DNA of 52,482 nucleotides from a virus. The stretch's first letter is position 1. Each line of letters begins with the position of its first letter. Of this stretch, positions 1-52,482 are shown piece by piece. The stretch lies in the IMG/VR virus record IMGVR_UViG_3300005253_000354, positions 1 through 52,482 of that record. One strand, given 5' to 3'. Made by a program: the position numbers and the translations under genes. The notes beneath the pieces were generated by a model. It was given only the letters and a program-made list of their open reading frames with translations. It made no database searches and was not told where the DNA came from.

Positions 1-234
1 CAACACGCAACACCCTCGCGCAACACCCTCGCGCAACACTTGGCGCAATGTCCCTGTCCAGGCCGCAGGGGTTAGACGGCCCGAGCCCTCGGACCTGGCC
101 GGCTGTAATCGAATCGCCGCGCCAACTTGCGTCGCCTATTGCGGGCGACCGTTGTGCAACGCTTCCCGGATTGTTCCGGATTGTTCCGGGCGCTTTCCCG
201 GTTGCCGACGCCAACCTCGAGGGGTCACAGGTGG
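1..234. other. Left-end non-coding stretch with short direct repeats
   Basis: I see no convincing gene here. The 13-mer GCAACACCCTCGC occurs at 7-19 and 20-32, with a shorter degenerate copy at 33-44. GGATTGTTCC is repeated twice around 170-188. If the phage genome is circularly permuted, this would be the intergenic space between the replication genes and the packaging genes. No tRNA, promoter or terminator is evident. Confidence 0.4.
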
Positions 235-1587
235 ATGACCGGCGCGCTGCGCATCGAATATCACTCCGTCGCGACGCTGGTTCCCTATGCTCGGAATGCG
301 CGGACGCATGACGACGCCCAGGTCGCGCAGATCGCGGCGTCCATCCAGGAGTTCGGCTGGACGAATCCGGTCCTGATCGATGGCGCCGGCGGAATTATTG
401 CGGGTCACGGGCGCGTTTTGGCGGCGCTTCTCCTGGGCATCGAGAAGATCCCGTGCATTCAGCTGGGGCACCTATCTGAGGCGCAACGGCGCGCCTATGC
501 TCTCGCCGACAATAAGATCGCGCTTAATGCCGGTTGGGACGAGGAAATGCTTGCCGCCGAGCTCGTGGACCTGGAGGCCTTCGGCTTCGATCTCGACTTG
601 ACCGGGTTCGCTGCCGAGGAGATCCTGGCGCTCACGGCATCGCAAGAGGCGAGCGAGGGTGAGACGCCCGCCGACGAGGCACCCGGGCCGCCGGCGTTTC
701 CTGTCGCTCGACCTGGCGATCTCTGGCTGCTGGGGCGTCATCGTGTCTTTTGTGGCGATGCGACGGTGCCGGCGCATGTCGCGCGGCTGCTCGGCCGGGC
801 CAAGCCGCACCTGATGGTCACCGATCCTCCCTATGGGGTCGAGTATGATCCAGGCTGGCGAAAGAAGGCGGGGATTAGCTCGGAGGATGCCGCCGTCGGG
901 AGTGTCAGCAATGATGATCGGGCGGATTGGCGACAGGCATGGGCGCTGTTCCCCGGCTCGGTCGCCTACGTTTGGCATGGTGGTCTCGCTGCGCCAGTGG
1001 TGTTTGACAGTCTCCGGGCTTGCGGCTTTGAGGCTCGGGCACAGATCGTTTGGATCAAGACCCGGCCGGTAATTTCGCGGGGTCACTACAACTGGCAGCA
1101 CGAGACCGCGGTCTATGCGCAAAAGCCCGACCAAGAGGACCGCTGGCGTTTTTCGCAGGAGCATGAGCTCTCGGCCTACGCCGTTAAGAAGGGCGAGACC
1201 GGCGCCTGGAATGGCGGGCATAAACAGTCGACGGTCTGGTTTATCGAGCACATGAAATCCGAGACCGGCCATGGGACTCAGAAGCCGGTCGAGTGCATGC
1301 GCCGTCCCATCGTCAACAATTCGACGCCGGGCGCCGAGGTCTACGACCCTTTCCTGGGAAGCGGAACCACCATCATCGCGGCCGAAATGGAAGGCCGGCG
1401 GTGCCTGGGGCTCGAGATCGATCCGGCCTATGTCGATGTCATCGTGCAACGCTGGCAGGACTTCGTCGCCGCGGCCGCGATGCTCGAGGGCGACGGCCGG
1501 ACCTTCGAGGAAGTGGCGATCGAAAGGCGGGCCGAGATTGAAACCGCAGAAGCCGGCGAACTCCGAATCCAAGAAATCGCTCAATGA
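235..1587 (+). CDS. ParB-N domain / DNA adenine-or-cytosine-N4 methyltransferase fusion
   Basis: The N-terminal part (about residues 8-100) is a ParB/Srx-like domain with the G-H-G-R box (IIAGHGR). The C-terminal part is an amino-methyltransferase with DPPY at residues 197-200 and the SAM-binding DPFLGSGTT at 371-379. The order catalytic motif first, SAM motif second fits a beta-class N6-A/N4-C DNA methylase. The ATG at 235 is preferred over upstream in-frame starts because the domain begins directly after it and GAGGGG lies upstream. Such fusions often sit just before terminase genes in alphaproteobacterial prophages. Likely role: self-methylation of phage DNA against restriction, or regulation. 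Target sequence unknown. Confidence 0.88.
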   Translation: MTGALRIEYHSVATLVPYARNARTHDDAQVAQIAASIQEFGWTNPVLIDGAGGIIAGHGRVLAALLLGIEKIPCIQLGHLSEAQRRAYALADNKIALNAGWDEEMLAAELVDLEAFGFDLDLTGFAAEEILALTASQEASEGETPADEAPGPPAFPVARPGDLWLLGRHRVFCGDATVPAHVARLLGRAKPHLMVTDPPYGVEYDPGWRKKAGISSEDAAVGSVSNDDRADWRQAWALFPGSVAYVWHGGLAAPVVFDSLRACGFEARAQIVWIKTRPVISRGHYNWQHETAVYAQKPDQEDRWRFSQEHELSAYAVKKGETGAWNGGHKQSTVWFIEHMKSETGHGTQKPVECMRRPIVNNSTPGAEVYDPFLGSGTTIIAAEMEGRRCLGLEIDPAYVDVIVQRWQDFVAAAAMLEGDGRTFEEVAIERRAEIETAEAGELRIQEIAQ

Positions 1588-2293
1588 CCTGAGCTCTAGG
1601 GCTGCGGTCGCGACCAAGCGCCGGCCGAAAAAGGTCACGCGCCAGCTGGCGACGCCGGCGGCGCGCGATGCGATCGCCGGCCTCGAGAACGGGCTCGACG
1701 TTTTCGGGTTTACCAAGGGGCAGTTCTCTTTCGTCGACTTGCTCGACGCGGTGCTCGACCTGACCGGCCCGGCCACGCTGACGGTGGCCACCTGGACGGC
1801 CGCCTCTGCCGATGCGGCGTTCCTCGGCGGTTGGTGTGCGCAGGGAAGGATTCGCCAGTTTCGCCTGCTCATCGACTATTCGTTTCTGACGCGCAAGGGC
1901 GGGGCCGACGCGGTCGACGAGGTGATCCGGAATTTCGGGCCCGGCGCGGTCCGGGTCACGCGGACACATGCGAAATGGGGCCTGGTCATGGGCGCCGATG
2001 CCGAGATCGCGATCCTCACAAGCATGAATCTGAACAAGAATCCGCGTTTCGAGTATCTTCATTGCACCTGGGACCCGGCCGTCGTCGCGCTGCTCGCCGG
2101 CATCGCCGACGAGATTTGGCAAAGTCCGGAGCTCGCCGTGGCCGCCAAGATGCGACCCCAGGAACACAAGAACATCTTTGGTGGATTGGGTCCGGCCAAC
2201 GCGGGCCCGGCGGCGCCCGCCGGCGGGCTCAACGCGGAGCTCGAGGGGATGGATCTCGGGGATTTCGTCGAGGAGCTCGATTTTAATCTTTGA
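1538..2293 (+). CDS. PLD-like protein with degenerate HKD motif
   Basis: The frame is open after the methylase. The best start is TTG 1538, with AAAGGCGG about 8 nt upstream, which overlaps the methylase end by 50 bp. The middle of the protein (THAKWGLVMG, then TSMNLNKNPRFE) resembles a phospholipase-D HxK...N...E half-site, but the usual Asp of HKD is missing. The C-terminus is Gly/Ala-rich and then acidic. The downstream neighbour is the small terminase. It may be a nuclease-like or DNA-binding accessory of packaging; catalysis is doubtful. The start codon is uncertain. Confidence 0.6.
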   Translation: MKPQKPANSESKKSLNDLSSRAAVATKRRPKKVTRQLATPAARDAIAGLENGLDVFGFTKGQFSFVDLLDAVLDLTGPATLTVATWTAASADAAFLGGWCAQGRIRQFRLLIDYSFLTRKGGADAVDEVIRNFGPGAVRVTRTHAKWGLVMGADAEIAILTSMNLNKNPRFEYLHCTWDPAVVALLAGIADEIWQSPELAVAAKMRPQEHKNIFGGLGPANAGPAAPAGGLNAELEGMDLGDFVEELDFNL

Positions 2294-2476
2294 TGGTTTG
2301 AAGGCGCCGGACGCGCCGTAGTTCGAGGCGCCGAGGGGCGGGAAAAAGCCCGGCGGCGGGCGTACACGCCGGGCCGCCCCGCTCCGGATATTTCCTGGCC
2401 CCGGGAACCGACGCGAGTGCGTCAAGCGGTCCTTACGCAGACAGCGGGGGGGGTCAACAGACGAGGCTGTGTCGCC
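2294..2476. other. Intergenic region before terminase; hairpin, possible cos region
   Basis: This 183-bp gap lies directly upstream of the small terminase gene, the position of cos in lambda-type phages. It contains strong GC inverted repeats around 2352-2385 (arms GGCGGC..GGGCGT and ACGCC..GCCGCC), and a G-run near 2446-2453. No coding potential is evident. Assignment as cos is inference from position only. Confidence 0.35.
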
Positions 2477-3130
2477 ATGAGCATCGAGACGCCGATCGCC
2501 GACACGGCTGCGGAGATCGTGGGCGTCCGAGCGGCTGCGCGCGCTCTGGATATCAACCCCTCGACGGTCAGTCGCTACCTCAAAGACTTCCCGGAGCTCA
2601 ACCAGGGCGACGAGGTCGGCCCGAAGGTCGACCCCGAGGCGCTGCGCCGACACCGGTTGGCGAACATCAACCAGGCGCGTTCGGGGAGTCACGGCGGACG
2701 GCTGTTGGGTGAGAGTGCGCCGGCGCCCGCCGGCGAGGATCTGGCACCCGCCGGCGGCGGCGATGCAACGGTCACGAACAAGGCGAGAAAGGAAGCCGAG
2801 GCGCCGAGCTATGCGGTGGCGAAAGCGGTCCGCGAGACGGTGCTCGCCCAGCGGGCGCGGATCGATCTCGACGAAAAACGCGGTCTCTTGGTCGTGCGCC
2901 AAGAGATCGAGGACGCGATCTTCGAGGCCGGGACCGTCCTGCAGCGCGAGCTCCTCGAGCTCGGCTCGCAGTTGTCCGACCGTCTGGCTGCGATGGACTC
3001 TCCGCGGGAGATCGCGCTCTTGCTTGAGGGCGAGCACCGCCGCGTCCTGGCCGGCCTGGCGGCCACCCTTCGGGCGTCCGCCCGGTCGGACGAGGCGCAG
3101 GATAAAGCCATTGCGTTCGCCGAGGTCTAA
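2477..3130 (+). CDS. Terminase small subunit (Nu1-like)
   Basis: The protein has 217 residues. Near the N-terminus is a helix-turn-helix (VRAAARALDINPSTVSRYLK), as expected for a subunit that recognises the packaging site, followed by a charged Ala-rich linker and a helical C-terminal half. ATG 2477 is chosen over GTG 2417 because the conserved part begins there and GACGAGG lies just upstream. The gene end overlaps the large terminase start. Together with the large subunit it would form the packaging motor that cuts phage DNA and loads it into the prohead. Confidence 0.8.
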   Translation: MSIETPIADTAAEIVGVRAAARALDINPSTVSRYLKDFPELNQGDEVGPKVDPEALRRHRLANINQARSGSHGGRLLGESAPAPAGEDLAPAGGGDATVTNKARKEAEAPSYAVAKAVRETVLAQRARIDLDEKRGLLVVRQEIEDAIFEAGTVLQRELLELGSQLSDRLAAMDSPREIALLLEGEHRRVLAGLAATLRASARSDEAQDKAIAFAEV

Positions 3131-5195
3131 GGCTTGGGCCGGCATCGTCGCCGGCGGTGCCGTCTTCGCCCGCGTCTTCGCGCCGGCGATCGACCCGCCG
3201 CCGGTGCTGAGCGTCGCCGAGTGGGCCGAGGCCAGCCGGATCGTGTCGCCGGAAAGCGGATCACCCTATCCCGGCGAGTGGAAGAACGACCTTGTTCCCT
3301 ACGCTGTCGAGCCGATGGAGTGTCTCTCGTTCAAGGATCCATGTCGCGACGTAATCTTCAAGAAGAGTCACCAGATCGGCGGCACCGAGATCGGAGTCAA
3401 CCTGTTCGGCTATTTGGTCGATCGACAGCCCTGTCCCGTCGTCATCGTGCTTCCGACGATCGACGAGGCGGTCAAGTACGACCGAGTCAAACTGACGCCG
3501 ACGATCGAAACGACGCCGGCGCTACGCTCCAAGGTGCGCGCGCAACGGAGCCGGGACGAGTCCGGCTCGACCATGGCTTTCAAGCGGTTCGCCGGCGGGT
3601 TCGCCCAGCTGGTCGGGGCGAATAGTTCGGTCGGGCTGCAGATGATCTCCGCGCGCGTTCTTATCGCCGAGGAGATCTCGGGCTGGCCGCAGGACGCCGG
3701 CAACCGCGGGGATCCGCTGGCCCAAGTCGAGAAGCGCTTGACCGCGTGGTCGCTCCGCGGCCAGAAGCGCTATTATTCGTCGACGCCGGACCTCACGGGC
3801 AGCTGTCGGATCTCGGCGAAATATGAGCGATCCGATCAGCGCCGCTATTATGTTCCCTGCCCTCAGTGCGGCACGTTCCAGACTCTCCGGTTTGAAAATC
3901 TCAAATGGAAGAAGAAGCGCCCGCCGTTCGGCGCCCATTTCGTCTGCGCCGCCAATGGCTGCGTGATCGAGCACCACGACAAGCGCGCCATGGTCGCGGC
4001 CGGGGCATGGGTGAAGACTTACGTCGACGATGACGAGGACGGCGAGGCGACGGACGTGCCGGGCCCGGTTATCGAGCCGAAAGACCTCGAGCGCTATCGA
4101 GCGCGCGCCAGCAACGGCCGGCAACCGGGCTTTGCGATCTGGCAAGCGTACAGTCCCTTTACCGATTGGGACGAGATCGTCGCCGAGCGCCTCGAGTCGA
4201 AGGGCGACCCCTTCAAGGAAAAGACCTTCACGCAGCAAGTCCTCGGCGAGCCATACGAGGAGAGCGGCGAGGCGCCGGACTTCGAGAAGCTGGTGGCGCG
4301 CGTCGAGCCCTATCCGCTCGGCAAGATACCGCCCGGCGGCCTGGTGCTGACCGGCATGGCCGACGTCCAGATCAACCGCATCGAATATGGCATCTACGCC
4401 TGGGGCATCGGCATGACCGCCTGGCTGGTCGACAAGGGCGTGATCCTGGGCGACCCGGCGCAAGTCGAGACCTGGGCCGGGCTCGACAAGGTGGTGGCGC
4501 GCGAATACGAGGACTGGCAGGGCCGCCGCTGGCCGGTCGAGGCCTTCGGGGTCGACGCCGGGTATCTCTCCAACATGGTCTATCTGTTCTGCCGCAAGCG
4601 CGAGCGGGTCTACGCGCTCGACGGCCGCGGCGGCCACCTGCACCCGCCGATCGGCACGCCCAAGCGCATGAGCGTGTCGTTTCGCGGCAAGCGCCTCGCG
4701 CGCGGCGTCATGCTCTGGCCGACCGGTACCTGGTCGCTGAAATCCTGGCTCTATGCCGCCGCGCGCAAGACCATCGAGGGGCCGGACGAGGACGGCAACT
4801 GGCCGCTCGGCTGCCTGCACTACCCGGACGCCTGCGACCTGGAATTCTTCAAGCAACTGACCGCTGAATACATCGTGCAGGTCGAGGTCAAGGGCGGTCT
4901 GCGCCGCGAGTGGCGCAAGATCAAGGGCCAGGCCAACGAGCAGCTGGACATCTTCGTCGGCGCCCGGGCCCTGGCCGCGCACCTGCGCCTCGACAACCTG
5001 AGCCGTGAGGACTGGGCCCGCATCGCGCAGGAGCGCGGCGCGCCGCCGGACCAGGTCCAGCGCGACCTGGCCGAACTCTGGGCACCGACGCCGGTGGCCG
5101 CGGCCGCCAAGGCTGGCGAGAAGACGCCCGCACCCGAACCCGGCCGCGACCCGGCGGACGCCGCCACCTCCACGCGCTCGCGCTGGATGAACTGA
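3111..5195 (+). CDS. Terminase large subunit, GpA family
   Basis: This is an ATPase-nuclease of the lambda GpA type. A deviant Walker A lies in KKSHQIGGTEIGVN (about residues 82-95) and a Walker B-like segment in ARVLIAEEISGWP. A CPxC...C zinc-finger-like stretch follows (CPQCGTF). The C-terminal half carries acidic motifs such as GVDAGYL that fit the RNase-H-like nuclease. Length from TTG 3111 is 694 residues, usual for GpA. The TTG start overlaps the small subunit by 20 bp; a GTG near 3204 is the alternative. Highly confident in the family, less in the start. Confidence 0.9.
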   Translation: MRSPRSKAWAGIVAGGAVFARVFAPAIDPPPVLSVAEWAEASRIVSPESGSPYPGEWKNDLVPYAVEPMECLSFKDPCRDVIFKKSHQIGGTEIGVNLFGYLVDRQPCPVVIVLPTIDEAVKYDRVKLTPTIETTPALRSKVRAQRSRDESGSTMAFKRFAGGFAQLVGANSSVGLQMISARVLIAEEISGWPQDAGNRGDPLAQVEKRLTAWSLRGQKRYYSSTPDLTGSCRISAKYERSDQRRYYVPCPQCGTFQTLRFENLKWKKKRPPFGAHFVCAANGCVIEHHDKRAMVAAGAWVKTYVDDDEDGEATDVPGPVIEPKDLERYRARASNGRQPGFAIWQAYSPFTDWDEIVAERLESKGDPFKEKTFTQQVLGEPYEESGEAPDFEKLVARVEPYPLGKIPPGGLVLTGMADVQINRIEYGIYAWGIGMTAWLVDKGVILGDPAQVETWAGLDKVVAREYEDWQGRRWPVEAFGVDAGYLSNMVYLFCRKRERVYALDGRGGHLHPPIGTPKRMSVSFRGKRLARGVMLWPTGTWSLKSWLYAAARKTIEGPDEDGNWPLGCLHYPDACDLEFFKQLTAEYIVQVEVKGGLRREWRKIKGQANEQLDIFVGARALAAHLRLDNLSREDWARIAQERGAPPDQVQRDLAELWAPTPVAAAAKAGEKTPAPEPGRDPADAATSTRSRWMN

Positions 5196-5206
5196 GGGGG
5201 GAGCTC

Positions 5207-5422
5207 ATGGCGACTCTGGCCCAACTCAAGACCCGTCGCGACGATCTCCAGGCGGCGCTCGATTCGGGCGTGCTGTCGTTGCGCGAGGGCGACAAGCAGG
5301 TGACCTACCGCACCGCCGAGGAAATGGCGCGCCGGCTCGAAGCGCTGGCCCGAGAGATCGCCGAGCTCGAGGGCACGGAGACCACCAAGGGCATCTATCC
5401 GCAACTCAACAAGGGCTGGTGA
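5207..5422 (+). CDS. gpW-like head-tail joining protein
   Basis: The protein has 71 residues, the usual size of lambda gpW. It shows the typical pattern of an N-terminal helix (LAQLKTRRDDLQAAL), a short beta part (VTYRT) and a second helix (MARRLEALAREIAELE). GGGGGGAG-type Shine-Dalgarno sequence lies just upstream of ATG 5207. It sits between the large terminase and the portal, as in lambda. Its role would be to close the portal vertex and form the connector for tail attachment. Confidence 0.85.
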   Translation: MATLAQLKTRRDDLQAALDSGVLSLREGDKQVTYRTAEEMARRLEALAREIAELEGTETTKGIYPQLNKGW

Positions 5423-6999
5423 TGAACCCCAACTGCTACATCGGGCGGGTCACGTTCAAGCCCGGATTCCAACCAGGCGCCAGTGCCTCCAAGCCGCTTC
5501 CGGCCTACGACGCGGGCGCCGGCACCAGCCGGCGGCAGAGCAGCTGGCTGGCCACGTCGTCGGGCGTCAACACGGCGCTGATCGGCCACGTCGCCACGCT
5601 GCGCAACCGCGCGCGCGACCAGATCCGCAAGAACCCCTGGGCCGGCCAGATCATCAGTTCTTTCGTCGCCAACGCGATCGGGACCGGCATCAAGCCGAAG
5701 TCCAAACACCCCAGAGAGGCGGTGCGCGAGACCCTGCATGCGGCCTGGCTCGACTGGACCGATGAGTCGGACACGGAAGGCGTGGGCAATTTCTACGCGC
5801 AACAGGCGCTGGTCGTGCGTGGGCTCTTCGAATCCGGCGAGACCTTCGTCCGGCTCCGCCCGCGCCGCCTGGGTGAGGGGCCGGAGGTGCCGCTACAGCT
5901 TCAGGTCATCGAGGCCGACCACGTCCCGCTATTCGAGAACCGCTTGCTTCCGGGACGGAACATCGTCATCGCCGGCGTCGAGTTCGACGCCCAGGGCCGC
6001 CGCGTCGCGTACCATATGTATCGGGAGCACCCGGGCGAGTTCCTCAGCGCACGGCCGCGCGGCCTGGAGCTCGAGCGGGTGCCGGCGGCCGAGATCCTGC
6101 ACGTCTTCGAGCGCCAGCGTCCGGGCCAGGTGCGCGGCGCGCCGCGCCTCGCCGCCGTGCTCGCGCGTCTCCATGACCTCGACCAGTATGAGGACGCCGA
6201 GCTGGTGCGCAAAAAAGTGACGGCGCTGTTCGCCGGCTTCATCACGCCGGGGCTGGACGTCGACCACGTCCCGCTGGTGGAGCGCGCGCCCGACAAGGAT
6301 GGCTGGGAGGCTCCGGCGTTTGAGCCCGGCTTGATGTCGATACTGCCCGCCGGGTCCGAGATCACGTTCGCCGCCCCGGCGGAAGTCGGCACGACCTACG
6401 ATCCCTTCATGAAGTGGAACTTGCGCGCGGCCGCCGCCGGCGCCGGGGTCACCTACGAACAGGCGACCGGCGATCTCTCGGACGTCAACTTCTCCTCGAT
6501 CCGCGCCGGCCTCCTGGAATTCCGCCGCGGTATCGAGCAGTTCCAGCAGGCCACGCCGGTCCGCCAACTCAACCGCCCGGTCTGGCGGCTCTGGCTCGAA
6601 CAGGCGGCGCTCGCGGGCGTCATCGACGCCAGCGACTTCCTGGCCGACCGCGGCGCCTATCAGCGGGTCCAGTGGATCGGCCAGGGCTGGCAATGGGTCG
6701 ACCCGGAGAAGGAACAGAAAGCCGCGGTCCGCGAGATCCGCGCCGGCATGACCAGCCGGGCGCGGGTCATCGCCGCGCGCGGTGACGACATCGAGGAGAT
6801 CGACCGCGAGATTGCCGAGGACAAGAAACGCGGCGACGGCCTCGGCCTGGTGCTCGATTCCGATCCGAGTGCGGTCAGCCTGACCGGCGCGACCCAAGCC
6901 AAGCCTGCGGGCTCGGCGCTGCCCGATCCGACCGAGGAAGCCGCCGTCCTCAACCCGCCGGAAGACGCGCCCGAGGAAAAGGAAGGTGAGGAAGAATGA
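5422..6999 (+). CDS. Portal protein, lambda GpB family
   Basis: A 525-residue protein. The N-terminal segment (RNRARDQIRKNPWAGQIISS, then ANAIGTGIKPK) and the later GQVRGAPRLAAVLARLHDLDQ are typical of lambda-family portals. The ATG at 5422 overlaps the gpW stop; a GTG three bases upstream is possible. The C-terminal ~80 residues are acidic and likely disordered. Forms the dodecameric DNA gate at one capsid vertex and is the docking site for terminase. Confidence 0.92.
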   Translation: MNPNCYIGRVTFKPGFQPGASASKPLPAYDAGAGTSRRQSSWLATSSGVNTALIGHVATLRNRARDQIRKNPWAGQIISSFVANAIGTGIKPKSKHPREAVRETLHAAWLDWTDESDTEGVGNFYAQQALVVRGLFESGETFVRLRPRRLGEGPEVPLQLQVIEADHVPLFENRLLPGRNIVIAGVEFDAQGRRVAYHMYREHPGEFLSARPRGLELERVPAAEILHVFERQRPGQVRGAPRLAAVLARLHDLDQYEDAELVRKKVTALFAGFITPGLDVDHVPLVERAPDKDGWEAPAFEPGLMSILPAGSEITFAAPAEVGTTYDPFMKWNLRAAAAGAGVTYEQATGDLSDVNFSSIRAGLLEFRRGIEQFQQATPVRQLNRPVWRLWLEQAALAGVIDASDFLADRGAYQRVQWIGQGWQWVDPEKEQKAAVREIRAGMTSRARVIAARGDDIEEIDREIAEDKKRGDGLGLVLDSDPSAVSLTGATQAKPAGSALPDPTEEAAVLNPPEDAPEEKEGEEE

Positions 7000-7928
7000 C
7001 CCACCTTCCGTTCTGGTCGCGGCGCCTGCTTGGCAAGCCGCATCTTATCAGCGAACGCGGCGCGTTGGCCGTGCTCGGCGCGATCGCGCCGCGCCTCGGC
7101 ATCGCGCGGGTCCTGGACGCATCCGGCGTGGCGCTCGACCTTGCCGCGCCGCTCTCGCCGCCGGCGGCTGCGTTTGACGACCACGAGTGCGATGGCAGCG
7201 AGCGAGGCGGCCGACTGTTCGCTTTCGACGAGTCGACGGGCATCGCGCACATTCCCATCGAAGGCGAATTGGTGCACCGCTTCGGCCACCTGAACCCGCA
7301 CTCGGGCATGACCGGCTACAACGCGATCAAGCTCAAGGTGCTCGCCGCCGCCGAAGACCCGGCGGTGAAGGGCACCCTGCTCGACTTCGATTCCCCGGGC
7401 GGCGAGGTCTTCGGCGCCGACGGCGCCGCCGAGGCGATCTTCCTGGCGCGCGAGGCGAAACCGATCTGGGCCCTGGTCAACGAGATGGCGACCAGCGCCG
7501 CCTACTGGCTGGCGTCCGCTGCGAACGTGGTGATCGCGCCGCCGACCGCCGACACCGGCTCGATCGGCGTCGTCATGGTGCACGTCGATATGTCCCGCGC
7601 CCTCGACATCGAGGGGCTGACGGTGACGTTGATCCATGCCGGCGCCCACAAGGTCGACGGCCACCCCTTCGAGCCCTTGCCCGAGGGCGTGGAGGCGGGA
7701 TTCCAAGCCGAAGTCGACGAGATCCGCAACCTGTTCGCGGGCAAGGTAGCGCGCAACCGCGGGATGACCGCGGCCGCGGTGCTTGATACCGAGGCCCGCG
7801 TCTTCATGGGCGCGGCGGGCGAGACCGCCGGGCTGATCGATGCGGTCGCCTCCGAGGACGAAGTTATCGACGAATTCGCGGCGCGCCTGGCGCGCGCGGA
7901 GACTGTGGCCCTGCTCCCCACGGGCTGA
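6996..7928 (+). CDS. S49-family head maturation protease
   Basis: A SppA/GpC-like serine protease of 310 residues. The DFDSPGGEV segment (131-138) and the nucleophile Ser167 in EMATSAAYWL are visible; Lys219 in HAGAHKVDG is the probable general base of the Ser-Lys dyad. The start overlaps the portal stop by 4 bp. In lambda the protease carries the scaffold as a C-terminal extension; here the next gene (7952) seems to supply the scaffold separately. It would process scaffold and portal during prohead maturation. Confidence 0.9.
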   Translation: MTHLPFWSRRLLGKPHLISERGALAVLGAIAPRLGIARVLDASGVALDLAAPLSPPAAAFDDHECDGSERGGRLFAFDESTGIAHIPIEGELVHRFGHLNPHSGMTGYNAIKLKVLAAAEDPAVKGTLLDFDSPGGEVFGADGAAEAIFLAREAKPIWALVNEMATSAAYWLASAANVVIAPPTADTGSIGVVMVHVDMSRALDIEGLTVTLIHAGAHKVDGHPFEPLPEGVEAGFQAEVDEIRNLFAGKVARNRGMTAAAVLDTEARVFMGAAGETAGLIDAVASEDEVIDEFAARLARAETVALLPTG

Positions 7929-7951
7929 ACCCGAAAACGAAAGGAAGCACG

Positions 7952-8455
7952 ATGCGAAACCCACTCGCAGGGATCGGCCTGCGCGGCAAGCGGGCCGACG
8001 ATGACGACGCCAAGGCCGAGGAAGACGAAGACGAGATGAAGGCCGCCGCCGAAGCCGAGGCCGCCGAAGCCGAGGCTGCGAAGGCGCAGGAGGAAGACGA
8101 GGACGAGGACGACGAGGACGACGACGACGAGGACGAGCCGTTCTCCAAGAAAGACGCCCGGCGTCTGGCCGCCAAGGCGGAGCGCAAGGCGGCGCGCGAA
8201 TTGCGCGGCTACGCCCGCGAGGTGGCCGACCTCTGCACGCTTGCCGGCAAGGCGGAACTGGCGGCCGAGTTCATCGCCAAGAACGTCTCCGTCGCCGACG
8301 TGCGCAAGACGCTGCTCGGGCAGCGCGCCAGCGCCTCCTCGGCCGCCGAGATCGCCGGGCACACCGGCCCGGATTCGGGTCGCACCACGGCGGCGCTGTG
8401 GGACAAGGCCGTGGCGCGCACCAACGCGCGTTTCTCACCCGGGACCCCGGCGTAA
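7952..8455 (+). CDS. Acidic scaffold-like protein
   Basis: The 167-residue protein is dominated in its first half by Glu/Ala coiled-coil sequence and an almost unbroken Asp/Glu run (about residues 49-67), encoded by GAC/GAG repeats. The second half is basic and helical (KKDARRLAAKAERKAARELR). Lying between the head protease and the capsid genes, it occupies the place of the lambda Nu3 scaffold, which also is charged and helical. No direct family motif is seen, so the function is inferred from position and composition. Confidence 0.6.
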   Translation: MRNPLAGIGLRGKRADDDDAKAEEDEDEMKAAAEAEAAEAEAAKAQEEDEDEDDEDDDDEDEPFSKKDARRLAAKAERKAARELRGYAREVADLCTLAGKAELAAEFIAKNVSVADVRKTLLGQRASASSAAEIAGHTGPDSGRTTAALWDKAVARTNARFSPGTPA

Positions 8456-8476
8456 CCCGACCCCTTTTGCGTAATC

Positions 8477-8506
8477 CAAGCCCCGCGCGAGATCGCGCGG
8501 GGCTTG
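8477..8506 (+). terminator. Strong hairpin before the decoration gene
   Basis: A perfect 13-bp stem (CAAGCCCCGCGCG / CGCGCGGGGCTTG) with a 4-nt loop. It is not followed by a T-run, and the Shine-Dalgarno GGAGG of the next gene follows at once. More likely an mRNA 5'-stabilising or processing hairpin than an intrinsic terminator. Confidence 0.6.
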
Positions 8507-8522
8507 AATCGGAGGAACCATC

Positions 8523-8909
8523 ATGCTCGTTAAAACCGAAGCCCGCCACACGGCGGAATTCATCCTGTCCGAGGGACCGGGCGGTATCTCGCGCGACAAC
8601 GGCACCGTCCTCAAGGGGCAGAAGCTCAAGGTCGGCGAGGTCGTCCAGAAGGACGGCGCCGGCAAGCTGATCGCCGCCGACGGCAACCTGACGTCCGCCG
8701 GCGACGTTCAGACCGAGGTTGCCGGCATCGTGATCGACGCGATCGACGCGAGCGCCACCGGAGCGGACGCGGATGTCGCGGCCGCGTACATCGCGCGCCT
8801 CGCGGAGGTCAACAACAACCTCCTGACCTATCCGGCCGAATCGACGGCCGGCGGGGAGAAGGCGGCGGTCAACGCCAGCCTCGCCAAGCTCTTCATCATC
8901 GCGCGCTAG
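8523..8909 (+). CDS. Head decoration protein (lambda gpD-like)
   Basis: A 128-residue protein of the HDPD family: the N-terminal EFILSEGPGGISRDNGTV, the central LKGQKLKVGEVV strand and the C-terminal hydrophobic end resemble lambda gpD, which trimerises on the expanded capsid to stabilise it. It directly precedes the major capsid gene, as in lambda, and has a good Shine-Dalgarno (GGAGG) 7 nt before ATG. A strong hairpin precedes the gene. Confidence 0.85.
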   Translation: MLVKTEARHTAEFILSEGPGGISRDNGTVLKGQKLKVGEVVQKDGAGKLIAADGNLTSAGDVQTEVAGIVIDAIDASATGADADVAAAYIARLAEVNNNLLTYPAESTAGGEKAAVNASLAKLFIIAR

Positions 8910-8969
8910 CTCGACACCGCGCGCCAAGTGTCCCCCGGCGTCGGCCGGCGAGAAACGGAGTAAGGAATC

Positions 8970-9986
8970 ATGCTCGACATCTTCACGGACGACGCCTTCA
9001 GCCTCGTCCCACTGACGGACGCAATCAACAAGCTCAAGTTCGTTCCCGGCCTGATCGGGAGCATGAACTTGTTCGTGGAGAGCGGCGTTCCGGCGACCTC
9101 TATCGCGCTCGAGGAGCGCGATGGCATCCTGGTCCTGGTCGCGCCCACCCCGCGCGGCGGCCCGGGTACGACGATCGACAAGCGCAAGCGGAACTTACGC
9201 AGCGTGGTGGTCCCGCATTTCGAGATCGACGACGCGATCATGGCCGAGGAGGTCCAGGGCGTGCGCCAATGGGGGTCCGAAACCGCGCTCGAGTCGGTCA
9301 TGGGCCAGGTCTCGGAGCGTGTCGCGGTCCACTCGCAGTCGCTCGAGGCGACCCAGGAGTTCTCGCGCATCGGCGCAGTCAAGGGGATCGTCACCTACGC
9401 CGACAATACGACGCTGAACCTGTTCGAGCTGTTCGGCGTGACCCAGGAAACCGAGATCAACTTCGATCTGGACAACGCGAGTCCCGCCGCGGGCGCGCTG
9501 CGCAGGGCCTGCGGCAAAGTCATCCGGCAGATCGCGGGCATCCTCGAGGGCGTACCGTTCACCGGCGTTCACGCCTTCACCGGCGACAATTTCTACGACG
9601 ACTTGATCGCGAACACGGAGGTGCGCGAGACGTTCCTGCGTCAAACAGAGGCCAAGGAGCTGCGGACCGGCTACGTCGACGGCGGGCAGTCGTTCGGGTC
9701 CTTCGAGTTCGGCGGGATCGTCTGGCAGAACTATCGCGGCAAGGTCGGCACGACGGACTTCGTCGACACCGACAAGGCGCACATCTTCCCGGTCGGCGTG
9801 CCCAACTTGTTTCGGACCTACTTCGCGCCGGCGGATTACGTCGAGACGGTGAACACGCTCGGCCGCCGGCTCACGGCCAAGCAGTTCCCGATGCCGAACG
9901 ACAAGGGCGTCGAGCTCGAAGTGCAGATGAACACGCTCAATCTCTGCACGCGGCCGCAGTCCCTGGTCCCGGGCAAGCGTACCTGA
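8970..9986 (+). CDS. Major capsid protein, gpE family
   Basis: The 338-residue protein matches the lambda gpE family in length and in its typical segments: LVPLTDAINKLKFVP at the N-terminus, LRSVVVPHFEIDDAIMAEE, and YFAPADYVETVNTLG near the C-terminus. Shine-Dalgarno GGAG lies upstream of ATG 8970. A hairpin follows the gene. It builds the icosahedral head shell with the HK97 fold known for this family. Confidence 0.92.
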   Translation: MLDIFTDDAFSLVPLTDAINKLKFVPGLIGSMNLFVESGVPATSIALEERDGILVLVAPTPRGGPGTTIDKRKRNLRSVVVPHFEIDDAIMAEEVQGVRQWGSETALESVMGQVSERVAVHSQSLEATQEFSRIGAVKGIVTYADNTTLNLFELFGVTQETEINFDLDNASPAAGALRRACGKVIRQIAGILEGVPFTGVHAFTGDNFYDDLIANTEVRETFLRQTEAKELRTGYVDGGQSFGSFEFGGIVWQNYRGKVGTTDFVDTDKAHIFPVGVPNLFRTYFAPADYVETVNTLGRRLTAKQFPMPNDKGVELEVQMNTLNLCTRPQSLVPGKRT

Positions 9987-10010
9987 TCGGCCTAGCGATC
10001 ACGGTGACCG

Positions 10011-10044
10011 ATGCCGAGGGGCCCCGCCGGGGCCCCTTCGGCAT
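10011..10044 (+). terminator. Hairpin after the major capsid gene
   Basis: Long inverted repeat: ATGCCGAGGGGCCCC, loop GCC, then GGGGCCCCTTCGGCAT with one bulged base. There is only a short T-run (TTT) after it, so it may be a partial terminator or an mRNA-stabilising structure that lowers expression of the following genes relative to the capsid. Confidence 0.6.
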
Positions 10045-10060
10045 TTGACCCGAAGGCACC

Positions 10061-11515
10061 ATGGCAACCGAGTGGTCGGTCCCGCCGGCGTGGCCGGGCG
10101 AGACCGTGTTCATTTTGGGCGGCGGGCCGTCGCTCGCGGGCCAAGGGGCTCAGCGCCTGGCGGGTCGGCGCGTGATCGCCGTCAATTCCAGCTACATCGC
10201 CCACCCCTTCGCCGACTACCTGTGCTCGGCGGACCGGCCCTGGCTCTACGAGCACCGGGCGGCGCTGGAGAAGGCGTGGCGCGGGCGCGTGGTCACGGTC
10301 ACGGACGCGATCGACTGGGACGGGCTGCTGCACCTGCGCCAGGTCGCCCCGCCGATTCCGGGCAAAGCCGGCGGGGTCGCGATCAGCACAGACCCGCGCG
10401 CGCTCAGCGTCCGGCGCACCTCGCTGCAGGCCGCGATCAACCTGGCCGTCCTCTTGGGCGCCAAGCGGATCGTGCTGCTGGGCGCCGACGGGGGGCGCGA
10501 CTCCGAGGGCCGGGCCCATCACCACGCACCGCACAAGCAGGCGCCGAAGCCGGGCTGCTGGGACGAGCAGCTGGTCGACTTGGCGACCACGGTCCAGCCG
10601 CTTATCGACCTCGGCGTCGAGGTCTTGAACGCCAGCCCGGGGAGCCATTGGGACCTCTGGCCGATCGTGACGTTGGACGCGGTCCTTGCGGAAGAGGAAG
10701 AAGAGATGGGGTCGCGCGCAGAGATCCTCCCGGGCAACGAAACCCCGACCGCCTATGCGGTAAATCGCGAGCATAGCAGCCCGCGCTTCGCCGCGGCCTG
10801 GGCGGCGGGCTGCGGCGGCGCGGTCGAGGCGGCCGACATCCTGCGCCCGGGGCCGATCGCGCTGTTCGGCTCGCCGCGGCGCTGGGGCCTGATCGCCCAG
10901 GCGCGCGCCGAGGGGCGGACCTGGTACTACGCCGACCACGCTTATTTCGGGCGCCAGGGCTATTACCGGGTCACCCGAGACGGCTTCCAGCACGACGGCC
11001 GCGACAGCCTCTGGCCGCGTGGTGCGCCGGAGCGTCTCGAGGCCCTCGGGGTCGAAATCAAGCCCTGGCGCGAAAGCGGCGACCATGTGCTGGTCTGCCC
11101 GCCCGACGCCGGCTTCGCGCGTTTGTTCGGCTTCGACGCGGCGGCCTGGACGGCCCACGTGACCGCGGCGCTCGAGGCTTTGACACCGCGGCGGCTCCGG
11201 GTGCGCCCGCGCGCCTGCGCCGATCTGGCGCCCTTGGCCGACGACCTGGCCGGCGCCTGGTGCCTGGTCACCTATGTCTCCAACGCTGCCGTCGAGGCGC
11301 TCTGCGCCGGGGTGCCGGCGATCGTCACCGGGCCGTGCGCGGCGCGCCCGCTGGCGGCGACGAACTTGCGCGCGGTCCTCGACCCGCCGCGGCCCTCGGG
11401 TCGCCGGCGCTGGGCCGAGGTGCTGGCGGCCAATCAATGGACCCTGGACGAGATCCGCGCCGGCGATGCCTGGCGCGCGCTCGGTCCGGCTGAGTTGCGG
11501 GAGCACGCGGCATGA
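10061..11515 (+). CDS. Two-domain protein: MptE/DUF115-like plus glycosyltransferase-like C-terminus
   Basis: The N-terminal ~225 residues start with FILGGGPSL and continue with VIAVNSSY and DYLCSADRPWL, the pattern of the 6-hydroxymethylpterin-pyrophosphokinase MptE-like / DUF115 Rossmann family, often found beside sugar-modifying enzymes. An acidic linker (EEEEE, about residue 214) separates it from a C-terminal half with VTYVSNAAVEALCAGVPAIV, which resembles the donor-binding part of capsule or lipopolysaccharide transferases. It is the first of four overlapping genes (10,061-13,749) placed between capsid and neck genes. Substrate unknown; catalytic assignment is inference. Confidence 0.55.
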   Translation: MATEWSVPPAWPGETVFILGGGPSLAGQGAQRLAGRRVIAVNSSYIAHPFADYLCSADRPWLYEHRAALEKAWRGRVVTVTDAIDWDGLLHLRQVAPPIPGKAGGVAISTDPRALSVRRTSLQAAINLAVLLGAKRIVLLGADGGRDSEGRAHHHAPHKQAPKPGCWDEQLVDLATTVQPLIDLGVEVLNASPGSHWDLWPIVTLDAVLAEEEEEMGSRAEILPGNETPTAYAVNREHSSPRFAAAWAAGCGGAVEAADILRPGPIALFGSPRRWGLIAQARAEGRTWYYADHAYFGRQGYYRVTRDGFQHDGRDSLWPRGAPERLEALGVEIKPWRESGDHVLVCPPDAGFARLFGFDAAAWTAHVTAALEALTPRRLRVRPRACADLAPLADDLAGAWCLVTYVSNAAVEALCAGVPAIVTGPCAARPLAATNLRAVLDPPRPSGRRRWAEVLAANQWTLDEIRAGDAWRALGPAELREHAA

Positions 11516-12255
11516 TCAGATTCGAGGCCGGCGGCTGGTGGCTGCCCGATGGCGAAGAGCACCTGCAGCAATGGATGAACCAGGTCCGCGCCCGCGAGGC
11601 CGGCCCCGGCGGCGAGACCCGCCTGACCTACCAGTACCACAAGTACAGCGCCTGCCGGCCGTTCACGAAGAGTTGGCGCACGGCCGTCGACGTCGGCGCC
11701 CATGTGGGCTTGTGGTCCTGGGTGATGGCGCGCGACTTCGGCAACGTGGTCGGCTTCGAGCCCATGCCCGAGCACGCGGCCTGCTGGCGCGAGAATATGG
11801 CCGGCGCCGAGAACGCGAGCCTGCTGCCCTTCGCCCTCGGTGCCGAGCCCGGCACCGTGCTGCTCAAGACCCGCACGCCGGGCTCCTCGGGCGACACCGG
11901 GGTCGACCCGGCGGCGGAACGCTCGAGCCTGCGGGCGACCGTCCACGTCCCCGGCTATGACGCGGACGCCGCCGAAGGGGTGGTGGCGGAGCTGCGCCGG
12001 CTCGACGACTTCGAACTGGCCGATGTCGACTTCATCAAGATCGACTGCGAGGGATATGAGCTCTGGGTGCTCCAGGGCGCGGTCGAGACGCTCAAGCGCT
12101 GCCGGCCCTGCCTGATCGTCGAGCAGAAGCCGGAGACCGGCATGGAGGAGCGCTACGGGGTCACGGCGAAGCAAGCGATCGACTTTCTCGAGGGCCTGGG
12201 CGCGCGCTTACGCAAGGTCATCCAGGGCGACTACATCTTCTCCTGGGATGGCTAA
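11512..12255 (+). CDS. FkbM-family SAM methyltransferase
   Basis: A class I methyltransferase of 247 residues. Motif I VDVGAHVGLWS is followed by FEPMPEH, and the family signature DFIKIDCEGYELWVLQGA is clear. FkbM enzymes O-methylate sugars or small molecules. Its ATG overlaps the preceding gene by 4 bp, and its end overlaps the sulfotransferase-like gene by 8 bp, so the block is translationally coupled. Probable role: methylation of a glycan made or transferred by its neighbours. Confidence 0.85.
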   Translation: MIRFEAGGWWLPDGEEHLQQWMNQVRAREAGPGGETRLTYQYHKYSACRPFTKSWRTAVDVGAHVGLWSWVMARDFGNVVGFEPMPEHAACWRENMAGAENASLLPFALGAEPGTVLLKTRTPGSSGDTGVDPAAERSSLRATVHVPGYDADAAEGVVAELRRLDDFELADVDFIKIDCEGYELWVLQGAVETLKRCRPCLIVEQKPETGMEERYGVTAKQAIDFLEGLGARLRKVIQGDYIFSWDG

Positions 12256-12934
12256 TCCGATTTTCGTCACCGGCCTGCCGCGCAGCGGCACCTCGCTGGT
12301 GGCCGGGATTCTGGCTCTTTGCGGCGCCTGGACCGGCGACACCACTCCGCCCAGCCCTTGGAACCGCAAGGGCGGCTTCGAGAATGAGGCGCTGAAGGAC
12401 CGCTTCGTCAAGCCGTATCTGGCGCTGGGTGGCGTCGACCCGCTCGGCCTCGACCCGCTGCCGAGCCTAGCCATGCCTCCGCTGGTCGCGCCCGATCTGT
12501 GGCGCCAGCTGGTGTCCGGCATGGTCCACGAGCTCGGCCTGCCGCCCGGCCAGCCGTGGCTGTTCAAGGACGCCAAACTCGCATTGGTCTGGCGCCAGTG
12601 GGCGGCGGCGTTTCCCGAGGCGCGCTGGCTCGTGGTCCGGCGCCGGCGCGACGGGGTCGTCGCCAGTGCGCTGCGCGCCGAGCCCATGGCGCGCCGCCTG
12701 GGCTACGACTGGGCACGTTGGAAGCGTTGGGCACAGGACTATCTGGCCCACCTGGAGGAGCTGAAAGCGGGCGTCGAGGGCGTGGTCGAGGTCTGGCCGG
12801 ACCGCGATGTCTTCGCAGACCAGGCACGCATGAAGCCGGTGGTCGAGGGCCTGGGCCTGACCTGGCGTCCCGAAGCGGTGGCCGACTTCGTCGATGCCCG
12901 GCTCTGGCATGAAGGCCCGGGGGTGGCCCGATAG
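12248..12934 (+). CDS. Sulfotransferase-family protein
   Basis: The N-terminus carries TGLPRSGTS (residues 8-16), the 5'-phosphosulfate loop of PAPS-dependent sulfotransferases. ARWLVVRRRRDGVVASALR fits the 3'-phosphate-binding segment (a strand followed by R-x(n)-S). Length 228 residues, on the short side for the family. It sits between the FkbM methyltransferase and a GT9-like gene, suggesting sulfation of a carbohydrate. Kinases share a similar P-loop, but the Arg-Ser-Gly-Thr form and the second motif favour a sulfotransferase. Confidence 0.75.
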   Translation: MANPIFVTGLPRSGTSLVAGILALCGAWTGDTTPPSPWNRKGGFENEALKDRFVKPYLALGGVDPLGLDPLPSLAMPPLVAPDLWRQLVSGMVHELGLPPGQPWLFKDAKLALVWRQWAAAFPEARWLVVRRRRDGVVASALRAEPMARRLGYDWARWKRWAQDYLAHLEELKAGVEGVVEVWPDRDVFADQARMKPVVEGLGLTWRPEAVADFVDARLWHEGPGVAR

Positions 12935-13749
12935 TGAGTTACGGTGATGAGATCATGGCGGCCGGTCAGGCGCGTGCCGAGGCCGCGCGCCGCGGCGGTG
13001 CGGTCCACATCGTCGACCGTCAGGGCCTGCCGCGCTGGTCGGACCTGTGGCGCGGCCTCGACTACATCGCCGCGCCGCGCGCGGCGGCCGCCGGCCAGGT
13101 GGTCAGCGGCCCGGGCGCGCGGCCGTACCTCAAGAGCCTGAGCCGGGCAGCCGGGGCTGACTTCACCGACTGGCGCGCGCGCGACCATCCCGGCGCCCTC
13201 GCGCTCGATCCGGCCGAGCGGGACTTCGCCGGACGAGCGACAGCGGGGCTCGGGTCCTTCGTCGTGGTCGAGCCCAACTTGATGCCGGCCGCCAACCCGA
13301 ACAAGCAATGGGGCTGGGACCGCTGGGTCGACCTGGCGACGCGCATCGGTGATCTCACCCCGGTGCAGCTCGGCCCGGCCGGGACCCGGCCGCTGCCGGG
13401 CGCGCGCCGTCTCGAGACGCCGAGCTTCCGGCTGGCCGCTGCGGTCCTCGCCCGGGCCCGTGCCGCGGTGCTGCCCGAGGGCGGCCTGCACCACGCTGCG
13501 GCCGCTTTGGGCGTGAGCGCGGTGGTGATCTTCGGCGGCCACACCGACCCCGAGACCACGGGCTACCCGGGCCACGTCAACATCGCCGCCTGCGGCACCG
13601 CCTGCGGCCAGTGGCGGCCGTGCCGGCACTGCGCGGCGGCCATGGCGGCGATCGCGCCGGCCGAGGTCGAGCGGGCGTTGCGCGGGGCGCTTTGCTCCAG
13701 AGGTCAGAAGACAGAAGACAGAAGTCAGAATAGGAGAATCGAACCATGA
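12934..13749 (+). CDS. Glycosyltransferase family 9-like (heptosyltransferase-like)
   Basis: A 271-residue protein starting with GTG inside the preceding stop. FVVVEPNLM followed by NPNKQWGWDRWVDLATRI resembles the nucleotide-sugar domain of heptosyltransferases (PGxxxxxK-WP). VLPEGGLHHAAAALGVSAVVIFGG is the typical GT9 donor site (GGLHHAAAALG). Cys residues cluster near the end (CGTACGQWRPCRHC), as in GT9 proteins. The last dozen residues are encoded by an intruding CAGAAGA heptamer repeat. The last of the four-gene modification block. Confidence 0.7.
   Translation: MSYGDEIMAAGQARAEAARRGGAVHIVDRQGLPRWSDLWRGLDYIAAPRAAAAGQVVSGPGARPYLKSLSRAAGADFTDWRARDHPGALALDPAERDFAGRATAGLGSFVVVEPNLMPAANPNKQWGWDRWVDLATRIGDLTPVQLGPAGTRPLPGARRLETPSFRLAAAVLARARAAVLPEGGLHHAAAALGVSAVVIFGGHTDPETTGYPGHVNIAACGTACGQWRPCRHCAAAMAAIAPAEVERALRGALCSRGQKTEDRSQNRRIEP
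13705..13732. repeat. CAGAAGA heptamer repeat
   Basis: Four 7-bp units: CAGAAGA, CAGAAGA, CAGAAGT, CAGAATA. They encode the odd C-terminal tail of the GT9-like protein and reach into the Shine-Dalgarno area (TAGGAGA) of the next gene. A second array of the same kind is at 36,773-36,800. Confidence 0.8.
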
Positions 13750-14753
13750 CACGAACGTTGAAGACCGCAACTCTGGACAAGGCGGCGGGGATTTGGGCTG
13801 GGCACTTCTTGCTGCCGAGCCGGTTCTCGAAGAACAACCCCAAGGTCGCGATCGCCGGGCGGGAGTGGGCTTTGCAGAACTTCGACAATGCCGACTTCAA
13901 GGACGAGTTCGCGCATCTGCTGGCCAAGTTCAAGCGCCAGATCGGCCCCGACGCGCTGGCCGATTTCGAGCGCGAGGCCAAGGACCGCTTCACACCGCGC
14001 GACGACAAGGTCTTCGCCGACCTGCTGGCCGAGAAGCTGGCGATCGATCCGAACGGCATCCATATCCCGGGCAAGATCGGCACGGTGATCCTGGGCTCGC
14101 AGCCGGTCGGGCGGCGCATCACCCGCCACGGCATCAAGCCAGCCCGGTGGAACGTCTATGCCGGCGAGTCGGAGGAGCGCGCTCTCGGCCACCTGCGTGA
14201 GATCGGCAAGGCCGGCCCCGGGGCGGACCCGATCCCGCCGGCGGATACCTTGTGGCCGAACGAGACCGATCACCTGGGCGTGCCGAGCCAACTGATGGCG
14301 CTCAACACCAACGTGTCGGTGGAGTTCGCCATCGCCGGCCTGGACGCCGCCCGGGTGCTGCTCGACGAAGGCTCGCTCGGGGCGGTGATCCAGTGCCGCG
14401 ACGGCACCCAGCCGGTCGACCCGAACGCGGCGCTGACCGGCGCCAACCTGGCGACGCTCACCTGCTCGGCCGTGGCCTTCGGCGCGGCCGGGGACGCTGC
14501 GCCGGGCGCCTTGGCGACGGCCGCGGCGATCACCGACGACGCCTCGGCCGATGCGACCGGCAGCGTGACTCATTGCCGCGCGTCCTCCTCGAGCGTCGCC
14601 GACACGCCGCTCAACGACCACATCGACGGCAGCGCCGGGCTGACCGCGGGGACCTTCGACTTCGAGTTCAACACCGACGCCTTCGTCTCGGGCGCCGTGA
14701 TCTCGATCACCGCCTGGACCGCGACCCAGCCCCAGGGACCGACGGCGACCTAG
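13746..14753 (+). CDS. Uncharacterised phage structural protein
   Basis: A 335-residue protein I do not recognise. The N-terminal ~150 residues are charged and helical; the C-terminal part is Ala/Asp/Thr-rich with alternating small residues (ASADATGSVTHCR), like a beta-rich, externally exposed domain. It follows the modification block and precedes the neck genes. GGAG at 13,733-13,736 is the Shine-Dalgarno. Probably a head accessory or decoration protein. Confidence 0.5.
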   Translation: MTRTLKTATLDKAAGIWAGHFLLPSRFSKNNPKVAIAGREWALQNFDNADFKDEFAHLLAKFKRQIGPDALADFEREAKDRFTPRDDKVFADLLAEKLAIDPNGIHIPGKIGTVILGSQPVGRRITRHGIKPARWNVYAGESEERALGHLREIGKAGPGADPIPPADTLWPNETDHLGVPSQLMALNTNVSVEFAIAGLDAARVLLDEGSLGAVIQCRDGTQPVDPNAALTGANLATLTCSAVAFGAAGDAAPGALATAAAITDDASADATGSVTHCRASSSSVADTPLNDHIDGSAGLTAGTFDFEFNTDAFVSGAVISITAWTATQPQGPTAT

Positions 14754-14763
14754 GAGGCATGCG

Positions 14764-14925
14764 ATGACCCGCTGGTTGCTGGTCACTCTCGCATGGCGGC
14801 CGGACGGGGTGACGGTGACCGGCGTCGACCTCTACGCCACCGAGGCGATCTGCGACACGATGGGCGCCATCGCGCGCGCTTGGTTCGGCGTGGACTGGGG
14901 CTGCGTGATGCAGATGTGGGTCTAA
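14764..14925 (+). CDS. Small hypothetical protein (53 aa)
   Basis: A short gene starting at ATG 14,764 with an excellent Shine-Dalgarno (AGGAGG, 14,752-14,757). The product begins MTRWLLVTLAWRPDGV and ends VDWGCVMQMWV. It fits tightly between the neighbouring structural genes. No family recognised; it has no signal peptide or membrane helix. Confidence 0.6.
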   Translation: MTRWLLVTLAWRPDGVTVTGVDLYATEAICDTMGAIARAWFGVDWGCVMQMWV

Positions 14926-14928
14926 GCC

Positions 14929-15762
14929 GTGCCTATCGTAGACGCCAACGACCCCACGGCGAACGACGGGCAGTACAACGTCGCGTCCGGCATCTGGCTG
15001 ATCCGGGGTCAGGTGTGGCGCGAGACCGACCCGGGCTTCATGTCCGTCATGTCCCGCTTCGATGAGCGCAAGGAAGTACGCCTCGGCCATGGCCGGGCCA
15101 TGATGCTCGGGTTCTGCGAGAACCGGGCGAAGATCCTCGTGGCCGGGCTCGGGTTGACCGCGAGCGACCGGATACTGCTCGTCGGCTCGGCCTTTGGCTG
15201 GCTGGCCGAGTGCTTGGAGAAACAGGTGCCCGGCCTTTCCGTGGTGTCGCTAGATACGTCGACCTGGGTACAGGCGACCAAGGACCAGACTGAGACGGCG
15301 AAGATCGAGGCGGCGGTGCAGGCAGCGGGCATCCTGCCCGTCATGTCGCGCTACGCCGAGATCGTGGCTTCGCTGGACGACGGCGGGCCGAGGGCGCGTG
15401 TTCTCATCGGGGCCGAGGACGTGCTGAGGGCCAACGACCGGGCGAAGCTCAAGCAGGCCCACGGCAGTTTCACCTGGGCTATTACCGAAGTGGTGTTCAC
15501 CTGGCTGACCGATGCGGAGTGCGTTGCGATGGACGCGGCGATGCACAAGGTCGCGGCCAAGGTGGCACACATGGTTCAGCCCTACGCCACGAAGTTCGAC
15601 GACAGCGTGGAGCCGGAGCCGGTGTGGAACTGGAAGCACCTGGAGGCGACCGGGCAGGGGGTGCGTCAGCAGCTTCTTGATCAGCCCTGGTACACGGTGA
15701 GCAACTGGAAGGCGCTGCTGCCCGACAGCACGTTCGTCGGCGTCGGTGGGGGCGTGGTCTGA
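14929..15762 (+). CDS. Rossmann-fold, SAM-methyltransferase-like phage protein
   Basis: A GTG-started protein of 277 residues. RILLVGSAFGWLAECLEK resembles motif I of class I methyltransferases (V-G-x-x-x-G), and VVSLDTSTWVQ resembles motif II, where an acidic residue binds the ribose of SAM. Downstream motifs are not obvious. It ends where the repeat protein starts (overlap of 1 bp). A head/neck-associated enzyme or a structural protein with a Rossmann fold are both possible. Confidence 0.5.
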   Translation: MPIVDANDPTANDGQYNVASGIWLIRGQVWRETDPGFMSVMSRFDERKEVRLGHGRAMMLGFCENRAKILVAGLGLTASDRILLVGSAFGWLAECLEKQVPGLSVVSLDTSTWVQATKDQTETAKIEAAVQAAGILPVMSRYAEIVASLDDGGPRARVLIGAEDVLRANDRAKLKQAHGSFTWAITEVVFTWLTDAECVAMDAAMHKVAAKVAHMVQPYATKFDDSVEPEPVWNWKHLEATGQGVRQQLLDQPWYTVSNWKALLPDSTFVGVGGGVV

Positions 15763-18266
15763 TGGCGCTGCCGGTCACGATTTCCTCGACTATCGTTGGG
15801 CAACAGAACTCCTACCATGGTCCATTCAAGTCTTCGGAAAGTGCCTTCTACACAATTTTGATGGACAGCATTGTTAAGAGTTCTGTTGAAGCCCACAAAG
15901 CGACTGATCCGACGATCAGTTTCACCGAACAAGACTCAGTAAATCGGCCGGCATTTGGGTCAACTGTCTTATCTATTAACGCATATCAAGATGGGGACAA
16001 ACTACATATTGCGGGCCAGGGCACTAACGATAATGTTATGTATGGCCGCTTCGATATGTCCGGCGACACCTGGGACGCCATCGACGGGGCCTCCGACCGG
16101 GACATCCTGATCGACGGCGCGCCGGACGGCTTGGCGGACGCCTGCGATCTGGTGGTGCGCTCGGACGGCGATATCGTGGTGGTCTACCAGAAGGTCATGG
16201 ACAAGGTCATGGGCAACCCCTTCGAGCGGGTTGGCCTGAGCGTCTCGACCAGCGCGAACCGGGGCGAAACCTGGTCGGCGGTCGTCACGCTGAAAGATCT
16301 CGGCGTCGAGCGCGACATGACCGGGCCGAGGATCGTGCTGAGCGCGTCGAGCGGGGAGGCATATGACGATTATAGCTTTATTGTTTGGGCCGACGACTTA
16401 GGGGCGACAAGAAATATACGAGAAAGAGCATTAAGTGGTACAGATGTTCTACAAACTGATCGAGTCATGGGGTCTGGTAGTGATAATCCTTACCTTTTCA
16501 CTCATGGTATTTCTTTTGACCGTGCTGGCACGACAAAAGTCCGCATTGGCTTTGTGACAACCACAAACGGCCTACAGGTAATAGAATTTGACGCGGCGAC
16601 CGATCCTAGTAGTTTTACAGCTTCTGAAATATGGGACGGTACAAGCAGTGCTGAGGATGTCCGTCTTGTTAATTCTTCTATAGTTGCTTGTCTTGGTCTC
16701 GACGGCAGCACTCAACATATGCTGGCGGCGCGTGCTGATAATTCCGACCTCTACTCCGCAGACGACGCCGACAGCGACACCTGGACCACGCCGGCCAGCA
16801 CCTTCGTAGGCACTATTAATCACGTAAGCAACCGCACCTACGACCGCTCCGGCACCAAGCTCGCCCACATCATCGACGACGCCGGGACGGTCAAGTATGA
16901 TGAGGACAGCATCGTCGGCGCCCCGCCCAGCGGTGCCGGCGCGCAGATTTTCCAGCCGCTCAACCAGGCCGCCAGCGGCGGCATGCAACCGGCCGCCGTG
17001 GGGTCCTCGGTCCTGGCACCGCCGGCCACCGCCGCCACCGGCGGCATGGCGCCCGCCGCGGTCGCATCCACGGTCCTGGCGCCGCCGGCCCAGGCCGCCG
17101 CCGGGGGCGAGGGCATCCCCGGCGCCGGCGCCACCCTGCTGGCGGCCTTCGCGCAGTCGGCGATCGGGGTCGAGCGCTTCGACGGCGCCGCCGCCTCGGC
17201 CTTTGCCGCCCCGGCGCAGAGTGCCGTAGGCGCGGAACGTTTCCCCGGCGCTGCCGCCCAGACCCTGGCGTCGCCGGTCACCGCGGCCACCGGCGGCATG
17301 GCACCGGCCGGCCTGGGCGCGAGCCTGCTGGCGCCGCCGGTGCAGAGCGCGCTCGGCGCGGAACGCTTCGCCGCCGGCGCCGCCAGCCTCTTGGCGGCGC
17401 TATTGCAAGGCGCCGTGGGGGGCATGGCGCCGGTGGGCGCCGCCGCGTCGGTCTTCGCGCCGCCGGCCCAGAGCGGCCTGGGCGCGGTGATCTTTGCCGG
17501 CACGGCCGCCTCGGCCTTCGCCGAGCTCTTGCAAGCCGCTGCCGGAACCTCGGTGGAAGCGTTCATCGGTACCGCCACCAGCCTGCTCGCCGCGCCGGTG
17601 CAGGCCGCCGTGGGCGGCATGGCGCCGGCGGGGGCTGCGGCGTCGGCCTTTGCCGCCCCGGCCCAGGCGGCCCTCGGCGCCGAAACCTTCGCCGGCCCGG
17701 CCACGAGCCTGCTCGCGGCGTTGCTGCAAGATGCCGTGGGCGGCATGGCGCCGGTGGGCGCGGCGGCGATCGTCTTCGCGCCGCCGGCCCAGGCGGCCAC
17801 GGGCGCAGTAATTTTCATCGGCAGCGCCGCCAGCCTGCTGGTGGCACCGGTCACCTCCGCCGTCGCGGTCCTGCAACCCAGCGGCGGCGCCACGAGTCTC
17901 CTGGCGGCGCCGCGCCAGGCGGCCACGGGGTCGGTGGCGGCGGGCTTTACCGGCGCCGGCGCGAACTTGCTGGCGCCGCCGGTCACCTCGGCCGTCGGCG
18001 GCATGGCGCCGTCCGGGGCGGCCGCGTCGACCTTCGCCCTGCTGGTCCAAACCGGGACCGGGGCGCAAGTTCTGGTCGGCACCGCCGCGAGCCTGCTCGC
18101 CGCGCTTAATCAACTGGGTGCCGGGGCCGTGGTTATCGCCGCGGCGGTGCCGATCGAGATCCTCGCCATCCGGCCGCTGGTTGCGTCCGCGGTCGGCTTC
18201 CGGCCGGGCGCCCTTAACGCGATCCGGCCGATCACGATCACGGTCACGGGAGTGCGCGATGTCTGA
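15762..18266 (+). CDS. Beta-propeller (BNR/sialidase-like) protein with C-terminal 21-residue repeats
   Basis: 834 residues. The first ~390 residues contain propeller-like blades with Asp-box-type pieces (STSANRGETWSAVV; DNSDLYSADDADSDTWTTP). From Q395 on follow 19 imperfect repeats of about 21 residues, consensus LLAPPVQAAVGGMAPAGAAAS. Base use inside the gene is patchy: 15,770-16,030 and 16,360-16,740 are clearly AT-richer than the segments between. The place among neck genes is not usual for a fibre. Likely a surface-exposed adhesin or capsid decoration that binds glycans; enzymatic sialidase activity is not supported. Confidence 0.6.
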   Translation: MALPVTISSTIVGQQNSYHGPFKSSESAFYTILMDSIVKSSVEAHKATDPTISFTEQDSVNRPAFGSTVLSINAYQDGDKLHIAGQGTNDNVMYGRFDMSGDTWDAIDGASDRDILIDGAPDGLADACDLVVRSDGDIVVVYQKVMDKVMGNPFERVGLSVSTSANRGETWSAVVTLKDLGVERDMTGPRIVLSASSGEAYDDYSFIVWADDLGATRNIRERALSGTDVLQTDRVMGSGSDNPYLFTHGISFDRAGTTKVRIGFVTTTNGLQVIEFDAATDPSSFTASEIWDGTSSAEDVRLVNSSIVACLGLDGSTQHMLAARADNSDLYSADDADSDTWTTPASTFVGTINHVSNRTYDRSGTKLAHIIDDAGTVKYDEDSIVGAPPSGAGAQIFQPLNQAASGGMQPAAVGSSVLAPPATAATGGMAPAAVASTVLAPPAQAAAGGEGIPGAGATLLAAFAQSAIGVERFDGAAASAFAAPAQSAVGAERFPGAAAQTLASPVTAATGGMAPAGLGASLLAPPVQSALGAERFAAGAASLLAALLQGAVGGMAPVGAAASVFAPPAQSGLGAVIFAGTAASAFAELLQAAAGTSVEAFIGTATSLLAAPVQAAVGGMAPAGAAASAFAAPAQAALGAETFAGPATSLLAALLQDAVGGMAPVGAAAIVFAPPAQAATGAVIFIGSAASLLVAPVTSAVAVLQPSGGATSLLAAPRQAATGSVAAGFTGAGANLLAPPVTSAVGGMAPSGAAASTFALLVQTGTGAQVLVGTAASLLAALNQLGAGAVVIAAAVPIEILAIRPLVASAVGFRPGALNAIRPITITVTGVRDV
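16944..18153 (+). repeat. 19 tandem 63-bp coding repeats
   Basis: Nineteen copies of a 21-codon unit (two copies have 23 codons) with alternating flavours, such as GGMAPxGAAAS and GAERFxGAAAS. The paired flavours suggest growth by duplication of two-unit blocks. The array ends shortly before the protein's C-terminus. Confidence 0.8.
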
Positions 18267-18642
18267 TAAGGCGGTGGCGATCGACTACCATGCCGGCGAC
18301 GGGCGGCCGTTGGACTTCCTGCTCTACGACGAGGACCCGCTCGACCCCGGCGAACCGGACCTGACCAAGCCGGTGGACTTGAGCGCGGCGACCGCGATCC
18401 GTTTCGCCGTTGCCGATGCGGTGACCGACACGCCGCATTTCACCAAGGCGCTGACCGATGTCATCACGGTCCTCACCGGCCCCGAGGCGGTCGACAACCG
18501 GGTCCGCGTGCCCATGCTCAAGGCCGATACCAAGGACCTGACGCCGGGGCGGAAGTACTACGAGCTCGAGGTGACCGAGGCCGGCGACGACTGGACCGGT
18601 CCGCACGGGCTGTTCGACCTGCATGCGAGTCTCTTGAGATGA
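18259..18642 (+). CDS. Phage protein, BppU/Ig-like fold candidate
   Basis: A 127-residue protein. The pattern of a substrate-like start (DYHAGDGRPLDFLLYDED), then DLSAATAIRFAVADA, and a final DLTPGRKYYELEVTEA resembles the Ig-like N-terminal domain found in baseplate upper proteins and in small neck proteins. ATG 18,259 overlaps the end of the repeat protein by 8 bp; the next gene overlaps by 4 bp. Probably a structural neck or tail component; family assignment is tentative. Confidence 0.55.
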   Translation: MSDKAVAIDYHAGDGRPLDFLLYDEDPLDPGEPDLTKPVDLSAATAIRFAVADAVTDTPHFTKALTDVITVLTGPEAVDNRVRVPMLKADTKDLTPGRKYYELEVTEAGDDWTGPHGLFDLHASLLR

Positions 18643-18971
18643 CAATAGATTTCGCCGGCCTGCTCGACGCGCCGGCCTATGAGATATTCGGCGTCGAGGC
18701 GGTCTTGACTCCGGTCGGGCGATTGCCGCTGACGCTCGACGTCCTCAACCACATCGTCGAGGTCGAGGAAGCGGGCGACTCCGGCGTCGTGGTGCCGACG
18801 GTGCGGCCGGCGGTCGACCTGCAACTGGCCGACTTGGCGCCCGCCGGCTTCGGGCGCGAGGACCTGGTCAAGGCCGAGGTCACGTTCGGCGGCGTCCGCT
18901 ACCGGGTGCTCGCCACCGCGCCGACAAGCAACGCCCGCGAGCTGCGCCTGATCCTGATCGAGGATGCGTAA
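18639..18971 (+). CDS. Head-tail joining protein (gpFII-like)
   Basis: A 110-residue beta-rich protein. It starts MTIDFAGLLDAPAYEIFGVE and ends with VTFGGVRYRVLATAPTSNARELRLIL, a layout like lambda gpFII (short helix, then strands). Its place after the connector genes and before a terminator-sized protein fits the head completion protein that presents the tail docking surface. Function is from size, order and pattern. Confidence 0.6.
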   Translation: MTIDFAGLLDAPAYEIFGVEAVLTPVGRLPLTLDVLNHIVEVEEAGDSGVVVPTVRPAVDLQLADLAPAGFGREDLVKAEVTFGGVRYRVLATAPTSNARELRLILIEDA

Positions 18972-19411
18972 TGGATCGGCGTGAAGACATCCTGGTGCGG
19001 TTGCTGGCGGTCCTGAAGACCGTCGGCGCGGCCACGGTAGAGCGCAACCTGCAAGTAGCCGACGACGGGAATTTCCCGGCGCTGCAGATGATGGACGGCG
19101 ACGAGGAGGCCGACGATTCCCCCTTCGGTCGCGCTCGCCCGGCGAACGCGCCCAACATGATCGCCATGACACCGCACGTTCACATCCTGTTGGGCGAGGT
19201 GCCCGAGGACGTCGGCAGCGAATTGAACAGATGGCGCGCGCGGCTGCTCAAGGCGGTGCTCAACGACACCGCGCTTGGCAACCTGGTCACCACCAACGGC
19301 GAGATCCGCTATGAGGCCTTAGCGGTCAGCCTTCAGCGCGGCCGCCAGATTATCGGCGAGATGGGAATCGTCTTCACCTTCGTCTATCCGCTTAAGCCCG
19401 CCGAACTGTAA
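18971..19411 (+). CDS. Tail terminator-like protein
   Basis: A 146-residue protein with the helical start of tail completion proteins (REDILVRLLAVLKTV) and the family-like mid part MTPHVHILLGEVPEDVGSELNRWRARLLKAVL. ATG is inside the previous stop (TAATG). Directly upstream of the tail tube gene. Likely lambda gpU/Z-type tail completion factor. Confidence 0.6.
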   Translation: MDRREDILVRLLAVLKTVGAATVERNLQVADDGNFPALQMMDGDEEADDSPFGRARPANAPNMIAMTPHVHILLGEVPEDVGSELNRWRARLLKAVLNDTALGNLVTTNGEIRYEALAVSLQRGRQIIGEMGIVFTFVYPLKPAEL

Positions 19412-19465
19412 CCGTCGAGCATTTGTAGCCTTCCGCCGACGCGTAACCGGCACCGGCCCCGGCGC

Positions 19466-19496
19466 GGGGTTGGTCTTGGCCGGCCGCGCCAACCCC
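19466..19496 (+). terminator. Hairpin before the tail tube gene
   Basis: Arms GGGGTTGG (19,466-19,473) and CCAACCCC (19,489-19,496) within the 134-bp gap between tail completion and tail tube genes. There is no T-run. Likely a structural mRNA element rather than a terminator. Confidence 0.5.
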
Positions 19497-19545
19497 AAGA
19501 CAGCCCGCTCGGCCACCCCAACTAGCGAGAAGAGGAAACCCCGTC

Positions 19546-20058
19546 ATGGCATTCCGTCTCCTGGGCAACTGCCCCGAAGTCGAGTTCGACCCGGAAGTCG
19601 AGACGCGCGAGCACTTCACCAGTCAAGAAGGCGTGCAGAAGAAAGACAAGACCGTGCCCCTCAAGACCAGCGGCACGCTGCGCATCGTCATGGACGAGCT
19701 GGTGGCGGACAATCTGGCGCTCGCGATCGGCGGCGTCGTTTCGACCAATACCGCCGGCGAGAAAGAGATCGACATCCTGTCCAACACCGTGATCGCGGCC
19801 AAGGTGCGCGTCGTCGGCACCAACGACGTCGGCCGCAAGATCACCGCCAACTTCAACCGTGTCGAATTCACCCCCTCGTCGGCGTTTAACCTGATCTCCG
19901 AGGAGTTCGCGACGTTCGAGGCGACCGGCGAGGTCCTGGCGGTGGCCGGCAAGTTCGGCATCATCACTTTCGCGGACCCGGGCACCGCCGGCGACACGCC
20001 GCCCGACATCGAGAACTACACCATTCTCAAGGGCGTCGTCTCGATCGAGCTTATCTGA
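19546..20058 (+). CDS. Major tail tube protein
   Basis: A 170-residue protein with an even beta-strand pattern: KKDKTVPLKTSGTLRIVMDE, then VVGTNDVGRKITANFNRVEF and a C-terminal VAGKFGIITF. This resembles tail tube proteins of siphophages, and the gene lies between the tail completion gene and the chaperone pair before the tape measure. It forms stacked hexameric rings around the tape measure. GAGAAGAGGAAA serves as the Shine-Dalgarno region. Confidence 0.75.
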   Translation: MAFRLLGNCPEVEFDPEVETREHFTSQEGVQKKDKTVPLKTSGTLRIVMDELVADNLALAIGGVVSTNTAGEKEIDILSNTVIAAKVRVVGTNDVGRKITANFNRVEFTPSSAFNLISEEFATFEATGEVLAVAGKFGIITFADPGTAGDTPPDIENYTILKGVVSIELI

Positions 20059-20501
20059 TGGTCGGCCTCATAGACATCGCGCCGGCGGTCGAGACGGTCC
20101 CGGTCGGCGATAAGGACGTCGCGGTCTACGGCGTCTCGGTGCACGGCATCGCCGACCTGCTCCGGCGGTTCCCCGAGCTGAGCAAGCTGTTCACGGGGAA
20201 GCTGGACAAGCCCGAGCACCTGATCGATCTGGGCCCCGACATCGTGGTCGCGATCATCGCGGCCGGCACCGGGGCGCCCGGCGACAACGCCGCGGAGGAC
20301 GTGGCGCGGCGCCTCGGGGTCGAGGTGCAGATCGCCTTCCTCGACGCGATCTTGCGCCTGACCATGCCGGGTGGCCTCGGCCCTTTCGCCGAGCGGCTGG
20401 CCCGGCTCGGCGTCTTGTTCGGGGTCGAGGACGACAAACCAGGCGCAGCCCCATCTGGCAAGAAGCGGGCTTCGAGATCGCGGAAGCGGTTGAAGCGCTG
20501 A
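20058..20501 (+). CDS. Tail assembly chaperone (gpG-like)
   Basis: A 147-residue protein, mostly helical with a basic tail, directly after the tail tube gene (ATG inside the tube stop). Position and size match gpG of lambda, which coats the tape measure during tail assembly. Its 3' end overlaps a second reading frame in -1, as expected for a G/GT pair. Confidence 0.65.
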   Translation: MVGLIDIAPAVETVPVGDKDVAVYGVSVHGIADLLRRFPELSKLFTGKLDKPEHLIDLGPDIVVAIIAAGTGAPGDNAAEDVARRLGVEVQIAFLDAILRLTMPGGLGPFAERLARLGVLFGVEDDKPGAAPSGKKRASRSRKRLKR

Positions 20502-20704
20502 TCGAGATCGGCCACCCGAACGCCGGGGACTACACGCCGCGCCGGGTCCACGCCTTCCTGTTCCTCGCCGACCGCCGGCGCCGGCGCGAGCTGGCCGAAC
20601 GCCTGAACCTCGACGCCATGGCGGCGCGCGGCGACCCGAAGAAACTCAAGAGGCTGGTCAGAGACCTGGCCAAGGACCGGCCACCGGGCGCGGAGGACGG
20701 ATGA
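20450..20704 (+). CDS. Tail assembly chaperone extension (gpT-like, -1 frame)
   Basis: The -1 frame is open from before 20,342 to the stop at 20,702. Its conserved-looking part begins about 20,450 (PIWQEAGFEIAEAVEALIEI) and ends with a Lys/Arg-rich helix. There is no in-frame ATG near that point, so it is probably made by -1 frameshifting from the upstream gene as a G-T fusion. I do not see a textbook slippery heptamer in the overlap. Confidence 0.55.
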   Translation, partial: PIWQEAGFEIAEAVEALIEIGHPNAGDYTPRRVHAFLFLADRRRRRELAERLNLDAMAARGDPKKLKRLVRDLAKDRPPGAEDG

Positions 20705-20716
20705 CCGGAGGTAACG

Positions 20717-20908
20717 ATGATGCATAAGCGACACGAGCGCATACCCGCCGATCGGATCAAAAACCTCCGCCCCTTTGGCCGCGGCTGCGAGTTGCGAATC
20801 ATCGTGGGAAAGAAGCCCATGCCCGAGCTAATCGCAGATGTCCGATCCGCGGCGGCCGACCCGACAGTCAAGGCCATTCTTCTCGACATGGATGTGTCGA
20901 AACCATGA
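20717..20908 (+). CDS. Small hypothetical protein (63 aa)
   Basis: It starts MMHKRHERIPADRIKN with a good Shine-Dalgarno (GGAGG, about 6 nt before ATG), and contains the strand-like CELRIIVGKKPMPELIADVR and AILLDMDVSKP. The stop overlaps the next gene by 4 bp. No known family; not a typical tail gene. It may be a recently inserted small gene between chaperone and tail completion genes. Confidence 0.55.
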   Translation: MMHKRHERIPADRIKNLRPFGRGCELRIIVGKKPMPELIADVRSAAADPTVKAILLDMDVSKP

Positions 20909-21573
20909 CCTTCAAAGTTCTCTACCGCGCGGCCAAGGGCGAGTTCGAGGAGGCCATGGCCGAGATGAAACGGCCCATGGCCGAGGCGGCGACGGCCGCT
21001 ATCGAGGAGGCGGGCGCGACGATAAAGGTCGGAGCGCGTGCCGACATCGCGCGCGCCGGCTTCTCCAAGCGGTTCCAGAACGCGCTCCGGGTCGATACCT
21101 TCCCGCGCCGGCCCAAGGTCTCGATCGACGCGGCCGCCTTCATCTTCAGCAAGGTGCCCTACGCCGAGGTCTTCGAGAGCGGGGCGACGATACGCGGCAA
21201 GCCCCGACTGTGGATCCCGCTCGAAGGGACGCCGAAGAAGATCGGGCGCGATCGGATGACCGCCAAACGCTTCGCCCAACGGATCGGCCCCTTGACGTTC
21301 CTCGATCGCGGCGGCCGCCGGCCGCTGCTCGGCGCGCGCGCGGCGCTTACCCGCAGCCAGGCGAACAAGGCGCGGCCCAAGGTCTCGCTCGCGGCGTTGC
21401 GCCGGGGTGCCGATGGCACGGCCACCGGGCGCACGGTCCTGCGCACGGTGCCGCTGTTTCTGGGCGTCAGCTCCATCGTGGTGCCGAAGAAGTTTTCGGT
21501 GCGCAAGATCATCGACAAGGCGGCGGGGCGTCTCGCCGAGATCTACGTCCGGAAGATCGGGAAAGGAATCTGA
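20905..21573 (+). CDS. Tail completion-type protein (DUF6441-like)
   Basis: A 222-residue basic protein. It starts MTFKVLYRAAKGEFEEAMAE with an amphipathic helix; the middle RLWIPLEGTPKKIGRDRMTA and a late VPLFLGVSSIVVPKKFSVRKI follow. This arrangement is seen in DUF6441-type phage proteins encoded just before tape measure genes. Exact function is unknown; presumably in tail assembly. Confidence 0.6.
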   Translation: MTFKVLYRAAKGEFEEAMAEMKRPMAEAATAAIEEAGATIKVGARADIARAGFSKRFQNALRVDTFPRRPKVSIDAAAFIFSKVPYAEVFESGATIRGKPRLWIPLEGTPKKIGRDRMTAKRFAQRIGPLTFLDRGGRRPLLGARAALTRSQANKARPKVSLAALRRGADGTATGRTVLRTVPLFLGVSSIVVPKKFSVRKIIDKAAGRLAEIYVRKIGKGI

Positions 21574-21576
21574 GCC

Positions 21577-23859
21577 ATGGCCAAATCCCGAACCACCCTC
21601 AAGCAGCGCATCGCCCTCGACGGCGGCAAGGACATCGAGGAGGAGCTCGCCAAGATCGGCAAGGTCGGCGAGAAGGCCTTCGCGCTCCTGAAGAAATCCG
21701 CCAAGGAATTCGAGGGCCCGGGCAAGCGCCTGTCGGCCGCGGTCAACCGGCTCAAGAACCGGATGCTTCTATTGCGCGCGGCGGGCAAGCGGGTCGGCGA
21801 TTCCTTCCGCAACATGGCCCGGCGCGGCCGGGCGCTGCGCCAGGGCCTGGTGCGCATCGGGCGCAACCTGGCGCTCGTCGGTGCCGCCGGCCTGGCGGCC
21901 GCGGCGGCGCTCTTCAAATTGGCCAAGTCCGGGGCGGCGGCGGCGGATGCCGCCGGCAAGACCGCGCAGGGCGTGGGCCTGACGGTCACCGAACTGGGCC
22001 GCCTGGTCTTCGCCGCCGAACAGTCGGGGATCTCCCAGGAAAAGTTCCTGAACATACTCACCCGCTTCAACCAGGGGCTCGGCGAGCTGGCGGAGGAGGA
22101 GCGCAAGGCCGGCAAAGCCACCAAGAAGACGGGCGATCTGACGGACCGTGCCCGGGAGGCCTACGATCAGTTCGGGGTCACGGTGCGCGATATGAGCAAG
22201 GAACTCGCCGGCACCGCCAAGGGCTTAATCGATGTCGACGCCACGGGCACCCTGGCCGCGCGCGCGCTGAAAGGTGCCGGCATCACGGCCCTGGACGCTA
22301 CCGGCAACATGAAGCCGCTGGTCGGCCAGATCCTCGAGTTTGCTAACGCCTTCGCTGGCGTGCCCGCCGGGGTCGAGAAGGTGAAATCCCTGATCGACAT
22401 CACCGGGACGCGCAATGCGCGGCTCGCCGCCCCGTTCTTCAACCAGACCGCCGCCGGCATCCGGAACCTGGGCGACGAGGCCGAGAGACTCGGCGTGGTC
22501 TTCTCGGAGAGAGATTTCAAATCCGGCCGCGATACGATCGATGCTTTGAACAGGGCCGTGGTCTCGCTCGTCGGCAGCGGGGTCCTCAAAGGCCTGACCG
22601 ACGAGATCGGCTTGATCTTCAATGAGGATTTGAGCCGTGCCGCGGACGCTTTCACCGCGGCGCTCCGACGCAACCGCGATGCCATCGTAGCGTTTTCCGA
22701 AGGTAAAATTAGGCAGGCGATCTCGCTGGTCGAGGACCTGGTGGCTGCCATCCAGTTCCGCGATGTCGATGTGAGCGAGAGTGGCGCGTTCATTCTCGAG
22801 GCGCGCGACGCCGTGATCGCCTTCGCCCAGGACGTTAAGGCCGCCTTCGACGATGTCATCGTGCCGGCGTTCGAGGCGCTGGTCGAGGCCGCCGACTTCG
22901 TCGCCGGGGCGCTGAACGATGTTTTCGGGACCGATCTCACCGGCCGGCAACTCCTGATCGCCGCCGTGGTCGCGCAACTGCTCGGCATCTTTACCGCGCT
23001 CGCGTCCGTGGTCGGCCTGGTGGCCGCGGGTTTCGTGGCGTTCGCCGCCGTCGGCAGCTTGGTCGTTAACGCAATCGGCGTCATTGCCGCCGCCGCCGGC
23101 GTGCTCTCCGCGGCACTGCTCGCCATCGGCGCCATCCCCGCGCTCATCGTCGCCGGGCTGGCGGCGGCCGTCGTTGCGATCGTCGTCTTCTGGGACGACA
23201 TCACGGCCGCTGCCCAAGCCGCCTGGACCTTCATCACCGGGCTCTGGGGCGATCTGGCCGACGTCCTGGGCGGCTTCGCCGACGCCGCGGCCGAGCGCCT
23301 GGTAGCTGCGTTCCGCGGCGCCGTGGCGACCATCAAAAGCCTCCTGAGCAGTCTGATTTCCTTGGCAAGGCGCGCCTTCAAGGCCGCCAGGGAGGCGCTC
23401 GGCCTCTCGGGCGGCGGCAGCGCGTCGGGCGCCGGGGTGCCGGTCCTGGCCGGCGGCGGCGCGGTGCGCGGGCCGGGCACGCCGACCTCGGACTCGATCC
23501 TGGCGCGGCTGTCCGATAAGGAGTTCGTCATCCAGGCCCGGGCGGTGCGGCACTACGGCGCCAACCTCTTCGCGGCCCTCAACTCCATGCGCCTGCCCAA
23601 GTTCTCCGGCGGCGGCTTGGCGGAGGGCATCGCCCGATCGCTCACTTTGCCGCTCATGCCGATCCCCGTCTTCGCGGCCGGCGGCCCCGTCAACGTGCCG
23701 GCGCTGGCCCCGGCGGGCAAGGCCGGGACTCCGTTCACCATCGTCCTCGATGGCCAGAGCTTCCCGGCGCGGGCCGACCAGGAGGTCGCCGAGGCGCTCG
23801 GCCGCGTTGCCTTGAGCCAGGCGCGCGCCAGCGCCGGCCGGCCACCCAGGAGGCTGTGA
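21577..23859 (+). CDS. Tape measure protein
   Basis: A 760-residue, mainly helical protein. The N-terminal ~300 residues are charged coiled-coil-like; a long hydrophobic stretch at about residues 465-530 (LLIAAVVAQLLG... to VVAIVVFW) forms several potential membrane helices, as is normal for tape measures that insert into the host membrane. The C-terminal part is Gly-rich (LSGGGSASGAGVPVLAGGGA). It fixes tail length and helps DNA entry. It follows the chaperone genes as expected. Confidence 0.9.
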   Translation: MAKSRTTLKQRIALDGGKDIEEELAKIGKVGEKAFALLKKSAKEFEGPGKRLSAAVNRLKNRMLLLRAAGKRVGDSFRNMARRGRALRQGLVRIGRNLALVGAAGLAAAAALFKLAKSGAAAADAAGKTAQGVGLTVTELGRLVFAAEQSGISQEKFLNILTRFNQGLGELAEEERKAGKATKKTGDLTDRAREAYDQFGVTVRDMSKELAGTAKGLIDVDATGTLAARALKGAGITALDATGNMKPLVGQILEFANAFAGVPAGVEKVKSLIDITGTRNARLAAPFFNQTAAGIRNLGDEAERLGVVFSERDFKSGRDTIDALNRAVVSLVGSGVLKGLTDEIGLIFNEDLSRAADAFTAALRRNRDAIVAFSEGKIRQAISLVEDLVAAIQFRDVDVSESGAFILEARDAVIAFAQDVKAAFDDVIVPAFEALVEAADFVAGALNDVFGTDLTGRQLLIAAVVAQLLGIFTALASVVGLVAAGFVAFAAVGSLVVNAIGVIAAAAGVLSAALLAIGAIPALIVAGLAAAVVAIVVFWDDITAAAQAAWTFITGLWGDLADVLGGFADAAAERLVAAFRGAVATIKSLLSSLISLARRAFKAAREALGLSGGGSASGAGVPVLAGGGAVRGPGTPTSDSILARLSDKEFVIQARAVRHYGANLFAALNSMRLPKFSGGGLAEGIARSLTLPLMPIPVFAAGGPVNVPALAPAGKAGTPFTIVLDGQSFPARADQEVAEALGRVALSQARASAGRPPRRL

Positions 23860-23863
23860 GCCC

Positions 23864-24289
23864 GTGTCGGATACCGATCTCGTCCTGACCGGCATCGGCA
23901 TACCCGACTTCTCGGCGCGGGGCCTGCGCGAGAACCTGCGCCCGATCGACGGCGGCAGCCTGCGGCGCACGGTCAACGGCGCCCTGGTCGACGTGACCGA
24001 GTCCTCGTTCCGGAAATATGCGCTCGCGATCACCGGCTCGGACCAGGAACCGCCGGCCTTCGATTCCATCTGGCGCGGCCAGTCGGTCACGGTCGATGCC
24101 CTGACCAAGCTGTCCTATCCGACCAGTGGCGGCTCCCCGGGCCGGACCGTGGTGCCCGGCTCGAGCGTGGTCAACGGCAGCTTCACGGTCTATCGGCCGC
24201 GGCTCACCATGCTGGTGGTCGACTGGACCCTCGAGCGCGACGAATGGGGCGCCGTGATCGGCTGGTCGCTGGACTTGGAGGAGGTCTGA
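23864..24289 (+). CDS. Phage tail-tip protein, uncharacterised
   Basis: A GTG-started protein of 141 residues after the tape measure. It is beta-rich, with LRRTVNGALVDVTESSFRKY and RPRLTMLVVDWTLERDEWG. The size and place match distal-tail-type small proteins, but I do not see a recognisable Dit motif. The stop overlaps the next ATG. Confidence 0.55.
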   Translation: MSDTDLVLTGIGIPDFSARGLRENLRPIDGGSLRRTVNGALVDVTESSFRKYALAITGSDQEPPAFDSIWRGQSVTVDALTKLSYPTSGGSPGRTVVPGSSVVNGSFTVYRPRLTMLVVDWTLERDEWGAVIGWSLDLEEV

Positions 24290-24585
24290 TGCCCCTGCCG
24301 ATCTTCATCGACATCGACGGCACGCTGACGGATTCCCCCCATAAGGGGGGCTCGGGCCTGCCCGAACGCATCGCAGCCGTCGAGGCCTTGATCGCGCGCG
24401 GCCGGGAGGTGGTGCTCTGGTCCGCGTGCGGCACTGACTACGTCCGGGACTTCGCGAAGAAATACGGGCTGCGCCCGATCGCGTGTATCGGCAAGCCTGA
24501 TAAGGCGGTCGACGACCGCCCGACCATCCGGCCGGCCGGAAGCATGCCAGTGGTGTGCCCCGAGGACTTCTTCGACTGCGCCTAA
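24289..24585 (+). CDS. Minimal HAD-family phosphatase-like protein
   Basis: The N-terminus PLPIFIDIDGTLTD has the nucleophile motif DxDGTLT of HAD hydrolases. ARGREVVLWSACG corresponds to motif II (Ser/Thr after the strand), and KPDKAVDDRPT fits the Lys plus Asp-Asp of motifs III/IV. At 98 residues it lacks a cap domain. ATG 24,289 lies in the previous stop. An enzyme inside the tail module; its substrate (a nucleotide or a sugar phosphate) is unknown. Confidence 0.75.
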   Translation: MPLPIFIDIDGTLTDSPHKGGSGLPERIAAVEALIARGREVVLWSACGTDYVRDFAKKYGLRPIACIGKPDKAVDDRPTIRPAGSMPVVCPEDFFDCA

Positions 24586-24605
24586 CCGTCGAGGGTGATG
24601 AACAA

Positions 24606-24770
24606 ATGTTTATTGCTTTTCCACCATCCGCGCCGCCGTGGCGTCGGCTTGAAGTGATGACGATCTTGTTCCCGGAGCGCAGAAAATGGGGATGGGTCTT
24701 TCATGAGAGCGAGCGCTGGCTTTGTCTTGGGCGGCTTGAAATCCACTTGCCGATTTTCGAGCGGTTCTAG
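24606..24770 (+). CDS. Small hypothetical protein (54 aa)
   Basis: ATG 24,606 opens a frame coding MFIAFPPSAPPWRRLEVMTI and a Trp-rich rest (KWGWVFHESERWLCLGRLEI). Composition is less GC-rich than the neighbours, suggesting a recent insertion. No family recognised; the Shine-Dalgarno is weak. Confidence 0.45.
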   Translation: MFIAFPPSAPPWRRLEVMTILFPERRKWGWVFHESERWLCLGRLEIHLPIFERF

Positions 24771-24775
24771 GAGAT

Positions 24776-26554
24776 ATGACCCTCTACTTCGCCTGGGTCG
24801 ATGCCTCGGAGACCACTTTCGGGGTCGAGCACGAGGTCGAAGACGAGCAGGTCTTCCGCCTGACCATACGGCACGAGGAGGGCGAGTTCGCCAAGGCCGA
24901 GGTCGAGATCGCCAACCCGCGCGTCGGCCTCCTTGGAGCCGGGCGCAAGCGTTGGGCCTGGATATCCTTCGACACCGCAGCGACGCCGGGGGTGGTGCCG
25001 CTGTTCTTCGGCCGCCTGCTCGGCCTGCCGCAGCGATTGGCGGGCGAGACGGTGACGTTGGAATTCCTGGCCCGACCGGCCGACTTCGACGCTAGGAAGG
25101 ACGCGGCCGCGGCGGCGCTCAAGGTCGCGCCATTCTGGGATCCGGTCTGGATCGAGCCGGAGCGCCGCGACGATCCCGATGCGGTGCTGGAAGCGCGGGC
25201 CGCGCGCTGGCACATCGACCGCACGACCCACGCGGTCACCGCCTCGGACGTCAACGCCGGCGAGGACGGCACCCTCGACTTCGGCGCGCCGGGCGACGCG
25301 ACGGTGTTCTATTCCTCGCTCGAGGCGGCGCCCCTGCAACCCCCGGCGCGCCGGATCCGGGTCGAGGCCGAGGTGCTCTGGGACCAGGCCGGTGCCGGTT
25401 CCGTGGATTTACGTCAAAGCCTGATCGCCGCCTTCGTCGCCGCCGGCACCTCGGCCGGCCACGTCATCACGAGCTACACCGGCGAGGGCCTGGAGGGCGA
25501 CTGGCCCGATCCGGGCGCCCGCATCGGCGCCGGCTGGCGGGTCGGCGCATCCAAGGTCCTGCGCGGCGAAGGCGTCTGGATCAACCAGATATTCCAGCCG
25601 GTGACCATGGGACGCTCGCTCGTGAAGTTCCCTTTGTGGACCTTCGCGCCGACCTTCACCGTCGAATTCGAGGCCGAGCGCTCGCGCTCCGAACGCGTGG
25701 TCTTCGAGCTCGAGGCCGACACCCAGGAGATGCTGACCGACGTCGGCGATGCCGAGGTCCTCGCGCTCGATCTCAGCTCCTTCGAGATTGCCGAGGCGAT
25801 CGACGATCAGGGCAGCGCCGGCTTTACCACGCCGATCGGCGATGTCCGCCGCAACAGCTACTTCGTGACGGATCGGGGCAAGCAAAGCCTGGAACATCTG
25901 ATCGCGCGCGCCCGGGCCGAGCTGCTGGAGCGGGCGCGGGCGGTCGAGATCGGGTTCGAGACGACCTGGGCAGAGGCGCTCGACCTCTCGTGCCGGCTGA
26001 GCGCCCGCGTCGTCGATGCCCGCCTGCCCGGCGGCGAGGCGACCGGCAAGGTGGTCTCCTACGTTCTCGGCATCGAGGGCGACAGCGGGCAGTTTTCCGC
26101 CGAGGTCACCATCGCCTGCACCGTGGGTCAGGGGACCAGCGTCTCGGCGGCGGCGGGGTCGCCGGACTATGTCGAGGACGGTTACGTCGAGGACGGCTAT
26201 CAGACCCGGAGCGGCGCCATCGTCTTGGCGGTCGCGGGGGAGGTCGGCTACACCGATTACGACGATCAGGGGCCGCCCAATGACGGTGCCGCCGACGATG
26301 GCGTGGACCTCCTGCGCATGACGCCGGCGCGCTCGATCCTCAGCTTGCAGGTCTTCGACGGCCAGGACGCCCAGGAGGCGGTCCTGGACCAGGGCTTCAC
26401 CTCGCTCGCGGTCGCCATCGAGGCGCTCAACGAGGCCTTCACCGAGGTTGACCTGTCCCTGGTGCCGCTCGATGGCGGGCCGTTCGCGCACACGATCGAC
26501 GTCACGGTGACCGGGCTGGCGGTGCCCAAGACCATCGACCTGGAGGCGACGTGA
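24776..26554 (+). CDS. Tail hub-like protein
   Basis: A 592-residue beta-rich protein following the tape measure block. It has domains like those of siphophage hub proteins: an initial barrel (FRLTIRHEEGEFAKAEVEIA), a central insertion, then EIGFETTWAEALDLSCRLSA and GEATGKVVSYVLGIEGDSGQ. Such segments are typical of gp27/gpJ-type hubs. It likely forms the trimeric base of the tail where fibres attach. Start ATG 24,776 has AGGAG upstream. Confidence 0.6.
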   Translation: MTLYFAWVDASETTFGVEHEVEDEQVFRLTIRHEEGEFAKAEVEIANPRVGLLGAGRKRWAWISFDTAATPGVVPLFFGRLLGLPQRLAGETVTLEFLARPADFDARKDAAAAALKVAPFWDPVWIEPERRDDPDAVLEARAARWHIDRTTHAVTASDVNAGEDGTLDFGAPGDATVFYSSLEAAPLQPPARRIRVEAEVLWDQAGAGSVDLRQSLIAAFVAAGTSAGHVITSYTGEGLEGDWPDPGARIGAGWRVGASKVLRGEGVWINQIFQPVTMGRSLVKFPLWTFAPTFTVEFEAERSRSERVVFELEADTQEMLTDVGDAEVLALDLSSFEIAEAIDDQGSAGFTTPIGDVRRNSYFVTDRGKQSLEHLIARARAELLERARAVEIGFETTWAEALDLSCRLSARVVDARLPGGEATGKVVSYVLGIEGDSGQFSAEVTIACTVGQGTSVSAAAGSPDYVEDGYVEDGYQTRSGAIVLAVAGEVGYTDYDDQGPPNDGAADDGVDLLRMTPARSILSLQVFDGQDAQEAVLDQGFTSLAVAIEALNEAFTEVDLSLVPLDGGPFAHTIDVTVTGLAVPKTIDLEAT

Positions 26555-26931
26555 CCTTCACCGTCAAGCGCGCCTTCATCTTGAGCGGCTTCTTCGGGAG
26601 GCAGGCGGCGCTGGTGCGGCGCATCCCGCGGCGCCGGCCGCCGGGCGCGAGCGGCGAGGCGTTGCTGCGCTGGGGCAAGCCTAGCGCGTTTCAGTTCACC
26701 AGCGGCGGCGGTTTCACGCAACCGACCATCAACATCCTGCCGTCGGGCGACGAGGCCGAGGCGGACGATGCGGCGCTCGGCCTGATCTTCACCGAGACCG
26801 GGCGCCTGACCACGATCGTGCGGGTCAGCAATCCGCTCGACGCCAACGACTTCGTCGACGTGGAGCGCATCGACCGGATCTCCTTCCAAGGCCCGGACGG
26901 CGTGATCCGGACCTTCGTACTCAATAACTGA
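26551..26931 (+). CDS. Hypothetical tail protein (126 aa)
   Basis: GTG 26,551 overlaps the hub-like gene stop. The N-terminal third is basic (ALVRRIPRRRPPGASGEALL), followed by strands (IFTETGRLTTIVRVSNPLD; ISFQGPDGVIRTFVLNN). Small beta protein in the tail-tip region; no family recognised. Confidence 0.55.
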   Translation: MTFTVKRAFILSGFFGRQAALVRRIPRRRPPGASGEALLRWGKPSAFQFTSGGGFTQPTINILPSGDEAEADDAALGLIFTETGRLTTIVRVSNPLDANDFVDVERIDRISFQGPDGVIRTFVLNN

Positions 26932-26935
26932 ACAG

Positions 26936-27676
26936 ATGCCTGTCCGCCTCGATCCCTGGCAGAACATCGTCAACGTGTCGTGGAGCGCGGCCCCTCCCCC
27001 ACCGCCGCCGCCTACTCAAAGACCCGCGATCGCCGGTGGCACCTGTACGGAGTCCAACGTAGCCCTCCCCCTGGACCTGGATTTCACCTGGGGGTCCGTC
27101 CAAGGCTTTCCGGCCATAATCGGCGACATGCTTCTGGCCCATGTCTCGGCCGGCGGGGTGACCACGATCTCGCCGCCGGCGGGTTGGAACGAGCTCTTCC
27201 ATACGACCTTCAGCCCGTTTTATACGCAAAGCGCCTTCTACCGATTCAAGGAGGCCGGCGATCCCGACCTATGGACCTTCACGCAAAGCTCGGACAAGGG
27301 GATGGCCGGATGCGCGTCCGCCGTCAGACGGGCCGCCGCCAGTCCAATAGCTGCGCTGACGATCAACCACATCCCGGTGGGCGAGTTCCCCGACTCCCTG
27401 CCGATGTTCATCCAACCGGAATTGCCTCTGATCCTCGGTTTCGTGGACACCAACAACAAATTCTTCCTCCAGCAAAATTACCCCGAACCGCCGAATCCGG
27501 TGTGGTTCAAGCGCTACCGATTCAGGTCCGACGGCACATTCGATCACGGCATGATGCTGTTTAACGCCTCCGAGGGGGTTTTCACCGGACCGGGAACCTT
27601 GCCGGCCACGCGGTTTTCGCCGTTCACCGGCAATTCGGAGATCGTAACCGTCGTGGCAATCGCGCCGGCACCATAA
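26936..27676 (+). CDS. Tail surface protein with PPAGW-type domain
   Basis: A 246-residue protein with a Pro run near the start (PPPPPPP) and a beta-rich body. GDMLLAHVSAGGVTTISPPAGWNEL has the pattern G-D-x-L-x-A-x-V...PPAGW seen in a beta-sandwich domain common in phage tail and bacterial surface proteins. Likely exposed at the tail tip. The lower GC than in the head genes fits host-range modules. Confidence 0.5.
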   Translation: MPVRLDPWQNIVNVSWSAAPPPPPPPTQRPAIAGGTCTESNVALPLDLDFTWGSVQGFPAIIGDMLLAHVSAGGVTTISPPAGWNELFHTTFSPFYTQSAFYRFKEAGDPDLWTFTQSSDKGMAGCASAVRRAAASPIAALTINHIPVGEFPDSLPMFIQPELPLILGFVDTNNKFFLQQNYPEPPNPVWFKRYRFRSDGTFDHGMMLFNASEGVFTGPGTLPATRFSPFTGNSEIVTVVAIAPAP

Positions 27677-27694
27677 CCAGGAGCTCATTCGGAC

Positions 27695-28900
27695 ATGGGA
27701 CACACCTCCGGCCTCATCTTCCGCACCGCCGGTTCCTGGGGTCCGGGCAAGGGCTCGAACCTCATACCCGCCGAGATCGACCAGAACTTCGACAATGTGG
27801 ACGAGCGGCTCGATACCCTGGAGACCAACCCGCCGACGCCGGTGGAGATCTCCTCGATCTCGGTCACGGGCGCCTCGATGACCGTCAACATGGCCGACGG
27901 CAGCAAGTTCGGTCCGTTCACCCTGCCGACCGCCGCCTTCGTCTTCCGCGGCGACTGGGCGCCGCTCACGCAGTATTTCGAGAACGATGTCTTTTTCGAA
28001 CCGGGCGACGGCATCTTCTTAGTTCTCACCGACTTCGAATCGGCCACCGCCTTCGATCCCGGCGGCGCCGAGATCGCCAAGTTGCTGCCCGACGCCGCCC
28101 GCTGGTTCACCGGCTCGGGCGTGCCGTCCTCCTCTCTCGGGAATGAAAACGACCTGTATCTCGACACCGCCAACGGCGATGTCTACGAGAACCAGGGCAC
28201 GCCCGGCTGGGCGCAGATCGCCAACCTCACGGGCCCCACGGGTCCGGCCCCGGCCACCCTCGACGATGTCGGCGATGTCGACTATGGCACCCCGGGCCCG
28301 GCTGACGGCGACGTGCTGGTGCGGCGCGGCGGCGGCTGGGTGCCCGAGGCAGGCGTCGGCCGCCAAACGATCTGGATGCCAGCCGCGGCCCTGCAGCCGA
28401 CGGTGACTGCGGGCGCCGGCGACCATATCACTCAGGGCGGGCTGACGACGGTTGAGCTTACGGCCGGTCGCCCGAACATCACATACCTGCCCTTCGAGAC
28501 AGCCACCAAACAGAACGCGCAATTTTCGATCTCCATGCCGAAGTCGTGGGACCTTGGAACCTTCACCTACGAGGCAATGTATTCCCACGCGGGCGGCCAA
28601 ACAGGGGGCCTCGATGGCGTCGCCTGGGGCTTGAGCGGGGTGGCGGTTGGGGACGGCGAGACGGTCGACGTTGTATTTGGCACCGAGGTCGTTGTGACCA
28701 AAGACGCGAGCGCGGCTGATTCCGAGCACAAAACAGCGGAGAGCGCAGCGGTCACGGCGGCAGGGGCAATCGCCGCCGGCGACACCGTCTATTTCAACCT
28801 TGCTCGCGTGGTCGCGGACGCCGCGGACGATTTGGACGTCGACGCGCGAATGCACGGGATCAAGCTGTTCTATTCCACCAACGCGCTCACAGATGATTAA
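27695..28900 (+). CDS. Tail fibre-like protein
   Basis: A 401-residue protein with modular look: an N-terminal attachment part (SNLIPAEIDQNFDNVDERLD, then LDTLETN coiled-coil piece), a domain with DNDLYLDTANGDVYE-type strand/turns, a short collagen-like GPTGPAPA, and a C-terminal beta domain with Ala/Asp-rich turns. Typical of tail fibres and their tip proteins. It would contact the host surface. Confidence 0.6.
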   Translation: MGHTSGLIFRTAGSWGPGKGSNLIPAEIDQNFDNVDERLDTLETNPPTPVEISSISVTGASMTVNMADGSKFGPFTLPTAAFVFRGDWAPLTQYFENDVFFEPGDGIFLVLTDFESATAFDPGGAEIAKLLPDAARWFTGSGVPSSSLGNENDLYLDTANGDVYENQGTPGWAQIANLTGPTGPAPATLDDVGDVDYGTPGPADGDVLVRRGGGWVPEAGVGRQTIWMPAAALQPTVTAGAGDHITQGGLTTVELTAGRPNITYLPFETATKQNAQFSISMPKSWDLGTFTYEAMYSHAGGQTGGLDGVAWGLSGVAVGDGETVDVVFGTEVVVTKDASAADSEHKTAESAAVTAAGAIAAGDTVYFNLARVVADAADDLDVDARMHGIKLFYSTNALTDD

Positions 28901-28909
28901 GAGACCGGC

Positions 28910-29653
28910 ATGCTGCGATTGACCAACTTGGCTGGCTTTTCAGCGGCGAAAGCGCGGGGCCAGGCTATTCCCGGAAACCCGCCGGTCACCGACCCCGACT
29001 TTGCCAGCGTTAAGTTATTGCTCGGTTTCAACGGCGTCGACGGGGCGACCATCACAGCCGACGAAAGCGACAACGCGGCCGTGTTAAATTCCTTCATCGA
29101 GAATGCGCAACTCGACCAGGCGCAGCAAAAATGGGGCAGCGCCTCGCTTTTGTTGGATGGCGACGGGGATGCGGTTCACTGGGATGACGATGCGGATTTT
29201 GCCATAGGGTCGGGTGAATACACGATCGATGCCTGGCTTCGCCCAGCGTCCGTGCCTGGTGTAAACGTCGTCTTTTTAGAACAGTGGTCAAGTGTGCAGC
29301 GCTCCATTTCATTTGGGACACATGCGACTGGAACTCAAATCAGTTTGCGGACTTCGACGACTGGCAACACGACAACCTCGACGCTGCTTTCGGGGACACT
29401 CACTTGGAATGTCGACCAGTGGTATCACGTCGCGAGCGACCGGGATTCTGGCGGTGTAATTAGAATTTATCGCGACGGAGTTTTCCTCGCGAAACATACT
29501 CAGGCCACCACCTTGCATGATTCAACGCGGGTGCTCGAGGTCGGCACTGATTTTGATGGGCATATCGACGACCTCCGGTACACGGTCGGCGTCGCCCGTT
29601 ACGCCAGCGACAGTGGCTACACCGTTCCGACAGAAGCCTTTCCGCGTCAATGA
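28910..29653 (+). CDS. LamG / concanavalin-A-like lectin-fold tail protein
   Basis: 247 residues. SVKLLLGFNGVDG at the N-terminal side, GSASLLLDGDGDAV, YTIDAWLRPASVPG and WYHVASDRDSGGVIRIYRDG are the hallmarks of LamG-like jelly-roll domains. The C-terminal GHIDDLRYTVGVARY is also typical. Likely a glycan-binding receptor protein at the tail tip. Codon use is more AT-rich than in the structural core. Confidence 0.75.
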   Translation: MLRLTNLAGFSAAKARGQAIPGNPPVTDPDFASVKLLLGFNGVDGATITADESDNAAVLNSFIENAQLDQAQQKWGSASLLLDGDGDAVHWDDDADFAIGSGEYTIDAWLRPASVPGVNVVFLEQWSSVQRSISFGTHATGTQISLRTSTTGNTTTSTLLSGTLTWNVDQWYHVASDRDSGGVIRIYRDGVFLAKHTQATTLHDSTRVLEVGTDFDGHIDDLRYTVGVARYASDSGYTVPTEAFPRQ

Positions 29654-29706
29654 GTGGGACCATCGACTGGACCGTCACCTTCTTCGAGATCGTCACCCAA
29701 CCCTAA
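29650..29706 (+). CDS. Tiny ORF (18 aa) coupled to the lectin gene
   Basis: ATG 29,650 overlaps the preceding stop (ATGA) and codes MSGTIDWTVTFFEIVTQP. Tail tip operons often end with such very short genes, but I cannot show that it is translated beyond the ATGA overlap. Confidence 0.3.
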   Translation: MSGTIDWTVTFFEIVTQP

Positions 29707-29720
29707 CCAGGGGAGAGATC

Positions 29721-30073
29721 ATGCGAAATTTTCCCTGAGCCGCCTGCGGGCGGCTTCGTTGATTCTTGCCGCCGCATTACTGGCAGCGGGGGCGGCGCTT
29801 GCGTTTTCGGGCCCGGCCCGGGGCGAACAAACGGTCTGCGATCTGCGCCACAAGGTCGTCGAGCACCTGGCAAGCAAGTACGGCGAGGCGGTAAGCGCCT
29901 GGGGCGTCTCCGCGGCCGGCGCGCTGGTCGAGGTTTTCGAGAACCCGGAAACCGGCACCTGGACCATCACCGTGACCGCGCCCGGCGGCACGGCCTGCCT
30001 GGTCGGCGCCGGCGACGGCTGGCGCCACAAGACCGCGCCCGTGCCGCCGCCGCGCCGCGACATGGCGCTGTAA
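29721..30073 (+). pseudogene. Secreted small protein with apparently broken start
   Basis: ATG 29,721 has a good Shine-Dalgarno (GGGGAGAG), but its frame stops after five codons (MRNFP). The frame that codes a clear signal peptide (LILAAALLAAGAALAFSGPA) and an 80-residue domain lacks this start. Adding one base after TTTTCC would join them. Alternatives: translation from the TTG at about 29,758, or an unusual long start from 29,654. A small hairpin (29,738-29,755) lies in this spot. The mature part contains two Cys and resembles no family I know; it begins the lysis region. Confidence 0.5.
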
Positions 30074-30084
30074 CGGGGACGGGC

Positions 30085-30321
30085 ATGGGGGAACCGGGGC
30101 TCGCCGAACTGCACGCCGGCCTGGCCGCGCTGAAGGCGGCGATCGAGACCGAACTCAAGGGCGTCAACGCGCGCATCGGCAAGATGGAAAAAACCCAGGC
30201 CTGCCTGGTCGAGCAGATGACCGCCGGCCGCACCACGGTCAGGGTCCTGCGCTGGGTCGGTGCCACCGTGCTGGCACTCGCCGGTTTGGCCGCGGCGTTC
30301 TGGGAGAGGATCGGCGGATGA
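30085..30321 (+). CDS. XhlA/holin-like membrane protein
   Basis: 78 residues: an N-terminal coiled-coil (ELHAGLAALKAAIETELKGV, then NARIGKMEKTQ) and a single C-terminal membrane helix (VGATVLALAGLAAAFW). This is the architecture of hemolysin XhlA-type proteins, which act with holins and lysins in phage-like lysis cassettes. The next gene, a cell-wall hydrolase, overlaps by 4 bp. Confidence 0.65.
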   Translation: MGEPGLAELHAGLAALKAAIETELKGVNARIGKMEKTQACLVEQMTAGRTTVRVLRWVGATVLALAGLAAAFWERIGG

Positions 30322-30722
30322 AGATCACCGCACCCGATATCGAGGTACTGGCGCGCACGGTCTATGGCGAAGCTCGGGGCGAGAGCGCCCTCGGCAAGCT
30401 GGCGGTCGCTTGGGTCGTGGTTAACCGGGCCAAGCGCGCCCGCAGCGGCCTAGCCGCGGCCTGCCTCAAGTCGATTCACTTCTCCTGCTGGAACAACGCA
30501 CGCGCCAACGATGCCAATCAACTCGCCATGATGACTGCCGATCTGTCGGACCCGGTTTTTGCGCGCTGCGTAATCGCCGCGTTACAAGCCGCGCATGGTC
30601 TCGCGCCCGACCCGACCGGCGGCGCGCGCCACTACCACGCGCTTGGCGTCCGGCCGCGCTGGGCCAGGGGCAAGAGCTACGAGACCATCGGCCGTCACCG
30701 TTTCTATCGCGGCATCGACTAG
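30318..30722 (+). CDS. Endolysin, SleB-type cell wall hydrolase
   Basis: 134 residues of the Hydrolase_2/SleB family: LARTVYGEARGES (Glu18 is the probable catalytic acid), AVAWVVVNRAK and the end ARGKSYETIGRHRFYRG are characteristic. There is no signal peptide, so it would need a holin. It cleaves peptidoglycan glycan strands at the end of infection. Confidence 0.88.
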   Translation: MKITAPDIEVLARTVYGEARGESALGKLAVAWVVVNRAKRARSGLAAACLKSIHFSCWNNARANDANQLAMMTADLSDPVFARCVIAALQAAHGLAPDPTGGARHYHALGVRPRWARGKSYETIGRHRFYRGID

Positions 30723-30731
30723 GAGTTCCCC

Positions 30732-30863
30732 ATGAAAGCCAAGCTGATCGCCGGCGTGCTCGCCGGTGCGTTCCTGCTGGGCGCGGCCTGGGCCTTCGGG
30801 CCCGAGGTTGCGCAAGACCTGTTCGCCACCGTGGCCGAGTTCGTGACCGGGGGTATGGAATGA
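30732..30863 (+). CDS. Small membrane protein of the lysis cassette (43 aa)
   Basis: ATG 30,732 with AGGAG ahead. The product begins MKAKLIAGVLAGAFLLGAAW, one membrane helix or signal, followed by a short acidic tail ending FVTGGME. It overlaps the lipoprotein gene by 4 bp. Possible holin, pinholin or inner-membrane spanin remnant. Confidence 0.6.
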   Translation: MKAKLIAGVLAGAFLLGAAWAFGPEVAQDLFATVAEFVTGGME

Positions 30864-31159
30864 AAAAAACTTTCCTCGCCGCCTTGGCGGCGTTGCTTCT
30901 GCTCGCCGGTTGCTCGACGGCGCAACGAGCGGCGCTGACCGCCGGCATCGAGCACGCCCGCCAGGCCAAGGATATCGAGGCCGGAGTGCTCAAGGCCTCG
31001 CTCTGCGCCATGTCGATCGGTGCCTATCACCGGGTCAATAACGAACCCGAGCAGCGCGCCATCGACGTGCTCTGCGGCGGCCAGTGGGAGCGCCCGGTGA
31101 CCGCCGACGACGTCCGCGCGCTGCGCGAGCTGGGCGAGCTTCTGAGGGCGCCCGAATGA
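30860..31159 (+). CDS. Lipoprotein, outer-membrane spanin candidate
   Basis: 99 residues. The N-terminus KKTFLAALAALLLLAGCS carries a clear lipobox (LAGC, Cys18). The mature part is short, with conserved-looking Cys residues later. In phages of Gram-negatives a small lipoprotein beside the endolysin usually is an o-spanin (Rz1-like). A separate i-spanin is not obvious. Confidence 0.6.
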   Translation: MKKTFLAALAALLLLAGCSTAQRAALTAGIEHARQAKDIEAGVLKASLCAMSIGAYHRVNNEPEQRAIDVLCGGQWERPVTADDVRALRELGELLRAPE

Positions 31160-32094
31160 CCCCTGGCGTCTCGTTCCTGGACGGCCGGGTCCACGCGCTC
31201 GATCGCGACGGGCGGCCGGTAATCCACGGTTGGGCGCCCGAGGCCTTCGCCTGGCTGGCCCTGCGCCTGGGCGGCGAGACCGGCCGGCCGGTGGTTCTGG
31301 TCCATGGTTTCGGCTACGACCCGCGGGCGCGCTCGCGCGATAACCCGCACCATCGGGGGCCCTTGGGCGGGGCCGGCAGCTTCGCCCGCTGGCGCCGCGA
31401 CCTCATGCCCGCCCGCTTGAGGGTTGGCCAGCTCGACCGGCCCGAACCAAAGGGCCGCTGCCCGGGCCTCGGCTTCGGCTGGTACTCGGTGCCGCTGGGC
31501 CTGCGCGGGGTGCTGGGCGCCTGGCGCCACGGGCGCTGGAACCGCTACCGCTATGCCTGGGACCTGGCCGAGGCGGCCGGGCCGGCGCTTAGCGTCATGC
31601 TGCGCCGCCTCGGCGGGCCGGTGGATGTCCTGTGCCATTCCTTGGGCTCCCGGGTCGTCATCGAGGCCCTGGGGGCCGACACCGCGTTGCCGGTGAAAAA
31701 CGTGGTGTTCATGAACGGCGCCGAGTTCGCCGTGCCCGCGGGCCTCCGCGCGAGGGCAAATAGCCACATCCGCTTCGTCAACCTGGTGGTCGCGGCCGAC
31801 GATGTCCTCGCCAAGCTCGACACCGCCTTCGCGCCGGTCTCCGGCCAAGGCGCGCCGATCGGCCTGGACGGCCTCCGGGGCCTGGGATCTGGCGCGCCCG
31901 ACAACTGGATCGACATCGCGCTCGACGACCCGGAGGTCCAGCTTTGGGGGGCCATCCATACGTGGCACCTCCAAGGCGACAACCCGAAGAAATGGGCCGA
32001 CCACTGGTACACCTACCGCCACGCGGGCAACCACGGCCTGATCCGCGCCGCCCTGGCCGGCGAGTTCCTCGACCCGCCGCCGTCGGTCATCTGA
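31156..32094 (+). CDS. Alpha/beta hydrolase
   Basis: 312 residues. The oxyanion-hole stretch VVLVHGFG (about 46-53) and the nucleophile elbow CHSLG with Ser162 are clear. A catalytic His is probably in HAGNHGLI near the C-terminus. It follows the lipoprotein gene with an ATGA overlap, and the lysis-region terminator lies directly behind it. It could be an esterase that attacks lipids or acylated envelope polymers during lysis, as LysB does in mycobacteriophages, or a lysogenic conversion gene. No secretion signal is visible. Confidence 0.75.
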   Translation: MTPGVSFLDGRVHALDRDGRPVIHGWAPEAFAWLALRLGGETGRPVVLVHGFGYDPRARSRDNPHHRGPLGGAGSFARWRRDLMPARLRVGQLDRPEPKGRCPGLGFGWYSVPLGLRGVLGAWRHGRWNRYRYAWDLAEAAGPALSVMLRRLGGPVDVLCHSLGSRVVIEALGADTALPVKNVVFMNGAEFAVPAGLRARANSHIRFVNLVVAADDVLAKLDTAFAPVSGQGAPIGLDGLRGLGSGAPDNWIDIALDDPEVQLWGAIHTWHLQGDNPKKWADHWYTYRHAGNHGLIRAALAGEFLDPPPSVI

Positions 32095-32116
32095 CCTAGT
32101 ACACGACCTGCCGACC

Positions 32117-32158
32117 CGCCCGCCGTCGCCCTAACGGGCTATGGCGGGCGCTTTTTTT
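32117..32158 (+). terminator. Rho-independent terminator of the late operon
   Basis: GCCCGCC (32,118-32,124) pairs with GGCGGGC (32,143-32,149); a second stem GCCC/GGGC closes the loop, and seven T residues follow at 32,152-32,158. It lies 23 bp after the alpha/beta hydrolase stop and ends the long rightward structural/lysis operon before the convergent integrase gene. Confidence 0.85.
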
Positions 32159-32209
32159 GTGCGCGGAACGGCCCGCGAACATCCTCCCCGGGTCTCCCCG
32201 GGTAACACC

Positions 32210-32394
32210 CGGAACGAACCGGAACCAGGCGGAACCAGCCGGAATCCGACGGTCCGCGCGGATCGGACGATTGTAAAGATTTACAAGGACTTAGTGCTGC
32301 CGCGCGAAGGAAACGAGAAGAAAATCAACCCTCCCCCTCACCCTGGGACGGGGCGAACGCCATTGTTGATTTAAGTTGATTTAACTCGATTTAC
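32210..32394. other. attP-like region with helically phased repeats
   Basis: Between the late terminator and the integrase 3' end lie three arrays: CGGAA(C/T) at 32,210, 32,220, 32,230 and 32,240 (exact 10-bp phase); the inverted repeat TTGTAAAGATTTACAA at 32,271-32,286; and GTTGATTTAA, GTTGATTTAA, CTCGATTTAC at 32,365-32,394, again in 10-bp phase and running into the last integrase codons. This resembles a phage attachment site with arm-type sites, IHF-type bending and a core palindrome. The core identity cannot be fixed without the bacterial attB. Confidence 0.5.
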
Positions 32395-33421
32395 GGCGCT
32401 TGCCCCGGGTTCCTCCCCGGGTCTTGGCCGCCGTGCGCGCCGGCAGCAGGCCGATCACGCGGCGCGCGTGGCGGGCGTCGGTGGCGATGTAGGCGGCGAT
32501 CGACTTCTCGGACAGCCAGGTGCCGGCGTCCTTGATGCCGCGCGCCGTGACCAGGGCCTGGTCCAGGTCGCCGGCGAACAGGCGGCGCGCCATGTGCGGG
32601 GTGAAATAGACCCCGGCCGCCGCACACACCGGCTTGAGGTCGTCGTAGAGGCGCTGGCGCCGGCGCCAGGGGAAGACGTAATCGTCGGGATCAAGATTCT
32701 TGACCCGCCGGCGCAGCATGGCCCGGGTCCGGGCGTGCAGCTCGATCGCCTTCCAGGCGCGCGACTTGGGGATCCAGACGTCGGCCTGGCGATCGGCCAG
32801 GCGCAGATGGCGGACTTTGAGCGAGAGCGTCTCGCCGACGCGCCAGCCCTGGTGCAGGACCAGGACCAGCCAGTCCTCGACGTCGCCCTCGGCGGCGCGC
32901 AACAGCGCCGCGACCGCTTGCGGAGAGGGGCGCGGGCGCTCCGGCTCGGCCTCCTTTAGGCGGCGGATGGTGAGGTACGGGCAGAGCGCCGGCCAGTTCT
33001 CGGAACCGAAGTGGAGGATGGCGGCGGCGGGGGCCACGACCTGGCGGTTCTTGGTGGCGGCCTTGGCGTTCGGATAGAGGACGTGGGCGGCGGCGTGGAT
33101 GTCGGCGGCGGTGAGATCAGCCACGGGGCGGGCGCCGAGCAGGTCCTCGAGGCGGGCGATGTAGCGGCGCTCGTCCCGGCCCGGACGGCGCGCGGCGCGG
33201 TAGCGCGCGGCTATCTCGGCGAAGGTCTTGGGTGGCGCCGGCGCGGGAACGCGATGACCGAGGCGCTTGGCGGCCTCGAATTCCCCTGCAAGGCATCGCG
33301 CAGCTCGGCGGTCCCGTGCCGCTTCGAGGACGAACTCCCACTCCTCGGTTCCGAGATAGACCCGGGCGAGCCAGTGCCGGTTGCCCTTGCGGGTGCCGGG
33401 TGGGTAGACGGTGAACCCCAT
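32381..33421 (-). CDS. Tyrosine-type integrase
   Basis: 346 residues. The N-terminal arm-binding and SAM-like domains are followed by the catalytic set Arg194 (HQGWRVGETLSLK), Lys219, His276-x-x-Arg279 (TPHMARRLFAGDL), Trp302 and the nucleophile Tyr311 (SEKSIAAYIATDARH). Shine-Dalgarno ACGGAG precedes ATG 33,421. It catalyses phage integration and excision; the attP-like repeats overlap its 3' end. The gene starts inside an upstream HTH gene read in another frame. Confidence 0.9.
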   Translation of the reverse strand: MGFTVYPPGTRKGNRHWLARVYLGTEEWEFVLEAARDRRAARCLAGEFEAAKRLGHRVPAPAPPKTFAEIAARYRAARRPGRDERRYIARLEDLLGARPVADLTAADIHAAAHVLYPNAKAATKNRQVVAPAAAILHFGSENWPALCPYLTIRRLKEAEPERPRPSPQAVAALLRAAEGDVEDWLVLVLHQGWRVGETLSLKVRHLRLADRQADVWIPKSRAWKAIELHARTRAMLRRRVKNLDPDDYVFPWRRRQRLYDDLKPVCAAAGVYFTPHMARRLFAGDLDQALVTARGIKDAGTWLSEKSIAAYIATDARHARRVIGLLPARTAAKTRGGTRGKRRKSS

Positions 33422-33609
33422 ACTTGCTCCGTGATGGCACGGGCCTGGGCGGGCGTGAAACGGCGCCCGCGGCGGCCCGGGTTATACCACTCGCGCTCGG
33501 GAAAGTCGCGCACGACCTCGGCGACGTAGCCGTAGGCGGTCGATAGCTTGACCTGCCAGGCGGCGGCCAGGTCCTTCATGGTCAGCAGCTCGACGGCGCG
33601 CGGGGTCAT
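33211..33609 (-). CDS. HTH protein, excisionase candidate
   Basis: 132 residues. LLTMKDLAAAWQVKLSTAYGYVAEVV and REWYNPGRRGRRFTPAQARAITEQ resemble a winged HTH of the MerR/excisionase kind. The last ~70 residues lie within the integrase gene in another frame and are low-complexity (Ser/Pro/Gly), so the functional part is probably the first ~65 residues. Located directly upstream of integrase in the same operon, which suits an excision director. Confidence 0.6.
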   Translation of the reverse strand: MTPRAVELLTMKDLAAAWQVKLSTAYGYVAEVVRDFPEREWYNPGRRGRRFTPAQARAITEQVWGSPSTHPAPARATGTGSPGSISEPRSGSSSSKRHGTAELRDALQGNSRPPSASVIAFPRRRHPRPSPR

Positions 33610-33615
33610 CGGGTT

Positions 33616-33930
33616 TCAGGCTTCGGGATCTATTTCTGCGCCGTCGAACGCCCGCCGCTCGGCCCAGCCGAGGCTGGGCCCGCCCCTGGCCCAGGCGTCG
33701 GCGCGGCGCTTGCGCTCGCGCGTGACGATGCGGTTGAGGACCTTATACGCCAGGCGGAACTTGGCGCCGAGGGCATCGGGGCCCATGCCGGCGTCGGCCA
33801 GGCGGACGATCTCGGCGCTGACGGCGGGGGGAAGTGCGGCGGCGGACGCCGGTAGCGGCACAGGTGCGGCGCCCGCCGCCTGGGTTGCCGGCGGCGTGGA
33901 TACGTCACCGCCGGACGGGGAGGGGGTCAT
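33616..33930 (-). CDS. HTH-like small protein (104 aa)
   Basis: After a Pro/Ala-rich start, the rest (VSAEIVRLADAGMGPDALGA, then KFRLAYKVLNRIVTRERKRR) looks like a DNA-binding helix-turn-helix. It overlaps the next upstream gene by 4 bp. Part of the leftward integrase operon. Function unknown. Confidence 0.5.
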   Translation of the reverse strand: MTPSPSGGDVSTPPATQAAGAAPVPLPASAAALPPAVSAEIVRLADAGMGPDALGAKFRLAYKVLNRIVTRERKRRADAWARGGPSLGWAERRAFDGAEIDPEA

Positions 33931-34235
33931 GCGACGGCTACCTTGTCCGCCGGCAGCGTGGCGTAGCGGGGCAGGAAACAGTCCTCCAACTCGCCGCTCT
34001 CGCGGTTCAGATGACGCCGAATCCCGAATACGTCATCGGTGAAGTCGCTGTCTGGCCCGGCCAACAAGCGGTCGAGATCAAGCGGGCAGCCGTTGCAATG
34101 GGCGGCCGTCACGTCCATCAAGAAGTCGAGCTTGTCGGCCGGTATCTCGGCATCTTCGGCGAACTTGAAAGCGCGCTCGGCGATCCGCTCGATGATCGCG
34201 GCGTCCTCCTTGCTGGCCTTGAATGAGATTGTCAT
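33927..34235 (-). CDS. Hypothetical early protein (102 aa)
   Basis: ATG 34,235 (minus) has GAAGGAA upstream. The acidic, helical product starts MTISFKASKEDAAIIERIAE and contains HCNGCPLDLDRLLAGPDSDF, with a Cys pair. Similar small proteins occur in prophage early regions; I cannot name the function. Four-base overlaps with both neighbours show operon coupling. Confidence 0.6.
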   Translation of the reverse strand: MTISFKASKEDAAIIERIAERAFKFAEDAEIPADKLDFLMDVTAAHCNGCPLDLDRLLAGPDSDFTDDVFGIRRHLNRESGELEDCFLPRYATLPADKVAVA

Positions 34236-34645
34236 TGTGGGTTCCTTCGCTTGCTTTCCCGCTCGACTCCCGAGCCGTCGATATACTGGGCCTTGAGATA
34301 GGGGCGGCCGATCAGCGGCTGGATAAACCGCTTGTCGAAGCCGCGGCCCTTGAGGGGACGTGCGGCCTTGGGCCAGGCCCCGGCCAGCTTGCGGGCAATC
34401 CGCTCGGCCTTGGCCTTCATGCCAAGATCGCGCGCCGATTTGGTCCTGTGGCACGGGCGCCCCAAGGCCTGCCAGTTGCCCGGGCCGTTGTTCCCGCCCA
34501 GGCTCAGGGCCTGCCAGTGATCCCATTCGACCGACCCGCATTCGGAGAAGGGCCGGCCGCAGGCGTTGCAGAGATGCCGCTGCCGCTTGAGTACGGCCGC
34601 CTGGATAGCCTTGGTGGGGCGGCGCCGGCACTCGGGAGCGAACAT
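34232..34645 (-). CDS. HNH endonuclease
   Basis: 137 residues. CNACGRPF is followed by VEWDHWQALSLGGNN and NWQALGRPCHRTKS: the HNH core with two CxxC-type zinc pairs (C26-x2-C29 and a later Cys-His). HNH enzymes near cos or integrase genes serve in packaging or recombination. Lies first in the leftward operon, directly under the PL-like promoter at 34,709-34,737. Confidence 0.8.
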   Translation of the reverse strand: MFAPECRRRPTKAIQAAVLKRQRHLCNACGRPFSECGSVEWDHWQALSLGGNNGPGNWQALGRPCHRTKSARDLGMKAKAERIARKLAGAWPKAARPLKGRGFDKRFIQPLIGRPYLKAQYIDGSGVERESKRRNPQ

Positions 34646-34708
34646 GGTGGGTCCTTGCAGTAGGCCTGGGATTGGTTGGGAGCCACGCCGGGTGAATTAG
34701 CGAGGGGG

Positions 34709-34737
34709 AGGGTAGGGGGAAATTTCCGAAACGTCAA
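34709..34737 (-). promoter_or_regulatory. Leftward early promoter with operator
   Basis: On the minus strand TTGACG (34,732-34,737) and TACCCT (34,709-34,714) are 17 bp apart. The palindrome GGAAATTTCC (34,718-34,727) lies in the spacer. A partial copy (TTCGGAAAAATCC) lies just upstream of the -35. The promoter would drive HNH, HTH and integrase genes and be shut by the phage repressor. The gap 34,646-34,817 contains no gene. Confidence 0.6.
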
Positions 34738-34817
34738 GTGCGATTTCGGAAAAATCCGCTAGGAACATTCGGGCATCGGTGCGCTGGGGATAACCCGCGC
34801 CGGCGCCGGCGCGCCTC

Positions 34818-35579
34818 TCAGTTGGCTGGCTTGCAACTCCAGAAGCCGCAGGGGTTGACCAAGTAAAGGCCATTGGGCCGGCGGGTTACGCGGTATTCCC
34901 ATAAAAGCAGGTCTTTGCCGAGCGGGCCGCAAAACACGCGAATGGCCCTGCCGCGATTGGTCTCCCTGTCCGGATAGGCCACCGTTACCGAGGGGCAGTT
35001 ATAGCCGCCCGAATCGATGACCCCGGCCAGAGTCCGTTTTACCCCCGGTGTGAGGTCGATCCCCTGGGGCAGCGCAGCCGCTCGTTCTTGTTTCGCCTTT
35101 TTCGCTGCCTCTTCAGCCTCCATCTCCAAGTTTTCGATGTGCTTGGCTTCTTTCACGCCCCGGGCTTCCCTCACGGGCTTGGCCTCTTCCAGGCGCTCGG
35201 CTTCCGCGAGGCGCGCGGCTTCTTTCAAGCGTTCGGCTTCTTTCAGACGCGCCGCCTCCTTCGCTCGCTTGGCCGCCTCGACACGCCGGGCTTGTTCCAC
35301 GCGCTCGGCTTCCGTGACGCGCGCGGCTTCTTTCACCCGCTGAGCCTCTTCCGCGGCGCCCGTCGAAACCAGGGCGGCGTCGTCAACCGCGGCGACGTCG
35401 GTCTCCGGGCTGCTCGCGGCGTGTAAGAACGCGCCGAAATTAACCATCAGAAGCCCCGCCAGCGCAACGACCGCACCGTCCTTGCGGCTTCTGATTCTGA
35501 ATATGGTGAGTGGCTTGATGACAGAGATGGCGCCGACGAGAAGGACGACAAAGCCGGCCAAAAACAATGCCGTGCCCAT
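34818..35579 (-). CDS. Membrane-anchored coiled-coil protein
   Basis: 253 residues. Two membrane helices (residues 1-23, and 35-55) are followed by a ~100-residue, highly regular coiled coil of ARxxEAxR-type repeats (EAARLKEAERLKEAARLAEA), then a C-terminal folded domain with four Cys (GYNCPSVTVAYPD, RVFCGPLGKD, VNPCGFWSC). It lies downstream of the repressor in the same direction, so it is probably expressed in the lysogen. Candidate for superinfection exclusion or envelope modification; function not proven. Confidence 0.6.
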   Translation of the reverse strand: MGTALFLAGFVVLLVGAISVIKPLTIFRIRSRKDGAVVALAGLLMVNFGAFLHAASSPETDVAAVDDAALVSTGAAEEAQRVKEAARVTEAERVEQARRVEAAKRAKEAARLKEAERLKEAARLAEAERLEEAKPVREARGVKEAKHIENLEMEAEEAAKKAKQERAAALPQGIDLTPGVKRTLAGVIDSGGYNCPSVTVAYPDRETNRGRAIRVFCGPLGKDLLLWEYRVTRRPNGLYLVNPCGFWSCKPAN

Positions 35580-35591
35580 GGACAGTCGTCC

Positions 35592-36164
35592 CTACGCCCC
35601 GGCTTGGCTGCGGCCTGTGAGGATGGCCGCACGTTGGCGCTGTAGCCACAAGCCTCGGCGCCGGAGCGCGCGCTTCGCCAGCTCGTGATATTCGGCCTCC
35701 GAGGCCACCTTGCCGATCTCTTCGTGCATCTGGGCGGCGGCCGTAACCAGCTCGCGCGTCTCCAAGGGCAAGCGCTCAGCCTGGTGCAAAGTCTGCAACT
35801 CCTCCGCCAGCCACCCGAGAAGTTCCGCAAGATCCACGGGCACCGCCTCGACCAGGTGCGGCTTGGCCGTGGCCGGCATGCGTTCGTAGTCGGCACCCCG
35901 ATCGCCTAGCCCGGTCACGGGCAGCAATTCCCAATCCTCGAGGCCGAGTTCTGCCGCGATGGCGGGGCGGTCGTCCTCGTCGAGCTTCCAGGGCGAGCGC
36001 TTCCAAATGTAGTCGTCAATGAATTTGGAATTGCGGTGTCGGCCGCCGCGCTTGGGGAGTGCGCGGGTCAACTCCGCGAGCGTCTTCCCCAACTTGGCGG
36101 CGCGATCAACGATCAAGCGCCGGGTCGCGTCGAGATTCTCGATATCACGCTTCGCCTCTCCCAT
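35592..36164 (-). CDS. CI-like repressor
   Basis: 190 residues from ATG 36,164 (TAGGAG upstream on the minus strand). The N-terminal part (DATRRLIVDRAAKLGKTLAE, then LTRALPKRG and NSKFIDDYIWKRSPWKL) is an XRE-like helix-turn-helix; LEDWELLP closes it. The rest is helical, without an evident LexA-type peptidase domain, so induction may need an antirepressor. It faces the Cro-like gene across a promoter region with two palindromic operators. Confidence 0.7.
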   Translation of the reverse strand: MGEAKRDIENLDATRRLIVDRAAKLGKTLAELTRALPKRGGRHRNSKFIDDYIWKRSPWKLDEDDRPAIAAELGLEDWELLPVTGLGDRGADYERMPATAKPHLVEAVPVDLAELLGWLAEELQTLHQAERLPLETRELVTAAAQMHEEIGKVASEAEYHELAKRALRRRGLWLQRQRAAILTGRSQAGA

Positions 36165-36189
36165 GGCTCCTAGGCTGCGCCGGAACCTC

Positions 36190-36244
36190 GGAAATTTCCA
36201 ATGTGACTTTTCCGATTGACAGATTCGGAAATTTCCCATAGATA
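36190..36244 (+). promoter_or_regulatory. Lysogeny switch: PR-like promoter and two operators
   Basis: TTGACA (36,216-36,221) and TAGATA (36,239-36,244) are spaced by 17 bp on the plus strand and read to the Cro-like gene. GGAAATTTCC lies at 36,190-36,199 (toward the repressor gene) and again at 36,227-36,236, inside the spacer. A half-site TTTTCCGA directly precedes the -35. The same arrangement occurs at the leftward promoter (34,709-34,737). Confidence 0.7.
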
Positions 36245-36302
36245 TGGTGGTCTGCAAGGTCCAGACCGCTAGATCATGTACAAATGTCCGATTCTGAAAA
36301 TC

Positions 36303-36647
36303 ATGAAAATGTCTCATACAGAACAGTTCTTGTCCGAGGTTCACGATTTCGTGAACGAGACTGGGATAAGTCCAACGGCGCTTGGCAAGGCCGCCGTCGG
36401 CGATGGCTCGATCATCGTCGAGGTGAGAAACGGCCGCAGCCCGACGCTGCGGACCGTCGACAAGATCACCACCTACATGGCCGCCGAGCGCCTGCGCCGC
36501 GCCGAGGCCGGCGCGCGGCGCAGCACGGCCTGCGAAGCCCTGGTGCCCCAGCAGGTCGAAAGAGAGGTCTATCGCGCAGCCACGCGCGCCTTGAACCGCC
36601 TCGGTACCGGCTGGCGCGCGCGCCTGTTGCGGTGGTTCCGGCCATGA
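36303..36647 (+). CDS. Cro-like HTH protein
   Basis: About 114 residues. FLSEVHDFVNETGISPTALG is followed by RNGRSPTLRTVDKI, a short HTH unit frequent in alphaproteobacterial prophages beside the CI gene. Starts at 36,276, 36,303 or 36,309 are possible; none has a strong Shine-Dalgarno. The second half is basic and helical. First gene of the rightward early operon, transcribed from the promoter at 36,216-36,244. Confidence 0.65.
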   Translation: MKMSHTEQFLSEVHDFVNETGISPTALGKAAVGDGSIIVEVRNGRSPTLRTVDKITTYMAAERLRRAEAGARRSTACEALVPQQVEREVYRAATRALNRLGTGWRARLLRWFRP

Positions 36648-36678
36648 GCCGGGCGAAGCCCAAGCAAGGAAAAATCAC

Positions 36679-37053
36679 GTGATCAGCGCCGAAGAAGTGG
36701 ACGCCAACTATGCCGAGCTCAGCGCTCAGATCGACCGCCTGGAGGAACTTGAGATGCCCGCATGGTCAGGCACAGAAGTCGGAAGTCAGAAGCCGGAAGC
36801 TGTGGCGCCCGCCCCGAGATGTATCGGATGCCGTTACTTTCTCCGTTTTGACGTCGAATTCGATCCTGGGCATTGCCACCGTCACGCGCCGACCGCCGGC
36901 AAGAGGGGTACTGCCCAATGGCCCTCAGTGTGGGGCGAGTATTGGTGCGGGGACTTCGAGGAGGTCTGCGAAGCGTCCACCCTGGCGGCGGCGGATCGTC
37001 GAGCTGCGCCATCGGGCTTCTGGGCGCGGGTCCTGGGGTGGTTCCGAGGGTGA
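36679..37053 (+). CDS. Small Cys/His-rich protein (124 aa)
   Basis: GTG start, AAGGA upstream. After an N-terminal helix, the second half has CIGCRYFLRFD, GHCHRHAPT and EYWCGDF: a Cys-Cys-Cys-His...Cys pattern seen in a small family common in alphaproteobacteria, probably metal binding. Codons near residues 30-40 stem from a CAGAAGT repeat, so the protein carries an inserted low-complexity piece. Confidence 0.6.
   Translation: MISAEEVDANYAELSAQIDRLEELEMPAWSGTEVGSQKPEAVAPAPRCIGCRYFLRFDVEFDPGHCHRHAPTAGKRGTAQWPSVWGEYWCGDFEEVCEASTLAAADRRAAPSGFWARVLGWFRG
36773..36800. repeat. CAGAAGT/CGGAAGT heptamer repeat
   Basis: Four 7-bp units in a row: CAGAAGT, CGGAAGT, CAGAAGC, CGGAAGC. They are inside the coding frame of the Cys/His-rich gene. 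Same type as 13,705-13,732. Confidence 0.75.
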
Positions 37054-37092
37054 GGAGCCGACCGCCGGGCGTTTAGACCGAAAGGACCGATC

Positions 37093-37665
37093 ATGGAGAC
37101 CATCCACTACGAGATCACCGGGACCGCGCCGCTGCTGATGCAGTCGGAGCGCACGGTGAACCCCTTCGACCCGCTGACCAAAGCGATGAAGGTGATTACC
37201 GGCAAGAAAAAGAAGACCGAGGAGGACAAGATGGATCTGGCCCGCCTGGAGTTCGAGGCCGGGCTGTATTTCGACGCCGATCTCGGCCCCTACATCCCCG
37301 GCCTCAACCTGGACGCGATGATCCGCGACGCGGCGAAACTGTCCAAGCTCGGCAAGGCGGTCCAGCGCGGCACCATGGTGGTCGAGGACAAGAACCGGCT
37401 CGAGTACGACGGCCCACGCTCTATCGCCAAGCTGTGGGCGGACGAGCGCTTCGTCGATCTCAGGAGCGCAGTCGTCCAGCGCGCCCGGATAATGCGCTGC
37501 CGGCCGATCTTCCGCGCCTGGCGGGTCGCCTTCACCGTGGCCTTGGACCCGAAGATCCTGGACGCCGCCGAAGTCCGCCGGATCGTCACCGACGCCGGGC
37601 GTTACATCGGCCTGGGCACCTATCGGCCGCGCTTCGGCCGCTTCGAGGTAACCGGCGATGATTAG
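37093..37665 (+). CDS. RAMP/Cas7-like phage protein (inferred fold)
   Basis: 190 residues. It begins with a strand typical of RAMP proteins (IHYEITGTAPLLMQSER), has YIPGLNLDAMIRDAAK (67-82), which resembles the IPGSSLRGAIR segment of Cas7/Csm3-type proteins, and ends with a glycine-rich GLGTYRPRFGRFEV (173-186), which resembles the RAMP G-rich loop. The basic patch KKKKTEED (37-45) lies between. There is no active-site His as in Cas6. I regard an RNA-binding ferredoxin-like fold as likely; the family itself appears in many phages as a hypothetical protein. Its stop codon lies at the border of the pentamer array, and the array would be transcribed with it. Confidence 0.55.
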   Translation: METIHYEITGTAPLLMQSERTVNPFDPLTKAMKVITGKKKKTEEDKMDLARLEFEAGLYFDADLGPYIPGLNLDAMIRDAAKLSKLGKAVQRGTMVVEDKNRLEYDGPRSIAKLWADERFVDLRSAVVQRARIMRCRPIFRAWRVAFTVALDPKILDAAEVRRIVTDAGRYIGLGTYRPRFGRFEVTGDD

Positions 37666-37669
37666 TTGT

Positions 37670-38408
37670 AGCGCGGCTCTGCATAGCACGGCCGGGCTGG
37701 GCCGGGCGAGGCAGGGCAAGGCACGGAGAGTTCGGCGATTTTCACGACGGTGCGGCATGGTGTGGTCCGGCCTGGTTTGGCAAGGCTCGGCCCGGCGCCG
37801 CTCGGCTTGGCACGGCTTGGCACGGCTTGGCACGGAGATTTGAATGATTAGCGAGGTTGTGGCGCTGCTGGGCGCGGCGCGGCTGGGCCGGGCGGGGCAA
37901 GGCTTTGCTGGGTGCGGCATGGCGGGGCGCGGCACGGAGATTTTGACGATTGTCACGAGTTCATCGCGGCGTGGCCGTGCATTGCCCGGCACAGCTTGGC
38001 ATGGCGCGGCTTGGCCTGGCGAGGCACGGAGACTTTGCGGATTTCACGCGGCTCGGCGGGGCAGGGCCAGGCCTGGCCTGGCAGGGCACGGCCTGGCGGG
38101 GCAAGGCACGGAAACTTTGCAGATACCACGCGGCGCCGCTTGGTTTGGCCTTGCTGGGCTCGGAGCGGCTGGGCAAGGCAGGGCGCGGCTTGGCACGGAG
38201 ATTTCAGGAATTTTACGCGGCAGGGCGCGGCGGCGCGTGGCCAGGCCCGGCTCGGCGTGGCAAGCCGCAGCTCGGCTGGGCGCGGCTCGGCCAGGCCCGG
38301 CAAGGCACGGAGACTTTGCGGATTTCACTCGGCGCGGCAAGGCATGGCGGGGCAAGGTCCGGCGGGGCGAGGCGCGGCGGGGCTTGGCAAGGGACGGGGA
38401 TTTGAATC
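37670..38408 (+). repeat. Modular GGCNN pentamer array with eight conserved cores
   Basis: Eight cores beginning GGCACGGAGA (last one GGGACGGGGA) start at 37,720, 37,829, 37,931, 38,023, 38,105, 38,192, 38,304 and 38,391. Cores are 27 nt (first 29) and continue with TTT..GATT..CACGC-like bases. Tracts of 10, 16, 15, 13, 11, 12, 17 and 12 pentamers precede each core; 81 of the 106 pentamers begin with exact GGC, followed by two free bases. Core-to-core distances are 109, 102, 92, 82, 87, 112, 87. The plus strand is strongly G-rich and has almost no stop codons in any frame. No CRISPR-type identical repeats or cas1/cas2 are present. Confidence 0.85.
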
Positions 38409-38945
38409 ATGATCGAGGCTAAACCGATCGAGGTGCATCCGGCCTGGCGCCAAGCGCTGGCCGGGTTCCACGAGCAGGGCTTCGAGGCCGGCGACCTGGT
38501 CGGCTTCGACTGGCTCTACGAAGCGTTCAAGATCACCCGGCCGGGACCGGCGACGCGCTACGAGGACGCCAAGAAGGCCGAGCTCGCCTTCGTCGCCGCG
38601 ATGGAGCCGTTCCGCGGCGCCCTGCTGCGCGAGCACCAGATAGCGCTCGATAACGTGCGCGGCCAAGGTTACCGGATCGTGCCGCCGCCCGAGCAGACCG
38701 AGTGGGCCGAGACGGCGGGGCTGCGCGAGGCCAAGCGCGCGCTCGGCAAGATGGGGCACCGGCTCAGCTTCGTCGACATGCGGCAATTGAACGCCGCCGA
38801 GCGGCGCGCCAACGCCGACGCCTTAACGCGGTACGCCATGCTCGCCGGCCTCACCAAACGCATCGAGAAGGTCCGGCGCGAGCCCGAGGCGGTCCTTGCG
38901 GCCGACGAAGCGGCTCGCGCAATTGGCGGGCCCAATGATGCCTGA
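38409..38945 (+). CDS. Winged-helix-like phage protein downstream of the array
   Basis: 178 residues. The last core of the array supplies its Shine-Dalgarno region (GACGGGG, 9-12 nt before ATG). IALDNVRGQGYRIVPPPEQT resembles the wing of OmpR-type winged helices (VRGVGY), and the flanking parts are helical (FEAGDLVGFDWLYEAFKI; DALTRYAMLAGLTKRIEKVR). I expect a DNA- or RNA-binding regulator. The combination with the RAMP-like gene and the pentamer array suggests a functional unit. Confidence 0.6.
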   Translation: MIEAKPIEVHPAWRQALAGFHEQGFEAGDLVGFDWLYEAFKITRPGPATRYEDAKKAELAFVAAMEPFRGALLREHQIALDNVRGQGYRIVPPPEQTEWAETAGLREAKRALGKMGHRLSFVDMRQLNAAERRANADALTRYAMLAGLTKRIEKVRREPEAVLAADEAARAIGGPNDA

Positions 38946-39177
38946 TCCCCGATCCCTGGCCTCTGGAACCCCCTTCACCTGCCCCGGCTGCGGCGCCGAG
39001 ACCGACGACCTCGATGCGCTCGCCGAGACCTGTGTCGATTACGTCTCCGGCATCGGCCGCTGCCCGGCGCGCGCCGAGGTCCTGGACCGCCGGCGCCGGT
39101 GCCAGCACTTCCGCCAGCTCCTCGCCGGTGATCCGGTGGGCGAGCCGTTCATCGCCGGCGACGGAGGGCCGGTATGA
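38938..39177 (+). CDS. Zinc-ribbon-like protein (79 aa)
   Basis: Starts MPDPRSLASGTPFTCPGCGA inside the previous gene (8-bp overlap; ATG 38,935 also possible). CPGC pairs with two later Cys residues (ETCVDYV, GRCPARAE) to form a likely metal site; a final RRRCQHFRQLL follows. The next gene overlaps by 4 bp. Role unknown. Confidence 0.55.
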   Translation: MPDPRSLASGTPFTCPGCGAETDDLDALAETCVDYVSGIGRCPARAEVLDRRRRCQHFRQLLAGDPVGEPFIAGDGGPV

Positions 39178-39641
39178 CCGCAATCCGTCAAACGCGCGCC
39201 GCTGCCGGCCAACCCGGCGCGCAGCAAATCCCCGCCACCTCGGTCAACCCGGCCTATTGGGCGGTGGTGCAGGGCCGGCTTGCGGGCGCGCACCCGGAGA
39301 CGCCAACGGCCGTCAACCCGCACCGCATCCGCGACGCAGGCGGCAGGTTAATCAAGACATGCCGCTCGCGGACCAGCCGGGCCCTGGCGCTGTGCTGGGA
39401 CTACGGCTTCGCCGGCATGCCGCGCGCGCGGCCGAAACCCCGTGACACAGTTTCACGTGGAACAACGCTCCGGCCGCCGCGCGACGATTGGCGGGACCAC
39501 GAAATCGAGGTGCTGCGGCTGGCGCGCTCGGGCGGCCAAGGCCACCTGAGCGACCGGCAACTCGCGGTCATCGTCGGCAAGAGCCACGACGCGGTGCGCG
39601 CGAAGCTGGCGCGCGGGCGGCGCTTGAGCGAGAGAGCGTGA
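39174..39641 (+). CDS. SANT/GcrA-like HTH protein
   Basis: 155 residues. The C-terminal DDWRDHEIEVLRLARSGGQG, then LSDRQLAVIVGKSHDAVRAK, is a Myb/SANT-like three-helix DNA-binding unit, comparable to the N-terminus of GcrA and to many phage small HTH proteins. The N-terminal ~90 residues contain a second basic region. A parS-like sequence lies in its coding region. Confidence 0.6.
   Translation: MTAIRQTRAAAGQPGAQQIPATSVNPAYWAVVQGRLAGAHPETPTAVNPHRIRDAGGRLIKTCRSRTSRALALCWDYGFAGMPRARPKPRDTVSRGTTLRPPRDDWRDHEIEVLRLARSGGQGHLSDRQLAVIVGKSHDAVRAKLARGRRLSERA
39447..39462. other. parS-like 16-mer
   Basis: AGTTTCACGTGGAACA matches the bacterial parS consensus TGTTTCACGTGAAACA at 14 of 16 positions. It lies inside the SANT-like gene (codons for TVSRGT). 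It could be bound by host ParB or be coincidental. Confidence 0.35.
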
Positions 39642-39644
39642 GCG

Positions 39645-40046
39645 ATGGTCGCGCGCTACACGGCCGAGGAGCTGGCCACCATCCGGGAGCTCTTCCCGGC
39701 GGGCGGAGCCGTGGCCTGCCACGCCGTCCTGCCGGACCATACGCTGGGGTCGATCGCCCAAAAGGCAAACCGGATCGGGGTGCGCCTCGACAAGCCGGCC
39801 TACAACGCCGCCATGCGCGCCCGGCGCGCGCGGCAGAAATCCTACAAATACAGCAAGCCGAGGCCGGAGCCGTGCGCGGACGCGCGCCCCCGGGCCTGCC
39901 TGCGCTGCCGCGGGGACTTCCCCAGCGAGGGCATCCACAATCGGATCTGTAAGCACTGCCGCGAGAAGAACGCCAAGACGACGGTCGCGGTTACGCTGTC
40001 CGACGGTTTCGGCGGCTACGTCCCGCCGCACCGGGGGTTGTCGTGA
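39645..40046 (+). CDS. SANT-like HTH plus zinc-ribbon protein
   Basis: 133 residues. N-terminal YTAEELATIRELFPAGGAVA, then HTLGSIAQKANRIGVRL forms a SANT-like HTH. The C-terminal CLRCRGDFPSEGIHNRICKH and CREKN form a zinc ribbon (C-x2-C, C-x2-C). A regulator that may recognise phage DNA; such proteins are common in early regions of alphaproteobacterial phages. Confidence 0.65.
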   Translation: MVARYTAEELATIRELFPAGGAVACHAVLPDHTLGSIAQKANRIGVRLDKPAYNAAMRARRARQKSYKYSKPRPEPCADARPRACLRCRGDFPSEGIHNRICKHCREKNAKTTVAVTLSDGFGGYVPPHRGLS

Positions 40047-40366
40047 GCCGGCCTCCGGAGCGGACGCTTGGCGAGACCGAGCTGCGCGCGCCGCGCCGCC
40101 GGCATCACTCGAACCCGGCATCCGACACCCAGGACCCGCCGCGCGCGAGCGACGCGCTGGTCCGGGCCGCCGACCGCGCGCTCGAGGCGGCGTGCCATTT
40201 CATCGACGGGGATCTCGACTACGGCGCCCTGCGCCTGCTGGCCCAGCGCTACCGCGCCGAGGTCGAGCGCGCGGGGCTGGCGACGGCGCGCGCCGGGGTT
40301 GGCCAGGGCGGCCGGCGCAACGAAAAGAAGTCCCATTTCGTACAATCTGACCCATCGGAAGATTGA
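40043..40366 (+). CDS. Hypothetical early protein (107 aa)
   Basis: GTG start overlaps the previous stop. The N-terminal 35 residues are basic and disordered; ASDALVRAADRALEAACHFI and YGALRLLAQRYRAEVERAGL form two helices. The last part overlaps the DUF5131 gene start. No family recognised. Confidence 0.55.
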   Translation: MSRPPERTLGETELRAPRRRHHSNPASDTQDPPRASDALVRAADRALEAACHFIDGDLDYGALRLLAQRYRAEVERAGLATARAGVGQGGRRNEKKSHFVQSDPSED

Positions 40367-41247
40367 TGGCCGAAAACAGCAAAATCGAGTGGACGGACGC
40401 GACCTGGAACCCCGTCGTCGGCTGCTCGGTCGTCTCGCCCGGCTGCACCAACTGCTATGCCATGCGCATGGCCGGAACGCGGCTCAAGACGACGAAGCCC
40501 TACAGCGGGCTCACCCAGGATACCAAGGCTGGGCCCGTCTGGACCGGCGCGGTGCGGTTCCTCGAGGAGCGTCTTACCCAACCGCTCAAGTGGCGCAAGC
40601 CGCGACGGGTGTTCGTGAACTCCATGGGAGACCTGTTCCATGAGGATGTGCCCGATGATTGGATCGATAAGGTCTTTGCCGTGATGGCTGCCTCGCCGCG
40701 CCACACCTTCCAGGTTCTGACCAAGCGGCCGGAGCGGATGCGCGAGCATGTGCTCCGCCTTTCGAGGACCATAAACCCGCTCGAAGCGGAAGCCCGTGCG
40801 TTCGGCCACACCTTCAATTTCGAGGGTCATTCGCTCCTGCGTTGGCCGATCCCAAATATCTGGCTCGGCACATCGGTCGAGGACCAGCGCCGCGCGGATG
40901 AGCGGATGCCCCATCTGCTGAACGCGCCGGCAGCAGTGCGGTTCCTGTCGTGTGAACCCCTGCTAGGGCCGATTGACTTGCGGGAAGTATCAACCGCAGG
41001 CGTGGGTGCCGCCGCTGGGAACAAGATGGCCGACTGCCTTCATTGGGTCATCGCCGGCGGCGAGAGCGGCCCGCGCGCGCGGGGCATGGATCCAGCCTGG
41101 CCACGATCGATCAGAGACCAATGCCGAGAGGCGGGCGTGCCGTTCTTCATGAAGCAGATGTCGCGCAAGGCGCCGATCCCCGCCGATCTCATGGTGCGGG
41201 AATTTCCAAGGTCGGATTCTGCACCAAGTAGCGAGGAGCCGAAATAG
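40366..41247 (+). CDS. DUF5131 (phage Gp37/Gp68) radical-SAM-like protein
   Basis: 293 residues. KIEWTDATWNPVVGCSVVSP with GCTNCYAMR gives Cys20, Cys27 and Cys30 (C-x6-C-x2-C), the signature of DUF5131, a radical-SAM-like family. HTFQVLTKRPERM, IWLGTSVEDQRRAD and HWVIAGGESGPRAR are also typical of it. ATG 40,366 follows GGAAGATTG. The next gene encodes a PP-loop protein; the two may act on the same nucleic acid or nucleotide substrate. Reaction unknown. Confidence 0.85.
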   Translation: MAENSKIEWTDATWNPVVGCSVVSPGCTNCYAMRMAGTRLKTTKPYSGLTQDTKAGPVWTGAVRFLEERLTQPLKWRKPRRVFVNSMGDLFHEDVPDDWIDKVFAVMAASPRHTFQVLTKRPERMREHVLRLSRTINPLEAEARAFGHTFNFEGHSLLRWPIPNIWLGTSVEDQRRADERMPHLLNAPAAVRFLSCEPLLGPIDLREVSTAGVGAAAGNKMADCLHWVIAGGESGPRARGMDPAWPRSIRDQCREAGVPFFMKQMSRKAPIPADLMVREFPRSDSAPSSEEPK

Positions 41248-42023
41248 TGGCCCGAATCATCTCCTGGTTTAGCTGCGGAGCACCTAGCGCGGTGGCCACC
41301 AAATTGGCCCGCCCGGACGTGATCGCCTATTGCGAAGTCAAGGAGGAGCACCCGGACAACATGCGGTTCCTGCGTGATTGCGAGAAGTGGTTTGGCCAGG
41401 AAGTTCTGATCCTGGGGAACGACAAATACGGCCGCTCGGCCCGTGAGGTTTGGCGGCAAACCCGATTCCTGGTTGGCCCCACGGGCGCCCGTTGCACCAC
41501 CGAGCTGAAGAAGAAGGTTCGCCAGCAATTTCAAGAGCCGGATGATGTGATTGTGATGGGCTACACGGCCGATGAAACCGACCGGGTTGCGAAGTTCCAG
41601 GGGGCCAATGCCGAGGGGCATAACCTCTGGCCTATCCTGATTGAGCGAGGTCTGACCCGAAGCGACTGCAAGGCCGTGGTCGAGAGGGCGGGCATCGAAC
41701 TTCCGGCCATGTACCTCCTGGGCTATCGGAACAACAACTGCATCGGCTGCATCAAGGGCCAGGCCGGCTACTGGAACAAGATCAAGGACGATTTCCCCGA
41801 GGATTTCCAGGAAACAGCCCAGATCGAGGCGGAACTAGGGCGCACTATCTGCAAGCGGGAATGGACCAATGGAGGCGGTGAGCGGCAGCTAGAGCGGTTT
41901 CCGTTGACTGAGTTGCCGCCGGACCTCGGCGACTATCCCAACGAGACGGATATCGAGTGCAGCCTGTTCTGCCGGATGGCCGAGCAAGATATGTCCGTTA
42001 TTGACACTCAGGAGAAGGGTTGA
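41247..42023 (+). CDS. PP-loop ATPase / PAPS reductase-like protein
   Basis: 258 residues starting with GTG in the previous stop. ISWFSCGAPSAVATKLA is a PP-loop variant (S-x-G-x-x-S), YCEVKEEHPDN corresponds to the second motif of PAPS-reductase-like proteins, and GARCTTELKKKV to the common C-x(2)-E-x-K-x element. A Cys pair follows (NNNCIGCIKGQAGYWNKI), similar to DndC/tRNA thiolation proteins. A role in sulfur or nucleotide chemistry, perhaps modification of nucleic acids, is plausible. Confidence 0.75.
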   Translation: MARIISWFSCGAPSAVATKLARPDVIAYCEVKEEHPDNMRFLRDCEKWFGQEVLILGNDKYGRSAREVWRQTRFLVGPTGARCTTELKKKVRQQFQEPDDVIVMGYTADETDRVAKFQGANAEGHNLWPILIERGLTRSDCKAVVERAGIELPAMYLLGYRNNNCIGCIKGQAGYWNKIKDDFPEDFQETAQIEAELGRTICKREWTNGGGERQLERFPLTELPPDLGDYPNETDIECSLFCRMAEQDMSVIDTQEKG

Positions 42024-42202
42024 TGCGTTGCGTCTATTTCTACGGTTGCCGCTTCGCTGGTAGGTGTAAATCCGAGTGCGGTGATGCTCGCCCTTCTGAC
42101 CCAGAGGAGGCGAAGCAGGCACTTCAAGACCGGATGAAATGGGAACAGGATCATCGACCGCCCGGCTCCGTTTATCAACGATCTGAGGCCGGCGATGATT
42201 GA
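42023..42202 (+). CDS. Small Cys-rich protein (59 aa)
   Basis: Product MRCVYFYGCRFAGRCKSECG and a charged tail. Four Cys within 19 residues suggest a metal or Fe-S site. AGGAGAAG precedes the start; TCCGTTA lies at 41,994, the first of the boundary motifs in this region. Confidence 0.6.
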   Translation: MRCVYFYGCRFAGRCKSECGDARPSDPEEAKQALQDRMKWEQDHRPPGSVYQRSEAGDD

Positions 42203-42362
42203 CCCCGAATCCGAGCGGAATTGGCCCGAAGATTTCTCGCACGAGAACGGCAATTACTTCTGCCGTTGCTGTCACTGCGGGAAGGATTTCATCGGCCATA
42301 AGCGCCGGGTGGTCTGCAAGGTATGCTCGACCGGCTCCGTTAAAGACACAGGAGAAAGCTGA
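42195..42362 (+). CDS. Zinc-ribbon micro-protein (55 aa)
   Basis: ATG 42,195 lies in the previous gene (8-bp overlap). NYFCRCCHCGKDFIGHKRRV and VCKVCS form a C-x2-C...C-x2-C zinc ribbon. Its last eight residues, SVKDTGES, come from the repeated boundary segment and are identical with those of the gene at 43,418. Confidence 0.65.
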   Translation: MIDPESERNWPEDFSHENGNYFCRCCHCGKDFIGHKRRVVCKVCSTGSVKDTGES

Positions 42363-42546
42363 TGGAGTGGGCGTGGCCTCAGTGGGTTTACGCAGGTCTT
42401 TTCGTTTTGAACATCGTCCTCTGCGTATCGAAGCATGGCGAGTCCCGCGAACCATACAACGGACCGCTCGCGACCATCTGTGCGGCGGTTTCTATATGGA
42501 TTCTTTATGAAGGCGGCTTTTGGACGCCAGTCCAATGAGGTCCGTT
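42336..42546 (+). repeat. 211-bp duplicated cassette, copy 1
   Basis: Exact copy of 43,553-43,763. It starts with TCCGTTAAAG and ends with TCCGTT, and contains the Shine-Dalgarno and the full gene of a 58-residue membrane protein. Bases outside the segment differ at once on both sides. Confidence 0.95.
42362..42538 (+). CDS. Two-helix membrane micro-protein (58 aa), copy 1
   Basis: The product starts MEWAWPQWVYAGLFVLNIVL and has a second hydrophobic helix (LATICAAVSIWILYEGGFW) after a polar loop (SKHGESREPYNGP). AGGAGAAAG is 6-8 nt upstream of the start. It is identical to the gene at 43,579. Predicted small inner-membrane protein of unknown function. Confidence 0.7.
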   Translation: MEWAWPQWVYAGLFVLNIVLCVSKHGESREPYNGPLATICAAVSIWILYEGGFWTPVQ

Positions 42547-42565
42547 TGTAAGACGGGAGACAACG

Positions 42566-42931
42566 ATGGCTGAACGCATCCAGAGTCAACGCACGAAGGG
42601 TTGGAAAATGCCGCCCAATACGGTCTACGTCGGGCGGCCTAGCCGGTGGGGAAATCTTTGGACGATAGGGACCGTTGCTTGTGGCTGCCGCTCCGTTGGG
42701 GAGTGTACCCACAATCAGTTTCGAACGGATACCGCCACCGAAGCTGTCGAGGCCTACCGCCAATGGTTACATCAACATCGACCTGCGCGCCTGGAAGCAA
42801 AACTCGCGCCGCTACGCGGCAAGAACCTAGCCTGTTGGTGCCCGCCGGGCCATCCCTGCCATGCGGATGTGCTGTTGGAGATGGCGAATGGGTCCGATTC
42901 CGGACGATCTGACGGGGGCGAGAAAACATGA
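42566..42931 (+). CDS. DUF4326 protein
   Basis: 121 residues. NTVYVGRPSRWGNLW at the N-terminus and LRGKNLACWCPPGHPCHADV near the C-terminus are characteristic of DUF4326, a small domain frequent in phages, with a Cys-rich possible metal site. Preceded by GGGAGA. The function of the family is unknown; nucleotide-related roles have been suggested by its genomic company. Confidence 0.8.
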   Translation: MAERIQSQRTKGWKMPPNTVYVGRPSRWGNLWTIGTVACGCRSVGECTHNQFRTDTATEAVEAYRQWLHQHRPARLEAKLAPLRGKNLACWCPPGHPCHADVLLEMANGSDSGRSDGGEKT

Positions 42932-43200
42932 CCGATTCGATGGTTTTCCCGAGCGAAATGACGCCCGAGCTTCAAGACATATTGGGCCGGCCAAACTTCG
43001 TTTGCGGCCCTATCGCTCATATCTTCCAAGCCGCCGGCGCGGACATCCCACGGAAAGCCGAGGCCGAGCAGGCGTTCGTTCTGCATTGGATGATCAAGCT
43101 GTATCTGACGCATGGCGATCGCTGGCGTGAAATCGGCGAGGAAGAGCTTAAAGAGGTCCGCGCGGCTGCGTCCGTATCTGCACCAGCACCGGAGGACTGA
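42928..43200 (+). CDS. Hypothetical early protein (90 aa)
   Basis: The helical product starts MTDSMVFPSEMTPELQDILG and contains QAFVLHWMIKLYLTHGDRWR. ATGA overlap with the DUF4326 gene. Similar sequences are widespread as unnamed phage proteins. GGCGAG upstream is the probable Shine-Dalgarno. Confidence 0.6.
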   Translation: MTDSMVFPSEMTPELQDILGRPNFVCGPIAHIFQAAGADIPRKAEAEQAFVLHWMIKLYLTHGDRWREIGEEELKEVRAAASVSAPAPED

Positions 43201-43203
43201 AAA

Positions 43204-43425
43204 ATGACCCTGTTAGTCCCGCTTGAAGACTACGGAGACATCGCCCGCCAGTATCGAGGCACCTCCGCCTGCGGGGCCATTCTGGGGCTGTTGAAAGAGG
43301 TTGTGCAACAGCGGAAGGCGCTGGCCTTCGCCGCCTCGGTCATCAAGAGCGGCGAGCCTTGGACCGAAACATGCGAGCGAGAGATAGGGTCGCTTCTGTC
43401 CCCTATCGAGGCAGATCATGACTGA
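43204..43425 (+). CDS. Hypothetical early protein (73 aa)
   Basis: Starts MTLLVPLEDYGDIARQYRGT and is mainly helical (AILGLLKEVVQQRKALAFAA). GAGGACTG precedes the start. Eight-base overlap with the next gene. No family recognised. Confidence 0.55.
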   Translation: MTLLVPLEDYGDIARQYRGTSACGAILGLLKEVVQQRKALAFAASVIKSGEPWTETCEREIGSLLSPIEADHD

Positions 43426-43579
43426 TTTAGAAGTCATAGAAAAAGCGGTAGCCGAGACAGTGAATATAGCCGCCGTGGCCGAGCGATGTCTGTCTGAGGA
43501 GACGATCGCTCGCATTGCGATCGACATCTACAAAGCCACGCTAGCGGAAAAGTCCGTTAAAGACACAGGAGAAAGCTGA
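43418..43579 (+). CDS. Small helical protein (53 aa)
   Basis: Product MTDLEVIEKAVAETVNIAAV then ERCLSEETIARIAIDIY and the tail SVKDTGES. The tail comes from the first bases of the 211-bp repeat, so the cassette has replaced the original 3' end of this gene. Confidence 0.55.
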   Translation: MTDLEVIEKAVAETVNIAAVAERCLSEETIARIAIDIYKATLAEKSVKDTGES

Positions 43580-43763
43580 TGGAGTGGGCGTGGCCTCAGT
43601 GGGTTTACGCAGGTCTTTTCGTTTTGAACATCGTCCTCTGCGTATCGAAGCATGGCGAGTCCCGCGAACCATACAACGGACCGCTCGCGACCATCTGTGC
43701 GGCGGTTTCTATATGGATTCTTTATGAAGGCGGCTTTTGGACGCCAGTCCAATGAGGTCCGTT
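43553..43763 (+). repeat. 211-bp duplicated cassette, copy 2
   Basis: Letter-for-letter copy of 42,336-42,546, lying 1,217 bp downstream in the same orientation. Bordered by TCCGTT on both ends. Confidence 0.95.
43579..43755 (+). CDS. Two-helix membrane micro-protein (58 aa), copy 2
   Basis: Identical at DNA and protein level to the gene at 42,362. Its ATG overlaps the preceding stop (TGATG). Two identical copies within 1.2 kb imply very recent duplication or gene conversion. Confidence 0.7.
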   Translation: MEWAWPQWVYAGLFVLNIVLCVSKHGESREPYNGPLATICAAVSIWILYEGGFWTPVQ

Positions 43764-43792
43764 ATTGCGCCAGCTAGGCCCGAGGAAGATTG

Positions 43793-44689
43793 ATGCCCAG
43801 AATCGCGTCAAAATCAGCTTCTGAACCGAGACGGCCGGCGTTACGCTGGCACGGCGGGAAGTGGCTGCTCGCGCCCTGGATCATCGAACATTTCCCGGCG
43901 CACCGGATCTACGTTGAGCCTTTTGGTGGGGCAGCCTCGGTACTAATCCGCAAGCCGAGATGCTACGGCGAGGTCTACAATGACCTGGATGGCGAGGCGG
44001 TCAATCTGTTCCAGGTGCTGCGCTCCGATCGCGCCAGCGAGCTGGTCGAGAATTTGCGCCTGACCCCCTTCGCGCGGGAGGAATTCGAAGCGGCATACCA
44101 GCCCGGCCAGGATCCTGTGGAGCGCGCCCGATGCCTAGTGGTGAGGTCCTTCCAGGGGTTCGGATCGGACGGCTTCAACCTAGGCGCGCGGCGAACCGGC
44201 TTCCGGGCGAACGCCAATCGCAATGGTACGACGCCGGCGCAGGACTGGGCCAACTATCCGGAAGCCCTCGGCGCCTTGATCGAGCGATTCCAGGGCGTGG
44301 TGATCGAGAGCCGGGACGCACAGGGCTGCATGGGTCAGCACGACGGACCGGGCACGCTGCACTACGTTGACCCGCCCTATCTGCCGGAAACACGGTCGAC
44401 CAAGAAAAAGAACGGCGAGCGGTATCACGCCTACGCGCATGAGCTGACGGCCGAGGACCACGCCGATCTCTTGGCCTACATCCAGGACCTCAAGGGAATG
44501 GTGGTGCTCTCAGGCTATCCCTCGGCGCTCTACGACGACGCGCTGCCGGCGTGGTTCCGCGTCGAGCGCAAGGCCCTGGCGGACGGCGCCCGTGAGCGTA
44601 CCGAGGTCCTGTGGGTCAACCCGGCAGGATGGCGGGCGCGCGACCATGGGCTGTTCGGTGGGTCGGTTTGTGAGGCACCCGATGGTTGA
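43793..44689 (+). CDS. D12-class adenine-N6 DNA methyltransferase (Dam-like)
   Basis: 298 residues. RWHGGKWLLAPWIIEHFP and the SAM-binding VEPFGGAAS (41-49) are typical of the D12 class; the catalytic DPPY is at 193-196. FQGFGSDGFN lies between them, as in phage Dam-like enzymes. GAGGAAG precedes ATG 43,793. It probably methylates phage DNA (GATC-type targets are common in the class) for restriction avoidance. Confidence 0.88.
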   Translation: MPRIASKSASEPRRPALRWHGGKWLLAPWIIEHFPAHRIYVEPFGGAASVLIRKPRCYGEVYNDLDGEAVNLFQVLRSDRASELVENLRLTPFAREEFEAAYQPGQDPVERARCLVVRSFQGFGSDGFNLGARRTGFRANANRNGTTPAQDWANYPEALGALIERFQGVVIESRDAQGCMGQHDGPGTLHYVDPPYLPETRSTKKKNGERYHAYAHELTAEDHADLLAYIQDLKGMVVLSGYPSALYDDALPAWFRVERKALADGARERTEVLWVNPAGWRARDHGLFGGSVCEAPDG

Positions 44690-45137
44690 CACCTACCCGA
44701 TGCCCAAAGACGGCTGGACGTGCTTCCACTGCGGGGAGGCCTTCAAGAAGGCCGGCGCTGCCGCCGATCACTTTGGCGACGATCCCACGCATGGAGAACC
44801 GGCGTGCGTTTTGAAGTTGGCCAACGGTGATCGAGGTCTGGTCGTGGAATTGCGCAAGGCCGTCCGGCGCGGCCAACGCTTCGCCGACAAGAACGAATCT
44901 CTCGAATATCAATTGGATGCCGCGACGCGGGGCTACGCGCGCATCGCCGGCGCTCGAAACGAGCATGAGGCTTTCATGGAATACGACGCTATGGAAGGCC
45001 GGGCGCTGACGGCCGAGGCGATCATTGCAGACATGGCGCGCCGAGTTCCGGCAATGGTCGAGGCTTCACGCCGGCGCGTCTGTTCCCTCGGCTCCGTTAT
45101 CGGACGATCTGAGCCCGAGGGAAAAACCGATGCCTGA
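44682..45137 (+). CDS. Zinc-finger early protein (151 aa)
   Basis: Start MVDTYPMPKDGWTCFHCGEA overlaps the methylase by 8 bp. FHCGEAF plus a later His (AAADHFGDDPTHGEPAC) forms a C-x2-C...H..C metal site seen in unnamed phage proteins. The rest is a long helix (VVELRKAVRRGQRFADKNES). Its last bases contain a TCCGTT boundary motif and overlap the next gene. Confidence 0.6.
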   Translation: MVDTYPMPKDGWTCFHCGEAFKKAGAAADHFGDDPTHGEPACVLKLANGDRGLVVELRKAVRRGQRFADKNESLEYQLDAATRGYARIAGARNEHEAFMEYDAMEGRALTAEAIIADMARRVPAMVEASRRRVCSLGSVIGRSEPEGKTDA

Positions 45138-45315
45138 CGCGCCATTTCAAACTTGTCCGACGTGCGGCACGCCAAAAATCGAGAGGTCTCACGCGCTCGT
45201 TCTCTACTTCCGGAATGATGCCGACCGCGAGGAATTTGCGGCTGTCGTTAAGGCCGAAATGCCCAACGCTACGGTGTATCCGGTTGGGTCCGGCGAAGGC
45301 CAGAAAAATGGCTGA
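45130..45315 (+). CDS. Zinc-ribbon micro-protein (61 aa)
   Basis: MPDAPFQTCPTCGTPKIERS has one C-x2-C pair; the remainder (LVLYFRNDADREEFAAVVKA) looks like a small alpha/beta unit. GAGGGAAAA precedes it. It overlaps both neighbours by 8 bp. Confidence 0.55.
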   Translation: MPDAPFQTCPTCGTPKIERSHALVLYFRNDADREEFAAVVKAEMPNATVYPVGSGEGQKNG

Positions 45316-45538
45316 AATCACCGAAAACGACATCAAGATTATGCAACAGCACAGCCCAACCGAATGGGGCTTGCCAACGTCGTTGGGGACACCGAAAGAC
45401 TATGCCTGTCTTTGTAAGCTAGGGCTCTTGGAGTTCATGGATTTCTTTGAAAATGGGCGGCACACGATGAAATTTGGCCTGTCACGGGACGGCAAATCTT
45501 TGCTCGATGATTCGGTTAAGCCGGGAATGAGAAAATGA
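45308..45538 (+). CDS. Hypothetical early protein (76 aa)
   Basis: MAEITENDIKIMQQHSPTEW, then a helical-beta body ending GLSRDGKSLLDDSVKPGMRK, like a small winged-helix (LCKLGLLEFMDFF..FGLSRDG). Codon use is AT-richer than in late genes. Function unknown. Confidence 0.55.
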   Translation: MAEITENDIKIMQQHSPTEWGLPTSLGTPKDYACLCKLGLLEFMDFFENGRHTMKFGLSRDGKSLLDDSVKPGMRK

Positions 45539-45636
45539 GTAACAATCGTGCGTCGAGTTGTCCACGAAACCGCCCACAGGATGGGCCGTGTACGGGCGGC
45601 TACGTATCTGCACCAGGAAAGCATTGTCATGATTGA
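45535..45636 (+). CDS. Cys-rich micro-protein (33 aa)
   Basis: ATG 45,535 lies in the previous stop (ATGA), and its stop overlaps the next ATG. The product MSNNRASSCPRNRPQDGPCT has three Cys in all and ends GKHCHD. Coupled overlaps on both sides support translation, but the size makes it tentative. Confidence 0.4.
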   Translation: MSNNRASSCPRNRPQDGPCTGGYVSAPGKHCHD

Positions 45637-45928
45637 GGGCCAAAAACACTGTCTGAACGCCCTACATGGGCTCACCTACCCGGGCGAGACATGCGTACCA
45701 TTCGTGCCGATCCAAGACCTAACAGGCTACGATCGAAGCACAGTTCGGCGCCATGTGAGGGCCTTGGCTCGAAAGGGACTTGCGACCTATCACCGGGGCC
45801 TCTGGACCGAGGACGGCGAGCCGGCGGGTGCTGGATACTGCATCACAAAGACCGGGATAGAGACCGTCGAGGCCCTTGAGTCCCCCAACTGCACCACCGA
45901 AGCGCCCACCCCGGCGCCTGAAAAGTAA
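45629..45928 (+). CDS. Winged-helix regulator (99 aa)
   Basis: From MIEGQKHCLNALHGLTYPGE the protein contains PIQDLTGYDRSTVRRHVRAL and ARKGLATYHRGLWTEDGEPA, then GAGYCITKTGIETVEAL: a MarR/ArsR-type winged helix with a clear recognition helix. ATG 45,629 is preferred to earlier in-frame starts. Likely a transcription regulator at the end of the small-gene cluster. Confidence 0.65.
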   Translation: MIEGQKHCLNALHGLTYPGETCVPFVPIQDLTGYDRSTVRRHVRALARKGLATYHRGLWTEDGEPAGAGYCITKTGIETVEALESPNCTTEAPTPAPEK

Positions 45929-45988
45929 GGTCGAGATGAGTTTCGCACACCCCGTTTTTAGCCCCCCGAGCACCAGAACCGTGCCTGG

Positions 45989-45997
45989 TGATATAAT
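45989..45997 (+). promoter_or_regulatory. Extended -10 promoter before the recombinase gene
   Basis: TGATATAAT gives a perfect TATAAT with the extended TGn element. No good -35 is visible. It lies 105 bp before the serine recombinase start, in a 173-bp gap (45,929-46,101) without genes. Confidence 0.6.
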
Positions 45998-46101
45998 GCG
46001 ACAGCCTTACGGGGCAGCGCGGCGTGCGGAACTGTGGTGCAAAACCCCGATTCCGGCTATGCCGCGGAAACCCATGGAGAAAAGTACAGGGGGGAATCGC
46101 G

Positions 46102-46740
46102 ATGCTGATCGGATATGCACGGGTCTCGACCGAAGACCAGAACCTCAATCTACAGCGGGACGCCCTCAAAAAACACGGCGTCGAACCGGATCAAATTTAC
46201 GAGGAACATATCTCCGGCACCAAGGCCAACCGGCCCGAGTTGATGGCCTGCCTGCGGGCGCTGCGGGAGGCCGACGTGTTGGTGGTCTGGCGGCTGGATC
46301 GCCTGGGGCGCTCGCTGCCGGACCTGATCAAGATCATCAACGACCTGAGCGAGCGCAAGATCGGCTTCAAGAGCCTGACCGAGGAGATCGACACCACCAC
46401 GGCCGGCGGCAGGCTGATCTTCCACGTCTTCGGGGCCGTGGCGCAGTTCGAGCGGGATCTGGTGTCCGAGCGCACCAAGGCGGGCCTCAAGGCCGCCAGG
46501 GACCGCGGCAAGCGCGGGGGCCGGCCGGCGAAGCTCAAAGCCAAAGACGTGCGGATGATAAAGCAGCTCCTCAAGGACAAGACCGTCACCAAGGGCGATA
46601 TCGCCAAGCGGTTCGGCGTGAGCCGCGCCACGGTCCACCGAGAGCTTTTGAAGAACCGGAAGGACACCGAGGCCAAGGAACTGGATCGGCTTCTCAAGGC
46701 CCAGAAGCGGGCCGCGAAGGCGGGAAAACAGAAGGAATGA
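46102..46740 (+). CDS. Serine recombinase (resolvase/invertase family)
   Basis: 212 residues. LIGYARVSTEDQNLNLQRDA carries the nucleophile Ser9; LVVWRLDRLGRSLPDLI and the TTTAGGRLIFHVFGAVAQFE segment are typical of Tn3-type small serine recombinases. A C-terminal HTH (DIAKRFGVSRATVHREL) binds DNA. The basic tail is longer than usual. It has its own promoter. It could resolve phage multimers, act on the surrounding cassette repeats, or be a remnant of a transposon; no inverted repeats or transposase are visible. Confidence 0.9.
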   Translation: MLIGYARVSTEDQNLNLQRDALKKHGVEPDQIYEEHISGTKANRPELMACLRALREADVLVVWRLDRLGRSLPDLIKIINDLSERKIGFKSLTEEIDTTTAGGRLIFHVFGAVAQFERDLVSERTKAGLKAARDRGKRGGRPAKLKAKDVRMIKQLLKDKTVTKGDIAKRFGVSRATVHRELLKNRKDTEAKELDRLLKAQKRAAKAGKQKE

Positions 46741-46744
46741 GGCT

Positions 46745-46930
46745 ATGCCCCTGACAGCAGAACAGACAGTCGATGATCTCGCCAACGCGATAGCTGGGCT
46801 GGGTATGGAACTGACCGATGTGGAAATTTTGGCCGAGGCGGTCGAGGAACTAGGCTCGGTCAAAGCTGTGGAAGCGGAGATGCAGCGGCTTGCCGGTGTG
46901 ATCTTGCGGGCGTTTCCGGTGAAACACTAA
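46745..46930 (+). CDS. Small hypothetical protein (61 aa)
   Basis: MPLTAEQTVDDLANAIAGLG, helical and acidic, four bases after the recombinase stop. TGAGG lies just upstream. No family recognised. Confidence 0.55.
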   Translation: MPLTAEQTVDDLANAIAGLGMELTDVEILAEAVEELGSVKAVEAEMQRLAGVILRAFPVKH

Positions 46931-46939
46931 CGAGCTATT

Positions 46940-47350
46940 ATGGCCCGTTTTGATGACATCTCTATCGGCGCCCAACTCATGCGTACATACACGATGCGCG
47001 GATGGCGTGGCGGCATTGATGATACCAGCGGGCCGCCGACCGATCTGTCTCAACAAACTTGGTATTACATCGTGACCGATCTTTGGTTTGATCCCGTCAA
47101 AGGCGATACCAACCCGAAGAAAGGGCAGATGGTCGGCGTGCGGCGCCTTAACGGTCACGGTGAAGCCTTTGGGCGCAAGCAAGGACACACTCGGCGGGGT
47201 CTTGCCTCAAACGGATTTCACTACGCCGACCGAGATTACATCTCCGAATGCAAAGCCTTCCTTGCAGCGAAGGAGGAAGGCAAAGTCGTTGGCATCGGGA
47301 TGGGTCTGGTTCTTCGCCAGCGTCCAAAACTGCCGGGGCACAGATTGTAA
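46940..47350 (+). CDS. Hypothetical phage protein (136 aa)
   Basis: MARFDDISIGAQLMRTYTMR, then WYYIVTDLWFDPVKGD and GQMVGVRRLNGHGEAFGRKQ. A small beta-rich protein with basic C-terminal part. AT-richer codons than the late genes. I do not recognise the family. Confidence 0.55.
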   Translation: MARFDDISIGAQLMRTYTMRGWRGGIDDTSGPPTDLSQQTWYYIVTDLWFDPVKGDTNPKKGQMVGVRRLNGHGEAFGRKQGHTRRGLASNGFHYADRDYISECKAFLAAKEEGKVVGIGMGLVLRQRPKLPGHRL

Positions 47351-47386
47351 TTGGAAAGTGCGAAATAGAGCGCAAGGAGCTACAGC

Positions 47387-47590
47387 ATGAGCCTTTGGAA
47401 AGCGATCTTGAAGTGCAGCGATTGCGGTCAGACGCTCAACACGGCCGAGCATGTGCCGAAGGATCAAAAGGGTCGAGTAGCGATGTCGAGCGGGTTCGCC
47501 GCCGGCTCTTGCCCAAGAGGCTGTCGTGCAACCTTCTCCGATTTGAATCTCAATACCGACCTAGAATGGGTCGAGGAAGCCGGCGCATAA
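47387..47590 (+). CDS. Zinc-ribbon protein (67 aa)
   Basis: MSLWKAILKCSDCGQTLNTA and GSCPRGCRATFSDL form two Cys pairs (C-x2-C and C-x3-C), a zinc ribbon. AAGGAG stands before the start. Such proteins often partner replication genes. Function unknown. Confidence 0.55.
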   Translation: MSLWKAILKCSDCGQTLNTAEHVPKDQKGRVAMSSGFAAGSCPRGCRATFSDLNLNTDLEWVEEAGA

Positions 47591-47607
47591 AGGAGGCCTT
47601 CCGCCCC

Positions 47608-48579
47608 ATGACCGCACCCGCCGAAACCCCCGACATCGACGCCCTCGCGCGCAGGATCGGCGCCGCCTGGCGGCGCGGGGTCGAGGCGATCCTGGAGACC
47701 GGCGGGCTGATGGCGCAAGCGCGCGAGGACTTGGGCGACGACGATTGGGCGGCGTTCATCGTGCGGCTGCCCTTCGGGCCGCGCTACGCCCGGATGCTGG
47801 TGCGGATTGGGGCCGATTCGCGACTAGGGAAACACGTTTCCCTGCTGCCGACCGATACGCTCATCATCTACAACATCACCCAACTCTCCGACCAGAGATT
47901 CGACGAGCTCAAGGCTGCCGACGCGATCCACCCGGGCATGGCGCGGGGCGATCTCGACACATTATCGAAGGCGGACGCGCGGGCCGACAAAGAGCGCGAT
48001 TTGGGCGCGCGCACGGCGGCGGGCAACGCGGAGCTCGCCGAGCGCGGATCCTGGCGCAAGTACAACGTGATTTATGCGGATCCGGCCTGGCGCTTCGAGA
48101 CATACAGCGCCAAGGGCAAGCGCAAGTCGGCGGATAATCACTATCCAACCATGTCCACTGACGAGATCGGCGCGCTCGAGGTAGGCGGCTTGGCGGCTGC
48201 GGACTGTGCGCTGTTCCTCTGGGCGACCGTGCCCCTGCTGGTCGAGGCCGGCATGACGCTGGCCGCCTGGGGCTTCCGCTACAAGAGCCACTTCGTGTGG
48301 GTCAAGGACAAGGCCGGGACCGGCTACTGGAACCGCAACCGCCACGAGCTCCTGCTGGTCGGGACGCGCGGGGCGATCCCGGCGCCGGCGCCCGGCACTC
48401 AGGTCGACAGCGTGCTCGAAACCGCGCCGGGCGAGGTCCTGGCGCACAGCCAGAAGCCGCAGTCCGCGTGCGCCATGATCGAGGCCTATTACCCGAGCTG
48501 CCCCAAGATCGAGCTATTTGCCCGGCCGCCGGCCGCCGACGGTTGGGACCTTTGGGGGAACGAGGCACCAGCGCCATGA
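47608..48579 (+). CDS. MT-A70-family adenine methyltransferase
   Basis: 323 residues. The N-terminal ~150 residues (RRGVEAILETGGLMAQARED and FGPRYARMLVRIG) resemble the DUF3102-type host-gene domain that often precedes phage methylases. The C-terminal part has YNVIYADPAWRFE (DPPW-like, here DPAW) and CALFLWATVPLLVEAGMTLA, GTGYWNRNRHELLLVGTRG, all typical of MT-A70. AAAGGAGG precedes ATG 47,608. Third DNA methylase of this phage. Confidence 0.85.
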   Translation: MTAPAETPDIDALARRIGAAWRRGVEAILETGGLMAQAREDLGDDDWAAFIVRLPFGPRYARMLVRIGADSRLGKHVSLLPTDTLIIYNITQLSDQRFDELKAADAIHPGMARGDLDTLSKADARADKERDLGARTAAGNAELAERGSWRKYNVIYADPAWRFETYSAKGKRKSADNHYPTMSTDEIGALEVGGLAAADCALFLWATVPLLVEAGMTLAAWGFRYKSHFVWVKDKAGTGYWNRNRHELLLVGTRGAIPAPAPGTQVDSVLETAPGEVLAHSQKPQSACAMIEAYYPSCPKIELFARPPAADGWDLWGNEAPAP

Positions 48580-48965
48580 CCTGGAAACCCGCCGAATTCG
48601 AGGTCGCGACCGATTTGGGCGCGTGTCTGCGCCGCGGCGAGATCCTGCCGCCCTTCGGCGTTCACGAGGACGATGATGGCTGGCAAATGCCCTGGGTGGT
48701 CACCCACCTGCCGACCGGGTGCATGCTGCCGTGCCGCTTCGTCAACCAGGACGCGGCCAAGCTGGCGGTTTCCGAGATCGCCGGCTTCGGTGACTGGGAC
48801 TTCGACGAGATCGACGCCCGCGCCGCGGCGCTCCAGGCGGTCATGACCCCGACCATCGACGAATGGTGCGCGCGCGGGTTGTGCGAGCGCAGCACGGACG
48901 GGCTAAAGCCCGGGGACCGCGACGTGATCAAGCACCAAGAGCGCTTCAAGGGCGGTGCCTCATGA
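48576..48965 (+). CDS. Hypothetical protein (129 aa)
   Basis: Overlaps the MT-A70 gene by 4 bp. MTWKPAEFEVATDLGACLRR, then FGVHEDDDGWQMPWVVTHLP and TIDEWCARGLCERSTDG. Trp- and Cys-containing, acidic. Frequently seen as an unnamed early phage protein, but no function known to me. Confidence 0.55.
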   Translation: MTWKPAEFEVATDLGACLRRGEILPPFGVHEDDDGWQMPWVVTHLPTGCMLPCRFVNQDAAKLAVSEIAGFGDWDFDEIDARAAALQAVMTPTIDEWCARGLCERSTDGLKPGDRDVIKHQERFKGGAS

Positions 48966-49201
48966 GCACAATGTTATCAGAGAGAAGTGGTCGCTGGGGC
49001 CGGATATCGCTCCGGCGGCATGGGGACAACATGAAAGCCCGGTTGCTGATCACTTCGATCCGGGACGCGTCCCGGATGCAGATCATGTCGGTCCCCGTCG
49101 GGTCTTCACCAGCGGATCCTAATCGGGAATTAAGGGCCCACCGCTGCCCAGCGACCGAGGGTCAAACTAAACGCCGATTCGGAAAAGGTCAACCATCGTG
49201 A
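48962..49201 (+). CDS. Hypothetical protein (79 aa), uncertain
   Basis: ATGA overlap with the previous gene and GTGA overlap with the replication gene. The product (MSTMLSERSGRWGRISLRRH; KARLLITSIRDASRMQIM) is basic, without recognisable motif. Coding is supported mainly by its fit between the neighbours. Confidence 0.4.
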   Translation: MSTMLSERSGRWGRISLRRHGDNMKARLLITSIRDASRMQIMSVPVGSSPADPNRELRAHRCPATEGQTKRRFGKGQPS

Positions 49202-50349
49202 GCGTCGGCCAGGTCCACCTCTACGTCCGCGATCGCGACTTCCGCGCGCTCGGCAAGGGCAGCCACGCGCTCAAGCAGGTGCTCGAACGGCTCGCCTGGT
49301 TCGCCGACGAGGACGGGATGTCGGTGTTCCCCAAGATGCAGACCATCGCCGACGCGCTCGGCGTGACCAAGCGCGGCGTGCGATTCCGCATGCGCGCCTT
49401 GGAGGAAAAGGGTTTCGTCACCGTGGTCGAGGAGGCGCGTCAGCACCGCCCGCGCGTCTACCGTATCGACGTCGACAAGATCCTCGGGTTGCCGTTGACG
49501 GAGACCGGGCGCAACCGGCTCGCCCGCGAGACCCTGGCGGCGCCGAAGGACCCTGCGGAGCCAGGGGGGAAATCTACGTCATCCGGCGAATCCAGGGGGG
49601 AAAAGTCTGTCGCCCAGGGGGGAAATCTAGGTTACCCAGGGGGGAAATCTACGTCGCCCCATATAGATGAAGAATCACTTCAAGAATCAAAACAAGAATC
49701 ATCCGCGCGCGAGGCCGGGGGCGCTCACGGCCCTGGGGGGGCCGACGCCCCCCCTGCCTGTGCCGTCTGGCGCGACAACCAGGCCGCGCTCGAGGCGCTC
49801 GCCAGCTGGCCGCTGCTCGAGCGCGCCATCCCCGACCATGACGACGGCGAGGTCCTGACGCTTGCGGTCGAGGCGCCAGTGGTCGGCTTCGCCATATTGG
49901 CCTGGGCGGCGCGCGAGGCCGAGGCGGTCCTGGGGCGCCGCCTGGCGTGCCGAGTGCGGCGCTGGGTGCAGCCGTCCTTGATCCAAAGAGGCATTCAAAA
50001 AGTGGGCGCCACCGACGCCAGCGCGCACCGCCGAGACGGCGAGATCGTGACCTTGCAGGACCCGGCCTGGCGGATGTGGCAGGCCAAGGCGACGGAACTC
50101 GGCGCCCCGGAGATCGGCGCCATCACGGCGCTCTGCCTGCCGGACGACCTGGACCAGACCGGCTTGACGCTGTTCGTCGGTTCGGTGGCGATTGCCAACA
50201 TGCTCGCCGAGGACGGCGGCAAGGCGGTCGCCCGGGTGCTGGGCGTGCCGATCCGGACGCGTTTCCTGTGGTGCATGGATATGGTCCTCGACGCGCGCGC
50301 GGCGGCCGACCGCGGCGAAACGGGCCTGCAAGGAAGGGAGGCGATATGA
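49198..50349 (+). CDS. Replication initiator (O-like) with internal origin
   Basis: 383 residues, GTG start. The N-terminal winged helix (LERLAWFADEDGMSVFPKMQ and IADALGVTKRGVRFRMRALE) is typical of phage replication initiators that bind iterons. The middle is low-complexity because it is encoded by four iterons (peptides such as PGGKSTS), followed by AT-rich DNA. The C-terminal ~180 residues (RRWVQPSLIQRGIQKVG, then DPAWRMWQAKATELGA) may contact helicase or its loader. This is the same layout as the lambda O gene with ori inside. Confidence 0.75.
   Translation: MSVGQVHLYVRDRDFRALGKGSHALKQVLERLAWFADEDGMSVFPKMQTIADALGVTKRGVRFRMRALEEKGFVTVVEEARQHRPRVYRIDVDKILGLPLTETGRNRLARETLAAPKDPAEPGGKSTSSGESRGEKSVAQGGNLGYPGGKSTSPHIDEESLQESKQESSAREAGGAHGPGGADAPPACAVWRDNQAALEALASWPLLERAIPDHDDGEVLTLAVEAPVVGFAILAWAAREAEAVLGRRLACRVRRWVQPSLIQRGIQKVGATDASAHRRDGEIVTLQDPAWRMWQAKATELGAPEIGAITALCLPDDLDQTGLTLFVGSVAIANMLAEDGGKAVARVLGVPIRTRFLWCMDMVLDARAAADRGETGLQGREAI
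49561..49705. other. Iteron replication origin inside the initiator gene
   Basis: Four direct repeats of CCAGGGGGGAAATCTACGTC (49,561-49,580; 49,592-49,611 with AAAAGTCTGTC; 49,614-49,633; 49,636-49,655). Spacings are 31, 22 and 22 bp, so three lie on one face of the helix with two turns. An AT-rich stretch follows (49,660-49,705) with AAGAATCA repeated three times, a probable unwinding element. Matches the lambda ori design. Confidence 0.75.
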
Positions 50350-51341
50350 CCGAGACCATCGGCGATACGCTTGGCGGCGTGCCCCTGGACGAGATCGAAA
50401 TCCTGGATTGCCGCTGCGCCGACGGGGCCATCGTCAAAGCCAGGCCGCGGAAGGACCTGCCTTGGCCCGCCGTCTTCATGGGCACGCACCCGGAGCGCGG
50501 CCTGTGCTTCTTCCGGGTGCGGCATCGCGGGGCGGCAAACGGCGGAGCCGGGGCGGTCGAGGTCTGGGAGTGTACCGAGGCGGTGCGCCGCGCCTTGGCA
50601 AGGCGCCGGCAAAGGGCCAACGCGCGGGCCAAGGACGGCGAGGCCCGGCGCCTCCAGAAGCGGCACCGTAAGGTCGAGGTCAAGCCTGGTTTGCCGACCC
50701 CGGAGCGTCGCCGGCACGGGCCGGTCGCCCGCGAGGCGATCCCGAACCTGGAAGACGAGCACGGCGGGTCGCCCAACGTGACCGTGCACCGGGCGCCCGA
50801 CCGGCTCGTTGCCATGCACAAGCGCGGGACGTTGACGAGCGCGCAGCTCGAGGCGGCGGAGCGCTTCCACCGGGCCTTCATCGCCGGGGCGTGCGACCCG
50901 GGGCGCGTCGCCAACCTGCACCGCATTCCCGGCGCTGAGGGCGCCGCCCTGCCCGATGCCATGCTCGATGCCAAGCACGAGGTGTTCGCGATCTATGATC
51001 ACCTCGGCGGGCGCGGCCCGTTTGGCGCCGGGGTGGTGGTGGATGTGGGCATAGCCGAGACAGTCGAGGACGCCACTGACTGTGTGGCCACCCCAGACGA
51101 TGGTAACGGTTACTTACCTGTGGAGTCGGCTGGTAGGTCGGAGTCTAGCGCGGGAGATGCGAAGGCTATGGCAGCCAGCCCTGCGCCATCCAACGCGCGG
51201 GCAGCATCCGTGATGAACGAATCCCAGGGGCGCAGATCATTGGAGTCTACTGTGGCAGGGTGTCCAACAGGAATGCCGGTGTTAGCTGTACCAGGTGCCG
51301 CGTCCGCTTCCATTGCTTCATCCAATAAGCCAGTCATATAG
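50346..51341 (+). CDS. Early phage protein, truncated/chimeric at the 3' end
   Basis: The genuine part (about 50,346-51,060; MTETIGDTLGGVPLDEIEIL to IYDHLGGRGPFGAGVVVDVG) is basic and helical, with EAAERFHRAFIAGACDPGRV. Its usual continuation is lost: from ~51,070 on, the frame runs through AT-richer sequence that is antisense to another gene, giving a nonsensical tail (DATDCVATPDDGNGYLPVES). So the annotated stop at 51,341 is probably not the original. ATG overlaps the initiator gene by 4 bp. Confidence 0.55.
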   Translation: MTETIGDTLGGVPLDEIEILDCRCADGAIVKARPRKDLPWPAVFMGTHPERGLCFFRVRHRGAANGGAGAVEVWECTEAVRRALARRRQRANARAKDGEARRLQKRHRKVEVKPGLPTPERRRHGPVAREAIPNLEDEHGGSPNVTVHRAPDRLVAMHKRGTLTSAQLEAAERFHRAFIAGACDPGRVANLHRIPGAEGAALPDAMLDAKHEVFAIYDHLGGRGPFGAGVVVDVGIAETVEDATDCVATPDDGNGYLPVESAGRSESSAGDAKAMAASPAPSNARAASVMNESQGRRSLESTVAGCPTGMPVLAVPGAASASIASSNKPVI

Positions 51342-51709
51342 GCATGGACTATATGGGGTGCAAGGGTGTCTGGCCAGATCGTGGCTGCACGCAGGTAGCG
51401 ATCAGTTGTCAAGTCCATACGTGCAGGGATGGACGCTTCCAGGGTGGCGCGTACCCACTCAACCGGCCCGTTGTATTCAATCACCCGGCGCACTGAGTAG
51501 TGGCCAGCCTCAGCACTACTCATAGCTCGTGTGTCCAGCTTTTGGAATTGTGAATGCGCACGCTGCATGTCATGCTCGGCAAGCAGGGCGTCGCGCAGTG
51601 CAGCATATGCCCTGGGTGAGTCACTGGCATGCAATATAATGTTTCGTTCTTGCAAGTGCCTGACCATATTGCGGGCCAGGCTATCTAGACTGCGTCGGTG
51701 TAAGTTCAT
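51110..51709 (-). CDS. Hypothetical protein (199 aa) in the right-end segment
   Basis: Starts MNLHRRSLDSLARNMVRHLQ with AAGGAG upstream (minus strand), and is helical with SPRAYAALRDALLAEHDMQR and VIEYNGPVEWVRATLEASIP. Codon and base use differ from the phage to the left. The stop lies 30-40 bp from the composition change. I do not recognise the family; it looks like an early gene of another phage or plasmid. Confidence 0.55.
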   Translation of the reverse strand: MNLHRRSLDSLARNMVRHLQERNIILHASDSPRAYAALRDALLAEHDMQRAHSQFQKLDTRAMSSAEAGHYSVRRVIEYNGPVEWVRATLEASIPARMDLTTDRYLRAATIWPDTLAPHIVHAYMTGLLDEAMEADAAPGTANTGIPVGHPATVDSNDLRPWDSFITDAARALDGAGLAAIAFASPALDSDLPADSTGK

Positions 51710-51733
51710 TGTTGCTCCTTCCTTATGGCAAGA

Positions 51734-51952
51734 CTACCAATCAGAGTCACGTGAGTTGTCAGGGCCAAACAGGAACCAGTCTGTGTTAGCTCCATAGCGG
51801 GTGTTCCGATGCTTGCCACGTGGCCCACGGTGTTCAGGGCAGCGCGATGTTGTGCCTTGGTAGTTTTTGCTAGGTACGTGCCGGTTAGCGCAGCCAAGCT
51901 TAGCACACTCTACCTCATTGTCTGTGTGTTCATCATGTTCATCGCTCATCAT
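51734..51952 (-). CDS. Small Cys/His zinc-ribbon-like protein (72 aa)
   Basis: MMSDEHDEHTDNEVECAKLG, then CANRHVPSKN and SRCPEHRGPRGKHR form C-x4-C...C-x2-H, a likely metal site. Overlaps the next upstream gene by 14 bp. Part of the leftward operon of the right-end segment. Confidence 0.5.
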   Translation of the reverse strand: MMSDEHDEHTDNEVECAKLGCANRHVPSKNYQGTTSRCPEHRGPRGKHRNTRYGANTDWFLFGPDNSRDSDW

Positions 51953-52328
51953 TGATTGCACCTTCACCATAACAACAGTGCTGCCCCTGCCTGCTAACCT
52001 CACTCAGCTGCCCGCCAATATCCACAATCACCTGCTCCTTACCTTCCACCTCAGCGCGCAGGTTGCGAATTATGATAGCGGGCTCCACCCCACCAGCATT
52101 GTCGTTGGCATAGAACGCGGCCAGTTTAGCAGCGATCTGGTCATGCGCCGCCTGCGCCTCGGTTAGTTGGATGCGGTAGATGTTAGCGGTAGCCCAGCCA
52201 ACAATGGCGCATGGGATTGCTAGCGCCAGCAGGATCAGTGCGAGTTCCAGTTGCCAATATGGCACTACCTTCATAGGCTTGGTGTATATAGCAGGAAGCT
52301 GGTCGTCGTGCTTGTCATCAGGCATCAT
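51939..52328 (-). CDS. Membrane-anchored coiled-coil protein (129-130 aa)
   Basis: MMPDDKHDDQLPAIYTKPMK, one membrane helix (LELALILLALAIPCAIVGWA), then a helical periplasmic or cytoplasmic part with Cys pair near the end (GQHCCYGEG). The start at 52,328 or 52,325 follows AGGAGG on the minus strand. Could be a spanin-like or regulatory membrane protein; not identified. Confidence 0.5.
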   Translation of the reverse strand: MMPDDKHDDQLPAIYTKPMKVVPYWQLELALILLALAIPCAIVGWATANIYRIQLTEAQAAHDQIAAKLAAFYANDNAGGVEPAIIIRNLRAEVEGKEQVIVDIGGQLSEVSRQGQHCCYGEGAINDER

Positions 52329-52482
52329 CAACCTCCTGCACCCTCACCTGACTCTTAGGCATCCACCCCTGCTTGCGACTCCTCACCATCACCGCCCTAG
52401 CCACCACCTCACGTGCCATCTTATCAGTAACCTCACCTGGCCGTTCGATGCCCACCTTTTCAGCACACACAGGCCCATACCC
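52318..52482 (-). CDS. Partial gene, DUF6011-like C-terminus
   Basis: The reading frame runs off the window edge. Visible are GYGPVCAEKVGIERPGEVTD and KMAREVVARAVMVRSRKQGW. GYGPxC is the end of the small zinc-binding DUF6011 unit found in phage and plasmid early proteins. The stop overlaps the start region of the downstream membrane protein gene. Confidence 0.5.
   Translation of the reverse strand, partial: GYGPVCAEKVGIERPGEVTDKMAREVVARAVMVRSRKQGWMPKSQVRVQEVDDA

Follow-up and report, generated by a model that had tools for sequence, protein, structure and literature searches.

Known VIPR systems and the locus analysed here

VIPR was described in April 2026 and proposed as an ancestor of class 1 CRISPR (PMC13142463; bioRxiv 2026.04.26.720920). 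Its guide RNAs, the vrRNAs, consist of 9-16 YNNGG repeats followed by a 3′ tail and are bound by the protein Vipr. The NN dinucleotides are read with one skipped base between them, leading to binding of double-stranded DNA and transcriptional repression, and this NN-directed DNA targeting by Vipr has been demonstrated experimentally (PMC13142463). In nature the system is directed against competing phages, satellites and prophages; the targets reported include satellite genes and lysogeny regulators, and the skipped target base tends towards the codon wobble position (PMC13142463). The Vipr tree contains seven types, with Escherichia phage SUSP1 and a Pseudomonas fulva prophage belonging to type II, with vap1, and in the SUSP1 clade the vrRNA tail holds a conserved pseudoknot (PMC13142463).

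Here we analysed a 52,482-nt stretch of viral DNA (the window) that carries an array of GGCNN pentamers between two genes. We are highly confident that this region is a tailed-phage VIPR locus, made up of vipr, eight vrRNAs and vap1, and that it targets the DNA of rival phages. Judged from its sequence, the locus is a new member of the system, probably type II-like, whose array is long and includes two guides directed at a capsid gene. The anatomical features tested agree with the published format: Vipr, GGY/NN tracts, a 3′ tail and a vap gene. As in SUSP1 and the P. fulva prophage, the system is phage-encoded, homologous Vipr and vap1 are present, the GGY/NN tracts have a similar length and end in a 3′ tail, and the apparent targets, read with a 1-nt skip, lie in other phages. 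In contrast to SUSP1, where one vrRNA lies upstream and three lie downstream of the genes, all eight vrRNAs are placed between vipr and vap1; the scaffold is GGC rather than GGT; and the tail is shorter and unrelated in sequence. Moreover, the decoded guides point to a capsid gene, whereas the published targets are satellite genes and lysogeny regulators.

A Csm3-like protein and an accessory gene flank the array

The gene upstream of the array (37093-37665, plus strand, 190 aa) falls in phrog_4652, a family of unknown function by annotation, and was assigned as vipr by homology and by fold. As a single sequence its product matched PDB 36pp, 'SUSP1 Vipr protein', with an E-value of 1.5e-32 (phmmer), and a profile built from 64 of its relatives matched the same entry with an E-value of 1.4e-48. 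An AlphaFold2 model of the protein had a pLDDT of 97.3 and a pTM of 0.90, and a Foldseek search with this model returned Cmr and Csm subunits (Csm3/Cmr4) at the top (E 4e-6, probability 1.00). In type III CRISPR complexes, Csm3 and Cmr subunits are the RAMPs that form the backbone. On homology and predicted fold, the product of 37093-37665 is Vipr, a Csm3-like RAMP protein.

The likeness to type III systems lies in the fold and, probably, in the formation of a protein filament on a guide RNA. It does not extend to the sequence, which is ~10-15% identical to Csm3/Cmr4, nor to the surroundings, as there are no CRISPR repeats or cas genes by the array; no cas families were detected among the neighbouring genes (Pfam) or in five VIPR-type proteins scanned with PADLOC. 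Furthermore, the guide information is gapped here, while in a type III crRNA it is contiguous. A CRISPR array was accordingly rejected as a candidate: the variation sits in NN pairs set within a scaffold of GGC, and there are no contiguous spacers.

The downstream gene (38409-38945, plus strand, 178 aa) belongs to phrog_5926 (E 6e-26). In phage SUSP1 the gene directly after vipr is also a phrog_5926 member, with 30% identity (E 1e-12) to the product encoded here, and by this homology 38409-38945 is taken as vap1, encoding the Vipr accessory protein.

The array encodes eight putative guide RNAs

The array consists of eight tails and 106 pentamers, and all tract lengths are exact multiples of five. 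The positions and tract lengths given in a preliminary description of this DNA were reproduced to the base. The repeated elements that it had called cores are better understood as the 3′ tails of separate guide RNAs. Read in this way, vrRNA1 (37670-37748, plus strand, as are all the others) has 10 pentamers (37670-37719), a tail starting at 37720 and ending at 37748, and the guide GCNTCNATNACNCGNTGNCGNGANAGNAA. It is followed by vrRNA2 (37749-37855; 16 pentamers at 37749-37828, tail 37829-37855; guide GCNATNGTNCCNCTNTTNAANTCNCCNGCNTCNTTNACNTTNACNTT), vrRNA3 (37856-37957; 15 pentamers at 37856-37930, tail 37931-37957) and vrRNA4 (37958-38049; 13 pentamers at 37958-38022, tail 38023-38049). The second half of the array holds vrRNA5 (38050-38131; 11 pentamers at 38050-38104, all GGC, tail 38105-38131), vrRNA6 (38132-38218; 12 pentamers at 38132-38191, tail 38192-38218; guide GCNTTNTTNCTNTGNTCNGCNTGNAANAGNGCNTT), vrRNA7 (38219-38330; 17 pentamers at 38219-38303, tail 38304-38330) and vrRNA8 (38331-38417; 12 pentamers at 38331-38390, tail 38391-38417), the tail of which extends over the vap1 start codon at 38409.

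A recount confirmed that 81 of the 106 pentamers start with GGC; a further 7 start with GGT, giving 88 with GGY, and 89 start with GG of any kind. Twelve of 12 consecutive in-phase pentamers carried GGC, a count that never rose above 7 when the region was resampled 1000 times under a first-order Markov model. Phase-locked GGC was found nowhere else in the window, and the tracts of the array lie on the plus strand only. We agree with the earlier reading that the array is noncoding, and a coding gene was rejected, as the 5-nt period passes through every frame; three overlapping ORFs look open across the array because this period cycles through all of them. The view of GGC as a constant scaffold and of the two other bases as the diversified part also held. 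Fifteen of the 16 possible dinucleotides are present in the array and TA alone is missing, but rather than varying freely, as had been proposed, the NN letters are read here as a targeting code. In 5261 pooled pentamers from the window and from other loci, TA was depleted (observed/expected 0.68). Such depletion is expected if the NNs mirror codon positions 1 and 2, where TAN specifies Tyr or stop; a general avoidance of TA could be an alternative cause.

The tails are ~27 nt long, and 11 columns are invariant across the eight copies. The second half of the tail has a variant shared by vrRNA2 (37829-37855) and vrRNA8 (38391-38417) and unlike the other copies. Because the vrRNA8 tail overlaps the start of vap1, the vrRNA2 tail may be left over from an earlier end of the array next to a vap1 start, shifted inwards by duplication. 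RNAalifold, a method without pseudoknots, gave no consensus pair for the tails. A search of 37000-38500 for Rfam families and hammerheads returned one sub-threshold chance match only, which sets the array apart from VIPR arrays with hammerhead ribozymes between their vrRNAs. No terminators were found, and promoter-like sites were weak.

Contig DRFF01000144.1, from a metagenome-assembled genome (MAG) labelled Aurantimonas coralicida, matches the window with 99.956% identity over 11.4 kb, and the 739 bases of the array are 100% identical in the two. As this contig was assembled separately, an assembly artefact is an unlikely origin of the array, and the label of the MAG suggests an alphaproteobacterial host for the phage.

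Other repeats occur in the window. A 145-bp stretch is present twice with 100% identity (42336-42480 and 43553-43697), and a 36-bp tandem repeat of 5.5 copies (35145-35341) lies in a minus-strand ORF without known family (34818-35579). A 22-bp tandem repeat, CCAGGGGGGAAAACTAGGTCAC, occurs in three copies (49592-49659) within a replication-initiator-like gene (49198-50349), and these copies look like origin iterons of the kind seen in lambda O.

Guides 2 and 6 point to one capsid gene

The guides were decoded by the published 1-nt skip rule (NNxNNx...). For vrRNA2, a search seeded with 8 NNs returned 38 loci. The full guide matched 14 of 16 NNs in one contig (L182), 13 in L191 and L175, 12 in L200 and L176, and 11 in L193 and L171. 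In all seven contigs the match falls in the same gene, which encodes a prohead protease fused to a capsid protein (PF04586 and PF25209 in L182). The site is antisense to LEKVNEAGEFKSGTIA, and the skipped base is the codon wobble position. With bases taken as independent, the expected count of six extra NN matches among the 38 seed loci is ~2e-6. The two tail-proximal NNs of the guide were mismatched in the best matches, and a perfect target was not found for any guide.

Among the loci fetched before any scan with guide 6, the best match of that guide was in L191, at a distance of 222 nt from the guide-2 site there. A seed scan with guide 6 then listed 121 sites, matching 11 of 12 NNs in 7 cases, 10 of 12 in 41 and 9 of 12 in 71, and the best 40 of these listed sites all encode the motif KALFHADH (once KALFHAEH). 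They belong to the same capsid family, and the site is antisense to KALFHADHGNKA, again with the wobble base skipped. Taken alone, these scan counts overstate the evidence because the motif is highly conserved and is covered by the seed. A cleaner test was provided by nine prophage regions of ~40 kb chosen with guide 2 only. Here, in six of the nine prophages, guide 6 with a 1-nt skip had its best match at -222 or -234 nt relative to the guide-2 site, while skips of 0, 2 and 3 gave nothing at this position in the nine regions. Judging from these matches, vrRNA2 and vrRNA6 appear to target two conserved motifs within a single capsid gene of rival phages.

When 297 order-level genomes were searched with guide 2, 29 matches were found, compared with ~9 for the reversed pattern, the matches being partly the capsid motif. 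The site was not found in the array-bearing MAG and 199 relatives of its family (200 genomes), and no guide had a self-target above chance in the phage's own genome, as represented by the window.

Guides 1, 3, 4, 5, 7 and 8 gave no target above chance. Ten NNs of guide 5 had no exact viral match; an 8-NN seed of guide 7 had 22 matches, none of which extended beyond chance, and a peptide guessed from this guide had no tblastn match. A long exact search with guide 8 found nothing in viral contigs, genome contigs or the 200 genomes. Similarly, an all-against-all target search with the 404 tracts in the fetched loci returned only low-complexity artefacts at the top.

Tracts and vipr genes are linked across phages

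Viral contigs were scanned for nine in-phase GGCs, blind to genes, and at least 120 loci were recovered. A phrog_4652 (Vipr) gene was present in 86 of the 120 listed tract loci and in 0 of 180 control viral loci, the latter having been fetched with guide-seed patterns unrelated to the tract rather than picked at random. In the listed tract loci the median distance from tract to vipr was 17 bp, nearly always on the same strand. The 34 listed loci without a detected Vipr include long, diverse GGCNN arrays (e.g. L075:3096-4288, L064:10563-10838 and L043:10438-10586), and they may reflect contigs that are cut short, Vipr types of greater divergence or a different partner protein. No sibling of the array was found in viral contigs with an exact pattern of tract plus tail.

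The same pairing was observed in Pseudomonas phage LESphi2 and in cluster F mycobacteriophages (Quico, Saal), where phase-locked GGCNN tracts adjoin a phrog_4652 gene on the same strand. The LESphi2 tails differ from those described here and are longer, and in Quico no vap1 was detected. Several cluster F tracts are annotated as protein genes (e.g. FLORINDA_59, BobaPhett gp51; L326:904-1146, L323:875-1039, L324:875-1039 and L327:875-1039), very probably through misannotation of vrRNA.

The preliminary description had proposed that tracts change length only in steps of five bases. This was the case in the window and mostly in relatives. Between Saal and BobaPhett the clearest tract indel separating close relatives is exactly 5 nt, one pentamer, and larger cluster F tract indels are compatible with blocks of five. 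However, cluster F arrays contain regular 4-nt joints (GGCAGGC), unlike the array here, that shift the phase, so steps of five are not a universal rule. For two other pairs of relatives, gapped alignments were ambiguous, with gaps of 20, 20, 10, 2 and 8 in one and 10, 4, 1, 4, 1, 1 and 1 in the other. Between Saal-like and Quico-like tracts most GGC columns are invariant and the NNs are widely different, while the DNA that follows the tract shows hardly any change.

Alternative explanations

It is quite unlikely that this is a decayed, inactive VIPR locus with old guides as relics. Some pentamers are degenerate (e.g. in tracts 1, 4 and 7), tails 2 and 8 are unlike the rest and six guides have no known target, all of which decay would account for; against this, both vipr and vap1 are intact and give good models, every pentamer of tracts 5 and 8 carries a GGY, and guides 2 and 6 still fit a common capsid family.

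Considered first, and demoted once the homology to Vipr had been found, was an RNA platform for a TRAP-like or other ring protein, in which a multimer on GGC would regulate the vipr-vap1 mRNA and the NNs would be mere spacers. The regular alternation of triplet and dinucleotide, the position of the tracts beside the Vipr gene on the same strand and the overlap of the last tail with the vap1 start codon all fit such a platform. Nevertheless, we consider it very improbable: two guides decode to one foreign capsid gene at a consistent spacing, which spacers need not do, and the protein belongs to the Vipr kind, whose NN-directed targeting of DNA has been demonstrated by experiment (PMC13142463).

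A microsatellite or assembly artefact without function has a negligible probability, for although some tract-pattern loci (L030, L084, L124) are true low-complexity repeats, the array recurs identically in a separate assembly, uses nearly all NN types, is linked to vipr and yields decoded targets.

A model for the VIPR locus and its significance

If the VIPR locus operates as the published system does (PMC13142463), the array would be transcribed and then cut or terminated into single vrRNAs. Vipr, a minimal Cas7/Csm3-like protein, would probably assemble into a polymer on each tract, with every GGY held and every NN presented. The suggestion that the array forms a nucleic-acid-binding platform survives in part: a protein partner from a flanking gene is very probable, but the bound form would be RNA and not DNA. 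One subunit per pentamer, as also suggested, is likely to be about right if other RAMPs are a guide. Through its NN pairs, and with a single target base passed over between one pair and the next, each vrRNA would recognise the double-stranded DNA of a competing phage, and binding of the ribonucleoprotein to the rival capsid gene would block transcription and lower expression.

Since only codon positions 1 and 2 would be targeted, synonymous changes would offer no escape and one guide would cover many capsid relatives. That guides are built for protein-conserved motifs, so that a single small array could shut out a broad range of rivals by acting on a late structural gene, with new guides copied from target DNA while the GGC frame is kept, is a conjecture that we rate as unlikely; to our knowledge, no guide-acquisition (adaptation) step has been described so far.

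Having been reached from the raw array alone, the locus gives independent support, from an unrelated phage, for the format of VIPR guides, for their linkage to Vipr and for the 1-nt skip code, and it adds a large eight-guide array and a capsid gene as the apparent target. Public phage genomes hold many tracts, in some cases annotated as hypothetical proteins, that are probably guide RNAs, and a simple rule is enough to read their targets.
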